Part shown: positions 1 through 64,000 of the stretch, piece after piece
How positions within the stretch are numbered: position 1 is the first letter of the stretch
Layout of the letters: every line of letters begins with the position of its first letter
Notes under the pieces: model-generated
Told to the model about the DNA's origin: nothing
What the model saw: the letters and a program-made list of their open reading frames with translations, nothing else
Database searches by the model: none
Assembly (NCBI RefSeq): GCF_016767715.1
Contig: NZ_CP050145.1
Location: 3,782,001-3,846,000, forward strand
Direction: 5' to 3'
DNA: 64,000 nucleotides
From: Mycobacteroides chelonae
GTDB taxonomy: Bacteria > Actinomycetota > Actinomycetes > Mycobacteriales > Mycobacteriaceae
Translations under genes and position numbers: made by a program

Positions 1-972
1 CAGCGGGAGCAGACCCGTGCAGTCACCCGCGGCGTAGATGCCTGCCACCGAGGTGCGCGACACCCGGTCCACGGTCAGATAGCCGCCGGAGCCGAGGCTG
101 ATCCCGACGCGCTCGAGGCCCAGGCCCGCAGTGTTGGGAATCGACCCCACGGTCATGAGCACATGGCTGCCGTCAACCGCCCTGCCGTCGGCCATCGCCA
201 CGCGGACACCTGTCTCGGTCCGGGTCACCGCATCGGCGCGAGCATTCTTGATGAGCGTCACACCGCGCTCGGCCAGCGTGTCCTCCAGGACCAGGGCGGC
301 TTCCTCGTCCTCGTGCGGCAGCACACGGTCGCGGCTGGCCACCACCGTCACCTGAACTCCCAGCTCGGTGTAGGCGTGGACAAACTCCGCACCCGTGACA
401 CCCGATCCGACCACGATCAGGTGTTCGGGCAATTCCTCCAGGTCGTAGAGCTGACGCCAGGTGAGGATCCGTTCACCGTCGGGACGCGCATGGGACAACA
501 CCCGCGGGCTGGCGCCGGTGGCGATGAGCACCACATCGGCCTCCAGAATGGTGCTGCTTCCGTCTGCGGCGGTGGCCTTGACCCGGTGATATGCCATTCC
601 GACCACGTGATCGACCAGCTCGGCACGTCCAGAGATCAGCCGTACCCCGGCGTTGCGCAGCCGCGCTGCGATATCGGCCGACTGCTCGGCGGCAAGGCGC
701 TTCACACGGTTGTGGATCTGCGGGAGCGAGATCTTGGCGTGCTCCACGTCGATGTCAAAGCCCAGGTTGGGGGCGCGCCGCAGGTCGGTACGCACACCCG
801 TGGACGCGATGAACGTCTTGGACGGCACGCAATCGAAGAGCACGCAGGCGCCACCGATGCCGTCCGAGTCGATCACCGTCACCTCGGTGGTGCTTCGCTC
901 ATGGGCCGCGGCCACGAGCGCCGCTTCGTATCCCGCTGGTCCTCCACCAATGATCACGATGCGCGTCGCCAC
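1..972 (-). CDS. lpdA: NAD(P)H-quinone reductase of the flavoprotein disulfide reductase family (LpdA), C-terminal part missing at window edge
   Basis: FAD-dependent pyridine nucleotide oxidoreductase, homologous to M. tuberculosis LpdA (Rv3303c), a quinone reductase linked to oxidative stress resistance. Reading from the GTG at 972, the protein begins VATRIVIIGGGPAGYEAA (FAD-binding GxGxxG), then GGACVLFDCVPSK, a central GSGVTGAEF NAD(P)-binding motif, and ends at the window edge in YAAGDCTGLLPL, the second FAD motif. About 324 codons are present; the family has about 470, so the dimerisation domain is outside the window. The cysteine pair is C-x4-C, as in canonical disulfide reductases, whereas the M. 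tuberculosis protein as I recall it lacks the first Cys. The start is supported by TAGGTT (980-985) 7 nt upstream, a leaderless arrangement. Confidence 0.93.
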   Translation of the reverse strand, partial: MATRIVIIGGGPAGYEAALVAAAHERSTTEVTVIDSDGIGGACVLFDCVPSKTFIASTGVRTDLRRAPNLGFDIDVEHAKISLPQIHNRVKRLAAEQSADIAARLRNAGVRLISGRAELVDHVVGMAYHRVKATAADGSSTILEADVVLIATGASPRVLSHARPDGERILTWRQLYDLEELPEHLIVVGSGVTGAEFVHAYTELGVQVTVVASRDRVLPHEDEEAALVLEDTLAERGVTLIKNARADAVTRTETGVRVAMADGRAVDGSHVLMTVGSIPNTAGLGLERVGISLGSGGYLTVDRVSRTSVAGIYAAGDCTGLLPL

Positions 973-979
973 GGCATCA

Positions 980-985
980 AACCTA
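980..985 (-). promoter_or_regulatory. Leaderless -10 element of lpdA
   Basis: On the minus strand TAGGTT lies 7 nt before the GTG start at 972. It fits the mycobacterial TANNNT -10 with transcription starting at or next to the start codon. Confidence 0.5.
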
Positions 986-1063
986 CAAGGACCGAACCGA
1001 CCCGGCTTGCCACGATGGGGGAACTTGCCACCATCCCTGCCGTCATCTACAACACAGGACCAC

Positions 1064-1069
1064 TAGGCT
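1064..1069 (+). promoter_or_regulatory. Leaderless -10 element (TAGGCT) of the GGCT-like gene
   Basis: TAGGCT lies 7 nt before the GTG at 1077 and no Shine-Dalgarno sequence is visible. The same hexamer recurs at a similar distance before several other genes in this window. Confidence 0.55.
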
Positions 1070-1076
1070 TGCCCCC

Positions 1077-1553
1077 GTGCCGCTCTACGCCGCCTACGGC
1101 TCCAACATGCATCCCGAGCAGATGTTGCAGCGTGCGCCGCACTCCCCCATGGCGGGCACCGGCTGGCTGCACGGCTGGCGGCTGACCTTCGGCGGCGAGG
1201 ACATCGGCTGGGAGGGCGCGCTGGCCACCGTCGTGCAAGACCCCAATTCGAAGGTCTTCGTTGTGCTCTACGACATGACCGGGGCCGACGAGAAGAACCT
1301 TGATCGCTGGGAAGGTTCCGAACTCGGCATCCATACCAAGATTCGCTGCCGGATCGACCGCGAGTCTTCCGACACGACCATCGACCCGGTATTGGCCTGG
1401 CTCTACGTCGTCAATGCCTACGAGGGCGGACTACCGTCGGCCCGATACCTGGGCGTGATGGCCGACGCGGCGGAAATCGCAGGCGCGCCAGAGGATTACG
1501 TGCACGGTCTGCGCACCCGCGCCTCACGCAATATCGGCCCCGGAACGAGCTAG
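1077..1553 (+). CDS. Gamma-glutamylcyclotransferase-like (AIG2/GGCT fold) protein, Rv3304 homologue
   Basis: A 158-residue protein whose N-terminus LYAAYGSNM is the substrate-binding signature of the gamma-glutamylcyclotransferase/AIG2 fold. The family releases 5-oxoproline from gamma-glutamyl amines or peptides, but the substrate here is unknown. Length and its position beside lpdA match M. tuberculosis Rv3304. Start is GTG at 1077 with TAGGCT 7 nt upstream and no ribosome binding site. It is divergent from lpdA and convergent with the amidohydrolase downstream. Both stop codons share the palindrome CTAG, so the genes overlap by 4 bp. Confidence 0.88.
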   Translation: MPLYAAYGSNMHPEQMLQRAPHSPMAGTGWLHGWRLTFGGEDIGWEGALATVVQDPNSKVFVVLYDMTGADEKNLDRWEGSELGIHTKIRCRIDRESSDTTIDPVLAWLYVVNAYEGGLPSARYLGVMADAAEIAGAPEDYVHGLRTRASRNIGPGTS

Positions 1554-2734
1554 ACGGAACCCTGCGCGGCACTCTGTTCGACGAGGTTCACCAGCGTCCG
1601 CACGCCGACGCCCAGAGCCCGTTCATCGATATCGAAGTTCGGTTGGTGGATGTCGAGCTGCGGGCCCGATCCTGACCACACCCCCAGCCGCGCCATCGCA
1701 CCGGGCACCTCCTCCAAATACCAGGAGAAGTCCTCGCCACCGCCGGACTGCGTGGTCTCCGCGAGTGCATCCAGCCCGATGTCCTCGATGGCCCGCACGA
1801 AGATATGCGTCGAGTCGGACTCGTTGATGACGGGTGGAACACCACGCCGGTAGTTGAGCGTGTAGTCGATACGCAGCGGGGCCAGCAGTCCCTCGATCAC
1901 GTCGCGGACGGTGTCCTCCAGGGTGATCCACACATCCCGGCTACCGGTGCGCACCGTGCCCGCCAGCGAGCCGATCTGCGGAATGGCGTTGGCCGCCTGC
2001 CCTGCGTTGACGGCTCCCCACACCATGACGGTGCCGGCGCGCGGATCGATCCGGCGACTCAACATCCCCGGTAATCCGGTGATGACGGTGCCGAGCCCGT
2101 ACACCAGGTCGGCCGTCAGATGCGGCCGCGAAGTATGCCCTCCCGGGGAATGCAGCGTGACTTCGACCGTGTCCGCGGCCGAGGTGATTGCCCCCGCACG
2201 GATTGCCACCTTGCCCACCTCCAGGCGTGGATCACAGTGCAGCGCAAAAATCCTCGTCACACCGGCCATCGCCCCGGTGGCCACCACGTCGATCGCGCCG
2301 CCCGGCATGACCTCTTCGGCGGGCTGGAAGATGAGCCGCACGCCCGAGGGCAGCGAGGGAGCCGAATTCAGGGCCATGGCCGCGCCCAGCAGGATGGCGG
2401 TGTGTGCGTCATGCCCGCAGGCATGCGCGACATTGGGCACCGTCGAGGAGTAGGGCGCGCCGGTGCGTTCCTGCATCGGCAGGGCGTCCATATCCGCGCG
2501 CAATGCCACACGTGGACCGTCCTCGGGCCCGAAGTCGCAGGTGATTCCCGTCCCGCCGGGCAGCACCTTCGGGTTGAGTCCGGCCTCGGCCAGCCGCGCG
2601 GCCACGTACTCGGTAGTGGCGTGCTCCTGGCGTGCCAGTTCGGGATGCGCGTGAATGTGGCGCCGCCACCGGATTAGCGTCTCGGAATTCTCCGCGAGCC
2701 AACGCTCCGCGACGGCGGACAGGGATTCGCTCAC
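1550..2734 (-). CDS. amiA1: M20D-family amidohydrolase/peptidase (AmiA1-like)
   Basis: A 394-residue zinc-dependent amidohydrolase of the IAA-amino-acid hydrolase/hippurate hydrolase type (M20D), expected to cleave N-acyl amino acids. Visible landmarks are RWRRHIHAHPELA near the N-terminus, the metal-site region VAHACGHDAHTAILLGAA around residue 105-120, QPAEE around residue 140, the dimerisation domain with SPGGHTSRP, and a C-terminal GGEDFSWYLE motif. It corresponds to Rv3305c. The GTG start overlaps the TGA of the upstream paralogue by 4 bp, so the two M20 genes form a translationally coupled pair. The in vivo substrate is unknown. Confidence 0.92.
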   Translation of the reverse strand: MSESLSAVAERWLAENSETLIRWRRHIHAHPELARQEHATTEYVAARLAEAGLNPKVLPGGTGITCDFGPEDGPRVALRADMDALPMQERTGAPYSSTVPNVAHACGHDAHTAILLGAAMALNSAPSLPSGVRLIFQPAEEVMPGGAIDVVATGAMAGVTRIFALHCDPRLEVGKVAIRAGAITSAADTVEVTLHSPGGHTSRPHLTADLVYGLGTVITGLPGMLSRRIDPRAGTVMVWGAVNAGQAANAIPQIGSLAGTVRTGSRDVWITLEDTVRDVIEGLLAPLRIDYTLNYRRGVPPVINESDSTHIFVRAIEDIGLDALAETTQSGGGEDFSWYLEEVPGAMARLGVWSGSGPQLDIHQPNFDIDERALGVGVRTLVNLVEQSAAQGSV

Positions 2735-3936
2735 ACTGTCACCGTCCTGCGCGCCAGCCGATCCAGCACCCTGGATCGCTCTGTCTCATTCTCAGCAAGC
2801 CGTATCACGGTGCGCGCCAACATCTTCGCTCCTTCAACCACAGCTCGGTCGGCGCCCGGTTCCCGGGCCGCCTTTTCGAAATCGGGCTGATGAATGACCG
2901 CTCCGCCCGAATCGATGCCGATGACCGGGTGGATACCGGGCAGCACTTGCGTCACGTTGCCCATATCGGTGCTACCCAGGGGCACCGCTGCCTCGAACTC
3001 GGCGGGCACCGGCGTGCGGCCGAAGGACTCCATCTCCTCGCGGAACACTCCGACCAGCCAGGGATCGGGCGTCAGCTCCAGGTATGGCGGCGACGACTCG
3101 ACCAGTTCATGGCTGCATCCGGTGGCCACCGCACCAGCGGCGAAGCAGGCGTACACCTTCTCCTCCAGTTCGCGCAGGGACGACGATTCGACGGCGCGCA
3201 TCGTGTACTGCATCGCCGCACGAGCCGGAATGATGTTGGCCGCTTCTCCCCCCTCCGTGACGATGCCGTGGATCAGCTGTCCGGGTGACAGATGCTGACG
3301 CAACAGACCGATCGAGACCTGAGCCACCGTCACCGCATCGGCGGCGTTGATTCCCAGGTGCGGCGCGACCGCCGCGTGTGATTCCTTGCCGTGATAGGTG
3401 ACCATCACGTCGGTCAGCGCGAGTGACCGCGCTCCGGCGATATCGATCGGCCCGGGGTGCAACATCACCGCGGCCGCGATGTCGTCGAAAGCACCCGCCT
3501 TGAGCAGAAGTGCCTTGCCGCCCCCGTATTCCTCCGCTGGAGTGCCGATAACCACCACGGTGAGTCCGAGTGCGTCAGCAACCTCGGCGAGAGCCAGCCC
3601 GGTGCCCACCGCGGAGGCGGCGATGATGTTGTGCCCGCACGCATGTCCGATGCCGGGCAGCGCGTCGTACTCGGCGCAAACACCGATGACCAGCGGACCG
3701 TCCCCGAAGGTGGCACGGAATGCGGTGTCCAAACCGCCTTGACCTGTCACGATCTCGAATCCGCGCTCGGCTAGCAGCCGCTGGGTTTTCATAGCACTGC
3801 GAACCTCGTGGAAGGCCAACTCAGGTTCGCCGTGAATATCGTGCGATAACGCCACCAGATCCGTTGCCGCGGCGTCCACGACCGTGCAAGCGGCCTGGGC
3901 ATGCGCGGCGGACGACGCTCCGGTGCTCAAGGGCAT
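2731..3936 (-). CDS. amiB1: M20-family amidohydrolase (AmiB1-like)
   Basis: A 401-residue M20 amidohydrolase, paralogous to the gene it precedes and matching Rv3306c. It has GEPELAFHE near residue 40, the metal-binding segment GIGHACGHNIIAASAVG near residue 95, GTPAEEYGGGK near 130, YHGKESHAAVAPHLG in the lid/dimer domain and GSTDMGNVTQVLPG toward the C-terminus. These fit the aminobenzoyl-glutamate/N-acyl amino acid hydrolase subgroup. It is the first gene of the amiB1-amiA1 operon and is transcribed divergently from deoD. Only 36 bp separate it from the preferred deoD start. Confidence 0.92.
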   Translation of the reverse strand: MPLSTGASSAAHAQAACTVVDAAATDLVALSHDIHGEPELAFHEVRSAMKTQRLLAERGFEIVTGQGGLDTAFRATFGDGPLVIGVCAEYDALPGIGHACGHNIIAASAVGTGLALAEVADALGLTVVVIGTPAEEYGGGKALLLKAGAFDDIAAAVMLHPGPIDIAGARSLALTDVMVTYHGKESHAAVAPHLGINAADAVTVAQVSIGLLRQHLSPGQLIHGIVTEGGEAANIIPARAAMQYTMRAVESSSLRELEEKVYACFAAGAVATGCSHELVESSPPYLELTPDPWLVGVFREEMESFGRTPVPAEFEAAVPLGSTDMGNVTQVLPGIHPVIGIDSGGAVIHQPDFEKAAREPGADRAVVEGAKMLARTVIRLAENETERSRVLDRLARRTVTV

Positions 3937-3958
3937 TAGATGAGTATCCCATCATGGT

Positions 3959-3964
3959 TAGGCT
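3959..3964 (+). promoter_or_regulatory. Leaderless -10 element (TAGGCT) of deoD
   Basis: TAGGCT ends 8 nt before GTG 3973. This is the main reason for preferring that start over the in-frame ATG at 3940, which would leave no room for a promoter next to divergent amiB1. Confidence 0.5.
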
Positions 3965-3972
3965 GCGTAGCT

Positions 3973-4812
3973 GTGACCGATGAGCCACTTGGGCGAAGAG
4001 GCAACAGCACCGACGAGACTCCGGCCGACGAGGCAGCGCGTGCCGCGGCGGAGATCGCCGCGCGCACCGGCGTCGCGTCCCACCCCGTCGCGGTGGTTCT
4101 CGGGTCCGGCTGGGCTCCGGCGGCCGCGGCGCTCGGCACCCCCGCCACCACGATCCCGATGGCAGACCTGCCCGGATTCAGCCCGCCGAGCGCTGCCGGA
4201 CACGGCGGATCGGTGCTGTCGGTACCCATTGGCGACAGCGGCGAGCGGATGCTGGTCCTGCTGGGCCGGATCCACGCGTACGAGGGTCACGACCTGCGCC
4301 ACGTCGTGCACCCGGTGCGCACCGCCTGCGCCGCCGGTGCGCGCACCATCGTGCTCACTAACGCCGCCGGAGGATTGCGCGACGAGTACACGGTGGGTCA
4401 GCCGGTGCTGATCAGCGACCACCTCAACCTCACGGCCCGCTCACCGTTGGTGGGTGCGCAGTTCGTCGACCTCGTCGATGCGTACGCAACGCGATTACGG
4501 GCACTCGCACGGGAAATCGATGACAGCCTCGCCGAGGGGGTGTACGCGGGCCTTCCCGGTCCGCACTATGAGACCCCCGCGGAGATCCGGATGCTGCGCA
4601 CGTTGGGGGCAGACCTGGTGGGCATGTCGACGGTGCACGAGACGATCGCGGCCCGCGCGGCCGGTGCCGAGGTGCTGGGGGTGTCACTGGTGACCAACCT
4701 TGCGGCCGGCATGACGGGAGAGTCTCTCAACCATGACGAGGTACTGGCCGCCGGGCGCGCGTCGGCCACTCGCATGGGCCAACTTCTCAGCTCGGTGATT
4801 GGCCGGTTATGA
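3973..4812 (+). CDS. deoD: Purine nucleoside phosphorylase
   Basis: Phosphorolysis of (deoxy)inosine and (deoxy)guanosine to base and (deoxy)ribose 1-phosphate; trimeric PNP family, Rv3307 homologue. Motifs include [11 protein letters not shown] (phosphate loop), [35 protein letters not shown] and [15 protein letters not shown], followed by [10 protein letters not shown]. An in-frame ATG at 3940 would give 290 residues, but GTG 3973 (279 aa) is favoured by TAGGCT 8 nt upstream. Its ATGA overlap with pmmB suggests coupling, which fits channelling of pentose 1-phosphates toward a phosphohexomutase/pentomutase. Confidence 0.93.
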
Positions 4813-6422
4813 CCGTCGCGGCGCAGACGATCCAGGACTGGATCGACCATGACCCCGACCCCGAGACGGCAGCCGAGCTACGCGCCTGCTCCGAGGAGGA
4901 GCTCGCGCAACGATTCTCGGAGCCATTGGTCTTCGGCACGGCGGGCCTGCGCGGCGCCGTCCGGGGCGGCCCGAACGGCATGAACCTGGCGGTGGTGTTG
5001 CGCACCACCTACGCACTGGCCAAGGTCCTCAAGGATCGGTGCCTCGGCGGCTCGACCGTGGTGGTGGGTCGCGATGCGCGACACGGATCCGAGCAGTTCG
5101 CACAGGGCGCGGCGGAAGTCCTTGCTGCCGAGGGGTTCAAGGTCGTACTGCTCCCCCGCCCGCTGCCCACGCCGGTGCTGGCATTCGCGGTACGTCATCT
5201 GGATGCGGCGGCAGGCATTCAGATCACCGCATCCCACAACCCTCCCGCTGACAATGGCTACAAGGTGTACTGGTCGGGAGGAGCTCAGATCATCTCCCCA
5301 ACCGATCGTGATATCGAATCAACAACAAAGGCAGCCCCTTTCGCTGATCAGATTCCCCGCACCCCCGTCACCCCCGCCGATGACACCTTGGTGGATGCCT
5401 ACGTCCAGCGTGCCGCCACGGTGCGGCGGGGCTCCGGCGGTGTCCGCATCGCCCTCACCGCATTGCATGGAGTCGGCGGCGCCACCGCCGTGGCCGTGCT
5501 GAATGCCGCGGGTATCACCGATATTCATGTGGTGGACGAGCAGTTCCAGCCGGATCCGGACTTTCCGACGGTCGCTTTTCCGAATCCCGAAGAGCCGGGA
5601 GCCGCGGACGCGGTACTGACCCGGGCCGCCGAGATCGATGCGGATCTGGCCATCGCGCTGGACCCGGACGCCGACCGCTGTGCCATCGGAATTCCCACCA
5701 CGACCGGTTGGCGCATGCTGTCCGGCGATGAAACCGGTTGGCTGCTTGGTGATTACATCCTCTCAACGCAGCCACCATCGCCCACTCCGCCGGTGGTAGC
5801 CAGCACGGTGGTCTCCTCCCGCATGCTCGCGCGCATCGCGGCATCCCTCGGCGCACGGCATGTGGAAACCCTCACCGGCTTCAAATGGCTTGTCCGAGCG
5901 GCAGATTTTGACCTGGTCTACGCGTACGAGGAAGCCATTGGGCATTGCGTCGATCCGGCCGCCGTGCGGGACAAGGACGGTATCTCCGCGGCGGTGCTCG
6001 CATGCGACCTCGTGACACATCTGCGTGAGCTCGGATCGAGTGTGGAGGAAAAGCTCGAGAACCTGGCGATCAGGCACGGTATCCATGTCACCTCGCAGGT
6101 CTCGTTGCGCATGGACTCTCTCGCCGACATCACGGCGATGATGACGCGCCTGCGGGCGAACCTGCCCACTGCGCTGTCCGGGTTCCCGATCACCGTCGAA
6201 GACCTACGGGAACGACGGGGTCAGCAGCGCACCGACGCGGTGATACTGTCCGGCGAAATCGGGGGATCGTCCATCCGGCTGGTGATCCGCCCCTCGGGAA
6301 CCGAACCAAAGGTCAAGTGCTACATCGAGGTCCGCGAGCCGGTCATCACCGATGCGACCGTCGCTCGGATCTGGGCGGGCGTGGTGGTCTCCGAGCTGGA
6401 GGCGTACGCCCGCAACATCTGA
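4809..6422 (+). CDS. pmmB: Phosphoglucomutase/phosphomannomutase family enzyme
   Basis: A 537-residue alpha-D-phosphohexomutase, Rv3308 homologue. Landmarks: catalytic phosphoserine loop [17 protein letters not shown] near residue 140, metal-binding [12 protein letters not shown] near 285, sugar-specificity motif [10 protein letters not shown] near 378, and phosphate-binding [16 protein letters not shown] near 495. Length fits the long PGM2-type subgroup, which often acts as a phosphopentomutase or glucose 1,6-bisphosphate-using mutase. Translational coupling to deoD makes a role in ribose 1-phosphate use plausible. The symbol is the usual mycobacterial one and does not prove mannose specificity. 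Confidence 0.92.
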
Positions 6423-6433
6423 CTCGGCCCGAC

Positions 6434-7075
6434 TTATCTGGGACCGAACTGACGATCGCCGGCATCGCCCAGGCCCGGCACGATGTATGCGGCGTCGTTC
6501 AGACCCTCGTCGATGGTGGCGGTGAACAACCGCGCGGATGTCGACGGGCCGTAGCGCGCAACGCCCTCCTGGACCGCCTCGACCCCCTGCGGCGCCGCGA
6601 CCACACACAACATCGTGATGTCGGAGGCACCGCGGGAATGCAACAGATCGAGCGTATGGACCATCGAACCACCGGTGGCCAGCATCGGATCCAGGACGAA
6701 CACCGGTTGTGTCGACAAGTCGGCCGGAAGAGATTCCAGATACGGGGTGGGCTGCCATGTCTGCTCGTCGCGCGCCATGCCGACGAACCCGACGCGCGCC
6801 TCGGGAATGAGGGCATGTGCCTGATCCACCATCCCCAACCCCGCCCGCAGGACCGGGACCAGCAACGGCGGATTGGCCAAACGGAACCCCGTCGTCACCG
6901 CCACCGGCGTGTGCACCGCGGAGGACTCCACCGGTGCCGAGCGGGTCGCCTCATAGACCAGCATCAGGGTGAGATCCCGCAGCGCAGCGCGGAAGGCCGC
7001 GTTGTCCGTGCCTGCATCGCGAAGAGTGGTCAACCGGGCCGCGGCAAGCGGATGCTCGACTACGTGCACATGCAT
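6434..7075 (-). CDS. upp: Uracil phosphoribosyltransferase
   Basis: Converts uracil and PRPP to UMP in pyrimidine salvage; Rv3309c homologue. The 213-residue protein begins [20 protein letters not shown], has the PRPP-binding segment [14 protein letters not shown] near residue 130 and the uracil-binding C-terminus [15 protein letters not shown]. An upstream in-frame start at 7132 would add 19 residues not found in the family. ATG 7075 is supported by length and by TAGGGT 7 nt upstream. It is convergent with pmmB, with 11 bp between stops. Confidence 0.95.
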
Positions 7076-7082
7076 GCTCCAG

Positions 7083-7088
7083 ACCCTA
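7083..7088 (-). promoter_or_regulatory. Leaderless -10 element of upp
   Basis: Minus-strand TAGGGT is followed by 7 nt and then ATG 7075. Confidence 0.5.
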
Positions 7089-7246
7089 GAACAGCAAGCT
7101 TCGATCCAGCCGATCCCAGAGGCGGGAGGCATGTGATGGGCGTCACTTTCGGCACAGTACGGCTCTATGCCTCTTTATCGTTCCTGGCAAAGCCAAGCCA
7201 GCTATGCTGAGCAGGTAATACAACGGGGTGGCCACGTTGCCAAAAA

Positions 7247-7271
7247 ATCTTTCAAAAAGTTTGAGAAAGAT
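7247..7271. repeat. AT-rich imperfect palindrome upstream of the Esp-like operon
   Basis: Arms ATCTTTC (7247-7253) and GAAAGAT (7265-7271) flank an A/T-rich centre. They lie in a strikingly AT-rich patch within a GC-rich genome, about 100 bp upstream of the first Esp-like gene. It may be a regulator or nucleoid-protein site. The rest of 7076-7367 holds no gene; a possible -10 TATGCT is at 7204-7209. Confidence 0.4.
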
Positions 7272-7367
7272 GGAACCGAATCGCGACCACCCCCGTCGTA
7301 TCCAAGTACAAGGCGAAAACTGCCCGAAAATAGGCGGTAGCCGAACCACCGGAGAGATGGAGGGGAC

Positions 7368-7694
7368 ATGGCAGACGGATTAGCAGCCGACACAGACATT
7401 CTGCGTGGCGTTGGCGGAGCTCAGCTGGGTATGGGCGGAACGCTCGCGGCGGTAGGCACCGCAGTCAGCATTTTCCCGGTCGCCGCACTGGCGCCGATTT
7501 TCGGTCCGATTGGCGCGCACTACCTGGGCGCATTCGCCGCAACCTCCGCAAAGCAAGGGCTGGACGTCGGTCAGCTCGCCATGAGCGTCACCGAGTCCGG
7601 TGTCACCACCAATGTGGCGAGCAAGGGCTACGACGACGATGACGACAACATCGGCCAGAACATCAGCGCCACCGTCGAAGGAATCGAGGCGTAA
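7368..7694 (+). CDS. Small type VII secretion-like (EspC/DUF2580-like) protein
   Basis: A 108-residue protein with an Ala/Gly-rich hydrophobic middle (about residues 20-58) and an acidic C-terminal part containing Y88-DDD-D92. That fits the YxxxD/E general secretion signal of type VII substrates. Size, lack of a Sec signal peptide and position as first gene before a larger EspA-like partner resemble espC-type genes, but overall similarity to EspC is not obvious by eye. Start ATG 7368 has GGAGGGG just upstream. The next gene begins 2 nt after its stop, indicating co-translation. Function is inferred; this could be another small helical secretion partner. Confidence 0.62.
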   Translation: MADGLAADTDILRGVGGAQLGMGGTLAAVGTAVSIFPVAALAPIFGPIGAHYLGAFAATSAKQGLDVGQLAMSVTESGVTTNVASKGYDDDDDNIGQNISATVEGIEA

Positions 7695-7696
7695 CC

Positions 7697-9043
7697 ATGG
7701 TTGAGACAAGTCCAATCTCGCCCAGCCGTCTGTCCGAGGCCGTCAACACGAACTATCCGAGCTTCGAGAACAACCCCTTCTCCGCGGGGCTGATCGGGCC
7801 GGCCATGGACATGGCGGGCACCGTCGGTAACGGCCAGTTCAAGGAGGGCCAGGACCCCAGCAAGATGCTGGAGGGCGGCATGCAGGTCATGCAGCAGGTC
7901 ATGCAACAGGGCATGCAGGCAGGAAGCCAGCTCATCGGCACCTTCGCCGGTGCGGCGGCCCAGGCTCTGGGGCAGTTCGCTGGCATGGCCGGTCAGGCGC
8001 TCAGCAGCATGGCCACCCGCAGCGGCGCCATGGGCGCCAATGTCGGACAGGCATCAGAATCCACCGGCCGGGCCAGCGCCCTGATCGGTGAAGCCCTCCA
8101 GGAGTTCCAACACACCTCCGAGGCATTGACACCATTGCTCTGGGTTCCTGGGGTTGCCGCGGAGTTGGCAGAAGCCGCCAGCCGATGCACAGCGCGAGTC
8201 GCCGAGCACACCGCACAGCTTGAAGGAGAGCTGGCCGGACAGGCTGGCGAACTCACGGGGATGGCGGGTGCCGATATGGGCAACCCCTCCACCCCCGCGT
8301 CCGGGAGCGTCCAGCCCGCGATGTCGGCCATGCAGGGCGGCCTCCAAGCAGGCACGCAGGCGATGTCGGGCGTCGCGAGCGGCGTCACCCAGACCATGAG
8401 CTCCATGGGTCAGGGCCTTGGTCAGATTCCGCAGGCCCTCACCGGCATGCTCAGCGGTGGTGGCGCCAGTGGCGCAAGTAGCGCCCTGGGCGGCGCCAAC
8501 ATGAGCGGCATTGCCGCCGGTGCGCTGGCCAACCCATTCGGTGCCGGTGGCGGCCACGCCTCCTCCACCGCGGGCGGGACCAGCAGCGGACTGGGCAGCT
8601 CCAACGCAAGTGCGGCCAAGATGCTGCTTGACCCGCGCAGCATGGGCAAGGGCGCGCAGCTGTTCCTGCCCGATGGCAGCACCAGCCAGGCCCCGAACGC
8701 GGCCGCGGCGGAAGCCGTGCGCAAAGCGCTCAGCCAGGTCGGTGTGCCCTACGAGTGGGGTGGCACCAAGCCGGGCGTCGGTCTGGACTGCAGTGGCCTG
8801 ACCCAGTGGGCCTATGGCGAGTCCGGCGTCGACATCCCCCGCCTTGCTCAGGAGCAGGGTGTGGGTGTCCGGGTGGATCAGGGATCTGTCATGCCGGGCG
8901 ACCTGGCGGTGTGGGATGGCCACGTCGCCATGGTGATCGGCAACGGCATGATGGTCGAGGCCGGTGATCCGGTGCAGATCTCCCCGATCCGCACCACCAA
9001 CGCCGGGCAGGGATTCCATGGATTCTACCGACCCACTTCCTAG
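7697..9043 (+). CDS. Esp-like protein with C-terminal NlpC/P60 peptidoglycan endopeptidase domain
   Basis: A 448-residue protein in two parts. Residues 1 to about 330 are rich in Gly, Ala, Met, Gln and Ser, with Met/Gln heptad-like runs (QVMQQVMQQGMQAG), no Sec signal peptide and an early YPSFE that could match YxxxE. Residues about 338-448 form an NlpC/P60 domain: PYEWGGTKPGVGLDCSGL with catalytic Cys365, then WDGHVAMVIG with His409. Such domains cleave D-Glu-mDAP bonds in peptidoglycan. Being second in an Esp-like operon suggests a type VII-exported cell wall hydrolase, unlike the Sec-exported RipA/RipB enzymes. The stop overlaps the next ORF by 26 bp. Confidence 0.78.
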   Translation: MVETSPISPSRLSEAVNTNYPSFENNPFSAGLIGPAMDMAGTVGNGQFKEGQDPSKMLEGGMQVMQQVMQQGMQAGSQLIGTFAGAAAQALGQFAGMAGQALSSMATRSGAMGANVGQASESTGRASALIGEALQEFQHTSEALTPLLWVPGVAAELAEAASRCTARVAEHTAQLEGELAGQAGELTGMAGADMGNPSTPASGSVQPAMSAMQGGLQAGTQAMSGVASGVTQTMSSMGQGLGQIPQALTGMLSGGGASGASSALGGANMSGIAAGALANPFGAGGGHASSTAGGTSSGLGSSNASAAKMLLDPRSMGKGAQLFLPDGSTSQAPNAAAAEAVRKALSQVGVPYEWGGTKPGVGLDCSGLTQWAYGESGVDIPRLAQEQGVGVRVDQGSVMPGDLAVWDGHVAMVIGNGMMVEAGDPVQISPIRTTNAGQGFHGFYRPTS

Positions 9044-9371
9044 TTCAGGGGTGCCGCGGCCCGAACCGCGTGCGAGCATTGATATGACAAATCGTGCTCG
9101 CACGCTGCGGGTCAAGGTCTCAGAATTCGGGTTGCCGCTTGAGGTTCACATCGAACCCGACATGCTTAGTCGTGGTGCGTCGGCACTGGCACAGGAGATC
9201 AAAAACCTGTGCGAGCTCGGTGCGGCGCGCTGCGGTGCGGCACGGCGCGAGGAGCTTGCCGAAAGCGGCATCCCCGAATACCTCCTCGACAAGATCGGTC
9301 TCGCGACGCCCGCTCAAGTCGCCGACATCGAGCTGCGGCAGTCCGAAGAGCAGCTGGAAAGGAGATCCTGA
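9018..9371 (+). CDS. Hypothetical protein in Esp-like operon
   Basis: A 117-residue protein with no motif I recognise. It starts inside the 3' end of the peptidase gene at ATG 9018 in another frame; an internal ATG at 9084 gives a 95-residue alternative beginning MTNRARTLRV. The C-terminal half is charged and probably helical, with a Glu/Gln-rich end. Its TGA shares one base with the ATG of the following YbaB-like gene, so all four genes here form a tightly coupled operon. Position suggests a chaperone or accessory factor for the secreted partners, which is inference only. Confidence 0.62.
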   Translation: MDSTDPLPSSGVPRPEPRASIDMTNRARTLRVKVSEFGLPLEVHIEPDMLSRGASALAQEIKNLCELGAARCGAARREELAESGIPEYLLDKIGLATPAQVADIELRQSEEQLERRS

Positions 9372-9712
9372 TGACCGAGCCTGACCTCACCTTCTTCCGG
9401 GCACTCGAACAGCAGTATCAGGAGACCATGACGCGGGCCCGTGCCGGGGGCCACATTCTGAACAGCGCCGTCGAGGAATTGAAAGGCCTTCGCGGATGGG
9501 CACGTTCGGCGCAGGGTCATGTCGAGGCGGAAGCCAACGGCAATGGTGCGCTGACCAACCTGCGACTCGACGACTCTGTCACCAAACTGTCGCCCAAGAT
9601 CGTCGGACAGATCGTGGTGGCCACCGCGGCCGCCGCCGCGGGCCAGGCCTTCGATCACCGCGAACGCGTGCTAGCCCAACTCTTGGCGGATCTCAAGAAT
9701 CCGCAGCCGTAA
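9371..9712 (+). CDS. YbaB/EbfC-like protein (EspL-like)
   Basis: A 113-residue protein resembling the YbaB/EbfC nucleoid-associated family: helical N-terminus, central VEAEANGNGALTNLRLDDS beta segment typical of the fold, then a long C-terminal helix. In ESX-1 regions a YbaB-like protein, EspL, accompanies secreted Esp proteins, so this fits an ESX accessory role. ATG 9371 is preceded by AAAGGAG and overlaps the upstream TGA by one base. It is the last gene of the operon and is convergent with the methyltransferase gene 11 bp away. DNA binding is not shown by the sequence. Confidence 0.68.
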   Translation: MTEPDLTFFRALEQQYQETMTRARAGGHILNSAVEELKGLRGWARSAQGHVEAEANGNGALTNLRLDDSVTKLSPKIVGQIVVATAAAAAGQAFDHRERVLAQLLADLKNPQP

Positions 9713-9723
9713 CGGTTTTCGAG

Positions 9724-10473
9724 CTACAAATCCCCGCGGTCTCGGTGCGAATCGGTCAGGAAGACCGTATTTTTGGTGTCCCGCCAGTGTTGGCTGAGCC
9801 GTCCGTCTCGATAGGCGTACGGCCTCAGCCCGGCTGGCTGCAGCAGGGACACCACTTCATCCGACGGCGTCTCGATGATCATCACCGGACGTGATGCGGC
9901 GATCGTGGCTAGCCCACCACGAATGACCGCGGCCTCCAGACCCTGTACATCGATCTTGATCACCTGAGGGTCCAGGCCAAAGTCGTCAAGCCGCCGAACC
10001 TGTACGGGATGGCGCTCGATCGTCAGTTTGGATGCGTCGAACCCCGCCAGGGTGTCCGGGTTGAGCCAGCCGCGCGCCTCGTTCTCATCGAGGGAGGCCA
10101 GACCGTCGTAAACGAAGTTCCGGTATCGGGGAACGAACAGATCGAAGGTACCGTCCGCGTCGGAGAGTCCGCAGGCATGCACGTGTACGGTCTTGCTTTC
10201 ATATCGACGTCTAAGCCGCTGAGCCAGAACCGCATTGGGCTCGAAGCTAACGATCCGGTCCGGCGCCGCCGTGCGCTGCAGGGCACAGATGCTCTGACCC
10301 CAGTTGCCGCCGATGTCCACCGCCTCCGAGATGGGCCCCAAGCGGCCCAGGAGGCGGAATTCGGGATCGATGCGCCACCCGAATAGCCGAGTGCCCATGT
10401 TGTACGCGCCGAACTTGAGCGGCCGCAGAAACGGCAGATAGGTTTGCGCCATTCTCAGCGCCGGCATGCTCAC
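9724..10473 (-). CDS. FkbM-family SAM-dependent methyltransferase
   Basis: A 249-residue class I methyltransferase with AVDIGGNWGQSICAL (SAM motif I) near residue 50, SFEPNAVLAQRLRR (motif II) near 75, and IKIDVQGLEAAVIRGG near 170, the hallmark FkbM segment. FkbM proteins O-methylate sugars or polyketides; in mycobacteria relatives modify cell envelope glycolipids. The acceptor here cannot be told. The gene lies in the accessory insertion between upp and the Rv3311 homologue and has no clear operon partner. Confidence 0.85.
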   Translation of the reverse strand: MSMPALRMAQTYLPFLRPLKFGAYNMGTRLFGWRIDPEFRLLGRLGPISEAVDIGGNWGQSICALQRTAAPDRIVSFEPNAVLAQRLRRRYESKTVHVHACGLSDADGTFDLFVPRYRNFVYDGLASLDENEARGWLNPDTLAGFDASKLTIERHPVQVRRLDDFGLDPQVIKIDVQGLEAAVIRGGLATIAASRPVMIIETPSDEVVSLLQPAGLRPYAYRDGRLSQHWRDTKNTVFLTDSHRDRGDL

Positions 10474-10562
10474 GTGGGCACATTAGCGGAAAAGACGAAG
10501 GCGGATCTGCGCCAAGGAATCACACGTCACCCGACCCGATGAGGCGCCGGGGGTCACCGTCA

Positions 10563-10597
10563 CACCTACCGACCCCTCATATGTGCACCGGTAGGTG
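10563..10597. repeat. Perfect 9-bp inverted repeat in the 10.5 kb intergenic region
   Basis: CACCTACCG (10563-10571) and CGGTAGGTG (10589-10597) are separated by 17 nt. It sits 90 bp upstream of the FkbM gene start and far from the other neighbour. It could be an operator or a hairpin; no U-tract follows. Confidence 0.4.
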
Positions 10598-10822
10598 CTC
10601 GCGGCGACCAAAATGCACGCGTGTGATCGGCCGAACGGCCGCCACACAGAGCGCATCCACGCTGCGGGCGCGGCCCGAAGAGACAGGGTCCGCACTTAGC
10701 CCGCCGATCGCGGGAGCCAGCAGAAAATATCGCGTCTGACCTGCCCAGCGCAACCTTTTCGGAATACTCGCGGCCCTGCTCAACACCGAGCGCTGATCGA
10801 TCGCCGGCATGTGCTCCGCTGA

Positions 10823-10828
10823 TAACAT
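10823..10828 (+). promoter_or_regulatory. Leaderless -10 element (TAACAT) of tandem paralogue 1
   Basis: TAACAT is followed by 6 nt and GTG 10835. The downstream paralogue has the identical TAACAT plus 6 nt arrangement at 11851-11856, so the promoter was duplicated with the gene. Confidence 0.5.
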
Positions 10829-10834
10829 CCGAAG

Positions 10835-11809
10835 GTGGCACGCGAGTGGCTTCTGCTGGAGACACTTGGCGACGAGCCCACCGTCATCGCCTCCGGCAGT
10901 CAGCCGCGGAACATGATTCCGCTCAGCGCGTTCCTGCGCCGTAATCGAAATCTCGGTCTGATTCGCCGAGTCATCACTGCGGCGACAAAGGCAAACAAGG
11001 CCGCGAGCATCGGGCCACCCGATTCGGATTCGGTGATCGACATCCGGCCGATCGCCATGCCCGACGGTCGCGTGCACGGGGTCTGGCTGTGGACGGGCGC
11101 AGCACGCCCCTCCGCCGATCCCCCGCGCGAGGGCGGTGCGGTGGTGCTCAACGCCGATACCGGCGCCCTACACATCAGTGACGGTGCCGCCCTGGCCATG
11201 GGAATGGCTCCCACCGAGCCGCATGCCCACATCAGCATGCCCGAGCTGTATCGCTACCTGGCGCCTAATCCGGGCGAAACAGATGTCCTGGGGCTCATCG
11301 TGACGGCGACCGAAGGCATGACCTACAGCGCCACCTGGCCCGGTGTGGACAGCGAGGGGAATCCCACGCTGTGCCATTTCGCCAGCCGACTGGTTCTGGA
11401 ACCCAACCAGCAGGGCGTCCCCGAGCGTTTGGGGCGCGCGATCAACCTGCGAGTCGGCCAGCCGGCGCCGCCGGTCCCGCTGCTGGAGCAGCAGATCCTC
11501 GAGGCCACCGCCGAACCCGGCATGTATCGCGCGTTAGTCATGATCGCTTCGCGGAAATTGATCAAGTGGATCGATCCTCCTGCCCCGGAATGGCATTGGG
11601 AATTTGACCCGCTGGGTCGCCCCAAGATTCACCCGGACGACCAGGCGAACCTGAACTTCATGATCGATAACGCCGTGTTTGGTGCGACCGAGGCGGTAAT
11701 CCGGTTCCGCTGCCACGACGACAGCTGGGAACCGCTGCACTGCTCTACCCAACTCGTTCGGCTCAATGAGGATGCGACCGTCGCACTCATCACTCATCGG
11801 CGCCGGTAG
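10835..11809 (+). CDS. Unknown protein, tandem paralogue 1 (possible PAS/GAF-like sensor fold)
   Basis: A 324-residue cytoplasmic-looking protein, not recognised with certainty. It is clearly homologous to the following gene: both open with MA..W.LLETL.D.PTVIA.GSQ.RNM.PL, both have RPIAM/HPIAM-VHGV.W near residue 75, and both share EQQIL.A...PG near 215 and KWID.P near 248 followed by a D/H-rich turn IHP.D. Repeated alternating strands and the IHPDD-type turn recall PAS folds, perhaps two per protein. No output domain or membrane segment is seen. GTG start with TAACAT 6 nt upstream suggests a leaderless mRNA. Confidence 0.7.
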   Translation: MAREWLLLETLGDEPTVIASGSQPRNMIPLSAFLRRNRNLGLIRRVITAATKANKAASIGPPDSDSVIDIRPIAMPDGRVHGVWLWTGAARPSADPPREGGAVVLNADTGALHISDGAALAMGMAPTEPHAHISMPELYRYLAPNPGETDVLGLIVTATEGMTYSATWPGVDSEGNPTLCHFASRLVLEPNQQGVPERLGRAINLRVGQPAPPVPLLEQQILEATAEPGMYRALVMIASRKLIKWIDPPAPEWHWEFDPLGRPKIHPDDQANLNFMIDNAVFGATEAVIRFRCHDDSWEPLHCSTQLVRLNEDATVALITHRRR

Positions 11810-11850
11810 CGGGGCCGGACGCACCCACCGGATCTTCGCTCAAAAATTGC

Positions 11851-11856
11851 TAACAT
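11851..11856 (+). promoter_or_regulatory. Leaderless -10 element (TAACAT) of tandem paralogue 2
   Basis: TAACAT is followed by 6 nt and ATG 11863, so this copy has its own promoter and is not only a second operon gene. Confidence 0.5.
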
Positions 11857-11862
11857 CCCGGC

Positions 11863-12861
11863 ATGGCCGGCGATTGGATGCTGCTAGAGACCCTGAGTGA
11901 CGTGCCCACGGTCATAGCTATCGGATCGCAGGCCCGCAACATGACTCCGCTCGAATCGGTGCTGGGCCGCAACCGGCACCGCCCATTGATCGAGGCGGCG
12001 ATCGCCGACTGCCGTCGCACGGGTGATCCCGCAGAGGCCCTCACGCCGGCACGGGATCGCATCGTGCGCGTGCATCCGATAGCGATGGGACAGGTGCATG
12101 TTCACGGCGTCCAGGTGTGGTTTGGACCGGCAGACCTCGAGCCGCCGCCGCGTCCCGTTGCGGGGGCGTGCCTGGGCGATCTGGACACCTCGGTCACAAC
12201 GCTCACCGAGGGGTACTTCGACGTGATGGGTTTCGACCCACAGAACAGATCCGAGAAACAAGCCATTGCCGAAGGCCTTGCCCCCGTCTTGCCGAGTCCA
12301 CACAACATCGAGTTGATGGCCAACGCCGTCAACCCCGAACTCGAGTCGACGTTCTGCGGAACATGCCTGGCCGCCGACCACCAGGGAAACACCCTTCAAG
12401 TCCACTACGCCGGGCGGGCATCCAAGGAAACCGATGCGACAGGGACCGTGGCGCGCATCAACAGGATCGTGTGCACACGGGTGCAGAACAGTCCCGCTGA
12501 ACCTCGGGTGGGACTGGCGCAGCAGATCCTGGATGCGGTCGCGATCCCTGGAGCACATCGGGTGCTGATCAACGTCGACACCTTCGCCGTCCTCAAATGG
12601 ATCGACACGCCCTACCCCGACCTGGCATGGCGCTACGACCCCGATCGGCCCGAGAGCATCCATCCCGAGGACGCCGCGGTGGTGAGGAACATGCGCGAAG
12701 AGCTGCGGACAGGGTCGACCACCGGGGTGCTCCGGGTGCGCGCTGTCTCCGGCGGGTGGCTGCAACTGCACGCCTCGGCCACAAGATTCGCGTTGCGTGA
12801 CAATGCTTTTGCGGCTCTTGTCACCCTGACGGCCGCGCCGCGGCCGAATGCCCAGTCGTAG
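11863..12861 (+). CDS. Unknown protein, tandem paralogue 2 (possible PAS/GAF-like sensor fold)
   Basis: A 332-residue paralogue of the gene 53 bp upstream, colinear along its whole length but diverged in the middle third. Conserved positions include LLETL, GSQARNM, HPIAM near the first third, QQILDAVAIPG and LKWIDTPYPDLAW in the last third, and SIHPED. The C-terminal segments end in similar RF...D.A.AALVT strands. No catalytic motif, HTH or transmembrane segment is evident. The pair may be ligand sensors or partners of a signalling protein encoded elsewhere, but this is conjecture. Confidence 0.7.
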   Translation: MAGDWMLLETLSDVPTVIAIGSQARNMTPLESVLGRNRHRPLIEAAIADCRRTGDPAEALTPARDRIVRVHPIAMGQVHVHGVQVWFGPADLEPPPRPVAGACLGDLDTSVTTLTEGYFDVMGFDPQNRSEKQAIAEGLAPVLPSPHNIELMANAVNPELESTFCGTCLAADHQGNTLQVHYAGRASKETDATGTVARINRIVCTRVQNSPAEPRVGLAQQILDAVAIPGAHRVLINVDTFAVLKWIDTPYPDLAWRYDPDRPESIHPEDAAVVRNMREELRTGSTTGVLRVRAVSGGWLQLHASATRFALRDNAFAALVTLTAAPRPNAQS

Positions 12862-12944
12862 ACCACCGGGGTCCGGGCAGCTCTGTTCGCCGCGCGTGTG
12901 CCGGCTCTCGCGGTGGGTCTTTCGCTCAACTCAGCCGTTCTGGC

Positions 12945-12950
12945 TAGGCT
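12945..12950 (+). promoter_or_regulatory. Leaderless -10 element (TAGGCT) of the Rv3311 homologue
   Basis: TAGGCT is followed by 6 nt and ATG 12957. Confidence 0.55.
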
Positions 12951-12956
12951 TGCCGC

Positions 12957-14285
12957 ATGGCTGCTGACATCGTTCCCATCGAACTCGGGCTCACAGAGGG
13001 TGACGTGGTCACCCTGTGGGCCCCGCGGTGGCGCGACGCCGGAGACGAGTGGGAGGCGTTTCTCGGCAAGGACGACGATCTGTACGTGTTCGAGTCGGTG
13101 GCCGATCTGGTGGCCTTCGTACGGACCGACAACGACAACGATCTGGTCGATCATCCCGCGTGGTCAACGCTGGGTGCACTGTCGGCCGACGAACTCGAGC
13201 CCGACGACGACAATCGCTTCGATCTGATCGGGGTGCCGGAGCTGGTTGCCGACAAGCCGAGCGAGGACGCCGTCGACACGCTGCGCGCCACGTTGGCGAT
13301 CGTGGCCTCCATCGGCGCGGTCTGCGAGTTGGCACCCATCAACAAGCTCATCAACGGCAACCCCGTGTTGGGCACGCTGTCGGGCGGGGCCGAAAGCTTC
13401 ACCGGTAAAGACGGATTGAAGCGGTGGAACCAGATCGGTGCCATCGTGGGCAAGTCCTGGGACTCGGTGGTCGATGCCATCGACGAGATCGCCGCCACCC
13501 CGGATGTCGATGAGGAGCTCTCCGCCGCCGCCGATGCCGAGCTGCTTGCTGCCGCGGAAAATGCCGTCGACAACGAGGACGACCTCGAGGATGACGACGA
13601 GCTGGAACTGCTCGACGAGGAATCCGACTCGAACGCCGAGAGCTCCGACGACGACGCTGACGACGAGTCCGGCGACGAAGACGAAGACACCGAGGACGAC
13701 GACACCGAAGACGAGGACGCCCCGGTTCTGGGCGGCGACGAGGACTTCTGGCTGGAAGTCGGTATCGACCCGATCCAGATGATCACCAACTCGGGGACGT
13801 TCTACACACTGCGCTGCTACCTCAACGACGAGCCGATCTTCCTGGGACGCAACGGAAGAATCAGTGTGTTCGGTTCCGAGCGGGCACTGGCCCGGTATCT
13901 GGCCGACGAGCACGATCACGACCTGTCCGACCTGAGCACCTATGACGACATCCGTACCGCCGCCACCGACGGCTCGCTGCGGATCGACATCACCGACGAC
14001 AACATCTACGTGTTCACGGGCCTGGCCGATGACCTGGAAGACGGCATCGACGAGGTGGACCGCGATCAGCTCGAGCTGGCGGTGGAGCTGCTGACCGATG
14101 TCGCCGAATACTCCGAGGATGACAGCGTCGACGCCGAGCTGGATGGTGACACCGCGCTGGGCAAGCTGGTCGGGCATCTGCTCGAACCGGATAAGCACGA
14201 CGAGCCGAAGGGCCCCTTCGCCGATGCGGCCGAGAGCTGGCGGACGCTGGAGCGCGCCATGGAAGCGCGGCTGCGCCGCGAGTAG
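12957..14285 (+). CDS. Conserved mycobacterial protein, Rv3311 homologue, with acidic low-complexity insert
   Basis: A 442-residue protein sometimes labelled 'primosomal protein' without support I can see. N-terminal and C-terminal halves each contain a similar module: short strands ending in DDLYVFESVADLVAFVR and DNIYVFTGLADDLEDG, and GRISVFGSERALARYLA, suggesting an internal repeat. Between them, about residues 200-258, runs an almost purely Asp/Glu/Ser segment. No signal peptide. ATG 12957 is supported by TAGGCT 6 nt upstream. It sits next to the add-deoA-cdd operon as Rv3311 does in M. tuberculosis. Function unknown. Confidence 0.85.
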   Translation: MAADIVPIELGLTEGDVVTLWAPRWRDAGDEWEAFLGKDDDLYVFESVADLVAFVRTDNDNDLVDHPAWSTLGALSADELEPDDDNRFDLIGVPELVADKPSEDAVDTLRATLAIVASIGAVCELAPINKLINGNPVLGTLSGGAESFTGKDGLKRWNQIGAIVGKSWDSVVDAIDEIAATPDVDEELSAAADAELLAAAENAVDNEDDLEDDDELELLDEESDSNAESSDDDADDESGDEDEDTEDDDTEDEDAPVLGGDEDFWLEVGIDPIQMITNSGTFYTLRCYLNDEPIFLGRNGRISVFGSERALARYLADEHDHDLSDLSTYDDIRTAATDGSLRIDITDDNIYVFTGLADDLEDGIDEVDRDQLELAVELLTDVAEYSEDDSVDAELDGDTALGKLVGHLLEPDKHDEPKGPFADAAESWRTLERAMEARLRRE

Positions 14286-14301
14286 TGCGCGGCTAGCCGG
14301 T

Positions 14302-15390
14302 TTAACCGATCAGGACCGCGTATCCGGGTTTGATCACGTCATCGATGATCGCCAGCCGTTCATCGAACGGGATGAAGGCTGATTTCATCGCGTTGATGGT
14401 GAACCGCTGAAGATCACTCCAGCCGTACCCGAACGTCTCTACGAGCCGCAGCATCTCGCGGCTCATCGAGGTATCGCTCATCAGCCGGTTGTCGGTATTC
14501 ACGGTCACCCGGAATCGCAACCGTGCCAGCAGGTCAAAGGGATGATCGGCGATGCTGGCGACCGCTCCCGTCTGCACATTCGAGCTGGGGCACAGCTCCA
14601 ACGGCACGCGAGTGTCACGCAGCAGCGATGACAGCCGGCCAAGATGCGCCGTACCGTCCGGATCGATGTCGATATCGTCGACGATGCGCACACCGTGGCC
14701 CAGCCGGTCGGCACCACAGAAGGCGATCGCCTCGTGGATCGAGGGCAATCCAAACCCCTCACCGGCGTGGATGGTGAACCGGGCGTTGGCATTACGCATG
14801 TACTCGAAGGCATCGAGGTGGCGGCTCGGCGGATAGCCCGCCTCGGCTCCGGCGATGTCGAACCCGACGGCACCCCGATCGCGGAACTTCACAGCCAGCT
14901 CGGCGATCTCCCGCGACCGTGCCGCATGCCGCATCGCGGTGACCAGGGTGCGGACCTTGATGCGCTTGCCGGCCGCGCTCGCCTGCCGTTCCCCGTCGGC
15001 GAAACCGGCCAGCACGGCGTCCATGACGTCGTCGAGGGTCAGGCCTGCATCGATGTGCAGCTCGGGGGCGAAGCGCACCTCGGCGTACACCACGCCATCG
15101 GCCGCGAGGTCCTCCACGCACTCGGCGGCCACGCGGTGCAGCGCCGCCGCCGTCTGCATCACACCCACGGTGTGCGCGAAGGTCTCTAGGTATTGCTCCA
15201 GAGAGCCACTGTCCGCAGCGGTACGGAACCACGAAGCCAGGGCACTCTCGTCCTCGGCAGGCAGGCTCTCGTACCCAGATTCCCGGGCCAGATCCAGGAC
15301 GGTGCCGGGCCGCAGCCCCCCGTCGAGATGGTCATGCAGAAGCGCCTTGGGAGCCTGGGTGATTGACACCAAATCAAGTTCGGCCGTCAC
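14302..15390 (-). CDS. add: Adenosine deaminase
   Basis: Deaminates adenosine/deoxyadenosine to inosine/deoxyinosine; Rv3313c homologue, 362 residues. Zinc-site motif [14 protein letters not shown] lies near residue 17, [10 protein letters not shown] near 212 (HAGE), [14 protein letters not shown] near 230, [14 protein letters not shown] near 270, and [19 protein letters not shown] near 305 supplies the catalytic Asp. The GTG start overlaps the TGA of deoA (GTGTGA), so it is the last gene of cdd-deoA-add. Products feed PNP (deoD). The stop is 16 bp from that of the convergent Rv3311 homologue. Confidence 0.95.
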
Positions 15391-16676
15391 ACCGAAAGTC
15401 TATCGATGATGAGTGCGGCAGCGGGCGGCGCCGCACCGATACCCCATCCACCTTCCAGCGCGTCGAGCGCTGCGGGCATCCGTTCGGGGGTATCGGTGTA
15501 CAGCGTGAACAGCGGTTCGCCGGCGACCACCGGCTCACCCGGGCGCCGGTGAATACGCACGCCCGCGCCATGTTGTATCGACTCTCCGGGACGGCTGCGC
15601 CCGGCCCCGAGCCGCCACGCGGCGACCCCAACCGGCATCGCATCGATGTGATGCACCACACCACTGGACGGAGCGAGCACAGTCTCCTGGCACTGGCCGA
15701 CCGGCAACGGCACCAAAAGATCCCCGCCTTGCGCACTGATCATCGCCCGGAACACGTCCATCGCGGTGCCGTCGGTCAACGTCGCAGCCGGGTCCTTGCC
15801 GTCGATACCGGCAGCGGCGAGCATCTCGCGGGCCAGAGCCACCGTGAGGGCGACAACGTCATCGGGGCCTCCCCCCGCCAGCACGTCAAGTGATTCCTGC
15901 ACCTCGACCGCGTTTCCCGCGGTGGCCCCGAGCGGGGTATCCATCGCGGTCAGCAGCGCACTGGTGGCAACTCCGTGTGCGGTGCCCAGATCGACCATCG
16001 CCGAGGCTAATTCGCGCGCCTGCTGCTCGGACTTCATGAATGCCCCGGCGCCCACCTTGACGTCGAGGACCAGCGCGGCGGTGCCCTCGGCCAGCTTCTT
16101 ACTCATGATCGACCCGGCGATGAGCGGAATCGATTCCACGGTGCCGGTGATATCCCGCAACGCGTACAGCTTTCGATCGGCGGGCGCCAATGAGGCCCCG
16201 GCCGCACAGATCACTGCCCCGACATCGGAAAGCTGGTGACGTATCTCCTCGTTGGTGAGGTCGACCCGGATGCCCGCGATGGACTCAAGCTTGTCCAGCG
16301 TGCCGCCGGTGTGCCCGAGACCGCGGCCGGACAGCTGCGGCACCGCCGCCCCGCAGGCGGCCACGACCGCGACCAACGGCAGGCTGATCTTGTCCCCCAC
16401 GCCACCGGTGGAGTGTTTATCCACGGTCGGGCGAGACAGACCGGACAGATTCAGCCGCTCCCCCGAGGCCAGTATCGCCGCGGTCCATGCCGTCGTCTCG
16501 GCGGAGTTCATCCCGCGCAGATAGATCGCCATCAGCAGCGCCGCGACCTGCTCCTCACCGATGGCGCCACGGGTGTATTCGCCGATCAGCCAGTCGATGG
16601 CTCCCGGACTCAGTTCTCCGCCGTCACGCTTGGCAGCGATGATCGACGGCATATCGAACGTGTACATGTTTGCCAT
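15387..16676 (-). CDS. deoA: Thymidine phosphorylase
   Basis: Phosphorolysis of thymidine and deoxyuridine to base and deoxyribose 1-phosphate; Rv3314c homologue, 429 residues, family-typical length. Visible motifs: [13 protein letters not shown] near 27, the phosphate-binding signature [14 protein letters not shown] near 85, the family signature [18 protein letters not shown] near 113, and [10 protein letters not shown] near 205. Start ATG shares one base with the TGA of cdd and the stop overlaps add, giving a compact pyrimidine/purine deoxynucleoside salvage operon. Confidence 0.95.
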
Positions 16677-17074
16677 CAGATCCGGCCTCGTTCCAGGTCA
16701 TCGGGGCCAAAAGCCTCCGGGAGCAGCTCCGCGAGTCTTCGTGGCGCATCCGAGTGATCGATCAGCAGGTCAGGGCCGCCGTGTTCGAGAAGTAGCTGGC
16801 GGCACCGGCCGCAGGGCATCAGGGCCTCACCGCGCGAATCGACGCAGGAGAGCGCAACCAGCCGCCCTCCACCGGTGGAGAACAGGGCGCACACCACAGA
16901 ACACTCCGCACAGAGACCTAGCCCATATGAGACATTCTCCACATTGCAGCCGACGACGACCCGACCATCGTCGACGAGCGCGGCCGCACCCACCGGGTAC
17001 TTCGAATAGGGCGCATACGCATGCTTGGTTATCGCATATGCTTTGTCCCGCAATTCATTCCAGTCGATCAACAT
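16676..17074 (-). CDS. cdd: Cytidine deaminase
   Basis: Converts cytidine/deoxycytidine to uridine/deoxyuridine; Rv3315c homologue, 132 residues. Zinc motifs CNVENVSYGLGLCAECSVV (residues about 49-67, with the catalytic Glu in CAE) and PCGRCRQLL (about 93-101) are intact. ATG 17074 is preceded by AGGGAGGA about 9 nt upstream, one of the clearest Shine-Dalgarno sequences here. It is first in the cdd-deoA-add operon and divergent from sdhC, with about 259 bp of shared upstream DNA. Confidence 0.95.
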   Translation of the reverse strand: MLIDWNELRDKAYAITKHAYAPYSKYPVGAAALVDDGRVVVGCNVENVSYGLGLCAECSVVCALFSTGGGRLVALSCVDSRGEALMPCGRCRQLLLEHGGPDLLIDHSDAPRRLAELLPEAFGPDDLERGRI

Positions 17075-17133
17075 GATCGGGAATCCTCCCTGTCGACCCC
17101 ATGAGAGTCGCGTCGGCTCATCATTTGCTCGTG

Positions 17134-17152
17134 CAAGGTTTACCTAACTTAC
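17134..17152. promoter_or_regulatory. Candidate iron box (IdeR-like site) between cdd and sdhC
   Basis: The 19-bp segment matches the mycobacterial IdeR consensus (a palindrome of the type TTAGGTTAGNCTAACCTAA) at about 13 of 19 positions, with AGGTT and CCTAAC halves intact. It lies about 180 bp upstream of the sdh operon. The match is below that of strong sites, so this is tentative. Confidence 0.3.
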
Positions 17153-17323
17153 TTTGGAGTACGGTGCATTTCGGCGCTTTTTCGCGCTCACGCGATTTCG
17201 GCGCCACCTCGGAATGGGTTTAGAGTTCGGATGACGGTTCGCCGACCACCGTTGGGCCATCGGTTGCGCGTCATGGACGCCCCCATTTACCGCGCCGTTT
17301 GGCCCCAGTCCACCATTGGTGTT

Positions 17324-17328
17324 GGAGG
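17324..17328 (+). promoter_or_regulatory. Ribosome binding site deciding the sdhC start
   Basis: GGAGG followed by 5 nt and GTG 17334 identifies this as the sdhC start over the in-frame TTG at 17316. Confidence 0.6.
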
Positions 17329-17333
17329 CCCAC

Positions 17334-17756
17334 GTGACGACTGCGACGCCCGATACGGCCACATCTGGCCGTGAAGGTAATCGCCTCAAGCGATCGCTAT
17401 ACCGTGGTGATCCAGGAATGTGGTCCTGGGTCCTGCATCGCATTACCGGTGCCACGATTTTCTTCTTCCTTTTTGTCCACGTCTTGGATACCGCACTCGT
17501 ACGGGTGAGCCCCGAGTCGTACAACTCGGTGATCGAGACCTATAAGACCCCGATCGTCGGGTTGATGGAACTCGGCCTGGTCGCGGCGGTGCTCTACCAC
17601 GCACTCAACGGCGTCCGGGTAATCCTCGTCGATTTCTGGTCCAAGGGCCCGCGTTATCAGCGGCTCATGCTGTGGATCATCGGCGGCGTCTGGTTTGTGG
17701 TGATGGTTCCCGCGGTAACCCGGATTCTCATGCACATGGCGGAGCGTTTCCTATGA
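17334..17756 (+). CDS. sdhC: Succinate dehydrogenase cytochrome b556 subunit
   Basis: Membrane anchor subunit of succinate:quinone oxidoreductase (Sdh2-type, Rv3316). The 140-residue protein has a soluble N-terminus, LYRGDPGMWSWVLHRITGATIF, and three transmembrane helices. Histidines in FVHVLDTALVRVS and YHALNGVRVILVDFW are candidate haem ligands. GTG 17334 with GGAGG upstream is the preferred start. Its TGA overlaps the ATG of sdhD (ATGA), so the anchor subunits are translationally coupled. The position after a possible iron box is notable for an iron-sulfur/haem enzyme. Confidence 0.94.
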   Translation: MTTATPDTATSGREGNRLKRSLYRGDPGMWSWVLHRITGATIFFFLFVHVLDTALVRVSPESYNSVIETYKTPIVGLMELGLVAAVLYHALNGVRVILVDFWSKGPRYQRLMLWIIGGVWFVVMVPAVTRILMHMAERFL

Positions 17757-18235
17757 CAACACCTCAGACCGGTCCGAACGCGAGTGCGCGCGCCAGTGGC
17801 CGCCTCGCTCCCGTCATGGAGCGCAACTACGACCGCCCTGCCGCACTGGACAATCCACGCGCACCCCGGCGGGCATCGGGTATGCCCAACTTCGAGAAGT
17901 ACGCGTGGATCTTCATGCGTCTGTCGGGCATCGTCCTGATCTTCCTGGCCCTGGGCCACCTGTTCATCATGCTGATGTGGGACAACGGCGTGTACCGCCT
18001 CGACTTCAACTTCGTGGCGCAACGCTGGGCGAGCCCGTTCTGGCAGACCTGGGATCTGACGATGCTGTGGCTGGCTCAGCTGCACGGCGGCAACGGCATG
18101 CGCACGATCATCGCCGACTACACCCGTAAGGATTCGACCCGGTTCTGGCTCAATTGCCTGCTGGCACTGTCGATCATCTTCACGGTTGTGCTCGGCACGT
18201 ACGTCCTGCTGACCTTCAACCCGAACATCGGTTAG
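17753..18235 (+). CDS. sdhD: Succinate dehydrogenase hydrophobic membrane anchor subunit
   Basis: A 160-residue second membrane anchor of succinate dehydrogenase (Rv3317 homologue). The first 45 or so residues are Pro/Arg/Ala-rich and soluble. Three hydrophobic helices follow, with LGHLFIMLMWDNGVYRLDF and LHGGNGMRTIIADY containing conserved histidines. ATG 17753 overlaps the sdhC stop by 4 bp, and an upstream in-frame extension to 17672 would lie inside sdhC. sdhA begins 14 nt after its stop. Confidence 0.94.
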   Translation: MTTPQTGPNASARASGRLAPVMERNYDRPAALDNPRAPRRASGMPNFEKYAWIFMRLSGIVLIFLALGHLFIMLMWDNGVYRLDFNFVAQRWASPFWQTWDLTMLWLAQLHGGNGMRTIIADYTRKDSTRFWLNCLLALSIIFTVVLGTYVLLTFNPNIG

Positions 18236-18249
18236 GGGCGATTTCCACA

Positions 18250-20004
18250 ATGATTCAGGAACATCGGTACGACGTCGTCATCGTCGGCGCGGGCGGCGCG
18301 GGTATGCGTGCCGCGGTCGAGGCCGGACCTCGCGTTCGTACGGCGGTACTGACCAAGCTGTACCCGACACGCAGTCACACCGGCGCCGCCCAGGGCGGCA
18401 TGTGCGCCGCGCTGGCCAACGTCGAGGAAGACAACTGGGAGTGGCACACCTTCGACACCGTCAAGGGCGGCGACTATCTCGCCGATCAGGACGCCGTGGA
18501 GATCATGTGCAAGGAGGCCATCGACGCCGTCCTCGACCTCGAGAAGATGGGTATGCCGTTCAACCGGACACCCCAGGGTCGAATCGACCAGCGCCGCTTC
18601 GGTGGCCACACTCGCGACCACGGTAAGGCGCCGGTGCGCCGCGCCTGCTACGCCGCCGACCGCACCGGGCACATGATCCTGCAGACGCTGTACCAAAACT
18701 GCGTCAAGCACGACGTCGAGTTCTTCAACGAGTTCTACGCACTGGATGTCGTACTCACCGAGACGCCCAACGGCCCGGTGGCCACCGGCGTGGTCGCCTA
18801 CGAGCTCGCGACCGGCGATATCCATGTGTTCCACGCCAAGGCAATCGTTTTCGCCACCGGCGGTTCGGGCCGTATGTACAAGACGACGTCCAACGCACAC
18901 ACCCTGACCGGCGACGGCCTGGGCATTGTGTTCCGCAAGGGACTTCCGTTGGAGGACATGGAGTTCCACCAGTTCCACCCGACAGGCCTTGCCGGTCTGG
19001 GTATCTTGATCTCCGAAGCCGTGCGCGGCGAGGGGGGTCGTCTGCTCAACGCCGACGGCGAGCGGTTCATGGAGCGCTACGCCCCCACCATCGTCGACCT
19101 GGCACCTCGCGACATCGTCGCGCGCTCAATGGTTCTCGAGGTGCTGGAGGGCCGCGGCGCGGGCCCCAACAAGGACTACGTCTACATCGACGTGCGCCAC
19201 CTCGGTGCCGACGTGCTGGAAGCCAAGCTGCCGGATATCACCGAATTCGCCCGTACCTACCTGGGTGTCGACCCGGTCACCGAGCTGGTTCCGGTATACC
19301 CCACCTGCCACTATGTGATGGGCGGCATCCCGACCAACATCAAGGGACAGGTGCTGCGCGACAACGACAACGTGGTTCCCGGGCTGTACGCCGCGGGCGA
19401 GTGCGCCTGTGTCTCGGTGCACGGCGCCAACCGGCTGGGCACCAACTCGCTGCTGGACATCAACGTGTTCGGCCGCCGGGCGGGTATCGCCGCAGCCGAG
19501 TACGCCGACTCCCACGACTTCGTCGAACTGCCGGAGAACCCGGCCACGATGGTCACCCAGTGGGTGGCGGACGTGCTTTCCGAGCACGGTGACGAGCGCG
19601 TGGCCGACATCCGCACCGAGCTGCAGCAGTCGATGGACAACAACGCCGCGGTGTTCCGCACCGAAGAGACGCTCAAGCAAGCGCTGCAGGACATCCACCG
19701 GCTCAAGGAGCGGTACAGCCGGATCACGGTGCACGACAAGGGCAAGCGCTACAACAGCGACCTGCTCGAGGCCATCGAGCTGGGCTTCCTGCTCGAACTC
19801 GCCGAGGTGACCGTGGTCGGTGCGCTCAACCGCAAGGAATCCCGCGGCGGCCACGCCCGCGAGGACTACCCGAACCGGGACGACACCAACTACATGCGAC
19901 ACACCATGGCGTACAAGCAGGGTGCCGAGCTGCTGTCCGATATCCGGCTGGACTACAAGCCCGTTGTCCAGACCCGGTACGAGCCGATGGAACGGAAGTA
20001 CTGA
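18250..20004 (+). CDS. sdhA: Succinate dehydrogenase flavoprotein subunit
   Basis: A 584-residue FAD subunit oxidising succinate to fumarate in the TCA cycle and passing electrons to SdhB; Rv3318 homologue. It has the N-terminal dinucleotide fold DVVIVGAGGAGMRAAVEA, SHTGAAQGGMCAAL with the His that carries covalent FAD in the family (residues about 40-53), EFHQFHPTGLAG near 240, the catalytic region with HYVMGGIPTN near 355, and GTNSLLDINVFGRRAG near 398. ATG 18250 is chosen because the longer ORF from 18154 lies in sdhD. The operon order sdhC-D-A-B has spacing of 1-14 nt. Confidence 0.97.
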   Translation: MIQEHRYDVVIVGAGGAGMRAAVEAGPRVRTAVLTKLYPTRSHTGAAQGGMCAALANVEEDNWEWHTFDTVKGGDYLADQDAVEIMCKEAIDAVLDLEKMGMPFNRTPQGRIDQRRFGGHTRDHGKAPVRRACYAADRTGHMILQTLYQNCVKHDVEFFNEFYALDVVLTETPNGPVATGVVAYELATGDIHVFHAKAIVFATGGSGRMYKTTSNAHTLTGDGLGIVFRKGLPLEDMEFHQFHPTGLAGLGILISEAVRGEGGRLLNADGERFMERYAPTIVDLAPRDIVARSMVLEVLEGRGAGPNKDYVYIDVRHLGADVLEAKLPDITEFARTYLGVDPVTELVPVYPTCHYVMGGIPTNIKGQVLRDNDNVVPGLYAAGECACVSVHGANRLGTNSLLDINVFGRRAGIAAAEYADSHDFVELPENPATMVTQWVADVLSEHGDERVADIRTELQQSMDNNAAVFRTEETLKQALQDIHRLKERYSRITVHDKGKRYNSDLLEAIELGFLLELAEVTVVGALNRKESRGGHAREDYPNRDDTNYMRHTMAYKQGAELLSDIRLDYKPVVQTRYEPMERKY

Positions 20005-20005
20005 G

Positions 20006-20788
20006 ATGACTGCGGTTATCGAGAAAGCCGAAGCCGGCGACCCGCCGCTGCCGCCGGTCCCCGAGGGCGCGGTCATGGTGGAGCTCAAGATTCAGCGCTT
20101 CAACCCCGAAGATCCGGACGCCGCCGGCTGGCAGAGCTTCCGCGTGCCGTGCCTGCCGACGGACCGGCTGCTGAATCTGCTGCTGTACGTGAAGGGCTAC
20201 CTGGACGGCACGCTGACCTTCCGCCGCTCCTGCGCGCACGGCGTGTGCGGCTCGGATGCCATGCGCATCAACGGTGTCAACCGGCTGGCCTGCAAGGTCC
20301 TGATGCGGGATCTGCTGCCCAAGAAGCCCAAGAAGACGCTCACCATCACCATCGAGCCGATCCGCGGGCTGCCGGTGGAAAAGGACCTCGTGGTCAACAT
20401 GGAACCCTTCTTCGACGCATTCCGCGCCGTGAAGCCGTACATGATCACCAGCGGCAACCAGCCGACACGTGAGCACATCCAGAGCCAGACCGACCGCGCG
20501 CGCTTCGATGACACCACCAAGTGCATCCTGTGCGCCTGCTGCACCACCAGCTGCCCGGTGTTCTGGAGCGATGGAAGCTACTTCGGTCCCGCGGCGATCG
20601 TGAACGCACACCGGTTCATCTTCGACAGCCGCGACGAGGCCGCCGCCGAGCGCCTGGACATCCTCAACGACGTGGACGGGGTGTGGCGCTGCCGCACCAC
20701 GTTCAACTGCACCGACGCCTGCCCGCGCGGTATCGAGGTCACCAAGGCGATCCAGGAGGTCAAGCGCGCACTGATGTTCGCGCGCTAG
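20006..20788 (+). CDS. sdhB: Succinate dehydrogenase iron-sulfur subunit
   Basis: A 260-residue electron-transfer subunit, Rv3319 homologue. The [2Fe-2S] motif is SCAHGVCGSDAMRINGVNRLAC near residues 73-94, the [4Fe-4S] motif CILCACCTTSCPVFW near 173, and the [3Fe-4S] region CRTTFNCTDACPRGIEVTKAI near 230. The Cys pattern is complete apart from the Asp seen at the third [2Fe-2S] position in many SdhB proteins. ATG 20006 follows the sdhA TGA by 1 nt. A strong hairpin terminator follows 18 bp after the stop. Confidence 0.97.
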   Translation: MTAVIEKAEAGDPPLPPVPEGAVMVELKIQRFNPEDPDAAGWQSFRVPCLPTDRLLNLLLYVKGYLDGTLTFRRSCAHGVCGSDAMRINGVNRLACKVLMRDLLPKKPKKTLTITIEPIRGLPVEKDLVVNMEPFFDAFRAVKPYMITSGNQPTREHIQSQTDRARFDDTTKCILCACCTTSCPVFWSDGSYFGPAAIVNAHRFIFDSRDEAAAERLDILNDVDGVWRCRTTFNCTDACPRGIEVTKAIQEVKRALMFAR

Positions 20789-20805
20789 CCGATCGATCCG
20801 TCTGC

Positions 20806-20848
20806 ACCGCCGGGTGTGAGCGCCAATGCTCACGCCCGGCGGTTTTTT
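20806..20848 (+). terminator. Intrinsic terminator of the sdh operon
   Basis: A CCGCCGGG-T-GTGAGC arm pairs with GCTCAC-G-CCCGGCGG across a short loop and is followed immediately by six T residues (20843-20848). It is the only canonical U-tract terminator I noticed in this window. Confidence 0.92.
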
Positions 20849-20866
20849 CTATGCCGAGGCGCGCCC

Positions 20867-20893
20867 TGTCACACATCCGAGGGCTGCCTCGTC
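20867..20893 (+). promoter_or_regulatory. ECF41/SigJ-type promoter: TGTCACA-N16-CGTC
   Basis: TGTCACA (20867-20873) and CGTC (20890-20893) are separated by 16 nt. From memory this matches the SigJ-dependent sigI promoter of M. tuberculosis (GTCACA-N16-CGTCCT) and the ECF41 promoter motif. Start ATG 20902 is 8 nt past the -10, implying a leaderless or nearly leaderless mRNA. Confidence 0.75.
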
Positions 20894-20901
20894 ATACGGA
20901 T

Positions 20902-21510
20902 ATGACCGCACAATCACGCAGAACAACCCGTATCAATCCCGTCCCCCCGCAACAAGCCTCCTTGCTCACACGCATCATGTACCGGGTCGCCAAGCGGCGA
21001 TACGGCCAAGTGCCCGAACCGTTTACGGTGCTTGCCCACCACCGCAAGCTGATGGTGGCCGCCGCGATGCACGAGCAGATGCTGGGCAGCGCATCCAAGG
21101 TTCTGCCGGCCAGCGTGCGAGAACTCGCGGTGTTCTGGACCGCCCGCACGGTGGGCTGCTCATGGTGCGTCGACTTCGGCTCCATGCTGCAGCGGCTCGA
21201 CGGCTTGGACGTCGAGCGCCTCAAGGCCATCGACGACTATGCGACCTCGCCGCTGTACACCGACGACGAGCGGGCAGCCATCGCCTATGCCGATGCGATG
21301 ACCGGCAATCCGCATGACATCACCGACGAGCAGATCGAGGATCTACGCCGGCGGTTCGGTGACGCCGGGGTGATTGAGCTGACCTACCAGGTCGGCGTCG
21401 AGAACATGCGCGCCCGGACCTACGCCGCCCTCGGAATCACCGAGCAGGGCTTCAATTCCGGCGATGCCTGCCGGGTTCCATGGGCTATCGAGGACACAGC
21501 GGACGCCTAG
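20902..21510 (+). CDS. Carboxymuconolactone decarboxylase/AhpD-like protein with CxxC motif
   Basis: A 202-residue protein of the CMD/AhpD superfamily: helical core with ELAVFWTARTVGCSWCVDFG near residue 80-95, where CSWC is the redox CxxC of the peroxidase-like group. It may act as an alkylhydroperoxidase-type antioxidant; the substrate is unknown. A longer ORF from 20521 exists but lies inside sdhB and the terminator. ATG 20902 is placed directly after a SigJ-type promoter. It is convergent with sigJ and their 3' ends overlap by 4 bp, matching the known pairing of ECF41 sigma factors with CMD-family targets. Confidence 0.88.
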   Translation: MTAQSRRTTRINPVPPQQASLLTRIMYRVAKRRYGQVPEPFTVLAHHRKLMVAAAMHEQMLGSASKVLPASVRELAVFWTARTVGCSWCVDFGSMLQRLDGLDVERLKAIDDYATSPLYTDDERAAIAYADAMTGNPHDITDEQIEDLRRRFGDAGVIELTYQVGVENMRARTYAALGITEQGFNSGDACRVPWAIEDTADA

Positions 21511-22415
21511 CCCCTGCGCAACGGCGTGCCGCTGAACTTGTCGGGATTGCTCACATCCCAGACCGCCAGCACTTTGCCGTCGCGCACGGTGTATCCACTG
21601 ACCCGGGGCAGCACCGGCCTGAAATCCGGGTCGGTGTCTGTCTCGGTCAGATACATGCCGAACTGTCCGTTCACCAACGCCGGATTGATGGCCTGAATCA
21701 TCTGCGGGCCGTAACGGTCCAGCAATCCGAGCAGGAAGCGCGCCACCTTATCGGGGCCGCGGATGACCCGCACCGCGGTGGGTGCCTTGCCATCGGAATC
21801 CCCCGTCATCGTCACATCCGGATGCAACAGTCGGACAACGGCTTCCACACTGCCGGACATGAGGGCCTCGAGCAGCTGGCCGACCACCTCATTATGCTCG
21901 GCATCACCCACCGGCTGCGGCGTCGCACTCACCGTCCGACGCGCACGCGTGGCGAGTTGACGCGCGGCCGCGTCGTTGATGCCCAGGATCTCGGCAATCT
22001 GCTTGAAGGGCACGGAGAATCCGTCGTGCAGGACGAAGGCCACGCGCTGATCGGGTGCCAGACGGTCCAGCACCACCATCGCCGCAAAGCGCGCGTCCTC
22101 ACTGGCCACCAGCACGGCCAGCGGATCATTGCCGTCCAAACCGGTGACCACCGGCTCCGGAAGCCACTCCCCCACATAGGTTTCCCTGCGATGGACGGCC
22201 GACCGCAGCCGATCCAGGCCCAGCCGGGATACCACGGTGGTCAGCCACGCCGCGAGGTCCTCGATCTCGACGGTCGTAGAGTGCAGGCGCAACCACGCGT
22301 CCTGGACGATGTCCTCGGCGTCGGCGACGCTGCCGGTGAGGCGGTAGGCCACCGCCTGCAACCGAGGGCGCAGCGCCTCGAACTCGTCGGTGCGATCGCG
22401 AACCGGAACTGCCAC
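21507..22415 (-). CDS. sigJ: ECF41-group RNA polymerase sigma factor SigJ with SnoaL-like C-terminal domain
   Basis: A 302-residue sigma factor, Rv3328c homologue. Region 2 (about 8-75) contains AYRLTGSVADAEDIVQDAWLR. A linker with WLPEPVV near 85 follows, and region 4 (about 110-160) contains APDQRVAFVLHDGFSVPFKQIAEILG. The C-terminal SnoaL/NTF2-like domain (about 170-302) carries the ECF41 hallmarks DGK and NPDKF. In ECF41 proteins this domain regulates activity in place of an anti-sigma factor. GTG 22415 is preceded by TAGGCT 6 nt upstream. The adjacent CMD gene bears a matching promoter. Confidence 0.95.
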   Translation of the reverse strand: MAVPVRDRTDEFEALRPRLQAVAYRLTGSVADAEDIVQDAWLRLHSTTVEIEDLAAWLTTVVSRLGLDRLRSAVHRRETYVGEWLPEPVVTGLDGNDPLAVLVASEDARFAAMVVLDRLAPDQRVAFVLHDGFSVPFKQIAEILGINDAAARQLATRARRTVSATPQPVGDAEHNEVVGQLLEALMSGSVEAVVRLLHPDVTMTGDSDGKAPTAVRVIRGPDKVARFLLGLLDRYGPQMIQAINPALVNGQFGMYLTETDTDPDFRPVLPRVSGYTVRDGKVLAVWDVSNPDKFSGTPLRRG

Positions 22416-22421
22416 CTCTTG

Positions 22422-22427
22422 AGCCTA
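22422..22427 (-). promoter_or_regulatory. Leaderless -10 element (TAGGCT) of sigJ
   Basis: Minus-strand TAGGCT plus 6 nt leads to GTG 22415. It lies back to back with the divergent -10 at 22437-22442, leaving both promoters within about 35 bp. Confidence 0.55.
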
Positions 22428-22436
22428 GGCCTGCAA

Positions 22437-22442
22437 TAAGGT
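22437..22442 (+). promoter_or_regulatory. Leaderless -10 element (TAAGGT) of the SMP-30-like gene
   Basis: TAAGGT is followed by 6 nt and ATG 22449. Confidence 0.45.
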
Positions 22443-22448
22443 GAGCCC

Positions 22449-23459
22449 ATGGCTAAGCCGTCGATTGACCCCGTCCGCTGGCAGCCGCCCGGAGTGCGGG
22501 CACTATCCCTGAACCCACGGCCCCTACCCCCGCTCACGGTGGTGCCGCTCCCGGGTCATGGACCCGAGGATGTCGTGGCCGATGCCGCGGGAAACATCTG
22601 GACCGGTGTGGTGGACGGAAAGATGCTCCGTATCTCCCCCGACGGCGCCGAGGTCACACACATCGCGACCACCGAGCACCCACCCCTGGGCCTGCATGTC
22701 GCGCGCGATGGACGCGTGCTGATCTGCAGCCGCGACAAGCTGCTGGCCCTCGATCCGGCCTCCGGAGATATCGAGCCACTTGTCACCAAGGTCGATGGCT
22801 CTCCACTCATCTTCTGCTCGAATGTGACCGAAGCATCCGATGGGACAATCTATTTCAGCGAGTCAACGGCACGTTTCCCCTTCGAGGAGTATCGGGCTGC
22901 CGCCATCGAGGGCCGCGGCACCGGCAGGGTATTCCGCCGCGATGTCGACGGCACCGTCACCACCATCGCCGACGGGTTGTACTTCACCAACGGCGTCACC
23001 CTGACCGCCGACGAGTCTCGCTTGGTGTACGCCGAAACCATTGGCCGGCGCCTGAGCACGATCGCGCTGTCGGGTTCTGCGCAGGGACAGACCTCCAGGC
23101 TCGTCGAGGAATTGCCGTGCATGCCGGACAACATCAGCACCGGCTCCGATGGCCGGATCTGGGTCGCGATGGCGGGGCCGCGCAATGCCGCGCTGGAGAC
23201 ACTCGTGCCGCGCGCTCCGCTGCTACGCAAACTCCTCTGGCGGCTTCCGGAATCGATTCAGCCCGCCGTCGCGGCCGACGCCTGGGTTGTCGCGTTCAAT
23301 CCGGACACCGGGGCCGCGGTGGTGAACATCCGCGGGCGCGACCCACTGCTGCAGACCACGACCGGCATCGTGGAGTCCGGCGGGCGTCTCTGGCTGGGCT
23401 GCATCGGATCGTCGGCCGTCGGCCATATCAACCTGGCCGATATCGCGCCGTCGGAGTAG
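22449..23459 (+). CDS. SMP-30/strictosidine synthase-like six-bladed beta-propeller protein
   Basis: A 336-residue protein with repeated propeller strands: [64 protein letters not shown] near residue 125, [21 protein letters not shown] near 180, and [16 protein letters not shown] near 228. Family members are lactonases or act in alkaloid/ester chemistry; [17 protein letters not shown] near 145 is typical of the strictosidine synthase-like/ABC-transporter-associated subgroup. No signal peptide is seen. It is divergent from sigJ and followed by dacB1 77 bp later. Substrate unknown. Confidence 0.85.
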
Positions 23460-23535
23460 TCGACCCAGAAGTCACATCCGACACAGACGTAACATCCCCC
23501 AGTTCAGGGTGGTGGTCACTTACTGTGGCAAGGCG

Positions 23536-24822
23536 ATGACCACCTGGATTCCTGCGCCCGATCGCCGCCCGTCGCTGCGAGCAGCCGCGACGCGCTTCGC
23601 CGCGGCCACCGCCGCCGGGCTGATCGTCGCCGCCCTCCCCATGAGCACACCGTTGGCTACTGCCGAGCCCGGGTTCACGCCGCCGGATACCAGCGGGTGC
23701 CCCTACAAGGTCGTCACGCCACCGGCAGTCGACACCTCCGAGGTTCCCAAGGCCGGTGGCGATCCGCCCGCGCCACTCCCGGTGCCCGCCAAGCCCATCG
23801 GCGGCGAGATGCTCGGAAGCTGCGATGTGATCACTCCTAACGGGGCGGGGCCCGTCCCCAATGACGTCTCTGCGGAATCCTGGCTCATCGCCGACCTGAA
23901 CACGGGAAATGTGGTGGCGGCCAAGGACCCCCACGCCCGGCACCGACCCGCCAGTGTCATCAAGGTGCTGGTCGCCATGGAGGCCATCAACAACCTGAAC
24001 CTCAACCAGGCGGTGGTGGGTACCCAAGAAGACGCGAACAGCGAGGGCACCAGAGTCGGTGTCGACGTCGGCGGCACCTACACCGTCCGGCAGCTGCTCA
24101 CCGGTCTGCTCATGAACTCGGGCAACGACGCCGCACACGCGCTGGCCGTCCAGCTCGGAGGCATGTCCGAGACCGTCGCCAAGATCAATGACATGGCGCA
24201 GAAACTCGGCGCGCGGGATACGCGGGTTGCCACCCCCTCCGGTCTCGACGGCCCCGGCATGAGCACCTCGGCCTACGACCTGGGTTTGTTCTACAAGTAC
24301 GCATTCGCAGACCCCACCTTCGCCGATCTGGTGTCGGCTCCGAAGGCGACCTTCCCCGGCCATCCCGCCAAACCGGGTGAGCCCGACGATCATCCGGCCT
24401 ACGAGATGACGAACGACAACCGGCTGCTCTACAACTACCCCGGCGCGCTCGGCGGAAAGACCGGATACACCGACGACGCGCAACAGACCTTTGTCGGCGC
24501 CGCCGAGCGTGACGGCCGCCGGTTGGTGGTCACCATGCTGCGGGGTACGCGTCTTCCGATAGCTCCGTGGGAGCAGGCCGCCCACCTACTCGACTACGGG
24601 TTCTCGACGCCACGCGACGCCTCGATCGGCAAGCTCGTCGATCCCGACCCTGCGCTGCTGACCAAGCCGCATGCCGACAACGCGGCCACGCCCCAAGCCG
24701 CCGGTCTCACCACGGATGCGGTCAACAGCGTCCCGGTCCGGGTGGGTGTGACGATCATCGGCGCGATGATCGTCTTCGGTCTCATCCTGGCGGCGCGATC
24801 ACTCAACCGCCGCCAGGCCTAA
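23536..24822 (+). CDS. dacB1: D-alanyl-D-alanine carboxypeptidase (DacB1-like, penicillin-binding protein)
   Basis: Trims the terminal D-Ala from peptidoglycan stem peptides outside the membrane; Rv3330 homologue, 428 residues. It has a signal peptide (hydrophobic [21 protein letters not shown] near residues 20-40) and three active-site motifs of the S11 family: SVIK within [18 protein letters not shown] within [13 protein letters not shown], and KTG within [13 protein letters not shown]-terminal transmembrane helix, [18 protein letters not shown], anchors it. A GTG at 23509 is possible, but ATG 23536 with TACTGT (23521-23526) 9 nt upstream gives a better signal peptide. It is convergent with the yihY-like gene, with 4 bp between stops. 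Confidence 0.94.
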
Positions 24823-24826
24823 ACCG

Positions 24827-25855
24827 CTAGTCGCCGCCGCGGCCTAGCCACGAAATACCCAGAGCACCAAGAGCTCCAGCGCCGAAGGCGGCGAGGACAC
24901 CCAGCTTGGTGGGCCGCTCGACGGTCTCGATCCGCGTAGTGATGACCACCGGCTCGGGCGGCGGCACATAGACAAAGGGCCGGTTCTCATCGGAGGTGGC
25001 CGCCCACGCGGTGGCATACAACAGCAGACGCGCAGTGATGTAGGCGAACACCATGATGCCCAGCACCGGACCGAACGTGGAGCCCGCGGGGCCATGCATG
25101 ATCACGCTCAGATAGATCGACGCGACCTGTTTGAACAGCTCGAAGCCGATCGCCGCGATGAGCCCGGCCCGCACCGCACTGGAGAACGGCAGCCGCTCTC
25201 TGGGCAGCCGCGAGATCATCCAGGTGAACAGCGCCCACGACAACACGGTCGCTATGGCGATGGTGACGACCTTGAGCAGCACTGCCGGTATCGAGACGTC
25301 ATGCAGCCCGAACCAGCCGAGTATGCGCAGAATCGTTTTCTCATTACCGACAACGGTGACCGCGATGGTGAGAGCCAGCGCCACGAACGTCGACCCCAAT
25401 GCCACCAGATCTGAGAGCTTGCCCCGTACGAACCCGTCGGAGTCGTTGGGCTGCTCCCACATGGCGCTCAGTGCCGCCCGCACGTTGGCCATCCACCCCA
25501 GCCCGGCCCAGGCCGCCGTCGCAAGGCCCGCGATGCCCAGGCTGGTACGCGAGGCAATCGCGGTATCCATCAGATTGATTAGCTGATTGCCCACTTCGCC
25601 GGAGATCGCCCCGCTGATTCGGCCCCGTAACTCCGCAATCGTGTCCGGCCGCCTGGACAAGACGAAGCCCATGACCGCGAATCCGACCATCATCAGCGGA
25701 AACAGCGCAAAGACTGTGAAATACGTAATTCCGGCGGCGTAGAAGTTGCCGTTGACCTTCTGGTAGCGCTCCTGCATGCGCATGATGTGGTCGAACCAGG
25801 GAAACCTTGCGCGATAGCGGTCGAGAATCCCAGGCTTATCGTCTTCGGCCACCAC
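24827..25855 (-). CDS. YihY/BrkB-family inner membrane protein
   Basis: A 342-residue polytopic membrane protein, Rv3335c homologue. It has the BrkB/YihY signature GNFYAAGITYFTVFALFPLMM near residue 36, then about six transmembrane helices and a short cytoplasmic Pro/Val-rich tail. The family was once called ribonuclease BN in error; its function remains unclear, with transport or envelope roles proposed. Start GTG 25855 is 19 bp downstream of the trpS stop on the same strand, so it may be cotranscribed with trpS. Confidence 0.9.
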   Translation of the reverse strand: MVAEDDKPGILDRYRARFPWFDHIMRMQERYQKVNGNFYAAGITYFTVFALFPLMMVGFAVMGFVLSRRPDTIAELRGRISGAISGEVGNQLINLMDTAIASRTSLGIAGLATAAWAGLGWMANVRAALSAMWEQPNDSDGFVRGKLSDLVALGSTFVALALTIAVTVVGNEKTILRILGWFGLHDVSIPAVLLKVVTIAIATVLSWALFTWMISRLPRERLPFSSAVRAGLIAAIGFELFKQVASIYLSVIMHGPAGSTFGPVLGIMVFAYITARLLLYATAWAATSDENRPFVYVPPPEPVVITTRIETVERPTKLGVLAAFGAGALGALGISWLGRGGD

Positions 25856-25874
25856 TCACCGCCTCTACTGTTCG

Positions 25875-26963
<1,089 letters not shown>

Positions 26964-26971
26964 TCAATCGG

Positions 26972-27799
26972 CTAGTGCAGCCGGTACTCAACCGTCACCG
27001 GCGCATGGTCGGACCAGCGAAGCGCGTAGGCGTCGGCGCGTTCGACCCGCGCCGCGTGTGCGCGCTGCCCCAGATCGGCGGTCGCCAGGTGGTAGTCGAT
27101 GCGCCAGCCCGCGTCATTGTCGAAGGCCTTACCCCGCCACGACCACCAGCTGTACGGTCCGTCAACACCGGGGTGCAGCAGCCGGAAGGTGTCGACCCAT
27201 CCGGCTGCGAGCAGTGAGCCGACCCAGGCCCGCTCCTCCGGCAGGAACCCGGCCTTCTTCTGGTTCGCCTTCCAGGCCTTTATGTCTCGCTCGGTATGCC
27301 CGATGTTCCAATCACCGCAGATCACCGTGTCGCGCCCGCTCGCAACCAGTTTGGCCATCCTGGCGCCCACCGCCGCCATGAATCGTTCCTTCTCGTCCTG
27401 GCGCGCCGTGCCCGCTTCCCCGGTGGGCAGGTAGATGCTCGCCACCGTGAGATCACCGACCTGGGCCTCCAGATACCGCCCGGCTTCGTCGAACTCGCCG
27501 CCATCGGCGTCGAGCGACACCTTGATCGAGGTGGCCGGGACGCGGCTGAGAATCCCCACGCCGTTACGTCCCTTCACGCTCGACGAGGCGTTCACCACGT
27601 GCCACCCCGCGGCCAGCGCCGGTGCCAGCGCCTCCTGGAGTTGCTCGTTCTCCGCACGCACCTCTTGCAGACACACGATGTCGGCGGTCGTCTGCTCCAA
27701 CCAGGGCAGCAGCCCCCGGTTCTCCGCGGACCGCTCTTTCACCGCGGCACGAATGCCGTTGACGTTGATGGTGGTGACGGTGATCTTCTCGGTGCTCAT
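26972..27799 (-). CDS. xthA: Exodeoxyribonuclease III/AP endonuclease
   Basis: A 275-residue class II AP endonuclease of base excision repair, homologous to M. tuberculosis XthA (Rv0427c, located elsewhere in that genome). Motifs: ITVTTINVNGIRAAVKER, DIVCLQEVRAEN (catalytic Glu), VICGDWNIGHTERDIKAWK (Asp/Asn) and the C-terminal SDHAPVTVEYRL (Asp-His). An upstream in-frame start at 27877 adds 26 residues unlike the family. ATG 27799 has TATCGT 9 nt upstream. It sits upstream of trpS on the same strand. Confidence 0.93.
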   Translation of the reverse strand: MSTEKITVTTINVNGIRAAVKERSAENRGLLPWLEQTTADIVCLQEVRAENEQLQEALAPALAAGWHVVNASSSVKGRNGVGILSRVPATSIKVSLDADGGEFDEAGRYLEAQVGDLTVASIYLPTGEAGTARQDEKERFMAAVGARMAKLVASGRDTVICGDWNIGHTERDIKAWKANQKKAGFLPEERAWVGSLLAAGWVDTFRLLHPGVDGPYSWWSWRGKAFDNDAGWRIDYHLATADLGQRAHAARVERADAYALRWSDHAPVTVEYRLH

Positions 27800-27944
27800 C
27801 GATCGCCGACGATAGTCGAGAGGTCTGACAGTGATGAGCCGCTGAGGCGAAGAACAGCCGACAGTGATGGGCACCACGGGGCACGGTAAGTTGACGCAAC
27901 AGACAGTAATGTCAACGCTGATGTTGGCGCACTAGGAGGACCGC

Positions 27945-28823
27945 ATGCTGGAAGCCATTTTGTCGAAGTCGTCGAGCAAGCGGGCGCCCATCGAGATGGG
28001 TGAGGGCGAGCCGGTCCTGCTGCTGCATCCGTTCATGCTGTCGCAGTCGGTGTGGGAGACCGTGGCCGAGCAGCTCGCCGATGCCGGATACGAGGTGTTC
28101 GCACCCACCTACCCCGGACACAACGGCGGCGGACCGTTGCCCGCGCTGCCTCCGTTGTCGCAGCGCTCGGTCGATACCTACCTGGACCAGGTCGAAGAGA
28201 TCATGGATGAGAAGGGCTGGGAGACCGCCCATCTGGTGGGTAACTCACTGGGCGGCTGGATCGCGCTGGGACTGGCGCTACGCGGCCGGGCTCGCAGTGT
28301 CACCGCCATCGCGCCTGCCGGCGGCTGGACCAAGTACTCGCCGCTGAAGGCGGAGATCGTGGTGAAGTTCGCGGCCATGCTCCCCTGGCTGGCGTTCTCC
28401 CGGCTGTTGGGCCGCCGTGCGGCGGGCCTGCCGTTCGTCAAGTTCGCCACCGCCCGCGCCCTCTGCGGCGAGACAGAGGCGCTGAGCCTGCCGGACTTCC
28501 ACAGCATTTTCGAGGACATCACGCACTGCCCGGCCTACTTGCCGTCGCTGTCGTCGATTCTGCCGGCACCGGGCCTGCAGAACCTGAACACCATCTCGGT
28601 GCCGGCACAGCTGGTGCTGTGTGAGAAGGACGAGATCGTGCCCCCGGGTCGATTCGGGAAGCTCATCAGCCAGGGCCTGCCTGCCGATGCACGGCGGATC
28701 ACCCTGGCGGGCATGGGGCACGTGCCGATGCTGGAAGCGCCCGGTCAGGTCACCGAGGTCATCACCGACCTGATCGACCCGCTGGTCGCCGCCAAACGCG
28801 CCGCGGCCTCCGACGTCGGCTAG
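27945..28823 (+). CDS. Alpha/beta hydrolase (Rv3338-like position)
   Basis: A 292-residue alpha/beta-hydrolase fold protein: GEPVLLLHPFMLSQSVW (oxyanion strand) near residue 22, nucleophile elbow HLVGNSLGGWIALGLA near 97, and GMGHVPMLEAPGQV near 263 with the catalytic His; an acid is expected in LVLCEKDEIVPPG. Substrate is unknown; relatives include esterases and epoxide or haloalkane-type hydrolases. AGGAGG 5 nt before ATG 27945 gives one of the strongest ribosome binding sites in the window. It is convergent with icd2 across an inverted repeat. Confidence 0.88.
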   Translation: MLEAILSKSSSKRAPIEMGEGEPVLLLHPFMLSQSVWETVAEQLADAGYEVFAPTYPGHNGGGPLPALPPLSQRSVDTYLDQVEEIMDEKGWETAHLVGNSLGGWIALGLALRGRARSVTAIAPAGGWTKYSPLKAEIVVKFAAMLPWLAFSRLLGRRAAGLPFVKFATARALCGETEALSLPDFHSIFEDITHCPAYLPSLSSILPAPGLQNLNTISVPAQLVLCEKDEIVPPGRFGKLISQGLPADARRITLAGMGHVPMLEAPGQVTEVITDLIDPLVAAKRAAASDVG

Positions 28824-28829
28824 GGATCA

Positions 28830-28891
28830 CGTCGAGTGTGAACCTGTGGCGGAGTTTCGACTGATTCGCCGCCCAGGTTTCACACTCGACG
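28830..28891. repeat. Long imperfect inverted repeat between convergent genes
   Basis: CGTCGAGTGTGAA (from 28830) pairs with TTCACACTCGACG (to 28891), extended inward by CCTG/CAGG and GGCGG/CCGCC with one or two unpaired bases. It fills the gap between the stops of the hydrolase gene and icd2, so it may serve as a bidirectional terminator. The clean long arms also suggest a dispersed palindromic element. No U-tract. Confidence 0.65.
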
Positions 28892-28898
28892 CAGTGAG

Positions 28899-31136
28899 CT
28901 ATACCTGGACGGAGGCCAGAACGGCGTTGAAGGTCTGGCTCGGCCGCATCACCGCGGCGGTCTTGTCGGGGTCCGGCGCGTAATAGCCGCCGATATCGAC
29001 CGGGCTGCCCTGGACGGCGGCAAGCTCGGCGACGATTTCGTCCTCGTTCTCGACCAGCTGCTTGGCCAGCGGCGCGAACAGCTCGGCGAGTTCGGTGTCC
29101 TCAGTCTGCGCGGCAAGTTCGGCCGCCCAGTACAGGGCCAGGTAGAACTGGCTGCCGCGGTTGTCGAGCTCACCGGTCTTGCGCGACGGGCTTTTGTCGT
29201 TCTCCAGCAGCTTCCCGGTCGCCGCATCCAGCGTGGTAGCCAAAATCTTGGCCCGCGGGTTACCGGTCTTGATGCCCAGGTCCTCCAGGCTGACGGCCAG
29301 CGCCAGGAACTCACCCAGCGAGTCCCACCGCAGGTGGTTCTCTTCGACCAGCTGACTGACGTGCTTGGGTGCCGAGCCGCCGGCGCCGGTCTCGTACAGT
29401 CCGCCACCTGCCATCAGCGGCACGATGGACAGCATCTTGGCACTGGTACCCAGCTCCAGGATCGGGAACAGGTCGGTCAGGTAGTCGCGCAGGATGTTGC
29501 CGGTCGCGGCGATGGTGTCCTTGCCGCGAATCAGCCGTTCCAGGGTGTAGCGCATGGCCCAGACCTGGGGCACAACCTGGATCTTGAGACCCTCGGTGTC
29601 GTGGTCCTGCAGGTACTCCTTGACCTTCTTGCGTAGTTCGACCTCGTGCGGACGCTCGGTGTCCAGCCAGAACACCACATTCATCCCGGACTCGCGGCCC
29701 CGCGTGACGGCCAGCTTGACCCAATCCTGGATGGCGGCATCGGTGACGACCGGCATACGCCAGATGTCGCCAGTCTCGACGTTCTGCGACATCAACACCT
29801 CACCGGTCTCGACGTCGACGATGTCGGCAACGCCGGGCTCGGCGATCTCGAACGTCTTGTCGTGGCTGCCGTACTCCTCGGCCTTCTGTGCCATGAGACC
29901 GACGTTGGGAACGGTGCCCATGGTGGTCGGATCGAACTGGCCGTGGGTCTTACAGAAGTTGATCATCTCCTGGTAAATCCGGGAAAACGTCGACTCCGGG
30001 TTGACGGCCTTGGTGTCTTTGAGCTTGCCGTCGGCGCCATACATCTTGCCGCCGGCCCGGATCATCGCGGGCATCGAGGCGTCGACGATCACGTCGCTGG
30101 GCGAGTGGAAGTTCGAGATGCCCTTGGCCGAATCCACCATGGCCAGCTCGGGCCGATGCTCGTGGCAGGCGTGCAGGTCGCGGATGATCTCCTCATGCTG
30201 CGAGGCGGGTAGCGACTCGATCTTGCTGTAGAGATCCGAGAGTCCGTTGTTTACGTTGACGCCCAACTCGTCGAACAGCTTCTGGTGCTTTTCGAAGGCG
30301 TCCTTGTAGAAGATCTTGACCGCATGCCCGAAGACGATGGGGTGGCTGACGCGCATCATGGTCGCCTTGACATGCAGGGACAACATCACGCCCGTCTTGT
30401 AGGCATCCTCGATTTGCTCCTCGTAGAAGTCGCAGAGCGCCTTCTTGCTCATGAACATGCTGTCGATGATGTCGCCCTTGGCCAGCTTGACCTCAGGCTT
30501 GAGCACGATGGTCTCGCCACTCGTGGTGGTCAGGACCATCTTGACCTTGCGGTCGCGGTCCAGCGTCATCGACTTCTCACCGTGGTAGAAATCGCCCTCC
30601 TTCATGGTCGCGACGTGGGTGCGCGATGCCTGCGACCACTCGCCCATGCTGTGCGGGTGCTTGCGCGCGTACTCCTTCACCGCGCGGGGTGCACGGCGGT
30701 CCGAGTTACCTTCACGTAGAACGGGGTTCACGGCGCTGCCCAGACACTTGGTGTAGCGCGTCTTGATGGCTTCCTCTTCCTCATTCTTCGGATCGCCGGG
30801 GTACTCGGGCAGCTTGTAACCCTTGCCCTGCAGTTCCTTGATGGCAGCGAGGAGCTGCGGCACCGACGCGCTGATGTTCGGCAGCTTGATGATGTTCGTC
30901 TCAGGCAGCTGCGTCAGGCGGCCCAGCTCGGCCAGGTTGTCCGGAACGCGCTGATCCTCGGGGAGGTACTCGGCGAACTCGGACAGGATGCGTGCGGCAA
31001 CGGAGATATCGCTGGTTTGGACGTCGATACCGGCGGGGCCCGCGAAGGCCCGGATGATCGGCAAGAAGGAGTACGTCGCAAGCAGCGGCGCCTCGTCTGT
31101 CAGCGTGTAGATGATGGTCGGCTGCTGCGCACTCAT
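28899..31136 (-). CDS. icd2: NADP-dependent isocitrate dehydrogenase, monomeric type
   Basis: Oxidative decarboxylation of isocitrate to 2-oxoglutarate in the TCA cycle, giving NADPH. The 745-residue length equals that of monomeric mycobacterial Icd2 (Rv0066c). The N-terminus [20 protein letters not shown] and segments such as [20 protein letters not shown] near 132, [21 protein letters not shown] near 255 and [28 protein letters not shown] near 545 are characteristic. An in-frame ATG at 31178 is possible, but ATG 31136 with GGGAG 6 nt upstream fits the family N-terminus. It is transcribed away from the metY riboswitch region. Confidence 0.96.
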
Positions 31137-31351
31137 GGTCACTCCCGGCATCGTTGATCGGACTTGTTGGTCGGTCAAATCTCAGGCATCCCGTGGGTCA
31201 CACGGATGACCTATTCAGTATCACGTCGCTTCCGAGCCTAGGCGGGCGGACGGGCTGTGATCGCGCTCCCATCGTGGCCCGCAGACACCGCCGAGCCGCG
31301 CCTTGCATACCTGGTGGCAACCATTCGGTGCATTGCGATACGCTTTTAAGC
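31137..31351. other. Intergenic region between icd2 and the SAM riboswitch
   Basis: No coding signal was found. It contains the icd2 promoter region on the minus strand. A likely -10, TACGCT at about 31340-31345 on the plus strand, is 6 nt before the riboswitch start. Confidence 0.45.
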
Positions 31352-31488
31352 GGTCATGAGTACCAGCGTCAAGCCCCGGCTCGCTGGTCGGCAACCCTCC
31401 AACCGCGGTGGGGTGCCCCGGGTGATGACCAGGTTGAGTAGCCGACTGGGTTATGAAAGGACAGTCGGCCACACGGCAAGCGCGGGTC
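31352..31488 (+). ncRNA. SAM-IV riboswitch upstream of metY-metX
   Basis: The sequence GGTCATGAGTACCAGCGTCA, then the CCCCGGC..GGCAACCCTCCAACCGCGGTGGGGTGCC core, closing GATGACC, and the trailing GGCAAGCGCGGGTCC follow the SAM-IV aptamer seen upstream of mycobacterial metC/metY. GGTCAT pairs with ATGACC as P1. The variable 3' hairpin GCCGACTG...CAGTCGGC (31441-31469) is longer than I recall from other mycobacteria. SAM binding should lower metY-metX expression. Downstream, GGGCC...GGCCC (about 31496-31525) could form part of the expression platform. Confidence 0.9.
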
Positions 31489-31629
31489 CGATGACGGGCC
31501 CCGAGAAGACAGGTTGGCCCAATGAAGCGTTCGTCACCCGGGGGTGAGTCCCTGCATTCCTGTTGTCGGTGTTGTCGCTGTCGCATGCCCTAAACCGCCA
31601 GCCCCGCACCGACCACCCAGGAGGTTCCC

Positions 31630-32958
31630 ATGACCGATATCGATCCCACCGCCCACTGGGCGTTTGAGACCAAGCAGATCCACGCGGGCCAGACCGCGGA
31701 CCCGGCGACCAATGCCCGGGCCCTGCCGATCTACCAGACCACGTCCTACGTCTTCAACGACACCGCGCACGCGGCAGCGCTGTTCGGGCTGTCCGAAGAG
31801 GGCAACATCTACACCCGTATCGGCAACCCGACCCAGAATGTCGTCGAGGAGCGCATCGCTGCCCTCGAAGGCGGCGTGGCGGCGCTGCTGCTGGCTTCCG
31901 GGCAGGCGGCAGCGACATTGGCCATCATCAACATCGCGCAGGCCGGCGACAACATCGTGTCGAGCCCGCGTCTGTACGGCGGCACATACAACCTGTTGCA
32001 CTACACGTTGCCGCGCCTGGGAATCTCAACCACCTTCGTCGAGGATCCCGACGACCTCGACTCCTGGCGCCGCGCCATCACGCCACAGACCAAGGCACTC
32101 TTCGCCGAATCGATCTCCAACCCCAAGAACGACATTCTCGACATTCCGGGCATCTCGAAGATCGCGCACGAAGCGGGCGTCCCCCTCATCGTCGACAACA
32201 CTGTCGCCACTCCCTATCTGATCCAGCCGCTGGCCCACGGCGCCGACATCGTGGTGCACTCGGCCACCAAATACCTTGGTGGACACGGCAATGCGATCGG
32301 TGGCGTGATCATCGACGGCGGCACCTTCGATTGGACCCAGGGCCGCCACCCCGGATTCACCACGCCGGACCCGAGCTACCACGGTGTGGTGTTCGCCGAT
32401 CTGGGCGCACCGGCCTACGCACTCAAGGCGCGTGTTCAGCTGTTGCGTGACCTCGGGCCCGCCATCTCCCCGTTCAATGCCTTCCTCATTGCGCAGGGAC
32501 TTGAGACGTTGAGCCTGCGAGTACAACGCCACGTCGAAAATGCACAGCGGGTGGCCGAGTACCTCGCCGCCCAGCCGGAGGTCACCGGCGTCAACTACGC
32601 CGGGCTACCCACCTCCCCCTGGCACGAACGCGCGAAATCATTGGCCCCCAAGGGTGCCGGTGCGGTACTCGCATTCGAATTGGACGGAGGAGCCGAGGCG
32701 GCGACCACCTTCATCGATTCCCTGACACTGCACAGTCAGGTAGCCAACATCGGCGATGTGCGATCGCTGGTCATACACCCCGCCACGACGACACACGCAC
32801 AGCTCGCGCCCGCCGAACAGGTGGCCTCCGGCGTCACACCCGGCCTGGTGCGGTTGGCCGTCGGTATTGAGGGTATCGACGACATCCTGGCCGATCTGGA
32901 CACCGGATTCGCCGCCGTGCGGCGACTCAAACAGCCCGCAGCGGTGGCATCATCATGA
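31630..32958 (+). CDS. metC: O-acetylhomoserine sulfhydrylase (bifunctional MetY/MetC-type PLP enzyme)
   Basis: PLP-dependent Cys/Met metabolism enzyme making homocysteine from O-acetylhomoserine and sulfide; homologue of Rv3340, which is annotated metC although its activity is that of MetY. Length is 442 residues. The PLP lysine is in [18 protein letters not shown] near residue 215; [22 protein letters not shown] near 57 and [22 protein letters not shown] near 190 are family signatures. ATG 31630 has AGGAGG 7 nt upstream. It sits under a SAM-IV riboswitch and overlaps metX by 4 bp, forming a direct two-step route to homocysteine. Confidence 0.95.
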
Positions 32959-34139
32959 CCTTGACCGACGATCTTCGCGCAAACGGCTCCGCCGACCACC
33001 AGCTTCCGGCACCGAACATCGCCCTTCCACAAGGCGATGAGATCGCCTATGTGTCAATAGGTTCGATCACACTCGAAAGCGGTGCCGTCATCGACGACGC
33101 GACCGTCGCGGTACAGACCTGGGGAAAGCTCTCACCCCGCCGCGACAACGTGGTGTTCGTCTGTCATGCGCTGACCGCCGACTCACACGTGATCGGACCC
33201 GCCGGCCCCGACCACATCACCGGCGGGTGGTGGCAAGGAATCATCGGCCCCGGCGCGGCGATCGATACCGACCAGTGGTGCGCCATCGCCACCAACGTGC
33301 TGGGTGGCTGCCGCGGTAGCACCGGCCCGACTTCCCTTGCCGCCGATGGAAAGCCCTGGGGCTCACGATTCCCCGAGGTGTCGGTACGTGACCAGGTGAA
33401 CGCCGACATCGCCGCACTCGCACAACTCGGCATCACCGAGATCGCCGCCGTCGTCGGCGGTTCGATGGGCGGTGCACGCGCGCTGGAATGGGCCGTCATG
33501 CAGCCGGATTCGGTGCGTGCGGCGCTGGTGCTGGCGGTTGGTGCACGCGCCACCGGCGACCAGATCGGCACCCAGAGCACGCAGATCGCCGCCATCCGGT
33601 CCGATCCAAACTGGCAGGGCGGCGACTACCACGGCAGCGGACGCAGCCCCGAGAAGGGTTTGAACCTCGCCCGGCGCATCGCACACCTGACCTACCGCGG
33701 AGAGGTCGAGCTGGACACCCGGTTCGGCAATGATCCCCAGGTCGGCCCGGACGGGCCCGAGGATCCGTGGGCCGACGGCCGATACGCGGTGCAGAGCTAC
33801 CTGGAGCATCAGGGCAACAAGTTCGTTCGGCGCTTCGACGCCGGAAGCTACGTCATCCTGACCGAGGCACTCAACCGCCACGACGTCGGCCGGAACCGTG
33901 GCGGTGTCGAGAAGGCGCTGCGCGGCTGCCCCGTCCCCGTCGTCGTCGGCGGTATCACGTCCGATCGGCTGTACCCGCTGCGCCTGCAGGAGGAATTAGC
34001 CGACCTGCTCCCCGGTTGTACCGGCTTGCGGGTGGTCGAATCGTTGCATGGCCACGACGCGTTCCTCATCGAGTTCGACGCGGTGAGCGAGCTGGTTCGG
34101 GAGACACTCGCCCTGGCCAAGTCAACACAGGCTTCGTAA
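32955..34139 (+). CDS. metA: Homoserine O-acetyltransferase
   Basis: Transfers acetyl from acetyl-CoA to L-homoserine, the first committed step of methionine synthesis; Rv3341 homologue (metA in M. tuberculosis, metX by mechanism), 394 residues. Alpha/beta-hydrolase fold: nucleophile elbow [16 protein letters not shown] near residue 160, Asp region [19 protein letters not shown] near 325 and His in [12 protein letters not shown] near 355. [14 protein letters not shown] near 118 is the family signature. It is translationally coupled to the sulfhydrylase by ATGA and shares the SAM riboswitch. Confidence 0.96.
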
Positions 34140-34159
34140 ACGGAACCCGAGGAGCGCGA

Positions 34160-34894
34160 ATGCCGGACGCACACGCAGAGCCCTCGCTTTCGTTCGGTTC
34201 ACAGGCGGCCGCCTACGAACGGGGCCGACCGTCCTACCCGCCCGAGGCCATCGACTGGCTGCTGCCCGACGGAGCGCACGATGTCCTGGATCTGGGCGCC
34301 GGTACCGGGAAACTCACCACCCGCCTGGTGGAACGCGGGCTCAACGTGATCGCGGTGGATCCGCTCGCCGAAATGCTTGAAGTACTGAGCAATTCGCTTC
34401 CCGAAACCCCCGCACTACTGGGCACCGCCGAGGAGATTCCGTTACCCGACAACAGCGTGGATGCGGTGCTCGTGGCGCAGGCCTGGCACTGGGTGGATCC
34501 CGAACGCGCCATTCCCGAAGTCGCTCGCGTGCTGCGCCCGGGTGGGCGGCTGGGGCTGGTGTGGAACACGCGCGATGAGCGCCTGGGCTGGGTGGCCGAC
34601 CTCGGCAGGATCATCGGCAGTGAGGACGATCCGTTCAACCACACGGTCAGCCTGCCCGCGCCGTTTAGCGGGCAGCAACGACACCAGGTCGAATGGACGA
34701 GTTACCTTACCCCTCAGGCACTTCTGGATATGGTGGCCTCACGCAGCTACTGCATCACCGCCCCCGAAGCCGCCCGGAAGAAGACCCTGCAGCAGGTTCG
34801 GGAACTGCTGTCCACCCATCCTGCGCTTGCCCAGTCGACGGGACTGGCGCTGCCGTACGTCACCGTGAGTATCCGGGCGACACTCAACCAGTAG
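34160..34894 (+). CDS. Class I SAM-dependent methyltransferase (Rv3342 homologue)
   Basis: A 244-residue UbiE/Methyltransf_11-type protein with SFGSQAAAYERGRPSYP at the N-terminus, SAM motif I DVLDLGAGTGKLTTRL near residue 42, acidic motif II VIAVDPLAEMLEVL near 65 and IPLPDNSVDAVLVAQAWHWVDP near 95. Substrate is unknown. GAGGAG 6 nt before ATG 34160 supports the start; the longer ORF from 33767 lies within metX. It follows metX by 20 bp and probably belongs to the same transcript, so it may also answer to SAM. Confidence 0.9.
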   Translation: MPDAHAEPSLSFGSQAAAYERGRPSYPPEAIDWLLPDGAHDVLDLGAGTGKLTTRLVERGLNVIAVDPLAEMLEVLSNSLPETPALLGTAEEIPLPDNSVDAVLVAQAWHWVDPERAIPEVARVLRPGGRLGLVWNTRDERLGWVADLGRIIGSEDDPFNHTVSLPAPFSGQQRHQVEWTSYLTPQALLDMVASRSYCITAPEAARKKTLQQVRELLSTHPALAQSTGLALPYVTVSIRATLNQ

Positions 34895-34898
34895 AAGA

Positions 34899-34927
34899 TC
34901 TGTGAATCGGGTGCCCCAATTCACAGA
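34899..34927 (+). terminator. Hairpin without U-tract after the methyltransferase gene
   Basis: TCTGTGAAT and ATTCACAGA form a 9-bp stem 4 bp past the stop, with an inner GGG/CCC. It is a likely mycobacterial-type terminator lacking a T run, separating the met operon from the lipoprotein gene. Confidence 0.5.
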
Positions 34928-34948
34928 GACGAATAGGCCGCGTGCCGC

Positions 34949-34954
34949 TACGGT
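34949..34954 (+). promoter_or_regulatory. Leaderless -10 element (TACGGT) of the lipoprotein gene
   Basis: TACGGT is followed by 6 nt and GTG 34961. Confidence 0.45.
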
Positions 34955-34960
34955 GTACCC

Positions 34961-35638
34961 GTGCGTACGGATCGCCGCCTGCTGGCAGCCCTCTTTGTCA
35001 CCACCACATTCCTGACCCCGGCACTCGCCGGCTGTGGATCGGCGGGGTCACCTTCGGACACCAAGAACCAGTCCGAATCCAGCGCCAGCAGCGCGCCCAC
35101 CGAACGGCACACTCGGCAGTTCATCCCCGAACTGGGCATCTACGTCACCCTCCCGCATGACTGGGTGGCCTTCGCCGACGGAGTGCACGACAACAAGGGG
35201 CAGGTGACCTTCCAAGTCCGGCCCAAGTGGGAGTCAACGGAATTCGCGCAGTACGTGCGCATCCGCAAGTTGACGGCTTCCGACGAGAACACGGCCGCAC
35301 CCGAGGTAAAGGGCTGGCTCGAATCGTCGAATGCCGATGCGGTGAGCGACTTCGTCAAGAGCCGTAAGTCGAAAGTCACTGCGGATAAACGAGACTCATG
35401 GGACGGCCCCAACTTGCCCGGAGCCTCGGCAAGCCTGGAGCTGGAGAAGCCTCCGGTCGCGGAGGGCAAGCCGCCGTCCGCCGTCACACCCAAGATCTAC
35501 GTGGCGTTTGTCGGGCAGGGCGATCAACGTTGGCAGATCGCCACCAGCAATACCGGCAGCCCCAGCGGAGAACCGTCGGAGCAGTTCTTCGGCGAGCAAG
35601 CCGATGCCATCGCACGCTCGGCGCAACTGCTCAAGTAG
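34961..35638 (+). CDS. Putative lipoprotein
   Basis: A 225-residue exported protein: Arg-rich start, hydrophobic LLAALFVTTTFLTPALAG and lipobox LAGC with Cys near residue 24, then a Ser/Ala/Thr linker (about 25-45) and a folded domain beginning IPELGIYVTLPHDWVAFADG. The domain resembles the LpqN/LpqT-type Mog1-like fold, in which an extracellular single domain contains a 'P.DW' strand; this assignment is tentative. It has its own leaderless-type promoter. Function unknown. The stop is 2 bp from that of the convergent DUF3017 gene. Confidence 0.8.
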   Translation: MRTDRRLLAALFVTTTFLTPALAGCGSAGSPSDTKNQSESSASSAPTERHTRQFIPELGIYVTLPHDWVAFADGVHDNKGQVTFQVRPKWESTEFAQYVRIRKLTASDENTAAPEVKGWLESSNADAVSDFVKSRKSKVTADKRDSWDGPNLPGASASLELEKPPVAEGKPPSAVTPKIYVAFVGQGDQRWQIATSNTGSPSGEPSEQFFGEQADAIARSAQLLK

Positions 35639-35640
35639 GT

Positions 35641-35958
35641 CTATCCGGTGCCCAGCGGGTCGATCGTCAACGCCAGGTAGACCATCACCGCAGCGACGGC
35701 ACTGAGAGCACCGACGTCAAAGGTCTTGCTGCGCACCGCTAACAGGCCCGCGGTGTCATCGGCCAGCACCAACCGCAGCGCCGCGGCCACTCCCACAGCG
35801 ATCCCCACGACCAGCGCACCGCGGCGCCACCGATCCGCGATCACCAATCCCAGCGCCACCAGAAAGACCGCCGATACCACCAGAATCGGCCACTGCTCAC
35901 GGGCGAAGCGGCGGACGGCATCAAGAGCCGCCCCGTACATGCCCCGGGTAGTCGTCAC
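35641..35958 (-). CDS. Small membrane protein, DUF3017-like (Rv3355c homologue)
   Basis: A 105-residue protein with three predicted transmembrane helices (about 23-40, 47-65, 78-98) and a short charged N-terminus. Size and location directly after folD match Rv3355c. Its start overlaps the folD stop by 4 bp, so it is translated with folD. No function is known, and the link to folate metabolism is only positional. Confidence 0.85.
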
Positions 35959-36800
35959 GAACGTTCCGCTCGCTCGATCACGTTGCTAAGCAAGAACGCT
36001 CGGGTCAAGGGTCCGACTCCGCCCGGGTTGGGCGAGACGTACCCGGCGACATCCCAGACGTCCTCGGCCACGTCGCCGGTCAGCTTGTCGTCGACCCGGC
36101 TCACGCCCACGTCGATCACCGCGGCACCCGGCTTGACCATGTCCGCCGTCACCATGTGCGGCACGCCGGCAGCGGCGACGATGATGTCGGCCTGCCGGGT
36201 CAAGGCAGCCAGGTCACGGGTTCCGGTGTGGCACAGGGTGACCGTCGCGTTCTCCGAGCGGCGGGTGAGCAGCAGCCCGAGGGGACGGCCCACCGTGACG
36301 CCACGACCGATCACCACCACGTGCGCGCCGTCGAGCTTGACGTCATAGCGACGCAGCAGATAGACGATGCCCCTCGGCGTGCACGGAAGCGGGGCTTCCT
36401 TGCCCAGCACCAGCCGGCCCAAGTTCGTGGGGTGTAGCCCGTCCGCGTCCTTATCGGGGTCGATGCGTTCCAGCGCCTCGTTCTCGTCGAGGTGCTTGGG
36501 CAGCGGCAGCTGCACGATGTAGCCGGTGCAGTCCGGGTTGGCGTTCAGCTCGTCGATGGTGGCGCACAGTGTGGCTTGATCTATATCCGCGGGCAGATCG
36601 CGGCGGATCGAGTTGATGCCCACCTTGGCGCAGTCGGCGTGCTTACCGCGAACATAGGCGTGCGAACCCGGGTCGTCCCCCACCAGGATGGTTCCCAGGC
36701 CTGGGGTCTTGCCCGCCGCGGTCAGCGCCGCGGCGCGAGTGGCCAGCTCCACAAAGATCTCGTCGCGGGTGGTCTTGCCATCAAGTCGAGTCGCCGTCAC
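35955..36800 (-). CDS. folD: Methylenetetrahydrofolate dehydrogenase/cyclohydrolase
   Basis: Bifunctional one-carbon enzyme interconverting methylene-, methenyl- and formyl-THF with NADP; Rv3356c homologue. The 281-residue length from GTG 36800 equals the M. tuberculosis protein. Signatures: [29 protein letters not shown] near residues 32-60 with the catalytic Lys in the YVRGK segment, [14 protein letters not shown] near 95, and the C-terminal [17 protein letters not shown]. The reading frame continues upstream to 36968 but lacks family similarity there. Confidence 0.96.
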
Positions 36801-36819
36801 ACGGCCAGTATTCCAGCTC

Positions 36820-37470
36820 TCACCAAGTGTCCCAGTGCAGGACGTCGGCGACGGGCTGGCGCTTGGCAGGCCGGAAGTCCGTGCCGACGGTGTACGCGAT
36901 GGGGAACAGCCCGCCCTGGGTGATCTTGTCGAACGGGATGCCCAGGATGTCGGCGGTGCGCTTCTCACCGTCGTCCATCAGGTGCAATGTCGTCCAGGCC
37001 GATCCCAAACCGCGGTTACGGGCGGCGAGCATGAAGCTCCACACCGCAGGAAGCAACGATCCCCACGACGAGGCCGCGCCGACCACCGGCAGATTGTCGA
37101 GTCGTCCCTCGATGCAGGGAATGAGGAACAGTGGCGCCCGCTCGAAGTTCTCGGCGAGGTAGCCGGCCGAGTCCACAACCTTTTCCTTACGCTCGGCCCG
37201 GGTGTCGCCTTCGGCGTAGGTGGCGCCTGCGCCCTTGGCGTACTTGTTCCAGCCTTCGCGGTAGATGTCGGCGATCGCCTTCTTCTTGTCGGCGTCCTCC
37301 ACGATCACCCAGTGCCAGCCCTGATGGTTCGAGCCGGTCGGTGCCTGCAGCGCGATGTTCAGACATTCCTCGACAACCGCGCGCTCGACGGGCTTGTCGA
37401 AATCAAGGCGCTTGCGCACCGAACGGGTGGTGGTCAGAACTTCGTCGGCTGACAGATTCAGGGAGGTCAT
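36820..37470 (-). CDS. Nitroreductase-family FMN protein (Rv3368c homologue)
   Basis: A 216-residue NAD(P)H-dependent FMN oxidoreductase. [16 protein letters not shown] near residue 14 binds FMN phosphate, and [17 protein letters not shown] near 40 and [10 protein letters not shown] near 145 are close to Rv3368c as I recall it. Such enzymes can reduce nitro compounds and quinones; the natural substrate is unknown. ATG 37470 is chosen over ATG 37485 because TACGTT (37477-37482) lies exactly 6 nt upstream, implying a leaderless mRNA, and because [17 protein letters not shown] aligns with the family start. It is divergent from the OYE gene. Confidence 0.9.
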
Positions 37471-37546
37471 ACGACGAACGTACATCCACCGGGCTTACCG
37501 AAAATTAGGAGTCCGCATCCAGAATTCGCCGTCCGTGGTCGCGGCG

Positions 37547-37552
37547 TAATCT
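37547..37552 (+). promoter_or_regulatory. Leaderless -10 element (TAATCT) of the OYE-like gene
   Basis: TAATCT is followed by 7 nt and ATG 37560. It faces the minus-strand -10 TACGTT (37477-37482) of the nitroreductase gene. Confidence 0.45.
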
Positions 37553-37559
37553 CCCGCTC

Positions 37560-38738
37560 ATGGGCAATGACGCCGCTGGAGTTCCCGACGTGTTGGCGCC
37601 CGCGCGACTCGGCCCCATCACATTGCGCAACCGGACAATCAAGGCCGCCACATTCGAGGCCGCCTCACCGGACGCTTTCGTCACCGACGATCTCATCGAG
37701 TATCACCGCAGACCCGCACTCGGCGGGGTCGGCATGACAACGGTTGCCTATTGCGCCGTCGCCCCCGAGGGACGCACCGAATACGGCCAGGTCTGGATGC
37801 GTGAAGAGGCCCTGCCCGGGCTGCGGCGCCTCACCGGCGCCATCCACGACACCGGCGCCGCCGTCTCGGCGCAGATCGGCCATGCCGGTCCGGTGGCCAA
37901 TGCGCGATCGAACGGGTCACGTGCCCTGTCCCCGATCCGGTTCTTCAACCCGTTGGGCATGAAATTCGCCCGCCGGGCCAGCACTTCCGATATCGAGGGC
38001 GTGATTGCCGCGCACGCGAACGCGGCCCGGCTTGCCATCGAGGCCGGTTTCGACGCCGTCGAAATCCACTTGGGCCATGGCTATTTCGTGAGTTCCTTCC
38101 TGAGCCCACTGTTCAACAGGCGCAGCGATGAGTACGGCGGATCGCTGGCCAACCGCGCCAAGGTGGCGCGCGCGGTGGTGCAAGCAGTGCGGAAGGTGGC
38201 CGGCGATCGGCTGGCGGTGACCGCGAAACTCACCATGACCGACGGCATCCGCGGCGGCATCCCGATCGAGGAGTCTTTGCAAACCGCGAAATGGCTGCAA
38301 GAAGACGGCGGACTCGATGCCCTGGAACTGACTGCGGGATCCTCTCTGGTCAACCCCATGTACTTGTTCCGCGGCGAGGTGCCGATCCGTGAGCTCGCCA
38401 GCGGCTTCCCCAAACCCATGGGTTGGGGCGTGCGGCTCACCGGAAAGAAGTTCTTCCGGTCCTATCCCTACCGCGACGCCTTCCTACTGGACGATGCCCG
38501 CCGGTTTCGCGCCGAACTGGACATGCCCCTGATCCTCTTGGGCGGAATCGCCGGCGGCGACACCATGGACCTGGCGATGGCGGAGGGCTTCGATTTCGTG
38601 GCCATGGGACGTGCGCTGCTGGCCGATCCGGATCTGGTGAATCGGGTGGCGGCCGACCGGGCCGCCCATTCCCGATGCACCCACTGCAATCAGTGCATGG
38701 CCACGATTTTCAGCAGAACCCACTGCGTGCTCACATAG
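37560..38738 (+). CDS. NADH:flavin oxidoreductase of the old yellow enzyme family (Rv3359 homologue)
   Basis: A 392-residue TIM-barrel FMN enzyme. N-terminal LAPARLGPITLRNRTIKAATFEA, AQIGHAGPVANAR near residue 104, VEIHLGHGYFVSSFLSPLFNRRSDEYGGSLANR near 165-200 (His pair for substrate binding, Arg/Asp for FMN) and LLGGIAGGDTMDLAMAEGFDFVAMGRALLADPDLV near 325 are all typical. The C-terminal CTHCNQCMATIFSRTHC carries a CxxC, a remnant of the Fe-S motif found in longer 2,4-dienoyl-CoA reductase relatives. Substrate is unknown. Its TAG stop overlaps the -10 of the next gene. Confidence 0.9.
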   Translation: MGNDAAGVPDVLAPARLGPITLRNRTIKAATFEAASPDAFVTDDLIEYHRRPALGGVGMTTVAYCAVAPEGRTEYGQVWMREEALPGLRRLTGAIHDTGAAVSAQIGHAGPVANARSNGSRALSPIRFFNPLGMKFARRASTSDIEGVIAAHANAARLAIEAGFDAVEIHLGHGYFVSSFLSPLFNRRSDEYGGSLANRAKVARAVVQAVRKVAGDRLAVTAKLTMTDGIRGGIPIEESLQTAKWLQEDGGLDALELTAGSSLVNPMYLFRGEVPIRELASGFPKPMGWGVRLTGKKFFRSYPYRDAFLLDDARRFRAELDMPLILLGGIAGGDTMDLAMAEGFDFVAMGRALLADPDLVNRVAADRAAHSRCTHCNQCMATIFSRTHCVLT

Positions 38739-38741
38739 CAT
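38736..38741 (+). promoter_or_regulatory. Leaderless -10 element (TAGCAT) of the small membrane protein gene
   Basis: TAGCAT is followed by 7 nt and ATG 38749. The TAG is also the stop codon of the upstream OYE-like gene. Confidence 0.45.
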
Positions 38742-38748
38742 CGCTGCC

Positions 38749-39066
38749 ATGACGGCGGCGCCCGAACACCAGAGACCGGGAACCGCCGAGTCCGTCGTCA
38801 GCTGGCTGCTGTGGGTGCTGGTGACCGCGGCGGCAGGCGTCGTCGCGTTCGCCTCGATCTTCCCGCTCGCCTTCAGCGGCGCCGCACCCGAACAGGCCGA
38901 CGCGGCAGCCGCGGTGTTCGTCTGGTCGCTGCTGACCCTGTTCACGTGCATGGCCGCACCCATCGCCATGGGCATCGGGCACTGGCGGCATTGGCACATT
39001 TGGTACTGGCCGGCGCTGTGCGTGTCCGTCCTCGTCAGAACGCTGTTTCTGCTGCACAACCTGTGA
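38749..39066 (+). CDS. Hypothetical small membrane protein
   Basis: A 105-residue protein with three hydrophobic helices (about 18-38, 52-72, 80-98) and a conserved-looking GHWRHWHIWYWPALC segment rich in Trp and His between helices two and three. No family is recognised. The gene starts 10 bp after the OYE-like stop with its own -10. The opposite strand also has long open frames here, but hydrophobic periodicity and the promoter favour this one. Confidence 0.7.
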   Translation: MTAAPEHQRPGTAESVVSWLLWVLVTAAAGVVAFASIFPLAFSGAAPEQADAAAAVFVWSLLTLFTCMAAPIAMGIGHWRHWHIWYWPALCVSVLVRTLFLLHNL

Positions 39067-39123
39067 GCGTCCGGCGCGACCAGGTCACCACCGGTGAGCG
39101 ACACAGTCGCTGGTGTCGTGCAC

Positions 39124-39543
39124 TCACCTGACCGCGTCGGTTGATGACAAGTCCCCATCATGGGCTTCCCGGTTGCGCACGATTTGCGCCACATTGCGCT
39201 CTGCCCACACCCGCAATTGGTCGATGGGCTCGCGAAGCGAAACGCCCAACTCGGTCAGCTGGTACTCCACTTTCGGCGGGACCGTGGCATAAGCCATTCG
39301 CTTCACCAGCCCGTCGCGGAGCATCGAGCGCAGCGTGGACGTGAGCACTTTGCTGGTAATGCCGCCGACGCGATCGCGCAGGACAGTAAACCGCAAGGGT
39401 CCGTCGGCAAGGGCCGCGACCACCAGGACTGTCCACTTATCCCCGACTCTGTCCAACACGATCCGGGTGGGGCATTCCGTGTCGAACAGGTTTCCCAACC
39501 AGTCATCCACGGGCTGTGACGAGGCAGACATCAAAAACTCCAT
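39124..39543 (-). CDS. HxlR-family winged-helix transcriptional regulator
   Basis: A 139-residue MarR/HxlR-type regulator with CPTRIVLDRVGDKWTVLVVAAL near residue 24 (Cys at the usual redox position), LRFTVLRDRVGGITSKVLTSTLRSMLRDGLVKR as recognition helix and wing (about 50-85), and a C-terminal dimer helix ending in RNREAHDGDL. These regulators often repress a divergent oxidoreductase gene, as here. The 75-bp intergenic region contains repeated GTTAC/GGTACC-type half sites that could be its operator. Confidence 0.9.
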   Translation of the reverse strand: MEFLMSASSQPVDDWLGNLFDTECPTRIVLDRVGDKWTVLVVAALADGPLRFTVLRDRVGGITSKVLTSTLRSMLRDGLVKRMAYATVPPKVEYQLTELGVSLREPIDQLRVWAERNVAQIVRNREAHDGDLSSTDAVR

Positions 39544-39545
39544 TA

Positions 39546-39580
39546 GTTACTTTGAGGTACCAAGTTACCACTGGATACCT
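39546..39580. promoter_or_regulatory. Candidate HxlR operator region
   Basis: Between the divergent genes, GTTAC occurs twice about 18 bp apart, interleaved with the related blocks GGTACC and GGATACC. TACCTT near 39573 could be the -10 of the oxidoreductase gene, so bound protein would overlap the promoter. Confidence 0.35.
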
Positions 39581-39618
39581 TTGGGGCGTTCACACGGATT
39601 GAAGAAGGGACTCGCCCC

Positions 39619-40212
39619 ATGAAAATCGCGATATTCGGCGCAACCGGAATGGTCGGCTCGCGGATCGCCGCCGAGCTACGCGGACGCGGACACGAGGTGA
39701 CCGGTTACAGCCGCCGAGGTAGTGACACCGCCGGTGCCGGAACACTCTCCGACAGCACTCTCGTGGCAACAGTCGCTGCCGGGCATGACGCTGTGGTCTC
39801 CGCGATCGGACCAAGCCGCGCCGGTGAACCACACAGCGAATTCATCGACGCGATCAGCACAGCCGCCGCAAACCTCCACGGCACCCGGCTGTTCGTCGTC
39901 GGCGGTGCGGGAACGCTCCGTGTCAACGGAATACGCCTGGTCGACTCCCCAGAGTTCCCGGAGGCGTACCGCGCCGAGGCACTGACTCAGGCTGCCGCGC
40001 TGGAGATACTCGAGCGGACCGGACAAGACGTGGACTGGGTGTACCTCTCCCCGGCGCCGCTCATCGAGCCGGGAGAGCGCACAGGTTCCTACCGCGTCGC
40101 AGGTGACTCCCCAGCGGGCCAGCGCATCTCGGCCGAAGATTTCGCGGTCGCGGTAGCCGACGAACTTGAACACCCGGCACACCGACACGAGCGATTTACG
40201 GTCGCCAATTGA
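39619..40212 (+). CDS. NAD(P)-binding oxidoreductase (NmrA/atypical SDR type)
   Basis: A 197-residue Rossmann protein: MKIAIFGATGMVGSRIAAEL with GxxGxxG at the N-terminus, SRRGSD binding-pocket turn, VSAIGPSR near residue 60, LFVVGGAGTLRV near 95 and DWVYLSPAPLIEPGERTGSYRV near 140. It resembles small NAD(P)H-binding proteins of the YwnB type that are paired with HxlR regulators. Substrate unknown; perhaps quinone or aldehyde stress. It is divergent from the hxlR-like gene and followed by a strong hairpin. Confidence 0.87.
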   Translation: MKIAIFGATGMVGSRIAAELRGRGHEVTGYSRRGSDTAGAGTLSDSTLVATVAAGHDAVVSAIGPSRAGEPHSEFIDAISTAAANLHGTRLFVVGGAGTLRVNGIRLVDSPEFPEAYRAEALTQAAALEILERTGQDVDWVYLSPAPLIEPGERTGSYRVAGDSPAGQRISAEDFAVAVADELEHPAHRHERFTVAN

Positions 40213-40265
40213 CCGCCGACTGACACAGTGCCCGGCTGCCGGATCGGGCGCAGCTCACGAGTGCG

Positions 40266-40306
40266 AGTCTTCCCGCGCCCGTGCACAGCTCCGGCGCGGG
40301 AAGACT
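40266..40306 (+). terminator. Strong 14-bp perfect hairpin without U-tract
   Basis: AGTCTTCCCGCGCC (40266-40279) and GGCGCGGGAAGACT (40293-40306) pair perfectly around a 13-nt loop. It lies 54 bp past the oxidoreductase stop and just before the FHA-ABC promoter. It probably acts as a terminator insulating the two genes. Confidence 0.65.
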
Positions 40307-40326
40307 GACCACTCGCTGTGAACCGA

Positions 40327-40332
40327 TACAGT
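40327..40332 (+). promoter_or_regulatory. Leaderless -10 element (TACAGT) of the FHA-ABC transporter gene
   Basis: TACAGT is followed by 8 nt and ATG 40341, supporting this start over the upstream in-frame ATG 40281 inside the hairpin. Confidence 0.45.
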
Positions 40333-40340
40333 CGATAGCG

Positions 40341-42887
40341 ATGACTGGTCGGGAAGCACCCACTCTCACGGTGGTATTCGACGGTGACGAGCGAAAGTTC
40401 GCGCCCGGGCACGATATTCATATCGGCCGCGATATCCACGCCGATGTACGCATCACGCACCCGTTGGTGTCGCGTATTCACCTGATAATCAGGTTCGTCG
40501 ACGGTAAATGGATCGCCGAGGACCAGCGCAGCCTCAACGGCATCTTCGTCAACGGCCGTCAGGTCGGTTGGGTCGAGGTGCGGGATGACACCGTGGTCAA
40601 CCTCGGCGACCCCGGCGGACCGCGGCTGACGTTCGCCCTGGGCGGTCTCGGCAGCGAAACGCAGCTGGGAATCGCTCCCCCCACCATGCGTGGTCCGGCC
40701 TCGGGTCTGCAGCCAGCCCCCTATACCGGCACTCAGGAGCACTACCCCACCGGCGGTTACCAATCCGCTCCGCAGACCTACGGGCAGCCGCCGAGCCAGC
40801 AGCACCCCTACGGCGCACCGCCCTCGGGGCCCCAAACCTATGGAACGTCCGGGCCCACCCGCCCGCGCCAGCAGTATCCGTCGGAACCCACCCCAGTGCC
40901 CCCCGCCGCCTACGCCCACGAGCCGGTCGAGCCGTTCGGCACCCGTGCGATGCGCGCGCTCGGCATCGGCGGCGCACCCAAACCGTCACCCGGTGCCATC
41001 ACCGTCGGTCGCGCCCCCGACAACACGATCGTCGTCAACGACGTGTTGGCCTCGCGGCACCACGCCTTGTTGCTTCCGTCGGCCGGTGGCCTGGAAATCC
41101 AGGACCTGCACACCATCAACGGCACCTTCGTCAACGGTGTCCAGGTTGAACAGGCAACGGTGCGCGAGGGTGACACCGTCACCATCGGTAACGTCGACCT
41201 CGTCGTTCAAGACGGCACACTGGTCAAACCGACGACAGCCGCCCGCGTCGGCGGGCTTGAGGTGCAGGGTATCGACTTCACCGTCGAGGGCGGCAAGAAG
41301 CTGCTCGACAACATCAGCTTCTCCGCAGGCCCCGGATCACTCACCGCGGTCATCGGCCCATCAGGTGCCGGCAAGTCCACCCTGGCCCGGCTGATCGTCG
41401 GCAACACCCAACCGTCGGCGGGCAAGGTGTCCTTCGAAGGTCACGGGGTCCACGCCGAGTACGCCGTCATGCGAAACCGCATCGGCATGGTGCCACAGGA
41501 CGATGTGGTGCACCCGCAGCTGACGGTGAGCCAGGCACTGCATTACGCCGCCGAGCTGCGATTGCCCCCGGATACCACCAAAGAAGACCGCGAACAGGTC
41601 GTGTCCCGGGTTCTTGAGGAACTCGAGATGACCAAGCACGCGGAGACGCGCGTCGACAAGCTCTCCGGCGGGCAGCGTAAGCGCGCCTCGGTGGCCATGG
41701 AGCTGTTGACCGGTCCGTCTCTGCTGATCCTGGACGAGCCCACCTCGGGCCTGGATCCGGCACTGGACCGTCAGGTGATGAGCCTGATGCGCCAGCTCGC
41801 CGACGCCGGCCGCGTAGTGGTGGTGGTGACGCACTCGCTGACCTATCTGAGCTACTGCGACCAGGTGCTGCTGCTGGCCCCCGGTGGCAAGACCGCATAC
41901 TGCGGACCTCCACGCAGCATCAACCAAGAGATGGGCACGACCGACTGGGCCGACATCTTCGCCAATGCCGCGGCCGACCCGGACGGTGTGCACCAGGCCT
42001 ATCTGGCCCGGCATCCCGCTGCGAACAAACCCGTCACCGCCCCGGTACAGCCTGGCGACCTCGGCAAGCCCCCGAAGACAAGTCTGCTGCGGCAGGTCTC
42101 CACGGTGGCGCGCCGCCAGGGACGGCTGATCCTAGCCGACCGCGGCTATTTCATCTTCTTGGCGCTACTGCCGTTCGTCCTTGCCGGATTGGTGTTGTCG
42201 GTACCCGGTAGTGCCGGTTTCAATGTGGCGTTGCCTGACAACCCGAACGAACCTGGACTGCTGCTGGCGCTGACGAACCTCGGTGCCAGCTTCCTGGGTC
42301 TGGCGCTGACCATCCGTGACCTGATCGGTGAACGGGTGATCTTCCGCCGTGAGCAGGCAGTGGGCCTGTCGGCCACCGCATATCTGCTCGCCAAGATCGT
42401 CACCTACTGCGGAGCCGCCATCGTGCAGTCCGCGATCATGACGGCCGTCATCGTGATCGTCCGCGGTGGACCGACGCAGGGCGCGGTGCTGCTCGGAAAC
42501 GCGAACTTCGAGCTGTGGGTCGCCGTTGCCGCCACCGCATGCGCGGCCACCGTGCTGGGCCTGGTGCTGTCCTCACTAGCCACCTCCGCCGAGCAGGTGA
42601 TGCCGATGCTGGTGATCGCCACCATGACGCAGATCGTCTTCAGCGGCGGACTCATCCCGGTGACGGGACGTGCGGGGCTGGAACAGTTCTCGTTCCTGTT
42701 CCCCTCGCGATGGGGCTTCGCAGCCACCGCCGCGACCACCGACCTGCGCAAGCTGGTGCCGGTGGGGCCGCAGGACGAGCTGTGGAATCACGATGCGGGA
42801 ACCTGGCTGTTCGACATGGGCATCTTGGCGCTACTCGCGCTGGTGATGGCCGGATTCGTGCGCTGGCGCATCCGCCTCAAGGGCTGA
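40341..42887 (+). CDS. ABC transporter with two FHA domains (Rv1747 homologue)
   Basis: An 848-residue single-chain half transporter. FHA1 is about 8-95 (GRDIHADVRITHPLVSRIHL). A Pro/Gln/Tyr/Gly-rich linker (about 115-190) follows. FHA2 is about 205-290 (VGRAPDNTIVVNDVLASRHHALL). The ABC domain has Walker A GPSGAGKST near 340, signature LSGGQRKR near 440, Walker B LLILDEPTSGLD and VVTHS. An ABC2-type membrane domain of about six helices starts near 600. In M. tuberculosis the FHA domains bind PknF-phosphorylated threonines in the linker, and Rv1747 is implicated in exporting cell wall lipo-oligosaccharides. No kinase gene adjoins it here. Confidence 0.93.
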   Translation: MTGREAPTLTVVFDGDERKFAPGHDIHIGRDIHADVRITHPLVSRIHLIIRFVDGKWIAEDQRSLNGIFVNGRQVGWVEVRDDTVVNLGDPGGPRLTFALGGLGSETQLGIAPPTMRGPASGLQPAPYTGTQEHYPTGGYQSAPQTYGQPPSQQHPYGAPPSGPQTYGTSGPTRPRQQYPSEPTPVPPAAYAHEPVEPFGTRAMRALGIGGAPKPSPGAITVGRAPDNTIVVNDVLASRHHALLLPSAGGLEIQDLHTINGTFVNGVQVEQATVREGDTVTIGNVDLVVQDGTLVKPTTAARVGGLEVQGIDFTVEGGKKLLDNISFSAGPGSLTAVIGPSGAGKSTLARLIVGNTQPSAGKVSFEGHGVHAEYAVMRNRIGMVPQDDVVHPQLTVSQALHYAAELRLPPDTTKEDREQVVSRVLEELEMTKHAETRVDKLSGGQRKRASVAMELLTGPSLLILDEPTSGLDPALDRQVMSLMRQLADAGRVVVVVTHSLTYLSYCDQVLLLAPGGKTAYCGPPRSINQEMGTTDWADIFANAAADPDGVHQAYLARHPAANKPVTAPVQPGDLGKPPKTSLLRQVSTVARRQGRLILADRGYFIFLALLPFVLAGLVLSVPGSAGFNVALPDNPNEPGLLLALTNLGASFLGLALTIRDLIGERVIFRREQAVGLSATAYLLAKIVTYCGAAIVQSAIMTAVIVIVRGGPTQGAVLLGNANFELWVAVAATACAATVLGLVLSSLATSAEQVMPMLVIATMTQIVFSGGLIPVTGRAGLEQFSFLFPSRWGFAATAATTDLRKLVPVGPQDELWNHDAGTWLFDMGILALLALVMAGFVRWRIRLKG

Positions 42888-42912
42888 GTTCTTTCGAAGA
42901 GACGGGCCCGCC

Positions 42913-43467
42913 TTAGCCGCCGTGCACGTCCAGTCCGTGCCCTGCGGCATACGCGACGGCTTGGGGCAGATCGACTTTCGCGGCCATCAGGGTTGCGGTG
43001 GTCCACAACGTCGGGTCAATGCGGGCACCCCGCAGGTCCGCACCGTCGAGTTTGAGATTCTGCGTGCGGGCACCGGTGAAGTCGGCGCCGTGCAGATTGG
43101 CCTTGCGCATATCGGTGCCGACCAGGTTGGCCTCCCGGAAACGGCAGTCCGACAGGTCCATCTCACGCAGATCGAGCCCGCCGAGCGAGGACAGCGTGAA
43201 GTCGGTCTCGGTGAACTTCGAAGGGCGCACCCGGCAGTCGGTGAGCGTGGAGCCCAGCAAGCTGCACTGGCGGAACTCCGAATGCCATAGCGATGTGCGG
43301 CGGAAGGTGCAGTTCCGGAAGGCGGAGCCGACATGCAGCGACTCGGTGAGATTGGCGCCGCTGAAGTCGCACTCGGTGAAAACCACGCGCTCGGTGCGCA
43401 GTTCACGAAAGTCCTCGTCGTAGAAGGTCTCTCCGGTGATCTCACGGTCAGTCCAGTGCTCGGCCAT
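42913..43467 (-). CDS. mfpA: Pentapeptide repeat protein MfpA
   Basis: A 184-residue right-handed quadrilateral beta-helix protein of A(D/N)LxX-type repeats, e.g. CDFSGANLTESLHVGSAF and MDLSDCRFREANLVGTDM. It is closest to mycobacterial MfpA (Rv3361c), a DNA-mimicking DNA gyrase binder that lowers fluoroquinolone susceptibility. The C-terminal DPTLWTTATLMAAKVDLPQAV forms the family's dimer helix. ATG 43467 matches the family N-terminus; 43479 is an alternative. The conservon genes that accompany mfpA in M. tuberculosis (Rv3362c-Rv3365c, including the GTPase MfpB) are not adjacent. Confidence 0.92.
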   Translation of the reverse strand: MAEHWTDREITGETFYDEDFRELRTERVVFTECDFSGANLTESLHVGSAFRNCTFRRTSLWHSEFRQCSLLGSTLTDCRVRPSKFTETDFTLSSLGGLDLREMDLSDCRFREANLVGTDMRKANLHGADFTGARTQNLKLDGADLRGARIDPTLWTTATLMAAKVDLPQAVAYAAGHGLDVHGG

Positions 43468-43544
43468 GCCTGACATCATGCCGGGCGGGTCCGACGGGTG
43501 ACCATGCGATCTCGGCCTTGGTCCGCGGGGCCGGCGTCACACGG

Positions 43545-44528
43545 TCACGTGGTTGTCACAACGAGTTTCCCACTCGCACGGCCCGCTTCCATTGCCGTGT
43601 GCGCCTCGACTATCTCGTCGAAGGCGTAGACACGATCGATAGGAACAGCAATGTTGCCGGAGGCGACACCGTCGAGATACTCCTGTAGGACATGTGCGGG
43701 TAGGTCGGCGGCGCCTCCTCCGTACGAGGTGAGGCGGACGCCCCGTGGGATGTACTCAATGGGATAGAACTCATCCACTGTCCACTGGTTGGACAACATT
43801 CCGGTGAAACACACCACCCCATGCACGCGCGTGGCACGCAGAGTGTCGGGCAGTGTTGGGGTACCGACAAGTTCCAGTGCGGTATCGACGCCGCCGGGGA
43901 GGAGATCACGGACTTGGCGTGCTATCTGGCCGTCGTCGACAAGGACGTGGTCAACGCCAATCCTGGCTAGCGCACTGGCTTTTCCGGGGTTCCGCGTGGT
44001 GGAAAACACAGTCATATTGCGCTGTTTGGCCAAGATCGCAGTGGCCATGCCGATCGAGGATGTGCCGCCCCGGATAAGGAGCGACTGACCGTCCGCGGCA
44101 TCCAGTCCTACCGTCAAGGATCCATATGACGTTTGCAGCATCTCCGGTACCGCGCCAATCGTGGCCCAGTCCAGGTCGCTGGAAAATGCGGTCACTTGCG
44201 TAACAGGCACACAGGTGTATTCGGCATATCCGCCATCGAATTCCCGGCCCATGCCACCCATGATGGCCATCACCTGCTGCCCCACCGCGAACTCACCGCC
44301 AGGGCACGCTGCCACCACACCGGTCGCTTCGATCCCGAGCACCCTCGGAAAGGTGACTCCTTCCGCTAGGCCCAGGCGGGTGTGCAGTTCAGATCTGTTC
44401 AGGCCAAACGCTTTCACCGCAATAAGCACCCAGCCTTCGGCCGGTTCTGGGACCGGTAATTGCCGGATCTTCAGAGCTTCCGGAGGCCCGGGGGCGTCCA
44501 GCACGATGGCCCGCATGGTCGTGGTCAC
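43545..44528 (-). CDS. Zinc-independent MDR-family (quinone-type) oxidoreductase
   Basis: A 327-residue medium-chain dehydrogenase/reductase: AFGLNRSELHTRLGLAEGVTFPRVLGIEATG near residue 38, LLIRGGTSSIGMATAILAKQ near 150 as the NADP-binding loop, and no structural-zinc Cys cluster, which places it in the quinone oxidoreductase/enoyl reductase group. It overlaps the preceding MarR gene by 4 bp and is thus in one operon with its probable regulator. Lower GC and less biased third positions than neighbours hint at recent acquisition. Likely role is detoxifying quinones or electrophiles. Confidence 0.9.
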   Translation of the reverse strand: MTTTMRAIVLDAPGPPEALKIRQLPVPEPAEGWVLIAVKAFGLNRSELHTRLGLAEGVTFPRVLGIEATGVVAACPGGEFAVGQQVMAIMGGMGREFDGGYAEYTCVPVTQVTAFSSDLDWATIGAVPEMLQTSYGSLTVGLDAADGQSLLIRGGTSSIGMATAILAKQRNMTVFSTTRNPGKASALARIGVDHVLVDDGQIARQVRDLLPGGVDTALELVGTPTLPDTLRATRVHGVVCFTGMLSNQWTVDEFYPIEYIPRGVRLTSYGGGAADLPAHVLQEYLDGVASGNIAVPIDRVYAFDEIVEAHTAMEAGRASGKLVVTTT

Positions 44529-44980
44529 AACACTCCCCTATTCTTCGCACTGCTGTTTTGTTCCGCTGCGCGGACTTTGGTCAAGATGGTCGCGAACTGC
44601 TGTAGCTCGCCAGCGGATAGCACCTTCCCCAAACGGGTGGAAAGTTCTTCCTCCAGAGCCAATTTCGCCCGGGCTAGCAGACGCTTGCCTGATGGCGTCA
44701 ATTCGATGACCGAGGAGCGCCCGTCTTCGGGATTGGGCCGACGCCGACAATGCCCGGAGGCTTCGATGCGGTCGACGAGCTTGCTGGTACCGCCTACCGT
44801 GATGAGCAAGTCGGTGGCGATGTCGTTTACCCGACACAAGCCGTGCTGCTCGATGACCCGCATCGGCTCATAGCGACTCAGCGGCAGATCAAAGTCGGTA
44901 CGCAGTCGCACATCCACGGCGTTCCACAGCCCGATCTCCCACCTGACCAGCTCTCTGAACATCAGCTCTAAATCTGCCAT
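44525..44980 (-). CDS. MarR-family transcriptional regulator
   Basis: A 151-residue MarR protein: helix-turn-helix RVNDIATDLLITVGGTSKLVDRIEASGHCRRRPNPEDGRSSVIELTPSG spans about residues 50-98, with the DGRSS wing loop. ATG 44980 has GGTGG nearby; the in-frame ATG 45007 would add nine residues and is also possible. It is the first gene of an operon with the MDR oxidoreductase and divergent from an NTF2-like gene. Two TTCCATGGAA palindromes in the shared upstream region are the obvious operator candidates. Confidence 0.9.
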   Translation of the reverse strand: MADLELMFRELVRWEIGLWNAVDVRLRTDFDLPLSRYEPMRVIEQHGLCRVNDIATDLLITVGGTSKLVDRIEASGHCRRRPNPEDGRSSVIELTPSGKRLLARAKLALEEELSTRLGKVLSAGELQQFATILTKVRAAEQNSSAKNRGVL

Positions 44981-45011
44981 GACACATCCACCCGTCCTGC
45001 CGAGCATTACC

Positions 45012-45021
45012 TTCCATGGAA
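45012..45021. promoter_or_regulatory. MarR operator site 1 (TTCCATGGAA)
   Basis: A perfect 10-bp palindrome close to the MarR gene start and overlapping its probable -10 (TATATT on the minus strand). It is repeated as a longer version at 45048-45059, 37 bp centre to centre. Confidence 0.65.
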
Positions 45022-45047
45022 TATACCATCGGCGTTTCCTGTACTGT

Positions 45048-45059
45048 ATTCCATGGAAT
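45048..45059. promoter_or_regulatory. MarR operator site 2 (ATTCCATGGAAT)
   Basis: A perfect 12-bp palindrome containing the same TTCCATGGAA core as 45012-45021. It is placed to control the divergent NTF2-like gene starting at 45090. Confidence 0.65.
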
Positions 45060-45089
45060 GCAAATTCTCGGAAAGACGACAGGAATCAG

Positions 45090-45470
45090 ATGACCAACGA
45101 ACACGACGTCAAGACGCTGCTCTACACGTATGAGCAAGCGCTGAACAACAGCGACGCAGCCTTGGCCGCCTCTTGCTACACCGCCGGCGGAGTCTTCATG
45201 CCGACTGCTCAGCCCACCGCGACAGGGGATGGATTGCGTGAAGCATATGAACAAATCTTCAGTGCCATCCGCCTCAACGTGACGTTCACCATCGATGAAC
45301 TCGTCATAGCGAGTGACGACATCGCGTATGCCCTAACTCGCAGCAAAGGCACTCAGACCGTGCTGGCCGACGGCACCCGAAGCACCGAGTCCAACCGCGA
45401 GGTGTTTGTCCTCCACAAAGAAGACGGTGCGTGGAAAATAGCCCGATACATGTTCAACAAGTCCGAATAA
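45090..45470 (+). CDS. SnoaL/NTF2-like protein (SgcJ/EcaC or DUF4440 type)
   Basis: A 126-residue cone-shaped alpha+beta barrel protein: VKTLLYTYEQALNNSDAALAASCYTAGGVFMP near the N-terminus, GDGLREAYEQIFSAIRLNVTFTI, and REVFVLHKEDGAWKIARYMFN at the C-terminus. These features are typical of small NTF2-like proteins that act as enzymes or ligand binders. ATG 45090 is preceded by AGGAA. It shares twin palindromic operators with the divergent MarR-MDR operon and is probably coregulated with it. The longer ORF upstream from 44979 is antisense to marR and is rejected. Confidence 0.85.
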   Translation: MTNEHDVKTLLYTYEQALNNSDAALAASCYTAGGVFMPTAQPTATGDGLREAYEQIFSAIRLNVTFTIDELVIASDDIAYALTRSKGTQTVLADGTRSTESNREVFVLHKEDGAWKIARYMFNKSE

Positions 45471-45585
45471 CCTGCACACAGTCTGGCCGGCTGCAGGGGT
45501 GATGCCCTGGGCCGTCGCACCATGTTCCACGAGCCGAACATCGCTTACCGCTGAACAGGATCGGCCACTCTGAATGTGGCCCACA

Positions 45586-45591
45586 TAGAGT
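45586..45591 (+). promoter_or_regulatory. Leaderless -10 element (TAGAGT) of a small membrane protein gene
   Basis: TAGAGT is followed by 8 nt and ATG 45600. Confidence 0.35.
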
Positions 45592-45599
45592 GTGAAGCG

Positions 45600-45836
45600 A
45601 TGAGAGCGCCGGACCCCGACTTCTACGTCGCATTGATGGCGGCCGTCAGCGGAGGCATCTGCGTACTCGCGGAACCGCGCGAAAGTACCCTCCAGAAATG
45701 GCTTTACTGGGCCGTCGCTCCGGCGGTCGCCATCGCATGCATATCGCTGGCCCTTGAGAGCGTGCTCGCGGGATTCGGGCTTGGCGTCTTCGTAGTCTTG
45801 TTTCTTGCCCTGATGTACCTCCGATACAAGCTCTGA
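45600..45836 (+). CDS. Hypothetical small membrane protein
   Basis: A 78-residue protein with two or three hydrophobic helices (about 8-22, 36-56, 58-74) and a short basic C-terminus. A GTG at 45576 would add eight residues, but ATG 45600 has a -10-like TAGAGT 8 nt upstream. No family recognised. It stands alone between the NTF2-like gene and a secreted-protein gene. Confidence 0.55.
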   Translation: MRAPDPDFYVALMAAVSGGICVLAEPRESTLQKWLYWAVAPAVAIACISLALESVLAGFGLGVFVVLFLALMYLRYKL

Positions 45837-45946
45837 CACCCCTGAGGTTGCCCACCACGCTGCCGATCCTCCCCGTGGATTGAACGAAGACCCCGAGGCT
45901 CTTCGGCGTACAGTGCGCTCATCGGGTTGGACTTGAGGAGGGAATC

Positions 45947-46333
45947 ATGAAGGCTATCTTGGTTGCGCTGGCAGCGTTAATAAGCTGTGCCCCAGTCAGT
46001 TATGCCGATCCCATCAAGTTCTCCGACAACACCGACCTCGGCACATGGTTGGCATCAAACGGATTCAGCTGTGTGCCTGCACTCGATTTTCTGTTGTGCT
46101 CGTATCAGGAAAGGGCACATTCGTGGCAGTTTCAGGTAGTCAATGGCGATACCACAGCTAAGCGAAAGGCAAGCTGTGACGCTGGTACAGCAGTGAGTCA
46201 AAGCCATCTGCAAGGCGACACATGGGCTCTCTTCTCCGGCAAGGGAGATGGGGCACTATCCGGCATGCTCGAAACGATGAACACCAAGGGCTTGGCGGAC
46301 GGGAAGATCGTTACCTCATGCCCTTACAACTAG
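45947..46333 (+). CDS. Hypothetical secreted protein
   Basis: A 128-residue protein with a clear Sec signal peptide: MKAILVALAALISCAPVSYA with cleavage expected after A20. The mature part is about 108 residues with four cysteines that could form two disulfides, and an N-terminal FSDNTDLGTWLASNGFSC segment. No homologue is recognised. Third codon positions are clearly less GC-biased than in neighbouring core genes, suggesting acquired DNA. GAGGAGGG upstream of the ATG is a good ribosome binding site. It ends 4 bp inside the convergent GNAT gene end. Confidence 0.72.
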   Translation: MKAILVALAALISCAPVSYADPIKFSDNTDLGTWLASNGFSCVPALDFLLCSYQERAHSWQFQVVNGDTTAKRKASCDAGTAVSQSHLQGDTWALFSGKGDGALSGMLETMNTKGLADGKIVTSCPYN

Positions 46334-46803
46334 GCCGACCATTGGATGGCTAGCGTCATGAAGGTGCTGTTGGCGTCTTCGATGTAGGAGTCGAAGGGGC
46401 CACACTCAATAAACCCGTGTTTACGGTAGAGCGCCCGGGCCGGAGCGAAGAAGTCCATACTGCCGGTCTCCAACGAAACCCTGTTCACACCACGATTCCT
46501 GGCGTCATTAAGGACATACAGAAGCATCATTGAGGCGATGCCTTGACCCCGTCGGTTCGGGTCGGTCCGCATGCTCTTGAGTTCCTCGTGTTGTGCAGAG
46601 ATCTGGGCCAGCGCAACAGTTCCGACCAGATCGTGCCCGTCCCGGGCAACCCACAGTCTGACTCCGGAATCCTGCAGGCCCACCGCATCTAGAGCGTGCT
46701 GACTCTCCGTTGGCGCGGTCGGCGCGACATCGTCCAGGTGGGCCTGCAAGAATGCCAGAAGCGCACTGTCCTGGAAATCTGCCACTGTGATCGAGAGCGC
46801 CAC
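46330..46803 (-). CDS. GNAT-family N-acetyltransferase
   Basis: A 157-residue acetyl-CoA-dependent acetyltransferase. LKSMRTDPNRRGQGIASMMLLYVLNDARNRG contains the Q/RxxGxG/A acetyl-CoA motif near residue 97, followed by VSLETGSMDFFAPARALYRKHGF. This is the YedL/PAT-like subgroup with GLxxTGS-like strand 5. The open frame runs upstream to 47190 but that part is antisense to the VOC gene. GTG 46803 has GGGAG 8 nt upstream and gives the family N-terminus. Substrate unknown. Confidence 0.85.
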   Translation of the reverse strand: MALSITVADFQDSALLAFLQAHLDDVAPTAPTESQHALDAVGLQDSGVRLWVARDGHDLVGTVALAQISAQHEELKSMRTDPNRRGQGIASMMLLYVLNDARNRGVNRVSLETGSMDFFAPARALYRKHGFIECGPFDSYIEDANSTFMTLAIQWSA

Positions 46804-46846
46804 GATCTGTTCTCCCGGTGCTAGCGGACTGTCGGATACCAGTCCA

Positions 46847-47197
46847 TCATGCAGTGTGGCGGGCAGGCTGATGCAGGCCGAACCGTACGCCCTGGTCGTC
46901 CCTGCAGAATGCGAACCTGCCGAAATCAGGCTCCTCAGGTCTGGGATCTTCGGCTTCACCGCCGAGTTTGCGGACGGATGAGACTGCGGCCTCAATATCC
47001 GGGACCCCGAAGAATACGTCGATCCGGCGGTCCTCATCATCGTTGTGCAGTCCGCCTCGCACGCCCCCCGTTTCAAGCCAAGCCTGCCCAGTCTCACCCA
47101 TTGCGTGCGGTGTCCAGCCGAAGAGCTGCAGGTAGAACTTCTGAGCGCGTACCGCATCGGGCACACCAATCTCGAAGTACGTCGGTTCACCAGTCAT
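46847..47197 (-). CDS. VOC/glyoxalase-family protein
   Basis: A 116-residue vicinal oxygen chelate protein with two beta-alpha-beta-beta-beta modules: TYFEIGVPDAVRAQKFYLQLFGW and IDVFFGVPDIEAAVSSVRKLGGEAEDP, ending DDQGVRFGLHQ. The Glu/His metal-site pattern is partial, so it may be a binding protein rather than an enzyme. ATG 47197 has AGGAGG 9 nt upstream. It lies 25 bp after the AraC-like regulator on the same strand and is likely cotranscribed. Upstream in-frame codons to 47392 overlap that regulator and are not used. Confidence 0.85.
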   Translation of the reverse strand: MTGEPTYFEIGVPDAVRAQKFYLQLFGWTPHAMGETGQAWLETGGVRGGLHNDDEDRRIDVFFGVPDIEAAVSSVRKLGGEAEDPRPEEPDFGRFAFCRDDQGVRFGLHQPARHTA

Positions 47198-47222
47198 CGT
47201 CGGGGTTCCTCCTCGTATGGAT

Positions 47223-48161
47223 TTATCTGATAGCACCGACGCTAGGCCCGCCATCCGCCCCCGTCTTGTACAAATGTTCGCCGGCCATGGGGATCCCGCA
47301 TCCCAGCAAGTCGTCGTGCCGTAATCCGGCCCATTCCCGCGGTGAACACCCAGCGAGCATCCGGAAGTCTCTGTTGAAATGCGCCTGGTCAAAGTAACTG
47401 CAAGCCAATGCGATCGAGGAGAGCGATCGGTGGCCCGGTGCAGACAACGTCATTGCGCGACGGAAACGAAGCACGCGTGCAGCCGCCTTGGGTGTCAGTC
47501 CGACTTGGCTGCGGAAACGTCTCGCCAATCGAGCACGACTCCAACCGATCTCGGCGAGTATCTCCCCGATGATCGCGGTCCCACCGGTGCGATTCAGCCA
47601 ATCCCAGGCAAATTCGACCTCGACGTCAGGCTCGGGTCCATCAGCCACGGCGCGCATGAACATCGAATCGAGCAGGTCGAAACGGCGTGTCCAATCAGGC
47701 TCAACAGCAAGGCGTTCGGGTAGATATCGGCCGTTCTGCCCGAACAGGTCTTCAAGACTGACCACGCGATTGCTCACTTCGTCCATCGCCACGCCGGACA
47801 TTCGATACAACCCGAGCGGCGTCAGCCGCACCTCAACGCAGTGCTGCGTACCCGAATGCAACGTGGAGGTTGGCCCCTGGCTGATACCCGCACCGAATGC
47901 TTGCCACATCCGTGGGGACGCATGATCCGCTACATCGGCAACAAGCAGCGGGTCATCGAGTTCGATGATGAGCACCGGCTCGACACTGGCAACCTCGCTG
48001 CGCTCGACGGGCCGGTAGGACCACTCGCGAAGTTCGGTATATCCGTGCGCGATACCGGCGAGCGTGGCGTCAGCAGATGTAGTCACTGCCCGCCAGGCGG
48101 CTTCGTCTGTAGTCCCACGCTCATAACTTGCCGGACTGCGCATAGTCCCATCCTGCGCCAT
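47223..48161 (-). CDS. AraC-family transcriptional regulator
   Basis: A 312-residue regulator with an N-terminal cupin-like sensing region (LREWSYRPVERSEVASVEPVLIIEL, PTSTLHSGTQHCVEVRLTPLGLYRMSG) and a C-terminal double HTH from about residue 200: IIGEILAEIGWSRARLARRFRSQVGLTPKAAARVLRFRRAM, then SLSSIALACSYFDQAHFNRDFRMLAGCSPREW. ATG 48161 or ATG 48143 may start it. The downstream VOC gene is the probable cotranscribed target. The window between here and mfpA is accessory relative to M. tuberculosis. Confidence 0.9.
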   Translation of the reverse strand: MAQDGTMRSPASYERGTTDEAAWRAVTTSADATLAGIAHGYTELREWSYRPVERSEVASVEPVLIIELDDPLLVADVADHASPRMWQAFGAGISQGPTSTLHSGTQHCVEVRLTPLGLYRMSGVAMDEVSNRVVSLEDLFGQNGRYLPERLAVEPDWTRRFDLLDSMFMRAVADGPEPDVEVEFAWDWLNRTGGTAIIGEILAEIGWSRARLARRFRSQVGLTPKAAARVLRFRRAMTLSAPGHRSLSSIALACSYFDQAHFNRDFRMLAGCSPREWAGLRHDDLLGCGIPMAGEHLYKTGADGGPSVGAIR

Positions 48162-48183
48162 GTCGCGCCGCGAGGAGCAGGGA

Positions 48184-48189
48184 TACTGT
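48184..48189 (+). promoter_or_regulatory. Leaderless -10 element (TACTGT) of the trmL-like gene
   Basis: TACTGT is followed by 5 nt and GTG 48195. Confidence 0.4.
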
Positions 48190-48194
48190 CACCC

Positions 48195-48656
48195 GTGTTC
48201 CGCATCCTTTTCCACGAACCCCGGATAGCCCCGAATACCGGCAATGCCATCCGGATGGTGGCGGGCACCGGGTGCGAGCTGCATCTGGTGCAGCCGCTAT
48301 TCGACCTGTCGGAGGCCAAGGTGCGCCGCGCCGGCCTGGATTATCACGACATGGCGTCGGTGACGGTCCACGAAAGCCTTTCCGCTGCTTGGGAATCGAT
48401 GCATCCACAACGGGTCTATGCCTTTACCACTCATGCGACCGTCAGCTACACCGACATCGCCTATCAGCCGGGTGATGTGCTGCTGTTCGGCCCCGAACCG
48501 ACCGGCCTGGATGCCGAGGTCCTGGACGATCCACACATCACCGAGAAGGTACGCATCCCGCTGCTACCAGGGCGCAGATCACTCAACCTGTCCAATGCCG
48601 CAGCCATCGCCGCATACGAGGCCTGGCGTCAGCATGGTTTCGAAGGCAGCGTCTAA
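48195..48656 (+). CDS. trmL: tRNA (cytidine/uridine-2'-O-)-methyltransferase, SPOUT family (TrmL-like, Rv3366 homologue)
   Basis: A 153-residue SpoU/TrmH-class enzyme expected to methylate the wobble ribose of tRNA-Leu isoacceptors. It begins FRILFHEPRIAPNTGNAIRMVAGTGCELHLV, with the catalytic Arg/Asn region, and has the SPOUT knot motifs LLFGPEPTGL near residue 96 and IPLLPGRRSLNLSNAAAIAAYE near 120. GTG 48195 gives the Rv3366 length (154 in that annotation). The longer upstream frame is antisense to the AraC gene. Its stop overlaps the convergent dnaE2 stop by 4 bp. Confidence 0.92.
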   Translation: MFRILFHEPRIAPNTGNAIRMVAGTGCELHLVQPLFDLSEAKVRRAGLDYHDMASVTVHESLSAAWESMHPQRVYAFTTHATVSYTDIAYQPGDVLLFGPEPTGLDAEVLDDPHITEKVRIPLLPGRRSLNLSNAAAIAAYEAWRQHGFEGSV

Positions 48657-51600
48657 CGGAAGTCCCGCGAGGCGGATCTGATACGCAGGTCCAGTGGTCG
48701 CAGCTGATCGGCCACCACGGTGATGGCTCCGCTGGCATTCTGCACCTGGCCACGAATGATCAGCGCCTGCGCGGTCACCGCCAGCTTGCGGTACCGCGCC
48801 CACAGCCCCACCGAGCACACCACATTCACCATTCCCGTCTCGTCCTCAAGATTGATGAACGTGACCCCGGCTGCGGTGGCAGGCCGCTGACGATGGGTGA
48901 CCGCCCCCGCCACCAACACCCGCGACCCGTCCGGCACATCGAAGAGCCCCCTGGCCGGAACGACACCCAGCTCGTCGAGCTGTTTCCGCAGGAACTGGGT
49001 GGGATACGCGTCGGGGGTGACTCCGGTGGCCCACACATCGGCAGCAGCCTGAGTCACCTCCCCCATCGGCGGCAGCACCGGAACCCGGGAGGACACCCCG
49101 ACTCCGGGTAACCGGTCGGGGCGCTGCGCAGCGGCCGCACCCGCAACCCACAGCGCCTCACGCCGGGACATGCCGAAACAACCCAGCGCCCCTCCAGTGG
49201 CCAGCGCCTCGACCTGCGCCGTAGTCAATTGGATGCGACCGGTCAGATCGAGCAGAGAAGCGAACGGGCCATGCGTTTTTCGTTCCTCGACAATGGCGTG
49301 AGCCAGGTCGCTTCCGATGTGGCGGACGGCGCCCAGCCCGATCCGCACCTCCAGGCCGGCATTCTCCAACGTCGCATAGGACAAGCTGGCATTCACATCG
49401 GGACCGTGCACGGTGACACCGTGCCGACGAGCATCGGCCACCAAGGACTGCGGCGAATAGAAACCCATGGGCTGTGCACGCAGCAGCGCCGCGCAGAATG
49501 CGGCCGGATGATGCAGCTTGAACCAAGACGAATAGAACACCAACGAAGCGAAGCTCTGCGCGTGGCTTTCCGGAAAGCCGAAATTGGCAAAGGCGTAGAG
49601 CTTTTCGTAGATGCGGTCGGCCAGCTCTCCGGTGATGCCATGCAGGTTCCGCATGCCCTCATAGAATCTGCTCCGCAGCCTTTCCATCCGTTCCGGCGAC
49701 CGCTTGGATCCCATAGCCCGGCGCAGCTGATCGGATTCGGCGGGGCTGAACCCCGCGACATCGACGGCGAGTTGCATCAGCTGTTCCTGAAACAGCGGCA
49801 CTCCCAGAGTTTTATCCAACGCAGCCGCCATCGAGGGATGGTCATGCTCCCAATCTTTGTCGATCTTGTTGTATCGCCGGATATACGGATGGACTGAGCC
49901 ACCCTGGATGGGTCCCGGCCGGATCAGGGCCACCTCCACCACCAAGTCATAGAAACACGTGGGCTTCAGGCGGGGCAGCGTGGCCATCTGGGCGCGCGAC
50001 TCCACCTGGAAGACCCCCACCGAATCGGCGCGGGCCAGCATCTCGTAGACCGCCGCCTCAGAGAGGTCGATATGGGCCAGGTCCACCTCGATGCTCTTGT
50101 GTTCGCGGACCAGGTCGATGCAATAGTGCAGCGCAGAGAGCATGCCAAGGCCGAGTAGGTCGAACTTAACCAAACCCACTGCCGCACAATCATCTTTATC
50201 CCATTGCAGCACGCTACGGTTCTCCATGCGCGCCCATTCGACGGGCACCACATCGGCCAGCGGGCGATCGCAGATGACCATGCCGCCGGAGTGAATGCCC
50301 ATGTGCCGGGGAAAATTCTTGATCTGCTGAGCCAGGTCGATCACCTGCGACGGAATGCCGTCAACCTCCGCCGCGTCGGCCAAGCCGCCCCAGTGCCCGA
50401 GTTGCTTGCTCCAGGCGTCCTGCTGCCCCTGCGCGAACCCTAGAGCCTTAGCCATGTCCCGCACGGCCATTCGGCCACGATAGGTGATCACATTGGCCAC
50501 CTGCGCCGCATACTCGCGGCCGTACTTGTTGTAGACGTACTGGATGGCCTGTTCCCTTTCGTCCGATTCGATATCGATGTCGATGTCCGGCGGGCCGTCG
50601 CGAGCAGGCGATAGGAACCGTTCAAATAGCAGACCATTGGCCACCGGGTCGACATTGGTGACCCCGAGCGCGTAGCAGACCGCCGAGTTGGCGGCAGAGC
50701 CGCGCCCCTGGCACAGGATGTCGCTGCGACGGCAGAACTGGGTGATGTCATGCACCACCAGGAAGTAGCCCGGAAAATTGAGTTGGGCAATGATTTCCAG
50801 CTCGCGCTCGATTTGAGCGTAAGCCTTCTGCGCCCCCGCCCGGGGACCGTACCGACGCGCGGCACCTTCGAGGGCCAGATGCCGCAACCAGCTGTCCTCG
50901 GTATGGCCGGACGGGACGTCGAACGGCGGCAATTGCGGGGCAATGAGTCGCAGATCGAAAGCACACGCCTCCCCCAACTCGGCGGCCGCCGTCACCACCT
51001 CCGGGCAATGCGAGAACAGCCGCGCCATCTCATCTCCCGAACGCAGATGCGCACCCCCCACCGGCTCCAACCATCCCGCCGCATCATCGAGGCTCTTACG
51101 CGCGCGCACCGCCGCCATTGCCATGGCCAGGCGCCCACTCTCGGGTGTGGCGAAATGCGCTGCGGTGGTAGCGATGACACCGACACCGAACCGCGGAGCC
51201 AATGCGGAAAGCTCCGCGTTGTGGTCATCCTCATCCGGGTGGCCATGCCTGCTGATCTCGATGCTGACACGGTCGGCACCGAACCGGCCGACCAGATCGG
51301 CCAGTGCCGCCTCAGCCGCAACCGAGCCACCGGCGGCAAGTGCCCGTCGCACATGCCCCTTACGGCACCCGGTCAGGATGTGCCAGTGCCCACCCGCTGC
51401 CTCGGTAAGCGCGTCAAGGTCATAGCGCGGCTTACCCTTTCGGTCTTTTGACGTTCCTCCCGACAAGTGCGCGGTGGCCATTTGCCGCGACAACCGCCGA
51501 TACCCCTCCTGGCCCCGCGCCAGCACCAGCAGGTGTACCGAATCCTCCGTATTACCCTGCCCGCCAAGAGAAAGTTCCGCACCGAACACGGTGGGCAGGC

Positions 51601-51934
51601 CGAGCTCCTTGGCCGCTTCCGCGAAACGGACAACTCCGTAGAAACCATCGTGGTCGGTGATGGCTAGCGCCTTGAGGTCAAGCCGCGCGGCCTCCTGCGC
51701 CATCTCCTCGGGCAGGCTGGCACCGTCTAGAAAGCTAAACGCCGAATGCGCGTGCAGCTCCGCGTACGGCACCGCCGACCGGCCGCGCTCACGAGTGGGC
51801 GGTTCATAGGGCGGGCGTTTCCGGCTCCACGCCGGACCGTCCCCGCCATCCCCCGGAGGCGCGTGACGGTTGGGGCGCCCATCAAGCACCCGCTCCATTT
51901 CGGCCCACGTCGGGGGACCTTGCGACCAGCCCAT
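48653..51934 (-). CDS. dnaE2: Error-prone DNA polymerase III alpha subunit DnaE2
   Basis: A 1093-residue C-family polymerase of the SOS mutasome, Rv3370c homologue. A roughly 55-residue Pro/Arg-rich start precedes the PHP domain (PYAELHAHSAFSFLDGAS, LAITDHDGFYG). The palm contains the catalytic acidic cluster PDIDIDIESDEREQAIQYV near residue 450, with GRGSAANSAVCYALGVT before it. The OB domain (VLVAGAVTHRQRP...FINLEDETG) lies near 990-1030. The tau-binding C-terminus of DnaE1 is absent, as usual for DnaE2. An SOS box lies 13 bp upstream of ATG 51934. ImuA' and ImuB, its partners in induced mutagenesis, are about 9 kb downstream in the window. Confidence 0.96.
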   Translation of the reverse strand: MGWSQGPPTWAEMERVLDGRPNRHAPPGDGGDGPAWSRKRPPYEPPTRERGRSAVPYAELHAHSAFSFLDGASLPEEMAQEAARLDLKALAITDHDGFYGVVRFAEAAKELGLPTVFGAELSLGGQGNTEDSVHLLVLARGQEGYRRLSRQMATAHLSGGTSKDRKGKPRYDLDALTEAAGGHWHILTGCRKGHVRRALAAGGSVAAEAALADLVGRFGADRVSIEISRHGHPDEDDHNAELSALAPRFGVGVIATTAAHFATPESGRLAMAMAAVRARKSLDDAAGWLEPVGGAHLRSGDEMARLFSHCPEVVTAAAELGEACAFDLRLIAPQLPPFDVPSGHTEDSWLRHLALEGAARRYGPRAGAQKAYAQIERELEIIAQLNFPGYFLVVHDITQFCRRSDILCQGRGSAANSAVCYALGVTNVDPVANGLLFERFLSPARDGPPDIDIDIESDEREQAIQYVYNKYGREYAAQVANVITYRGRMAVRDMAKALGFAQGQQDAWSKQLGHWGGLADAAEVDGIPSQVIDLAQQIKNFPRHMGIHSGGMVICDRPLADVVPVEWARMENRSVLQWDKDDCAAVGLVKFDLLGLGMLSALHYCIDLVREHKSIEVDLAHIDLSEAAVYEMLARADSVGVFQVESRAQMATLPRLKPTCFYDLVVEVALIRPGPIQGGSVHPYIRRYNKIDKDWEHDHPSMAAALDKTLGVPLFQEQLMQLAVDVAGFSPAESDQLRRAMGSKRSPERMERLRSRFYEGMRNLHGITGELADRIYEKLYAFANFGFPESHAQSFASLVFYSSWFKLHHPAAFCAALLRAQPMGFYSPQSLVADARRHGVTVHGPDVNASLSYATLENAGLEVRIGLGAVRHIGSDLAHAIVEERKTHGPFASLLDLTGRIQLTTAQVEALATGGALGCFGMSRREALWVAGAAAAQRPDRLPGVGVSSRVPVLPPMGEVTQAAADVWATGVTPDAYPTQFLRKQLDELGVVPARGLFDVPDGSRVLVAGAVTHRQRPATAAGVTFINLEDETGMVNVVCSVGLWARYRKLAVTAQALIIRGQVQNASGAITVVADQLRPLDLRIRSASRDFR

Positions 51935-51946
51935 TCAAACAGTTTA

Positions 51947-51962
51947 TCGAACATATGTTCTA
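51947..51962. promoter_or_regulatory. LexA (SOS) box of dnaE2
   Basis: TCGAACATATGTTCTA fits the mycobacterial LexA consensus TCGAAC-N4-GTTCGA except for the last two bases. It is 13 bp from the dnaE2 ATG and also faces the divergent hydrolase gene. The reverse complement of this 16-mer recurs exactly at 63456-63471. Confidence 0.9.
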
Positions 51963-52083
51963 TAGTTCAATCGCTCGACCGGCCCTTATTGGCAAAGTAA
52001 CTAACTAGATATATACATGTATGCTGACAAGGCCCCGCACCTGGCGCGGCGGGCAAGCACCTAGCGAGAATCTGGAGAAGCGA

Positions 52084-53061
52084 ATGCCACACCACGGCAA
52101 CTACACGCCCGAGAAGGTCACCTTCCCCTCGCATGGCGAGGACATCGTCGGTGTCGTCCACCGCCCTTCCGGTGACGGCCCCTTCCCTGCGGTGGTCCTG
52201 CTGGGCCCGTACTCGTTCGAGAAGGAGCAGGCCCCGATTCACTACGCCACCCGTCTGGCCGACGAGGGTTTCCTGGCGCTGGCTTTCGACCCGCGCACCG
52301 TGGGCGAGAGCGGCGGCACCCCGCGCCGCCTCGAGAATCCGAAGATGAAGAACGAGGACGCGGTAGCGGCCATCGACTACCTGCTCACGCGCGACGACGT
52401 CGACGCATCGCGCATCTTCGGGGCCGGCGTCTGCCAAGGCGGACCCGAAATGCTCGACATCGCCTCATACGACGACCGGATCAAGGCCGTTGCCTCGGTG
52501 ACCGGTTACTACCGCGATCGCGAGACCGATCTGTTCATGATCGCCGCGGGTGTCAGCGAGAACCCCTTCGATCCGGCTACCGCACCCACCACCGAACAAC
52601 TGGAAGCGCTACTGGATGCCCGGCTCGAGCGGGCACGCGATGCCAAGACCCGGTACGAGCAGACCGGCGAAGTCATCTACGCGCCCCTGGTCTCTCCTGA
52701 CCTGGGCGACCCCGTCGCCGGGTCTGATGCCGGGCTGCCCGGCCCACTGGTGTGGAGCTGGTACGGATCGTGGACGCTCAAGGGCTGGGAGAACCGTTAC
52801 GCCATCATGAGCGACCTCGACCACTTCGACTACAGCACCGTGCCCGGTGCCGCCAAGCTCGACAAACCCGCATTGGTGATCCACTCCGACACCTGCATGA
52901 ACCCGGCGGCGGCCCGGCGGCACTTCGAGTCGATCCCCTCCGACGACAAGAAGCTCATCTGGGAGAACGGCACCAACCACTTCCAGTACTACGACCAGCC
53001 CGACATCGTCGACCGCACCGTCGGCCACATCGCCGACTGGTTCAACAGCCACCTGGCCTGA
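52084..53061 (+). CDS. Alpha/beta hydrolase with cysteine nucleophile (dienelactone hydrolase-like)
   Basis: A 325-residue alpha/beta-hydrolase. PFPAVVLLGPYSFEKEQAP is the oxyanion strand, and IFGAGVCQGGPEMLDIASYD is the nucleophile elbow with Cys117 in G-x-C-x-G-G, as in dienelactone hydrolases, where Ser would be usual. LVIHSDTCMNPAA supplies the Asp near 265 and NGTNHFQYYDQPDIVD the His near 300. Substrate unknown. ATG 52084 has GGAGAAG just upstream. It is divergent from dnaE2 across the SOS box and followed by a TetR gene that may control it. Confidence 0.85.
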   Translation: MPHHGNYTPEKVTFPSHGEDIVGVVHRPSGDGPFPAVVLLGPYSFEKEQAPIHYATRLADEGFLALAFDPRTVGESGGTPRRLENPKMKNEDAVAAIDYLLTRDDVDASRIFGAGVCQGGPEMLDIASYDDRIKAVASVTGYYRDRETDLFMIAAGVSENPFDPATAPTTEQLEALLDARLERARDAKTRYEQTGEVIYAPLVSPDLGDPVAGSDAGLPGPLVWSWYGSWTLKGWENRYAIMSDLDHFDYSTVPGAAKLDKPALVIHSDTCMNPAAARRHFESIPSDDKKLIWENGTNHFQYYDQPDIVDRTVGHIADWFNSHLA

Positions 53062-53067
53062 CGGGGG

Positions 53068-53115
53068 GCGCACCGGCTGGGTTGGCGGGCATAACCGCTG
53101 CCCCAGCCGGTGCGC
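53068..53115 (+). terminator. Strong 14-bp hairpin without U-tract after the cysteine hydrolase gene
   Basis: GCGCACCGGCTGGG (53068-53081) and CCCAGCCGGTGCGC (53102-53115) pair perfectly with a 20-nt loop, 6 bp after the stop. It separates the hydrolase gene from the TetR promoter. Confidence 0.65.
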
Positions 53116-53142
53116 TGCCGAAATCACGCGGCGGCATGCCTC

Positions 53143-53148
53143 TAGGCT
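53143..53148 (+). promoter_or_regulatory. Leaderless -10 element (TAGGCT) of the TetR gene
   Basis: TAGGCT is followed by 6 nt and ATG 53155. Confidence 0.55.
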
Positions 53149-53154
53149 CTTGGG

Positions 53155-53718
53155 ATGCCGCCCGACGCCTCTGCCACCAAGAAGCGGCTGCTCGATGCCG
53201 CGTACGCAGAGTTCGCCGAGCACGGACTGGCCGGTGCCCGTGTCGACCGGATCGGCGCCGCGGCCGGTGCCAACAAACGGCTGCTCTACGTCTACTTCAC
53301 CAACAAGGAAACGCTGTTCGACACCGTCGTGGCCCATTCGATTCAACGGATGTCCGATGCCGTCCCATTCACGCCCGACGATCTGCCGGGCTACGCGGGC
53401 ACTTTGTTCGACCACCTGATCAAGCATCCCGAGCACCTGAGGCTTGCCACCTGGGCGCAGCTGGAACGGCCCGTCGCGGGCCCAGCCGAAACTGCGGCTT
53501 ACGCGGCCAAAGTCGCGGCGATCGCCGCGACAGGCTTACCCGCGGACGGCGTGGAGCCGGCCGACATTCTGGCCCTCACGCTCGGGCTGACCACCGCGTG
53601 GCTCGGCGCATCGCCGGCCCTGCGCGGTCTTGCGGCTTCGGAACCCTTCTCACCCGAGCGCCTGACCATCCACCGTGCCGCACTCGTCAGTACTGTCGAA
53701 AAACTCGTCGGCGGTTAG
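53155..53718 (+). CDS. TetR-family transcriptional regulator
   Basis: A 187-residue TetR protein: KKRLLDAAYAEFAEHGLAGARVDRIGAAAGANKRLLYVYFTNKETLFDTVV spans the N-terminal HTH (about 8-58), and the C-terminal domain is of the common TetR_C type with RHSIQRMS..P-like helices. It is separated from the upstream hydrolase by a strong hairpin and has its own leaderless-type promoter. Likely targets are itself and the neighbouring hydrolase. The stop overlaps the convergent lipoprotein stop by 4 bp. Confidence 0.9.
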   Translation: MPPDASATKKRLLDAAYAEFAEHGLAGARVDRIGAAAGANKRLLYVYFTNKETLFDTVVAHSIQRMSDAVPFTPDDLPGYAGTLFDHLIKHPEHLRLATWAQLERPVAGPAETAAYAAKVAAIAATGLPADGVEPADILALTLGLTTAWLGASPALRGLAASEPFSPERLTIHRAALVSTVEKLVGG

Positions 53719-55376
53719 CCTGCGATCTTCGCGCGGAACGGGCCGCCCACACTGTTGAATAGCAGATCCCCATTGGGTAAACCCTCGATCAGCGCGTACG
53801 CACCGTTCCCCAGATTTGACTGACCGAATACGGTGCGGTGCACCGTTTCTCCGGTTTTCCAGTCCAGACCGGTCACTTCCCATCCTTCGGCCTTGGTGTA
53901 TCCGTTGAGGAAGACGATGCCCGAGCTGGTGGATACCGCAGGCACCATGGATGTCGACACCACATCGCCCCTCGTCCACGCCGATGCCCACCGATGCCCC
54001 TTGGGATCCCATTCGAATCGCTCCACGCCCTGCGGCGCCGGCGACACCGGGCCGTTGGCCAGCACGTCTACCAACCGGTCCGGGGCTCCGCCTGCGCCAA
54101 TGTTCTGGACCACGAAAGCCCCGTAACCGTTGACGACCACCGACTGCTCACTCTGGATGAACTCCGGCAACGGCTCCTTCAGGCCAGCGGTGACCTGGAT
54201 CTGATCGGCGATCCGGTTGGACTTGGTGCCCGGCTTCTGCTGCAATCCGTCCGGGATCTTGTTGCGCCAGAAAGCAACTAACTTCATCCTGTCGCTGCCA
54301 TCGGTGATGACGACGAGTTCGTCGGAATCCTTGCCGAACCCCATCAAAGTCGGCGTAGACCCCGTACCGATACCGAACTTCACCGCCGGAGGCTGACGCC
54401 CGAAGTCATAGGGCGATGACCACGCGCCGTCAGACTCGTCAGTCGAGAGCTTCGACCCGGTCCACACAATCTTGCGCATCAGCTTGTCCGAGGCCACGTA
54501 GATCCCATTATTAGCATCCACCGCAACCGAATTCGATACCGTCTCATCGTCGCCAAACCGGATCTGTTGGATAGGCGGCGCGTCGAGCCCGCGGTCGAGA
54601 ACCGTCAGCGACCGGTTGGACTGCACCAACAGATGACCGTCGTAGGTCATCGAGACTCCGACGATGCTCTCCGGAATGCCCAGAGTCGTCATGCCGGTTC
54701 CCAGATAGGGCTTGAATTTGTAGGTCTTCTCGACCTTGATGCCCGCAGCCGGGTTGTCCTTGTCCTCAAGTCCGAACTTGAGGATCTCCGCGTTCTGCGT
54801 CACGTAGTAGAGCTCGTTGTCCTTGTCGACCGCGCCGTATACGCCGTTGGTGAGCCGCTTCCAGGTGGCTCCGCCCCAATGGTCCCGAATCGCGGCCTCG
54901 ATCTGCTCGACACTGCCGAACTTCTGATTGAGGACCACATCGAGATCCTGCACCGAGATCGGCGACACTCCTGGGGTTTCCAGTGACGCCACCTGACGGA
55001 ACCCGCCGTCGGACACATCCACATAACGGACACCCGATGACGAGCTCACCCACATGTATCGCGGCGACGTGGAGGCCATCGTGATGATGTTGACCGGGCC
55101 ACCGGGCACCCGGGGCATCGCGGCCGGATCGACGTGGAAGGTACCCCGCGGGATGGGGTCGGCAAAGCTATCGGTCTGGGCCGAATCGATATGCGTGATG
55201 CCGTACTTCTCCGCCGAGAGGTACGGATTGCGCGCAGGCCCGTCAGCCTTGGCGTCCTCAGATGCCGAGCTCGATTCCGGTGAGTGCGCGGTCTGCTTGC
55301 CGCAACCGGCGACAACAAGCAGTGCTGAACATGCGATGGCCATTGCACCCCGACCCCAGCCGTACTTCCGTTCCAT
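53715..55376 (-). CDS. Large lipoprotein with beta-propeller-like domain
   Basis: A 553-residue exported lipoprotein. Signal peptide GAMAIACSALLVVAGC has a lipobox VAGC near residue 26, then a Ser/Glu/Asp linker. The rest shows repeated strand clusters with Asp-rich turns (SSGVRYVDVSDGGFRQVAS, VSMTYDGHLLVQSNRSLTVLDRG, SVAVDANNGIYVASDKLMRKI, SGIVFLNGYTKAEGWEVTGLDWKTG), compatible with a PQQ/YVTN-type propeller. No catalytic motif is visible. ATG 55376 with AGGGAG 7 nt upstream is preferred to GTG 55382. Function unknown; a surface-exposed binding or scaffold role is possible. Confidence 0.85.
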   Translation of the reverse strand: MERKYGWGRGAMAIACSALLVVAGCGKQTAHSPESSSASEDAKADGPARNPYLSAEKYGITHIDSAQTDSFADPIPRGTFHVDPAAMPRVPGGPVNIITMASTSPRYMWVSSSSGVRYVDVSDGGFRQVASLETPGVSPISVQDLDVVLNQKFGSVEQIEAAIRDHWGGATWKRLTNGVYGAVDKDNELYYVTQNAEILKFGLEDKDNPAAGIKVEKTYKFKPYLGTGMTTLGIPESIVGVSMTYDGHLLVQSNRSLTVLDRGLDAPPIQQIRFGDDETVSNSVAVDANNGIYVASDKLMRKIVWTGSKLSTDESDGAWSSPYDFGRQPPAVKFGIGTGSTPTLMGFGKDSDELVVITDGSDRMKLVAFWRNKIPDGLQQKPGTKSNRIADQIQVTAGLKEPLPEFIQSEQSVVVNGYGAFVVQNIGAGGAPDRLVDVLANGPVSPAPQGVERFEWDPKGHRWASAWTRGDVVSTSMVPAVSTSSGIVFLNGYTKAEGWEVTGLDWKTGETVHRTVFGQSNLGNGAYALIEGLPNGDLLFNSVGGPFRAKIAG

Positions 55377-55499
55377 CAGCACGCTCCCTGCCTGAGTCCA
55401 GTTAACAACCAGAATTATTGTCGGAGAACATATTTAGTTCGCGACAGCGAGGCGATGCTAACACTCACGACCACGCAGTGGGCCTGGAACAACGTCACA

Positions 55500-56021
55500 T
55501 CATTGGTAGACCGAAGCCTCGTCCACCAGCCCAAACAGCTTCTCGACAACATCATGTGCGGTCGCCGCATCCAGCCCCACGATCCGCAGCTCGCCCTGAT
55601 CTGCGCGCACCACCACCATCGCCAACCCCAACACACGCGACAGCGGATCTTGCCGCAGTTCCACCGTTCGCACCAGTGCGAACGGGATGACCCAGAAAAA
55701 CCTGAGCCACAACGTCTTCGATGCGATATACAGCAGATCGTCATCCAGGACACCCCACCGATATGCGCGATAACGCTGCAGCGGGCGAAGCACCACCCAC
55801 GCCAGCGCACCGCAGATGCACAGCAGCCCCAACACGCCCGCGACATGTTCCAGCGGCGTGCTGGCGTGGGCCGGCGGCGCCGTCACCGCCCACACCGCCG
55901 CCACCGCGACAACCAGCGGACTACATGCCAATGCGTACTGGATGGCCCAGAGCACGGGAGCCGACCTGCTGGCAACGACTCCCACCGGCATCACGGAAGT
56001 CGTAGGGGTCGTGTCGATCAC
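55500..56021 (-). CDS. Membrane protein with bacterial PH-like (bPH2/YdbS) domain
   Basis: A 173-residue protein: a short soluble start, two transmembrane helices (about 22-50 and 58-78), then YRAYRWGVLDDDLLYIASKTLWLRFFWVIPFALVRTVELRQDPLSRVLGLAMVVV and a GL-D-A-T-A-HDVVEKL helix. This is the pattern of bPH2 (DUF304, YdbS/YdbT) domains. GTG 56021 follows the preceding gene's stop by 2 nt, with GGGGGAG as ribosome binding site. The frame continues upstream to 56426, but that part is antisense-like shadow of the preceding gene. Function unknown. Confidence 0.78.
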   Translation of the reverse strand: MIDTTPTTSVMPVGVVASRSAPVLWAIQYALACSPLVVAVAAVWAVTAPPAHASTPLEHVAGVLGLLCICGALAWVVLRPLQRYRAYRWGVLDDDLLYIASKTLWLRFFWVIPFALVRTVELRQDPLSRVLGLAMVVVRADQGELRIVGLDAATAHDVVEKLFGLVDEASVYQ

Positions 56022-56023
56022 CG

Positions 56024-56497
56024 CTACTCCCCCACTACCGGAGCGAACCGGCGCATCCATATCTGCCGTACCGCAATGGCCGCAAGCACGAACACCAGCA
56101 CCGCGGTCGGCGACCAGGCGATCGTACTGTCGAGCCCACCGAACGCATAGGTGATCAGACACAACGAAAGGAACGGCACGGCCACCGACACCACGGCCGT
56201 CCACCTCCGAACGACGGCCAATTCGACGATGGCCGCGACCACCACGACACCAAAGGCGATCCATACGACCACGCCCACCAACTGCACGGCAGCTGGACTG
56301 AACGGCACATAGTCGGCGTATCGGCGCGGCATGCCGTCGGTGAGCGGGGTATAGGCAGTCCACCCGTAATCCCAGCCCCGCAGGTTCAACCCCCTGTTCA
56401 CCAAGGCGGCTACCACGAACGTCCACCAGGCAGCATTGCCCGTGACGCGCGCAGCACGGAACACCCGAACGCGTGACATTCCTGGAGTATCCCCCAT
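56024..56497 (-). CDS. Hypothetical membrane protein
   Basis: A 157-residue protein with about four transmembrane helices (about 20-36, 68-92, 96-115, 120-142) and an extracellular loop, NLRGWDYGWTAYTPLTDGMPRRYADYVP, between the first two. No family is recognised. ATG 56497 is preceded by GGGGAG 6 nt upstream; longer upstream codons to 56608 lack such support. It is cotranscribed with the PH-domain gene (2 nt gap), so the two probably form a membrane complex. It is divergent from acrA1. Confidence 0.75.
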   Translation of the reverse strand: MGDTPGMSRVRVFRAARVTGNAAWWTFVVAALVNRGLNLRGWDYGWTAYTPLTDGMPRRYADYVPFSPAAVQLVGVVVWIAFGVVVVAAIVELAVVRRWTAVVSVAVPFLSLCLITYAFGGLDSTIAWSPTAVLVFVLAAIAVRQIWMRRFAPVVGE

Positions 56498-56608
56498 GGC
56501 TAACTCCCCAATGACGAACTTGTCACACATCGTTGACGAAATACCCCAAAACGGCAACGATGACTCCAAACGGGCCGATAAGCGGCCTAACAGTCTCAGG
56601 GGTAGCAC

Positions 56609-58621
56609 GTGAAATACATCGTCACCGGCGGCACCGGATTCATCGGACGGCGGATTGTGACCCGAATCCTGGAGACCCAGCGCAATGCGGAAGTCGCCGT
56701 TCTGGTGCGGCGCGAGTCCCTGTCACGGTTCGAAAAGCTCGCCGAACAATGGGATGACCGCGTACAGCCGCTGGTGGGTGACCTCACCCAGGCCGATCTC
56801 GGCCTGCCCACCGAGGGAGATCCGGTCACCGCCGATCACATCGTGCACTGTGCCGCGATCTATGACATCACCGTGGACGACAAGGCACAGCGCGCCGCGA
56901 ACGTCGAGGGCACGCGGTCGGTCATCGGACTGGCCAAACGCACCGGCGCCACCCTGCACCACATCTCCTCCATCGCGGTCGCGGGAAGTTACCAGGGCGA
57001 GTTCACCGAAGAAGACTTCGACGTCAACCAGGACCTGCCGACGCCGTATCACCAGACCAAGTTCGAGGCCGAACTGCTCGTGCGCTCGGAACCCGGTCTG
57101 CGCTACCGGATCTACCGGCCCGCCGTCGTTGTCGGCGATTCCAAGACCGGCGAGATGGACAAGATCGACGGTCCGTACTACTTCTTCGGAATTCTGGCCA
57201 AGCTCGCGCGCCTGCCCCGGTTCACCCCGATGATGCTGCCCAAGGCGGGACGCTCCAACATCGTTCCGGTCGACTACGTCGTCGATGCGACCGTCGAGCT
57301 GATGCACCAGGAGGGCCGCGACGGGCAGGCCTTCCACCTGACCAACCCCGAGGTGACCTACCTGCGGGACATCTACTCCGGCATTGCCCCTGCCGCGGGC
57401 CTGCCGCCCGTGCGCGGGTCGCTTCCCCACGCCATCGCCACCCCGTTCCTGAATGCGCGCGGCACGCTCAAGGTCTGGCGCAACATGGTGGTCACCCAAC
57501 TCGGCATCCCGCCCGAGGTCATCGACATCACCGAGATCATGCCCACCTTCGTCTCCGAATCCACACAGGAAGCCCTACGCCCCAGTGGAATTACGGTTCC
57601 CCCATTCGGCAGCTACGCCGGCAAGCTCTACCAGTACTGGCGCAAGAACCTCGACCCCGAGCGATACCGCCGCGACGATCCCGCCGGGCCATTGGTGGGC
57701 CGGCACGTCATCATCACCGGGGCATCCAGCGGTATCGGACGGGCCGCGGCCATCGCCGTCGCCCAGCGCGGCGGCATCGTTTTCGCGGTGGCGCGTGATG
57801 CCGAGGCGCTCGACAGCCTGGTCGCGGAGATCCGTGAGGACGGCGGGCAGGCGTATTCATTCCGCTGCGATCTGACCGACTACTCGGCCGTGGACGACAC
57901 GGTCAAGAGCATCCTCGGCCAGTTCGGGCATGTGGACTACTTGGTGAACAACGCCGGTCGCTCCATTCGCCGCTCGGCGATAAACACGGTCGATCGGTTC
58001 CATGACTACGAGCGGGTCATGGCGATCAACTATTTTGGCGCTGTGCGGCTGGTGCTGGCGCTTCTTCCCCATTGGCGGGAAAGGAAATTCGGCCACGTCG
58101 TCAACGTCTCGACGGCCGGTGTGCAGACCCGTAATCCCAAGTACGCGTCGTACATCCCCACCAAGGCGGCACTGGATGCCTTCTCCGATGTGGTCGCGAC
58201 CGAGACGGTGTCGGATCACATCACTTTCACCAATATCCATATGCCATTGGTGAAGACGCCGATGATTCAGCCTTCTCACAAACTGAATGTGGTGCCGGGA
58301 CTCACCCCAGAACACGCCGCTGCCATGGTGATTCGCGGTCTCGTCGAAAAGCCGACCCGCATCGATCATCCGATGGGCACCTACGCCGACATCGGCAGGT
58401 ACATGACACCGAAGTTGACCCGCCGGATCATGCACCAGATGTATCTGGCATATCCCGATTCTCGGGCCGCTCGCGGCCTTGAGCCGGTCGACGAACGTCA
58501 GGATGTTTCGACCTCGCGCCGCCGCCCCAGGGCCGCCAAACGTGTTGCGGCCGTGCCAAAGCTGCGTGTTCCGGGCCCCGTGATGAGGGCGGTACGCCTC
58601 ATTCCCGGAGTGCATTGGTGA
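56609..58621 (+). CDS. acrA1: Two-domain SDR fatty acyl-CoA reductase (AcrA1)
   Basis: A 670-residue protein, Rv3391 homologue. N-terminal extended SDR: MKYIVTGGTGFIGRRIVTRI with GxxGxxG and YHQTKFEAE (YxxxK) near residue 150. C-terminal classical SDR from about 365: VIITGASSGIGRAAAIAVAQRGG, NNAGRSIRRS near 450 and YASYIPTKAALDAF (YxxxK) near 512. The arrangement is that of NADPH-dependent acyl-CoA or ketoacyl reductases in wax ester and mycolic acid-related lipid metabolism. GTG 56609 has AGGGG 6 nt upstream. Its 3' end overlaps the convergent amine oxidase gene by 23 bp. The cyclopropane synthase cmaA1, adjacent in M. tuberculosis, is absent. Confidence 0.93.
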   Translation: MKYIVTGGTGFIGRRIVTRILETQRNAEVAVLVRRESLSRFEKLAEQWDDRVQPLVGDLTQADLGLPTEGDPVTADHIVHCAAIYDITVDDKAQRAANVEGTRSVIGLAKRTGATLHHISSIAVAGSYQGEFTEEDFDVNQDLPTPYHQTKFEAELLVRSEPGLRYRIYRPAVVVGDSKTGEMDKIDGPYYFFGILAKLARLPRFTPMMLPKAGRSNIVPVDYVVDATVELMHQEGRDGQAFHLTNPEVTYLRDIYSGIAPAAGLPPVRGSLPHAIATPFLNARGTLKVWRNMVVTQLGIPPEVIDITEIMPTFVSESTQEALRPSGITVPPFGSYAGKLYQYWRKNLDPERYRRDDPAGPLVGRHVIITGASSGIGRAAAIAVAQRGGIVFAVARDAEALDSLVAEIREDGGQAYSFRCDLTDYSAVDDTVKSILGQFGHVDYLVNNAGRSIRRSAINTVDRFHDYERVMAINYFGAVRLVLALLPHWRERKFGHVVNVSTAGVQTRNPKYASYIPTKAALDAFSDVVATETVSDHITFTNIHMPLVKTPMIQPSHKLNVVPGLTPEHAAAMVIRGLVEKPTRIDHPMGTYADIGRYMTPKLTRRIMHQMYLAYPDSRAARGLEPVDERQDVSTSRRRPRAAKRVAAVPKLRVPGPVMRAVRLIPGVHW

Positions 58622-59903
58622 CCTCCCGGGCCGCCCGGGTGCCCGCCTCGATGGCACCATCCAGGTAGCCCGGGTGGTCGTGCGCCGTTTCGGTACCCGC
58701 CCAATGAATATCGCCCAGGGGCGCCGACGGGAGCGGCAACTGTTCGGTGAATCCGATATCGGGCAAAGCCATGTATCCGCCTCCGGCATGTTCGTCGAGG
58801 TGCCAGGACTTCTCGTGCCAGCCTGCCGGTTCGAGAACCTCCGGACCGACATGCTCGGAGAGTGAGCCGAGCACCGCGCGGCGACGGCCGGCGGTGTCGA
58901 GCCCATCAAGTTCACGCGCCTCGGGACCGGCGACAAGCACGCACAGGTGGCCTGGACCGCCCGGAGCGGTGGTATCGAAGACTGCCCGGCCCGGGCCGTC
59001 GAGAACCATGAACTCGCCGCCGGATCGCTCTCGCCAGAAAGGGTTCTCGTACACGGCGATCGCCTTGTATACCGACCCCATGTACATGTTCTGCTGCATC
59101 TGTACACGCTCGGCCGGAAGCTGCGGGCTGAAGGTGATGCGGGCCGCCGTGGGCGGCGGCGCGGTGACAATGACCTTCGTGGCGTGCACCTGACCCGAGG
59201 CTGTGTCGAGGGTGACTCCGTGTTCATTCCGGCTGACCGAAGTAACGCGGTGTCCCAGCTTCACTCGGGGCCCCAGTTCGGCGGCCAGACTTTCCACGAG
59301 CGCACCCGCCCCTTCGACGAGTAGGGAGTCCTGCGCGCCGCCCTTGGTCGACAGCATGGTCCGCAGACCACCTTGATGCCGGATCATCGAGATCATCGCG
59401 GGGATGGGCATCCGGTCCAGGTCCGCCGTCCAGGAGATCAAAGCGATGACCTCAAGTAACCGCCGGGTGGTGTGGCCGGGCACCTTGCGCAGCCATTCGG
59501 CCGCGCTGGTCGCGTGCCAGCGCTTCGGCGTCCTCAGACGCGAGAACACCTCCAGGCCGGTGAGAATGAGCACGCTCGGCAGTAGGGACGGGATCTTCAC
59601 GCGGCGGGGTCCGTCGATCACCGCGGGCAGCGGACCCGTGTGCATGGGGAACTGAGTAAGGCCGAGTTCGGCGGCAAGCCCCATGACGCGGTGGTGATCA
59701 TGGCCAATCCACTGGCCGCCTAAGTCCAGCCGTGAGCCCAGCACCGTGGTCTCTCCCATGACCCGCCCACCGATACGGTCCGCCGCCTCCAGCACAATCA
59801 CGTCGACGCCCTGCCTGTGCAGTGCGCGGGCAGCCGTCAGACCCGACAGCCCGGCACCCACAACCGCCACAGTGGTCGTCTGCGGTAACTCGTCCTGATG
59901 CAT
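58599..59903 (-). CDS. FAD-dependent amine oxidase (flavin monoamine oxidase family)
   Basis: A 434-residue flavoprotein with TVAVVGAGLSGLTAARALHRQGVDVIVLEAADRIGGRV (FAD fold and GG motif), LDLGGQWIGHDHHRVMGLA near residue 60, and the C-terminal IHWAGTETAHDHPGYLDGAIEAGTRAAREV that binds the flavin. It resembles AofH-type monoamine oxidases (Rv3170 class), but substrate could also be a polyamine or lipid amine. GTG 59921 or ATG 59903 can start it; the latter has GGAG 6 nt upstream. It occupies the place of cmaA1 beside acrA1. Confidence 0.88.
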   Translation of the reverse strand: MHQDELPQTTTVAVVGAGLSGLTAARALHRQGVDVIVLEAADRIGGRVMGETTVLGSRLDLGGQWIGHDHHRVMGLAAELGLTQFPMHTGPLPAVIDGPRRVKIPSLLPSVLILTGLEVFSRLRTPKRWHATSAAEWLRKVPGHTTRRLLEVIALISWTADLDRMPIPAMISMIRHQGGLRTMLSTKGGAQDSLLVEGAGALVESLAAELGPRVKLGHRVTSVSRNEHGVTLDTASGQVHATKVIVTAPPPTAARITFSPQLPAERVQMQQNMYMGSVYKAIAVYENPFWRERSGGEFMVLDGPGRAVFDTTAPGGPGHLCVLVAGPEARELDGLDTAGRRRAVLGSLSEHVGPEVLEPAGWHEKSWHLDEHAGGGYMALPDIGFTEQLPLPSAPLGDIHWAGTETAHDHPGYLDGAIEAGTRAAREVTNALRE

Positions 59904-60045
59904 CCCACACTCCGTCCTCACCGACCGCCCGGCGATAGACCGGATGCCCTGAAAGCAATACTAGCCATAGATTCAGTCAGTCGTATGACTTTGATGTGCC
60001 GGTGCTCTACCGCTTGTCGTATCCGTACACGGAGCTAACTGACGG

Positions 60046-60051
60046 TAGGTT
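60046..60051 (+). promoter_or_regulatory. Leaderless -10 element (TAGGTT) of the nucleoside hydrolase gene
   Basis: TAGGTT is followed by 7 nt and ATG 60059. Confidence 0.5.
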
Positions 60052-60058
60052 GACGTCC

Positions 60059-61090
60059 ATGGTTCCCGTTTTTGCCGACGTTGATACCGGAGTCGATGAC
60101 GCACTGGGATTGATCTTTCTCCTCGCTAGCGAGGATGTGGAGATTGTCGGCATCGCCTCTACTGCGGGCAATGTCTCGGTGGACCATGTTTGCGCGAACA
60201 ACCTGGGCCTGCTGGAGCTATGCAAGGCCCCGCAAATCCCGGTGTCCAAGGGCGTCGCCGAGCCGTTGAGCGCGGCACTGCGCACCGCCGAAGACACCCA
60301 CGGACCCACCGGCCTCGGATATGCCGCACTGCCGGATTCCACCCGCACGCTCACCGATTACGACGCGGCCGAGGCCTGGGTGCGGGCGGCACGCGCACAC
60401 CCCGGTGAGCTGGTGGGCCTGGCGACCGGCCCGCTCACCAACCTGGCGCTGGCCCTGCGCACCGAACCCGAGTTGCCCAAACTCCTCAAACGGCTCGTGA
60501 TCATGGGCGGCTCCTTCGACTACCCGGGCAACACCACACCGGTGGCGGAATGGAATGTCGTAGTCGACCCGGGTGCGACGGCAGAGGTGTACGCCGCCTG
60601 GGGAGCATCTGGCGTACAAGAACTTCCGATCGTGTGCGGCCTGAATCTCACCGAGACCATCGCCATGACACCGGAACATCTGATCAGACTGGCCGAGGCC
60701 GCGGGCGCCATCACCACCCCCCTGTCGGTGCTCGATCTTCCATCCAGCCGTTCGTCGGCGAACAACTCGCTGCTGCAGTTCATCGAAGATGCCGTGCGTT
60801 TCTATTTCGAGTTCCACATGAAGCAAGACGAAGGCTTCTTGGCGCACATGCACGATCCGTTCGCCGCCGCAGTCGCGCTGGAGCCATCACTGGTCCAAAC
60901 CCGCTCCGCTACTGTCGATGTCGAGCTGACCGGTGATCTGACCCGCGCCATGACCATCGCGGACTGGAAGGGGCAGTGGGGCCAGAAACCCAACGCGCAG
61001 ATCGCGGTGGAAACCAACCCCGAGGTGTTCTTCGAGCGATTCATCGAACGAGTCAGCGTCTTCGCGCGAAGGTTTGACGGCGCGCGCTAA
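60059..61090 (+). CDS. iunH: Inosine/uridine-preferring nucleoside hydrolase
   Basis: Hydrolyses ribonucleosides to base and ribose; Rv3393 homologue, 343 residues. The N-terminal calcium-binding DADxGxDDA-type motif appears as FADVDTGVDDALGLIFLLA, with GIASTAGNVSVDHVCANN after it; VIMGGSFDYPGNTTPVAEWNVVVDPGA near residue 155 holds Asn/Glu substrate ligands, and MHDPFAAAVAL near 268 the C-terminal Asp. An upstream in-frame start (59996) is disfavoured because TAGGTT lies 7 nt before ATG 60059. It completes the salvage set with deoD, add, deoA, cdd and upp. Confidence 0.94.
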   Translation: MVPVFADVDTGVDDALGLIFLLASEDVEIVGIASTAGNVSVDHVCANNLGLLELCKAPQIPVSKGVAEPLSAALRTAEDTHGPTGLGYAALPDSTRTLTDYDAAEAWVRAARAHPGELVGLATGPLTNLALALRTEPELPKLLKRLVIMGGSFDYPGNTTPVAEWNVVVDPGATAEVYAAWGASGVQELPIVCGLNLTETIAMTPEHLIRLAEAAGAITTPLSVLDLPSSRSSANNSLLQFIEDAVRFYFEFHMKQDEGFLAHMHDPFAAAVALEPSLVQTRSATVDVELTGDLTRAMTIADWKGQWGQKPNAQIAVETNPEVFFERFIERVSVFARRFDGAR

Positions 61091-61104
61091 TTCCGGCGAG
61101 GCCG

Positions 61105-62718
61105 TCATTCATAAACGCCCTCCACATACCACCGCTGCCGCCGAAAATGCAGGAGCAGCGCCTGACCACCGCCCTTGCCTTCCAGCAGCACTTGGGCCCG
61201 GGCGGCCACCGATGCCCGGGTAGGAGTCGGTTCCCGTTCCTCCCACCATCGCTCATCGATCGGCCATGGCCCTGCCCACCAACTCAACTCCCAACGGCCA
61301 TCGCCCCGCCGGACCCTGGCCGGTTCCCCCGAGAACATTCCCCGCCCGGTCACCGTCACCGGCGCTCCATCGACATCCAACAGCTCCACCGGTTCGCCAT
61401 CCTCACCGAGCAGCACCGCAGGAGCCGGATCGGGCAGCCTCCCGGGCCACGGCGCATCAGGATCGGCCCGCGGTCGCAACTCATCCCCTAAGGGCACCAA
61501 AGTAATTCGTTCGGCTGGGCCCCGCCCACCGCTGACCACTCCCACCTGTACCGACTCCTCTCCCAACAGATCCTGAACTCGTGTCAATGCGCGGCGGGCC
61601 CGCTGGCGTTCCTCGGCGCCCACCGCTCCCCACAACGTCAACTGCAGCGCTTCGGCGGCCACCACTTCGACCGGCTCCAACCGCAACATCGCCACCGGCC
61701 CATCCAGAGACCGGCGCCGGGCAAGCCAGCCGTCAAGCTGCCAGCGGACCCGGTCGGCCGTCGCCTCCTCGGTGAGCGGCTCGGCACACCGCCACACCCG
61801 CGACAGCTCCTGGCCGTCCACCGTCACCGCGTGAATGGCCAACCGGGAGCAGGCCACTCCTGCCGAGGACAGCACCTCGTGCAGGCTCATCGCCAGCGTG
61901 CGTCCCGCGAAAGCCGCCGCATCCACCCGGTCGATCGGCGGATCGCACGGCAGCGCGACTCCCAGCTCCGCCGGGACCGCATGCCCCGAGGGAGGACGCT
62001 GCGATTCGGCTCGCGCATGGCGGTGCGCCTGTACCGCGTCATCGTCGAACCGTGAGGCGACATCGGACCGCGCTAGTTCCGCGAAGGCACCCATGGTGCG
62101 TATTCCCATGCGCCACAGCAGATCAACCAAGTCTTCACGCTGCGGATGGCACAGGCTGGGTTCGGCGGCCATCTCTTTGATCGACAAGGACGCCAGGAAC
62201 TCCGCATCCCCACCGGGCGGTACCAGTGCCGCATGCCGCGCGGCGTACACCGCCGTGGACATCTGATCGGCGATGCCCACCTGACATTCGGCCCCGGCCA
62301 CCGACACCGCATCGGCCAGCCGCTCGGCCGCGGTCTGCTCGCTGCCGAAATACCGGGCCGCACCGGCCACCGGAAGCGCCATCAGCCCCGGGCGCAAAAT
62401 CTCGGCCCCCGGCACCAGGTCATCCACCGCGGCGATCATCGGCTCGAAAAACCGCGCATCGCGATCGACATCGGCCACCGCGATATGCAGCTGTGGACAA
62501 CGGGCCTGGGACTCGCGGCGGCGCATACCCCGGCGGACTCCCAGCGCCCGCGCGGCGGCAGTGCACGCGGTGACCCTGTTGGCCAGGGTCACCGCCACGG
62601 GCCGGGTGGCAGGAAGGTCGGCCATCGCCGCAGCGGCCACCGCCGGCCAATCCGGGCACCAAATCGCCAGCACCCGTGGAGCTTTACGCTGTCGTTTAGG
62701 CGGACCTGATCGAGCCAC
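61105..62718 (-). CDS. imuB: Mutasome protein ImuB (inactive Y-family polymerase)
   Basis: A 537-residue Y-family-like protein, Rv3394c homologue, that links DnaE2 to the beta clamp in SOS mutagenesis. The N-terminus [34 protein letters not shown] has Y-family palm strands without the catalytic Asp/Glu set. [28 protein letters not shown] is the helix-hairpin-helix thumb. QLTLW at residues 359-363 fits the clamp-binding motif QLxLW. GTG 62718 gives the family length; the frame to 62856 overlaps imuA'. It overlaps imuA' by about 23 bp and is transcribed with it from the SOS box at 63456. Confidence 0.93.
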
Positions 62719-63430
62719 GGCTGCCACACACCTCCCCGGCAGCTCTTGAGCTGGACGTCGCCGCCCCGGCGGCTCTGGACGCCCTGCGCCCCGTTGCCCG
62801 GACCGTCGTCCGCACGCCACGAATTCGGCCCAGGCCACAGGCGGACACCCCGTCATAGCCGGTTACCCGGGCCTGCAACCGCACCGCGGCGCCTTCCCAG
62901 TCCCCCTCGGCAACCAACAGCGTGCATCCGTTGCTGTGCGCCCGGGCCACCATCGCGCGCGCCGACGTCGAGGTCACCTTTCGTCCCCCCAGACCCAGCA
63001 CCACCAGATCCATCCCGTCCATAAGCACCGAGGCCACCTCCACCGCACTCAGACCCGGGCGAGGAATCAACGCCAAACGGCTCAGGTCCGCTCCCTTTTC
63101 CACCGCCGCCAGCACACTCACCTCCGGCATACCCACAATCGCGGCGTACCCGCCCGCCGCGGTCACCGAAGCCACCACATCCAAGGGCAACGACCGGGCC
63201 CCGCTGGCCACCGCGACCGTGCCGCGCCGCAACACGTGCCCTATCGAGCTGGCCAGCGCATCGGATACCGGCAGCAAAGATTGAGCATCCGGTAACGCTT
63301 CGTGAAACCGCCCCGCCGATGACCTGTCTCCGCCAACCTTTCCCGATATCGCAGCCATCTGCTGCCGGAGCTTTTGTAGCTGGTCAGCACGGTTCACCAG
63401 CATCTCGTCGGCGGCCGTCACTGCCGTCAC
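62696..63430 (-). CDS. imuA': Mutasome protein ImuA' (RecA-fold)
   Basis: A 244-residue protein, Rv3395c homologue, required with ImuB and DnaE2 for damage-induced mutagenesis. It has a RecA-like core: [58 protein letters not shown] and [15 protein letters not shown], with no intact Walker A Lys/Thr. The C-terminus is Arg/Ser/Ala-rich. GTG 63430 is chosen over GTG 63448 because TGGAGG lies 7 nt upstream. The SOS box is 26 bp upstream. It is first in the imuA'-imuB operon. Confidence 0.92.
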
Positions 63431-63455
63431 AACCGCACCTCCAGACACACTCGAC

Positions 63456-63471
63456 TAGAACATATGTTCGA
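63456..63471. promoter_or_regulatory. LexA (SOS) box of imuA'-imuB
   Basis: TAGAACATATGTTCGA on the plus strand is the exact reverse complement of the dnaE2 box at 51947-51962. It lies between imuA' and the divergent NTF2-like gene at 63562. Confidence 0.9.
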
Positions 63472-63561
63472 TAGAACGAGTAAACACCCACCCCCCGACA
63501 ACCGTCAACACACGATTAGTACCCTGACAGCCAGCAAACTAGATCTAACGGGGTGGTTGAC

Positions 63562-64000
63562 ATGAGTGACGAACCGCAGTCCCATGAGGTACGCGCCCTC
63601 GTCGAGGGATACCTCCACGCAATCAACACCTCTGATACCGAAGGCCTGAAGAAGCTATCGATCGGTCCAGCGTTGGAAGAACTTTCACCCAACTACAAAG
63701 GCGTGCCCGGCAAGCAGCCGTACTGGCGCCACCTGATGATCCGCACGGAGAAAGACAATCCGTGTCACATCAAAACATTCAAAGTTTTGGCACACGGCCC
63801 AGAGCACATCGTCGTGGAGGTATACACCGAGTTTGCAGATCAGCGTGAAAAGACGTACTACCTGCCCGGCACTTGGGTCAGGTATGACGTCGCCTCGGTA
63901 CGCGGCAGGTGGAAGATCGAACTGATCCGGGATTTCGACGATCACAACTTCCATTGGCGCAAACAAGGCACCCTATTTCTTCGCGTTCCGGAATCCTGTG
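63562..64000 (+). CDS. NTF2/SnoaL-like hypothetical protein, 3' end beyond window
   Basis: An open frame from ATG 63562 to the window end (146 codons, no stop), preceded by GGGGTGG 5 nt upstream. It begins MSDEPQSHEVRALVEGYLHA, then INTSDTEGLKKLS, a helix-plus-strand start seen in NTF2-like proteins, and includes VRYDVASVRGRWKIELIRDFDD, a typical final strand pair. Function unknown. Third-position GC is lower than in the flanking core genes. It is divergent from imuA' over the SOS box, so DNA-damage control is possible. Confidence 0.7.
   Translation, partial: MSDEPQSHEVRALVEGYLHAINTSDTEGLKKLSIGPALEELSPNYKGVPGKQPYWRHLMIRTEKDNPCHIKTFKVLAHGPEHIVVEVYTEFADQREKTYYLPGTWVRYDVASVRGRWKIELIRDFDDHNFHWRKQGTLFLRVPESC

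What the first reader, a model, noticed from the sequence alone, without database searches (positions are those of the whole stretch)
20867..22415. SigJ (ECF41) and its probable direct target: CMD gene with TGTCACA-N16-CGTC promoter
The CxxC carboxymuconolactone decarboxylase-like gene is preceded by TGTCACA, 16 nt, CGTC, then 8 nt to its ATG. This agrees with the ECF41 promoter and with the recalled SigJ-dependent sigI promoter of M. tuberculosis. The gene is convergent with sigJ, the arrangement typical of ECF41 and its COE partners, but the adjacent target is absent in M. tuberculosis as I recall its map. SigJ itself appears to be expressed from a leaderless housekeeping-type promoter rather than autoregulated. 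The 4-bp tail-to-tail overlap could add antisense feedback.
Basis: partly seen in the sequence, partly recalled or inferred. Interest (0 to 1): 0.72.

Follow-up and report, generated by a model that had tools for sequence, protein, structure and literature searches.

The report
SigJ switch and its leaderless target
A mycobacterial switch protein (the sigma factor SigJ) sits tail-to-tail with a small redox-protein gene whose promoter, conserved across the genus, matches the known promoter of this switch family and is altered in the one group of species found that kept the gene but lost the switch.

Summary
The motif is real: TGTCACA-N16-CGTC, 8 nt, ATG at 20867-20902, before an AhpD/CMD-like gene convergent with sigJ (4-bp stop overlap). 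The bare core is no rarer than chance in this genome; its position, spacer and conservation are. In the 80 best orthologous loci of named genomes, 80 carry it (at most 1 mismatch), 8-9 nt from the start codon, so a leaderless mRNA is predicted; 77 of 80 have sigJ convergent. Much of the spacer is conserved too, and an extended motif finds only this site in the genome. Of 50 Mycobacterium genomes with the gene, 44 with SigJ have CGTC and 6 without SigJ have CATC and a non-consensus spacer; the six are one clade, so one event. sigJ has a leaderless housekeeping-type -10 and no ECF41 site, so it is probably not autoregulated. Antisense feedback is not supported; the M. tuberculosis claim was not testable. 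This is an ECF41-COE module, a known kind; the leaderless, convergent, non-autoregulated form and the spacer code are the new parts.

The parts
20806..20848 (+). intrinsic-terminator-like hairpin (20806-20843) and T run after sdhB, before the CMD promoter
   Evidence: 17 pairs, 12 GC; 1 found, shuffles mean 0.7, so by count alone not significant; sequence
20867..20873 (+). -35 element TGTCACA of the ECF41/SigJ-type promoter
   Evidence: GTCAC invariant in 79 of 79 aligned orthologous sites
20874..20889 (+). 16-bp spacer, itself partly conserved (CNT.......CYGYCT)
20890..20893 (+). -10 element CGTC
   Evidence: CGTC in 44 of 44 genomes with SigJ, CATC in 6 of 6 without
20902..21510 (+). CMD/AhpD-like CxxC protein (202 aa), predicted leaderless mRNA starting at or within a base or two of the ATG
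21507..22415 (-). sigJ, ECF41 sigma factor with C-terminal SnoaL_2-like domain (302 aa)
21507..21510 (.). 4-bp tail-to-tail overlap of the two genes
22422..22427 (-). TAGGCT, housekeeping-type -10 of sigJ, 6 nt before the GTG start
   Evidence: TANNNT 5-8 nt before a start codon in 73 of 78 loci against 42 of 5272 random ATG/GTG

Best explanation
SigJ is an ECF41 sigma factor made from a housekeeping, leaderless promoter and held in check by its fused SnoaL_2-like domain. When its unknown signal is present, SigJ holoenzyme recognises the extended promoter TGTCACA-C-N-T-N7-CYGYCT-CGTC and starts transcription at or within a base or two of the CMD gene's ATG, giving a leaderless mRNA for a CxxC AhpD-like redox protein. 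SigJ does not feed back on its own gene, so the pair is an open-loop switch with, as far as the extended motif shows, one target in this genome. Shown by sequence: the two genes, the promoter, its genus-wide conservation, the start-codon geometry, the sigJ -10 and the absence of an ECF41 site before sigJ. Inferred: recognition by SigJ, the start site, the signal, the restraint by the SnoaL_2 domain, the enzyme's reaction.
For: Motif equals the experimentally derived ECF41 consensus (PMC3426412, section 22 read). 80 of 80 named loci: 40 exact, 40 with one mismatch; 79 with N16, 1 with N17; 75 at 8 nt and 5 at 9 nt from an in-frame ATG. Convergent sigJ in 77 of 80. 44 of 44 SigJ-bearing genomes have CGTC, 6 of 6 SigJ-less have CATC. 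Spacer positions conserved up to 1.73 bits while the 20 bases upstream stay at 0.45 or less but for the last (0.84); window site 35.2 bits against at most 14.1 for the 58 other near-matches. In 100 genomes the extended pattern has 36 hits against 1 for the control: by place 22 precede CMD orthologues, all in genomes with SigJ; of the other 14, 12 precede an ORF, 9 of them sigma, CMD, NAD-binding, Pyr_redox or PNPOx-type. sigJ: TANNNT 5-8 nt before a start in 73 of 78.
Against: No expression data were seen for this locus. The tie of SigJ loss to CATC is one clade, one event. Of 16 sigma-factor matches to the SigJ model in this genome, 5 reach 106 bits or more, so another ECF41 could share the site. 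The extended pattern misses half of the SigJ-bearing CMD promoters (22 of 44 hit), and the spacer part scores low at some likely ECF41 sites: G063 -13.9, G093 -3.5, sigI of G005 -10.8, this genome's oxidoreductase paralogue -15.2, so the spacer code is not ECF41-wide. In the founding study the mRNA had a 22/23-nt leader, and four order-level relatives have their first in-frame ATG 37-48 nt after CGTC, so the leaderless geometry is a local feature and needs a mapped start. The protein is under Pfam's CMD cut-off.
Confidence: 0.86

Rival explanations
1. The promoter is a true ECF41 promoter but is read mainly by another ECF41 of the same cell (the oxidoreductase-linked paralogue at genome 1129886-1130758 or the SigI-like gene at 3092595-3093473), SigJ being redundant.
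For: The paralogue's operon carries TGTCACA-N16-TGTC, the same -35; 5 genes reach 106 bits or more on the SigJ model. The six SigJ-less genomes keep TGTCACA, N16 and CATC, as if something still reads it, and all six keep a gene that scores like that paralogue (309-321 bits) with CGTCACA-N16-TGTC about 1.25 kb upstream.
Against: The paralogue site scores -0.5 bits on the CMD matrix against 35.2 for the window site; the SigI-like gene has a GTAAC-type -35; CMD stays convergent with sigJ in 77 of 80 loci; CGTC and the spacer consensus are absent where SigJ is absent, although 3 of those 6 genomes (G004, G024, G053) have yet another ECF41 gene behind an exact TGTCACA-N16-CGTC.
Confidence: 0.09
2. 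The motif is a binding site of some other regulator, or chance, and CMD is transcribed by a housekeeping sigma factor.
For: The bare core is not enriched in the genome. No sigma-70-type hexamer pair was found, but mycobacterial housekeeping promoters show no conserved -35, so this says little.
Against: Fixed spacing to the start codon in 80 of 80 loci, agreement with the published ECF41 promoter, and hits of the extended motif before other ECF41-linked gene types.
Confidence: 0.03
3. The CMD protein is not only a target but also part of the switch, for example a redox sensor that turns SigJ on or off.
For: Raised as a hypothesis in PMC3426412 section 21; the two genes occur together: of 60 Mycobacterium genomes 44 have both, 6 CMD only, 10 neither (4 of these under 90% complete), 0 SigJ only.
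Against: A target gene alone explains co-occurrence; six genomes keep CMD without SigJ; the same study supports regulation through the fused C-terminal domain (abstract). One of the 44 (G045) has its CMD match in two frames, that is, SigJ with a broken-looking CMD.
Confidence: 0.12

Closest known systems
ECF41 group: Ecf41Bli-ydfG (Bacillus licheniformis) and Ecf41Rsp-RSP_0606 (Rhodobacter sphaeroides), PMC3426412
   Same: ECF sigma with C-terminal extension and WLPEP linker, adjacent CxxC CMD-type gene, TGTCACA-N16-CGTC-type promoter before the CMD gene.
   Different: Convergent genes (9 of 373 in that survey); no leader against 22/23 nt; sigma gene without the promoter; partly conserved spacer.
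M. tuberculosis SigJ (5xe7) and its sigI target
   Same: Orthologous sigma factor, 413.6 bits over residues 9-300; 66% identity over the fragment used as query.
   Different: The target reported there is sigI (passages of PMC4821874); here the adjacent CMD gene is the candidate and this genome's sigI-like gene has a GTAAC-type site. Whether M. tuberculosis lacks the CMD gene was not tested.
AhpD-like / CMD-family CxxC proteins (PDB 6ohj Bmp8 debrominase, 6k40, 2ijc)
   Same: Fold match of a medium-confidence model (mean pLDDT 70.7; TM by query length 0.53-0.65 in the ten matches with E <= 0.001) and E-x11-C-x2-C.
   Different: The residue four after the second Cys (His in AhpD, motif recalled) is Gly in 14 of 14 aligned orthologues; Pfam CMD under cut-off.

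Membership tests
ECF41 sigma factor | sigma regions 2 and 4 with a C-terminal extension of about 100 aa | tested here: met
   Sigma70_r2 12-73, r4_2 113-161, SnoaL_2 180-283 at 27.6 bits, cut-off 27, in 302 aa
ECF41 sigma factor | WLPEP motif in the linker between regions 2 and 4 | tested here: met
   YVGEWLPEPVVTG in the ORF translation; feature as described
ECF41 sigma factor | three conserved motifs in the extension | not tested
   shown only in figures that are not held
ECF41-COE module | adjacent CMD, oxidoreductase or epimerase gene; CMD type with CxxC | tested here: met
   CMD-like gene adjacent, C86-x-x-C89 invariant in 14 of 14 aligned; Pfam CMD 19.4 bits, under the cut-off of 23, AhpD-like fold match
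ECF41-COE module | TGTCACA-N16(+/-1)-CGTC before the COE gene | tested here: met
ECF41-COE module | COE transcription depends on the sigma factor | not testable with these tools
   needs RNA from wild type and mutant
SigJ orthologue | NCBIfam SigJ model over cut-off and same locus in relatives | tested here: met
   397.5 bits, cut-off 271; sigJ convergent with CMD in 77 of 80 loci, SdhA or SdhB in 75 of 80
Canonical AhpD peroxidase | E-x11-C-x2-C-x3-H catalytic set (recalled) | tested here: not met
   E74, C86, C89 invariant; position 93 is Gly in 14 of 14
Leaderless transcript | transcription start at, or within 5 bp of, the start codon | tested here: inconclusive
   promoter geometry fits; no mapped 5' end seen; definition from PMC3898074 passages

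The most novel reading that the evidence does not exclude
SigJ reads more than -35 and -10: the spacer is part of its code, perhaps through its fused SnoaL_2 domain, and when one Mycobacterium clade lost SigJ the CMD promoter was not simply lost but taken over by another regulator, keeping TGTCACA, N16 and a new fixed CATC eight bases before the start codon. The genus would then show a natural promoter hand-over between sigma factors on a leaderless gene.
Probability: 0.33. Interest if true: 0.62.

Novelty: new variant of a known kind. Interest (0 to 1): 0.45.

Why it matters
SigJ is common in the genus (44 of 60 genomes looked at) and present in the tuberculosis agent, but its signal is unknown and few targets are named. 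A single, genus-wide, spacing-fixed target with an extended promoter code gives a clean reporter for finding the signal. The SigJ-less clade is a ready-made natural control for which promoter bases SigJ maintains.

Tried and rejected
Rejected: motif rarity as proof (core not rarer than its reversed control; the looser NGTCACR-N16-CGTC 44 against 35). Rejected: the second exact site in the genome (4043058-4043084, -) as a target: it lies antisense at the end of an ORF, and I saw no convincing gene behind it in the ORF list. Rejected: an early reading that in some genomes CMD lies behind sigJ in an operon; minus-strand loci of the genome search are not turned round, and after turning them the arrangement is convergent. 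Rejected: sigJ autoregulation (no site of the pattern before sigJ). Dropped rows: the one N17 locus (L092) from the 79-site alignment; L092 and the six Mycobacteroides loci (L049-L054) from the 73-site matrix; G045 and G089, and second copies of G004 and G024, from the CMD tree. The TANNNT background tested one start codon each, while the sigJ count could choose among a few candidate starts, so it flatters the contrast somewhat. Result that does not fit a simple story: G089 (40% CMD) has the SigJ-like gene behind CMD on the same strand and no site with fewer than 3 mismatches.

Full report
WHAT IS THERE. The window lies in a 5.06-Mb one-contig genome. The CMD protein's best named relatives are Mycobacteroides (90% Mycobacteroides sp. 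LB1, 92% over residues 8-198 in M. chelonae), so a member of the M. chelonae-abscessus group is inferred. After sdhB and a terminator-like hairpin (20806-20843) come TGTCACA (20867-20873), 16 nt, CGTC (20890-20893), 8 nt, and the ATG (20902) of a 202-aa protein; convergent with it is sigJ (21507-22415, -), the two genes sharing 4 bp. SigJ passes the NCBIfam SigJ model (397.5 bits, cut-off 271), has sigma regions 2 and 4 and a SnoaL_2-like C-terminus just over its cut-off (27.6 against 27) and the WLPEP linker, and matches M. tuberculosis SigJ 5xe7 at 413.6 bits. PMC6418233 (passages) predicts three or four sigJ orthologues in members of this group; the present gene is the best-scoring of this genome's five.

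THE PARTNER PROTEIN. Pfam's CMD family is reached only below its cut-off (19.4 against 23 bits). A medium-confidence model (mean pLDDT 70.7) matches AhpD-like structures, the best being the debrominase Bmp8 (6ohj, E 1.7e-4, TM 0.62 by query length). E74, C86 and C89 are invariant in 14 of 14 aligned orthologues, but the position of the AhpD catalytic histidine (motif recalled) is glycine in 14 of 14. I call it an AhpD/CMD-like CxxC redox protein and not an alkylhydroperoxidase.

IS THE PROMOTER MORE THAN CHANCE. Not by the bare core: 2 exact sites in the genome against 9 of the reversed control, 59 against 57 with up to one mismatch. The other exact site is antisense at the end of an ORF. But of the 80 best orthologous loci in named genomes (of 531 found), 80 carry the site: 40 exact, 40 with one mismatch, 79 with N16 and one with N17, and an in-frame ATG 8 nt (75) or 9 nt (5) after CGTC; seven of the 75 also have an in-frame ATG at 2 nt. 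In whole genomes, 50 of 50 Mycobacterium genomes with the gene have NGTCAC[A/G]-N16-C[G/A]TC, with the ATG at 8 nt in 46 and at 9 nt in 4. The two sets share species.

AN EXTENDED CODE. In 79 aligned sites (80 less the N17 one) the 20 bases upstream carry 0.02 to 0.45 bits per position, but for the last (0.84), while the spacer is conserved at several positions: C at +7 (65 of 79), T at +9 (70), C at +17 (76), G at +19 (68), C at +21 (74), T at +22 (72), counting the first base of TGTCACA as 0. A matrix from 73 sites outside Mycobacteroides gives the window site 35.2 bits (spacer part 14.7); the 58 other near-matches of the genome reach at most 14.1 in all and -2.0 in the spacer. The extended pattern GTCACAYNYN7CNRYCYCGTC has 36 hits in 32 of 100 genomes against 1 hit for the reversed control, and one hit in the window's genome, this site. 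By comparing places, 22 of the 36 are promoters of CMD orthologues, that is 22 of 44 SigJ-bearing genomes and 0 of 6 SigJ-less; the pattern is thus strict and misses half. Of the other 14, two have no convincing gene behind them (L278, no ORF; L281, an ORF judged by eye and not scanned) and 12 precede an ORF: two sigma factors (one sigI-type; one with SnoaL_2 under its cut-off), one CMD, two NAD-binding/NmrA proteins, one Pyr_redox, three PNPOx-type (L275 over the cut-off, L284 under it, L285 by likeness only), one DoxX, one alpha/beta hydrolase and one without a family. Nine of the 14 are thus gene types known beside ECF41 factors, so the spacer signal is not only shared ancestry of one locus. 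Against a general ECF41 spacer code: low spacer scores at G063 (-13.9), G093 (-3.5), sigI of G005 (-10.8) and this genome's oxidoreductase paralogue (-15.2), against positive ones at G072 (5.8), G084 (4.3), sigI of G015 (6.1) and an ECF41 of G072 (12.7).

THE NATURAL KNOCK-OUT. In 60 Mycobacterium genomes (G000-G059), 44 have CMD and SigJ, 6 CMD only, 10 neither (4 of the 10 under 90% complete), 0 SigJ only (I count CMD at E <= 1e-70 and SigJ at E <= 1e-80). 44 of 44 with SigJ have CGTC; 6 of 6 without have CATC, and in those six the spacer part scores -10.2 to -20.3 bits, like the chance sites (mean -18.2), while TGTCACA, N16 and the 8 nt to ATG stay. The six show no SigJ-like gene within about 4 kb of CMD (tblastn, E <= 1e-6) and none in the genome at E <= 1e-80. 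Each has one gene that scores like this genome's oxidoreductase-linked paralogue (309-321 bits), with CGTCACA-N16-TGTC about 1.25 kb upstream (the gene between was not scanned). Three of the six (G004, G024, G053) also have another ECF41 gene right behind an exact TGTCACA-N16-CGTC, and G043 one behind GGTCACA-N16-CGTC; so CATC did not arise because every CGTC-type ECF41 promoter had gone. On the CMD tree the six are one clade (100/98, one change): one event and not six. Read plainly: CGTC and the spacer are kept where SigJ is, and changed where it is not. That TGTCACA and CATC are constant in the clade suggests another reader; this is inference.

SIGJ'S OWN PROMOTER. Upstream of sigJ in the window is TAGGCT, 6 nt, GTG. 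TANNNT ends 5-8 nt before a start codon in 73 of 78 loci (window and 77 others) against 42 of 5272 random start codons; that fits the leaderless TANNNT promoters described for M. tuberculosis (PMC3898074, passages). No ECF41-like site of the pattern used precedes sigJ in these loci. So sigJ is probably not autoregulated, unlike ECF factors in general (PMC3426412, introduction passage).

ARRANGEMENT. sigJ is convergent with CMD in 77 of 80 loci, its stop within 2.5 kb of the CMD start in 72; in the other 3 no SigJ lies in the stretch held. One of these three (L120, the contig of G001 by its length) has sigJ convergent 4.9 kb beyond CMD. SdhA or SdhB lies in 75 of the 80 loci. Order-level relatives G072, G084 and G093 have the same convergent pair and an exact core, but, with G063, their first in-frame ATG is 37-48 nt after CGTC, behind a purine-rich GGAG stretch, so they look leadered. 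G063 has the core with one mismatch and no SigJ-like gene in its 8.7 kb. In the ECF41 survey the convergent order is 9 of 373. Ends of the pair: 53 of 78 overlap (4-80 bp; exactly 4 bp in 7), 7 are 6-91 nt apart, 18 are 455 nt or more apart; an antisense function of the overlap is therefore not a general feature.

MECHANISM. PMC3426412 (sections 20, 21 and 22 read, passages of others) shows for two species that ECF41 drives the CMD gene from this promoter and, by its abstract, that the fused C-terminal extension is crucial for and regulates activity; the review PMC8999054 (passages) describes the extension as inhibitory, part of it being needed. The text of PMC3426412 puts the start at a G followed by 22/23 nt, while its Table 5 gives 31 and 32 nt for the same genes; if the table counts from the -10 element, the start lies 8-9 nt after it, which here is the A of the ATG. 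That step is my inference. sigJ mRNA is low in growing M. marinum and rises in two-week cells on solid medium and after heat and cold stress, some of these changes small or not significant (PMC4596819 passages), so stationary phase is a first condition to test. The authors of PMC3426412 found no reproducible phenotype for ECF41 mutants of their two species, oxidative stress included, and cite a slightly greater H2O2 sensitivity of an M. tuberculosis sigJ mutant.

OTHER ECF41 MODULES IN THIS GENOME. A Pyr_redox oxidoreductase (1130770-1131927, -) followed by an ECF41 (1129886-1130758, -) with TGTCACA-N16-TGTC; and a SigI-like gene (3092595-3093473, -) divergent from an NmrA-like gene, each with a GTAAC-type -35 and CGTC, the NmrA-side site 8 nt before an in-frame GTG (by eye). 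Of 22 sigI-family loci (20 over the NCBIfam cut-off) 17 have the GTAAC type, 3 an exact TGTCACA-N16-CGTC, 2 neither in the stretch printed. So ECF41 paralogues of one cell appear to use different -35 elements.

LITERATURE. A search for sigJ with carboxymuconolactone and Mycobacterium found only PMC3426412. A search on ECF41, Mycobacterium and leaderless (at least two of three) found 511 papers, of which I saw a listing of 15; one (PMC3616915, start sites of Sinorhizobium) holds all three words and was not opened; none names a leaderless ECF41 target in its title. Only this open-licence library was searched, and the structure paper on M. tuberculosis SigJ is not held, so I do not claim that the leaderless form is unpublished.

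VERDICT. A well-supported ECF41-COE module with its promoter: a known kind. New to me are the genus-wide leaderless, convergent, non-autoregulated form, the conserved spacer, and the coupled change in the SigJ-less clade.

Noticed in passing
G000 genome 1129886-1131989 (L129): Second ECF41 module: oxidoreductase-ECF41 operon with TGTCACA-N16-TGTC and a leader.
   Followed up: partly
G000 genome 3092595-3094473 (L131): SigI-like sigma factor divergent from an NmrA-like gene; both with GTAAC-type -35, N16, CGTC; 17 of 22 sigI-family loci look alike. A distinct promoter code for a sister ECF41.
   Followed up: partly
L005, L008, L010, L015, L019, L020, L022, L025, about 60-90 nt before the CMD start: Direct repeats of GATTCTTGG-like units with a period near 11 bp upstream of the ECF41 promoter in some mycobacteria; perhaps an operator.
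   Followed up: no
L189-L194, upstream of CMD: In the six SigJ-less genomes a closely similar block (about CCTAGCCGAGTAGTTAGTCCGTCAAC) precedes the CATC promoter, toward a divergent gene that looks like an acyl-CoA dehydrogenase in the 3 of 6 looked at (by likeness only).
   Followed up: no
L228, L229, L230 (G053, G024, G004): Another ECF41 gene about 50 nt behind an exact TGTCACA-N16-CGTC in three SigJ-less genomes: probably autoregulated.
   Followed up: no
window 22449 (+): SMP-30/strictosidine-synthase-like gene starts 33 nt from the sigJ start, divergent, so the two promoters probably overlap.
   Followed up: no
G045:C1:1267601-1268162: The CMD match is in two overlapping frames although SigJ and a CGTC promoter are there: the one such case among the 44 genomes with both.
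   Followed up: no
L275, L284, L285 (G001, G023, G031): Extended ECF41 motif before PNPOx-type genes with hydrophobic N-terminal parts in three species: possible further targets of SigJ or of a paralogue.
   Followed up: partly
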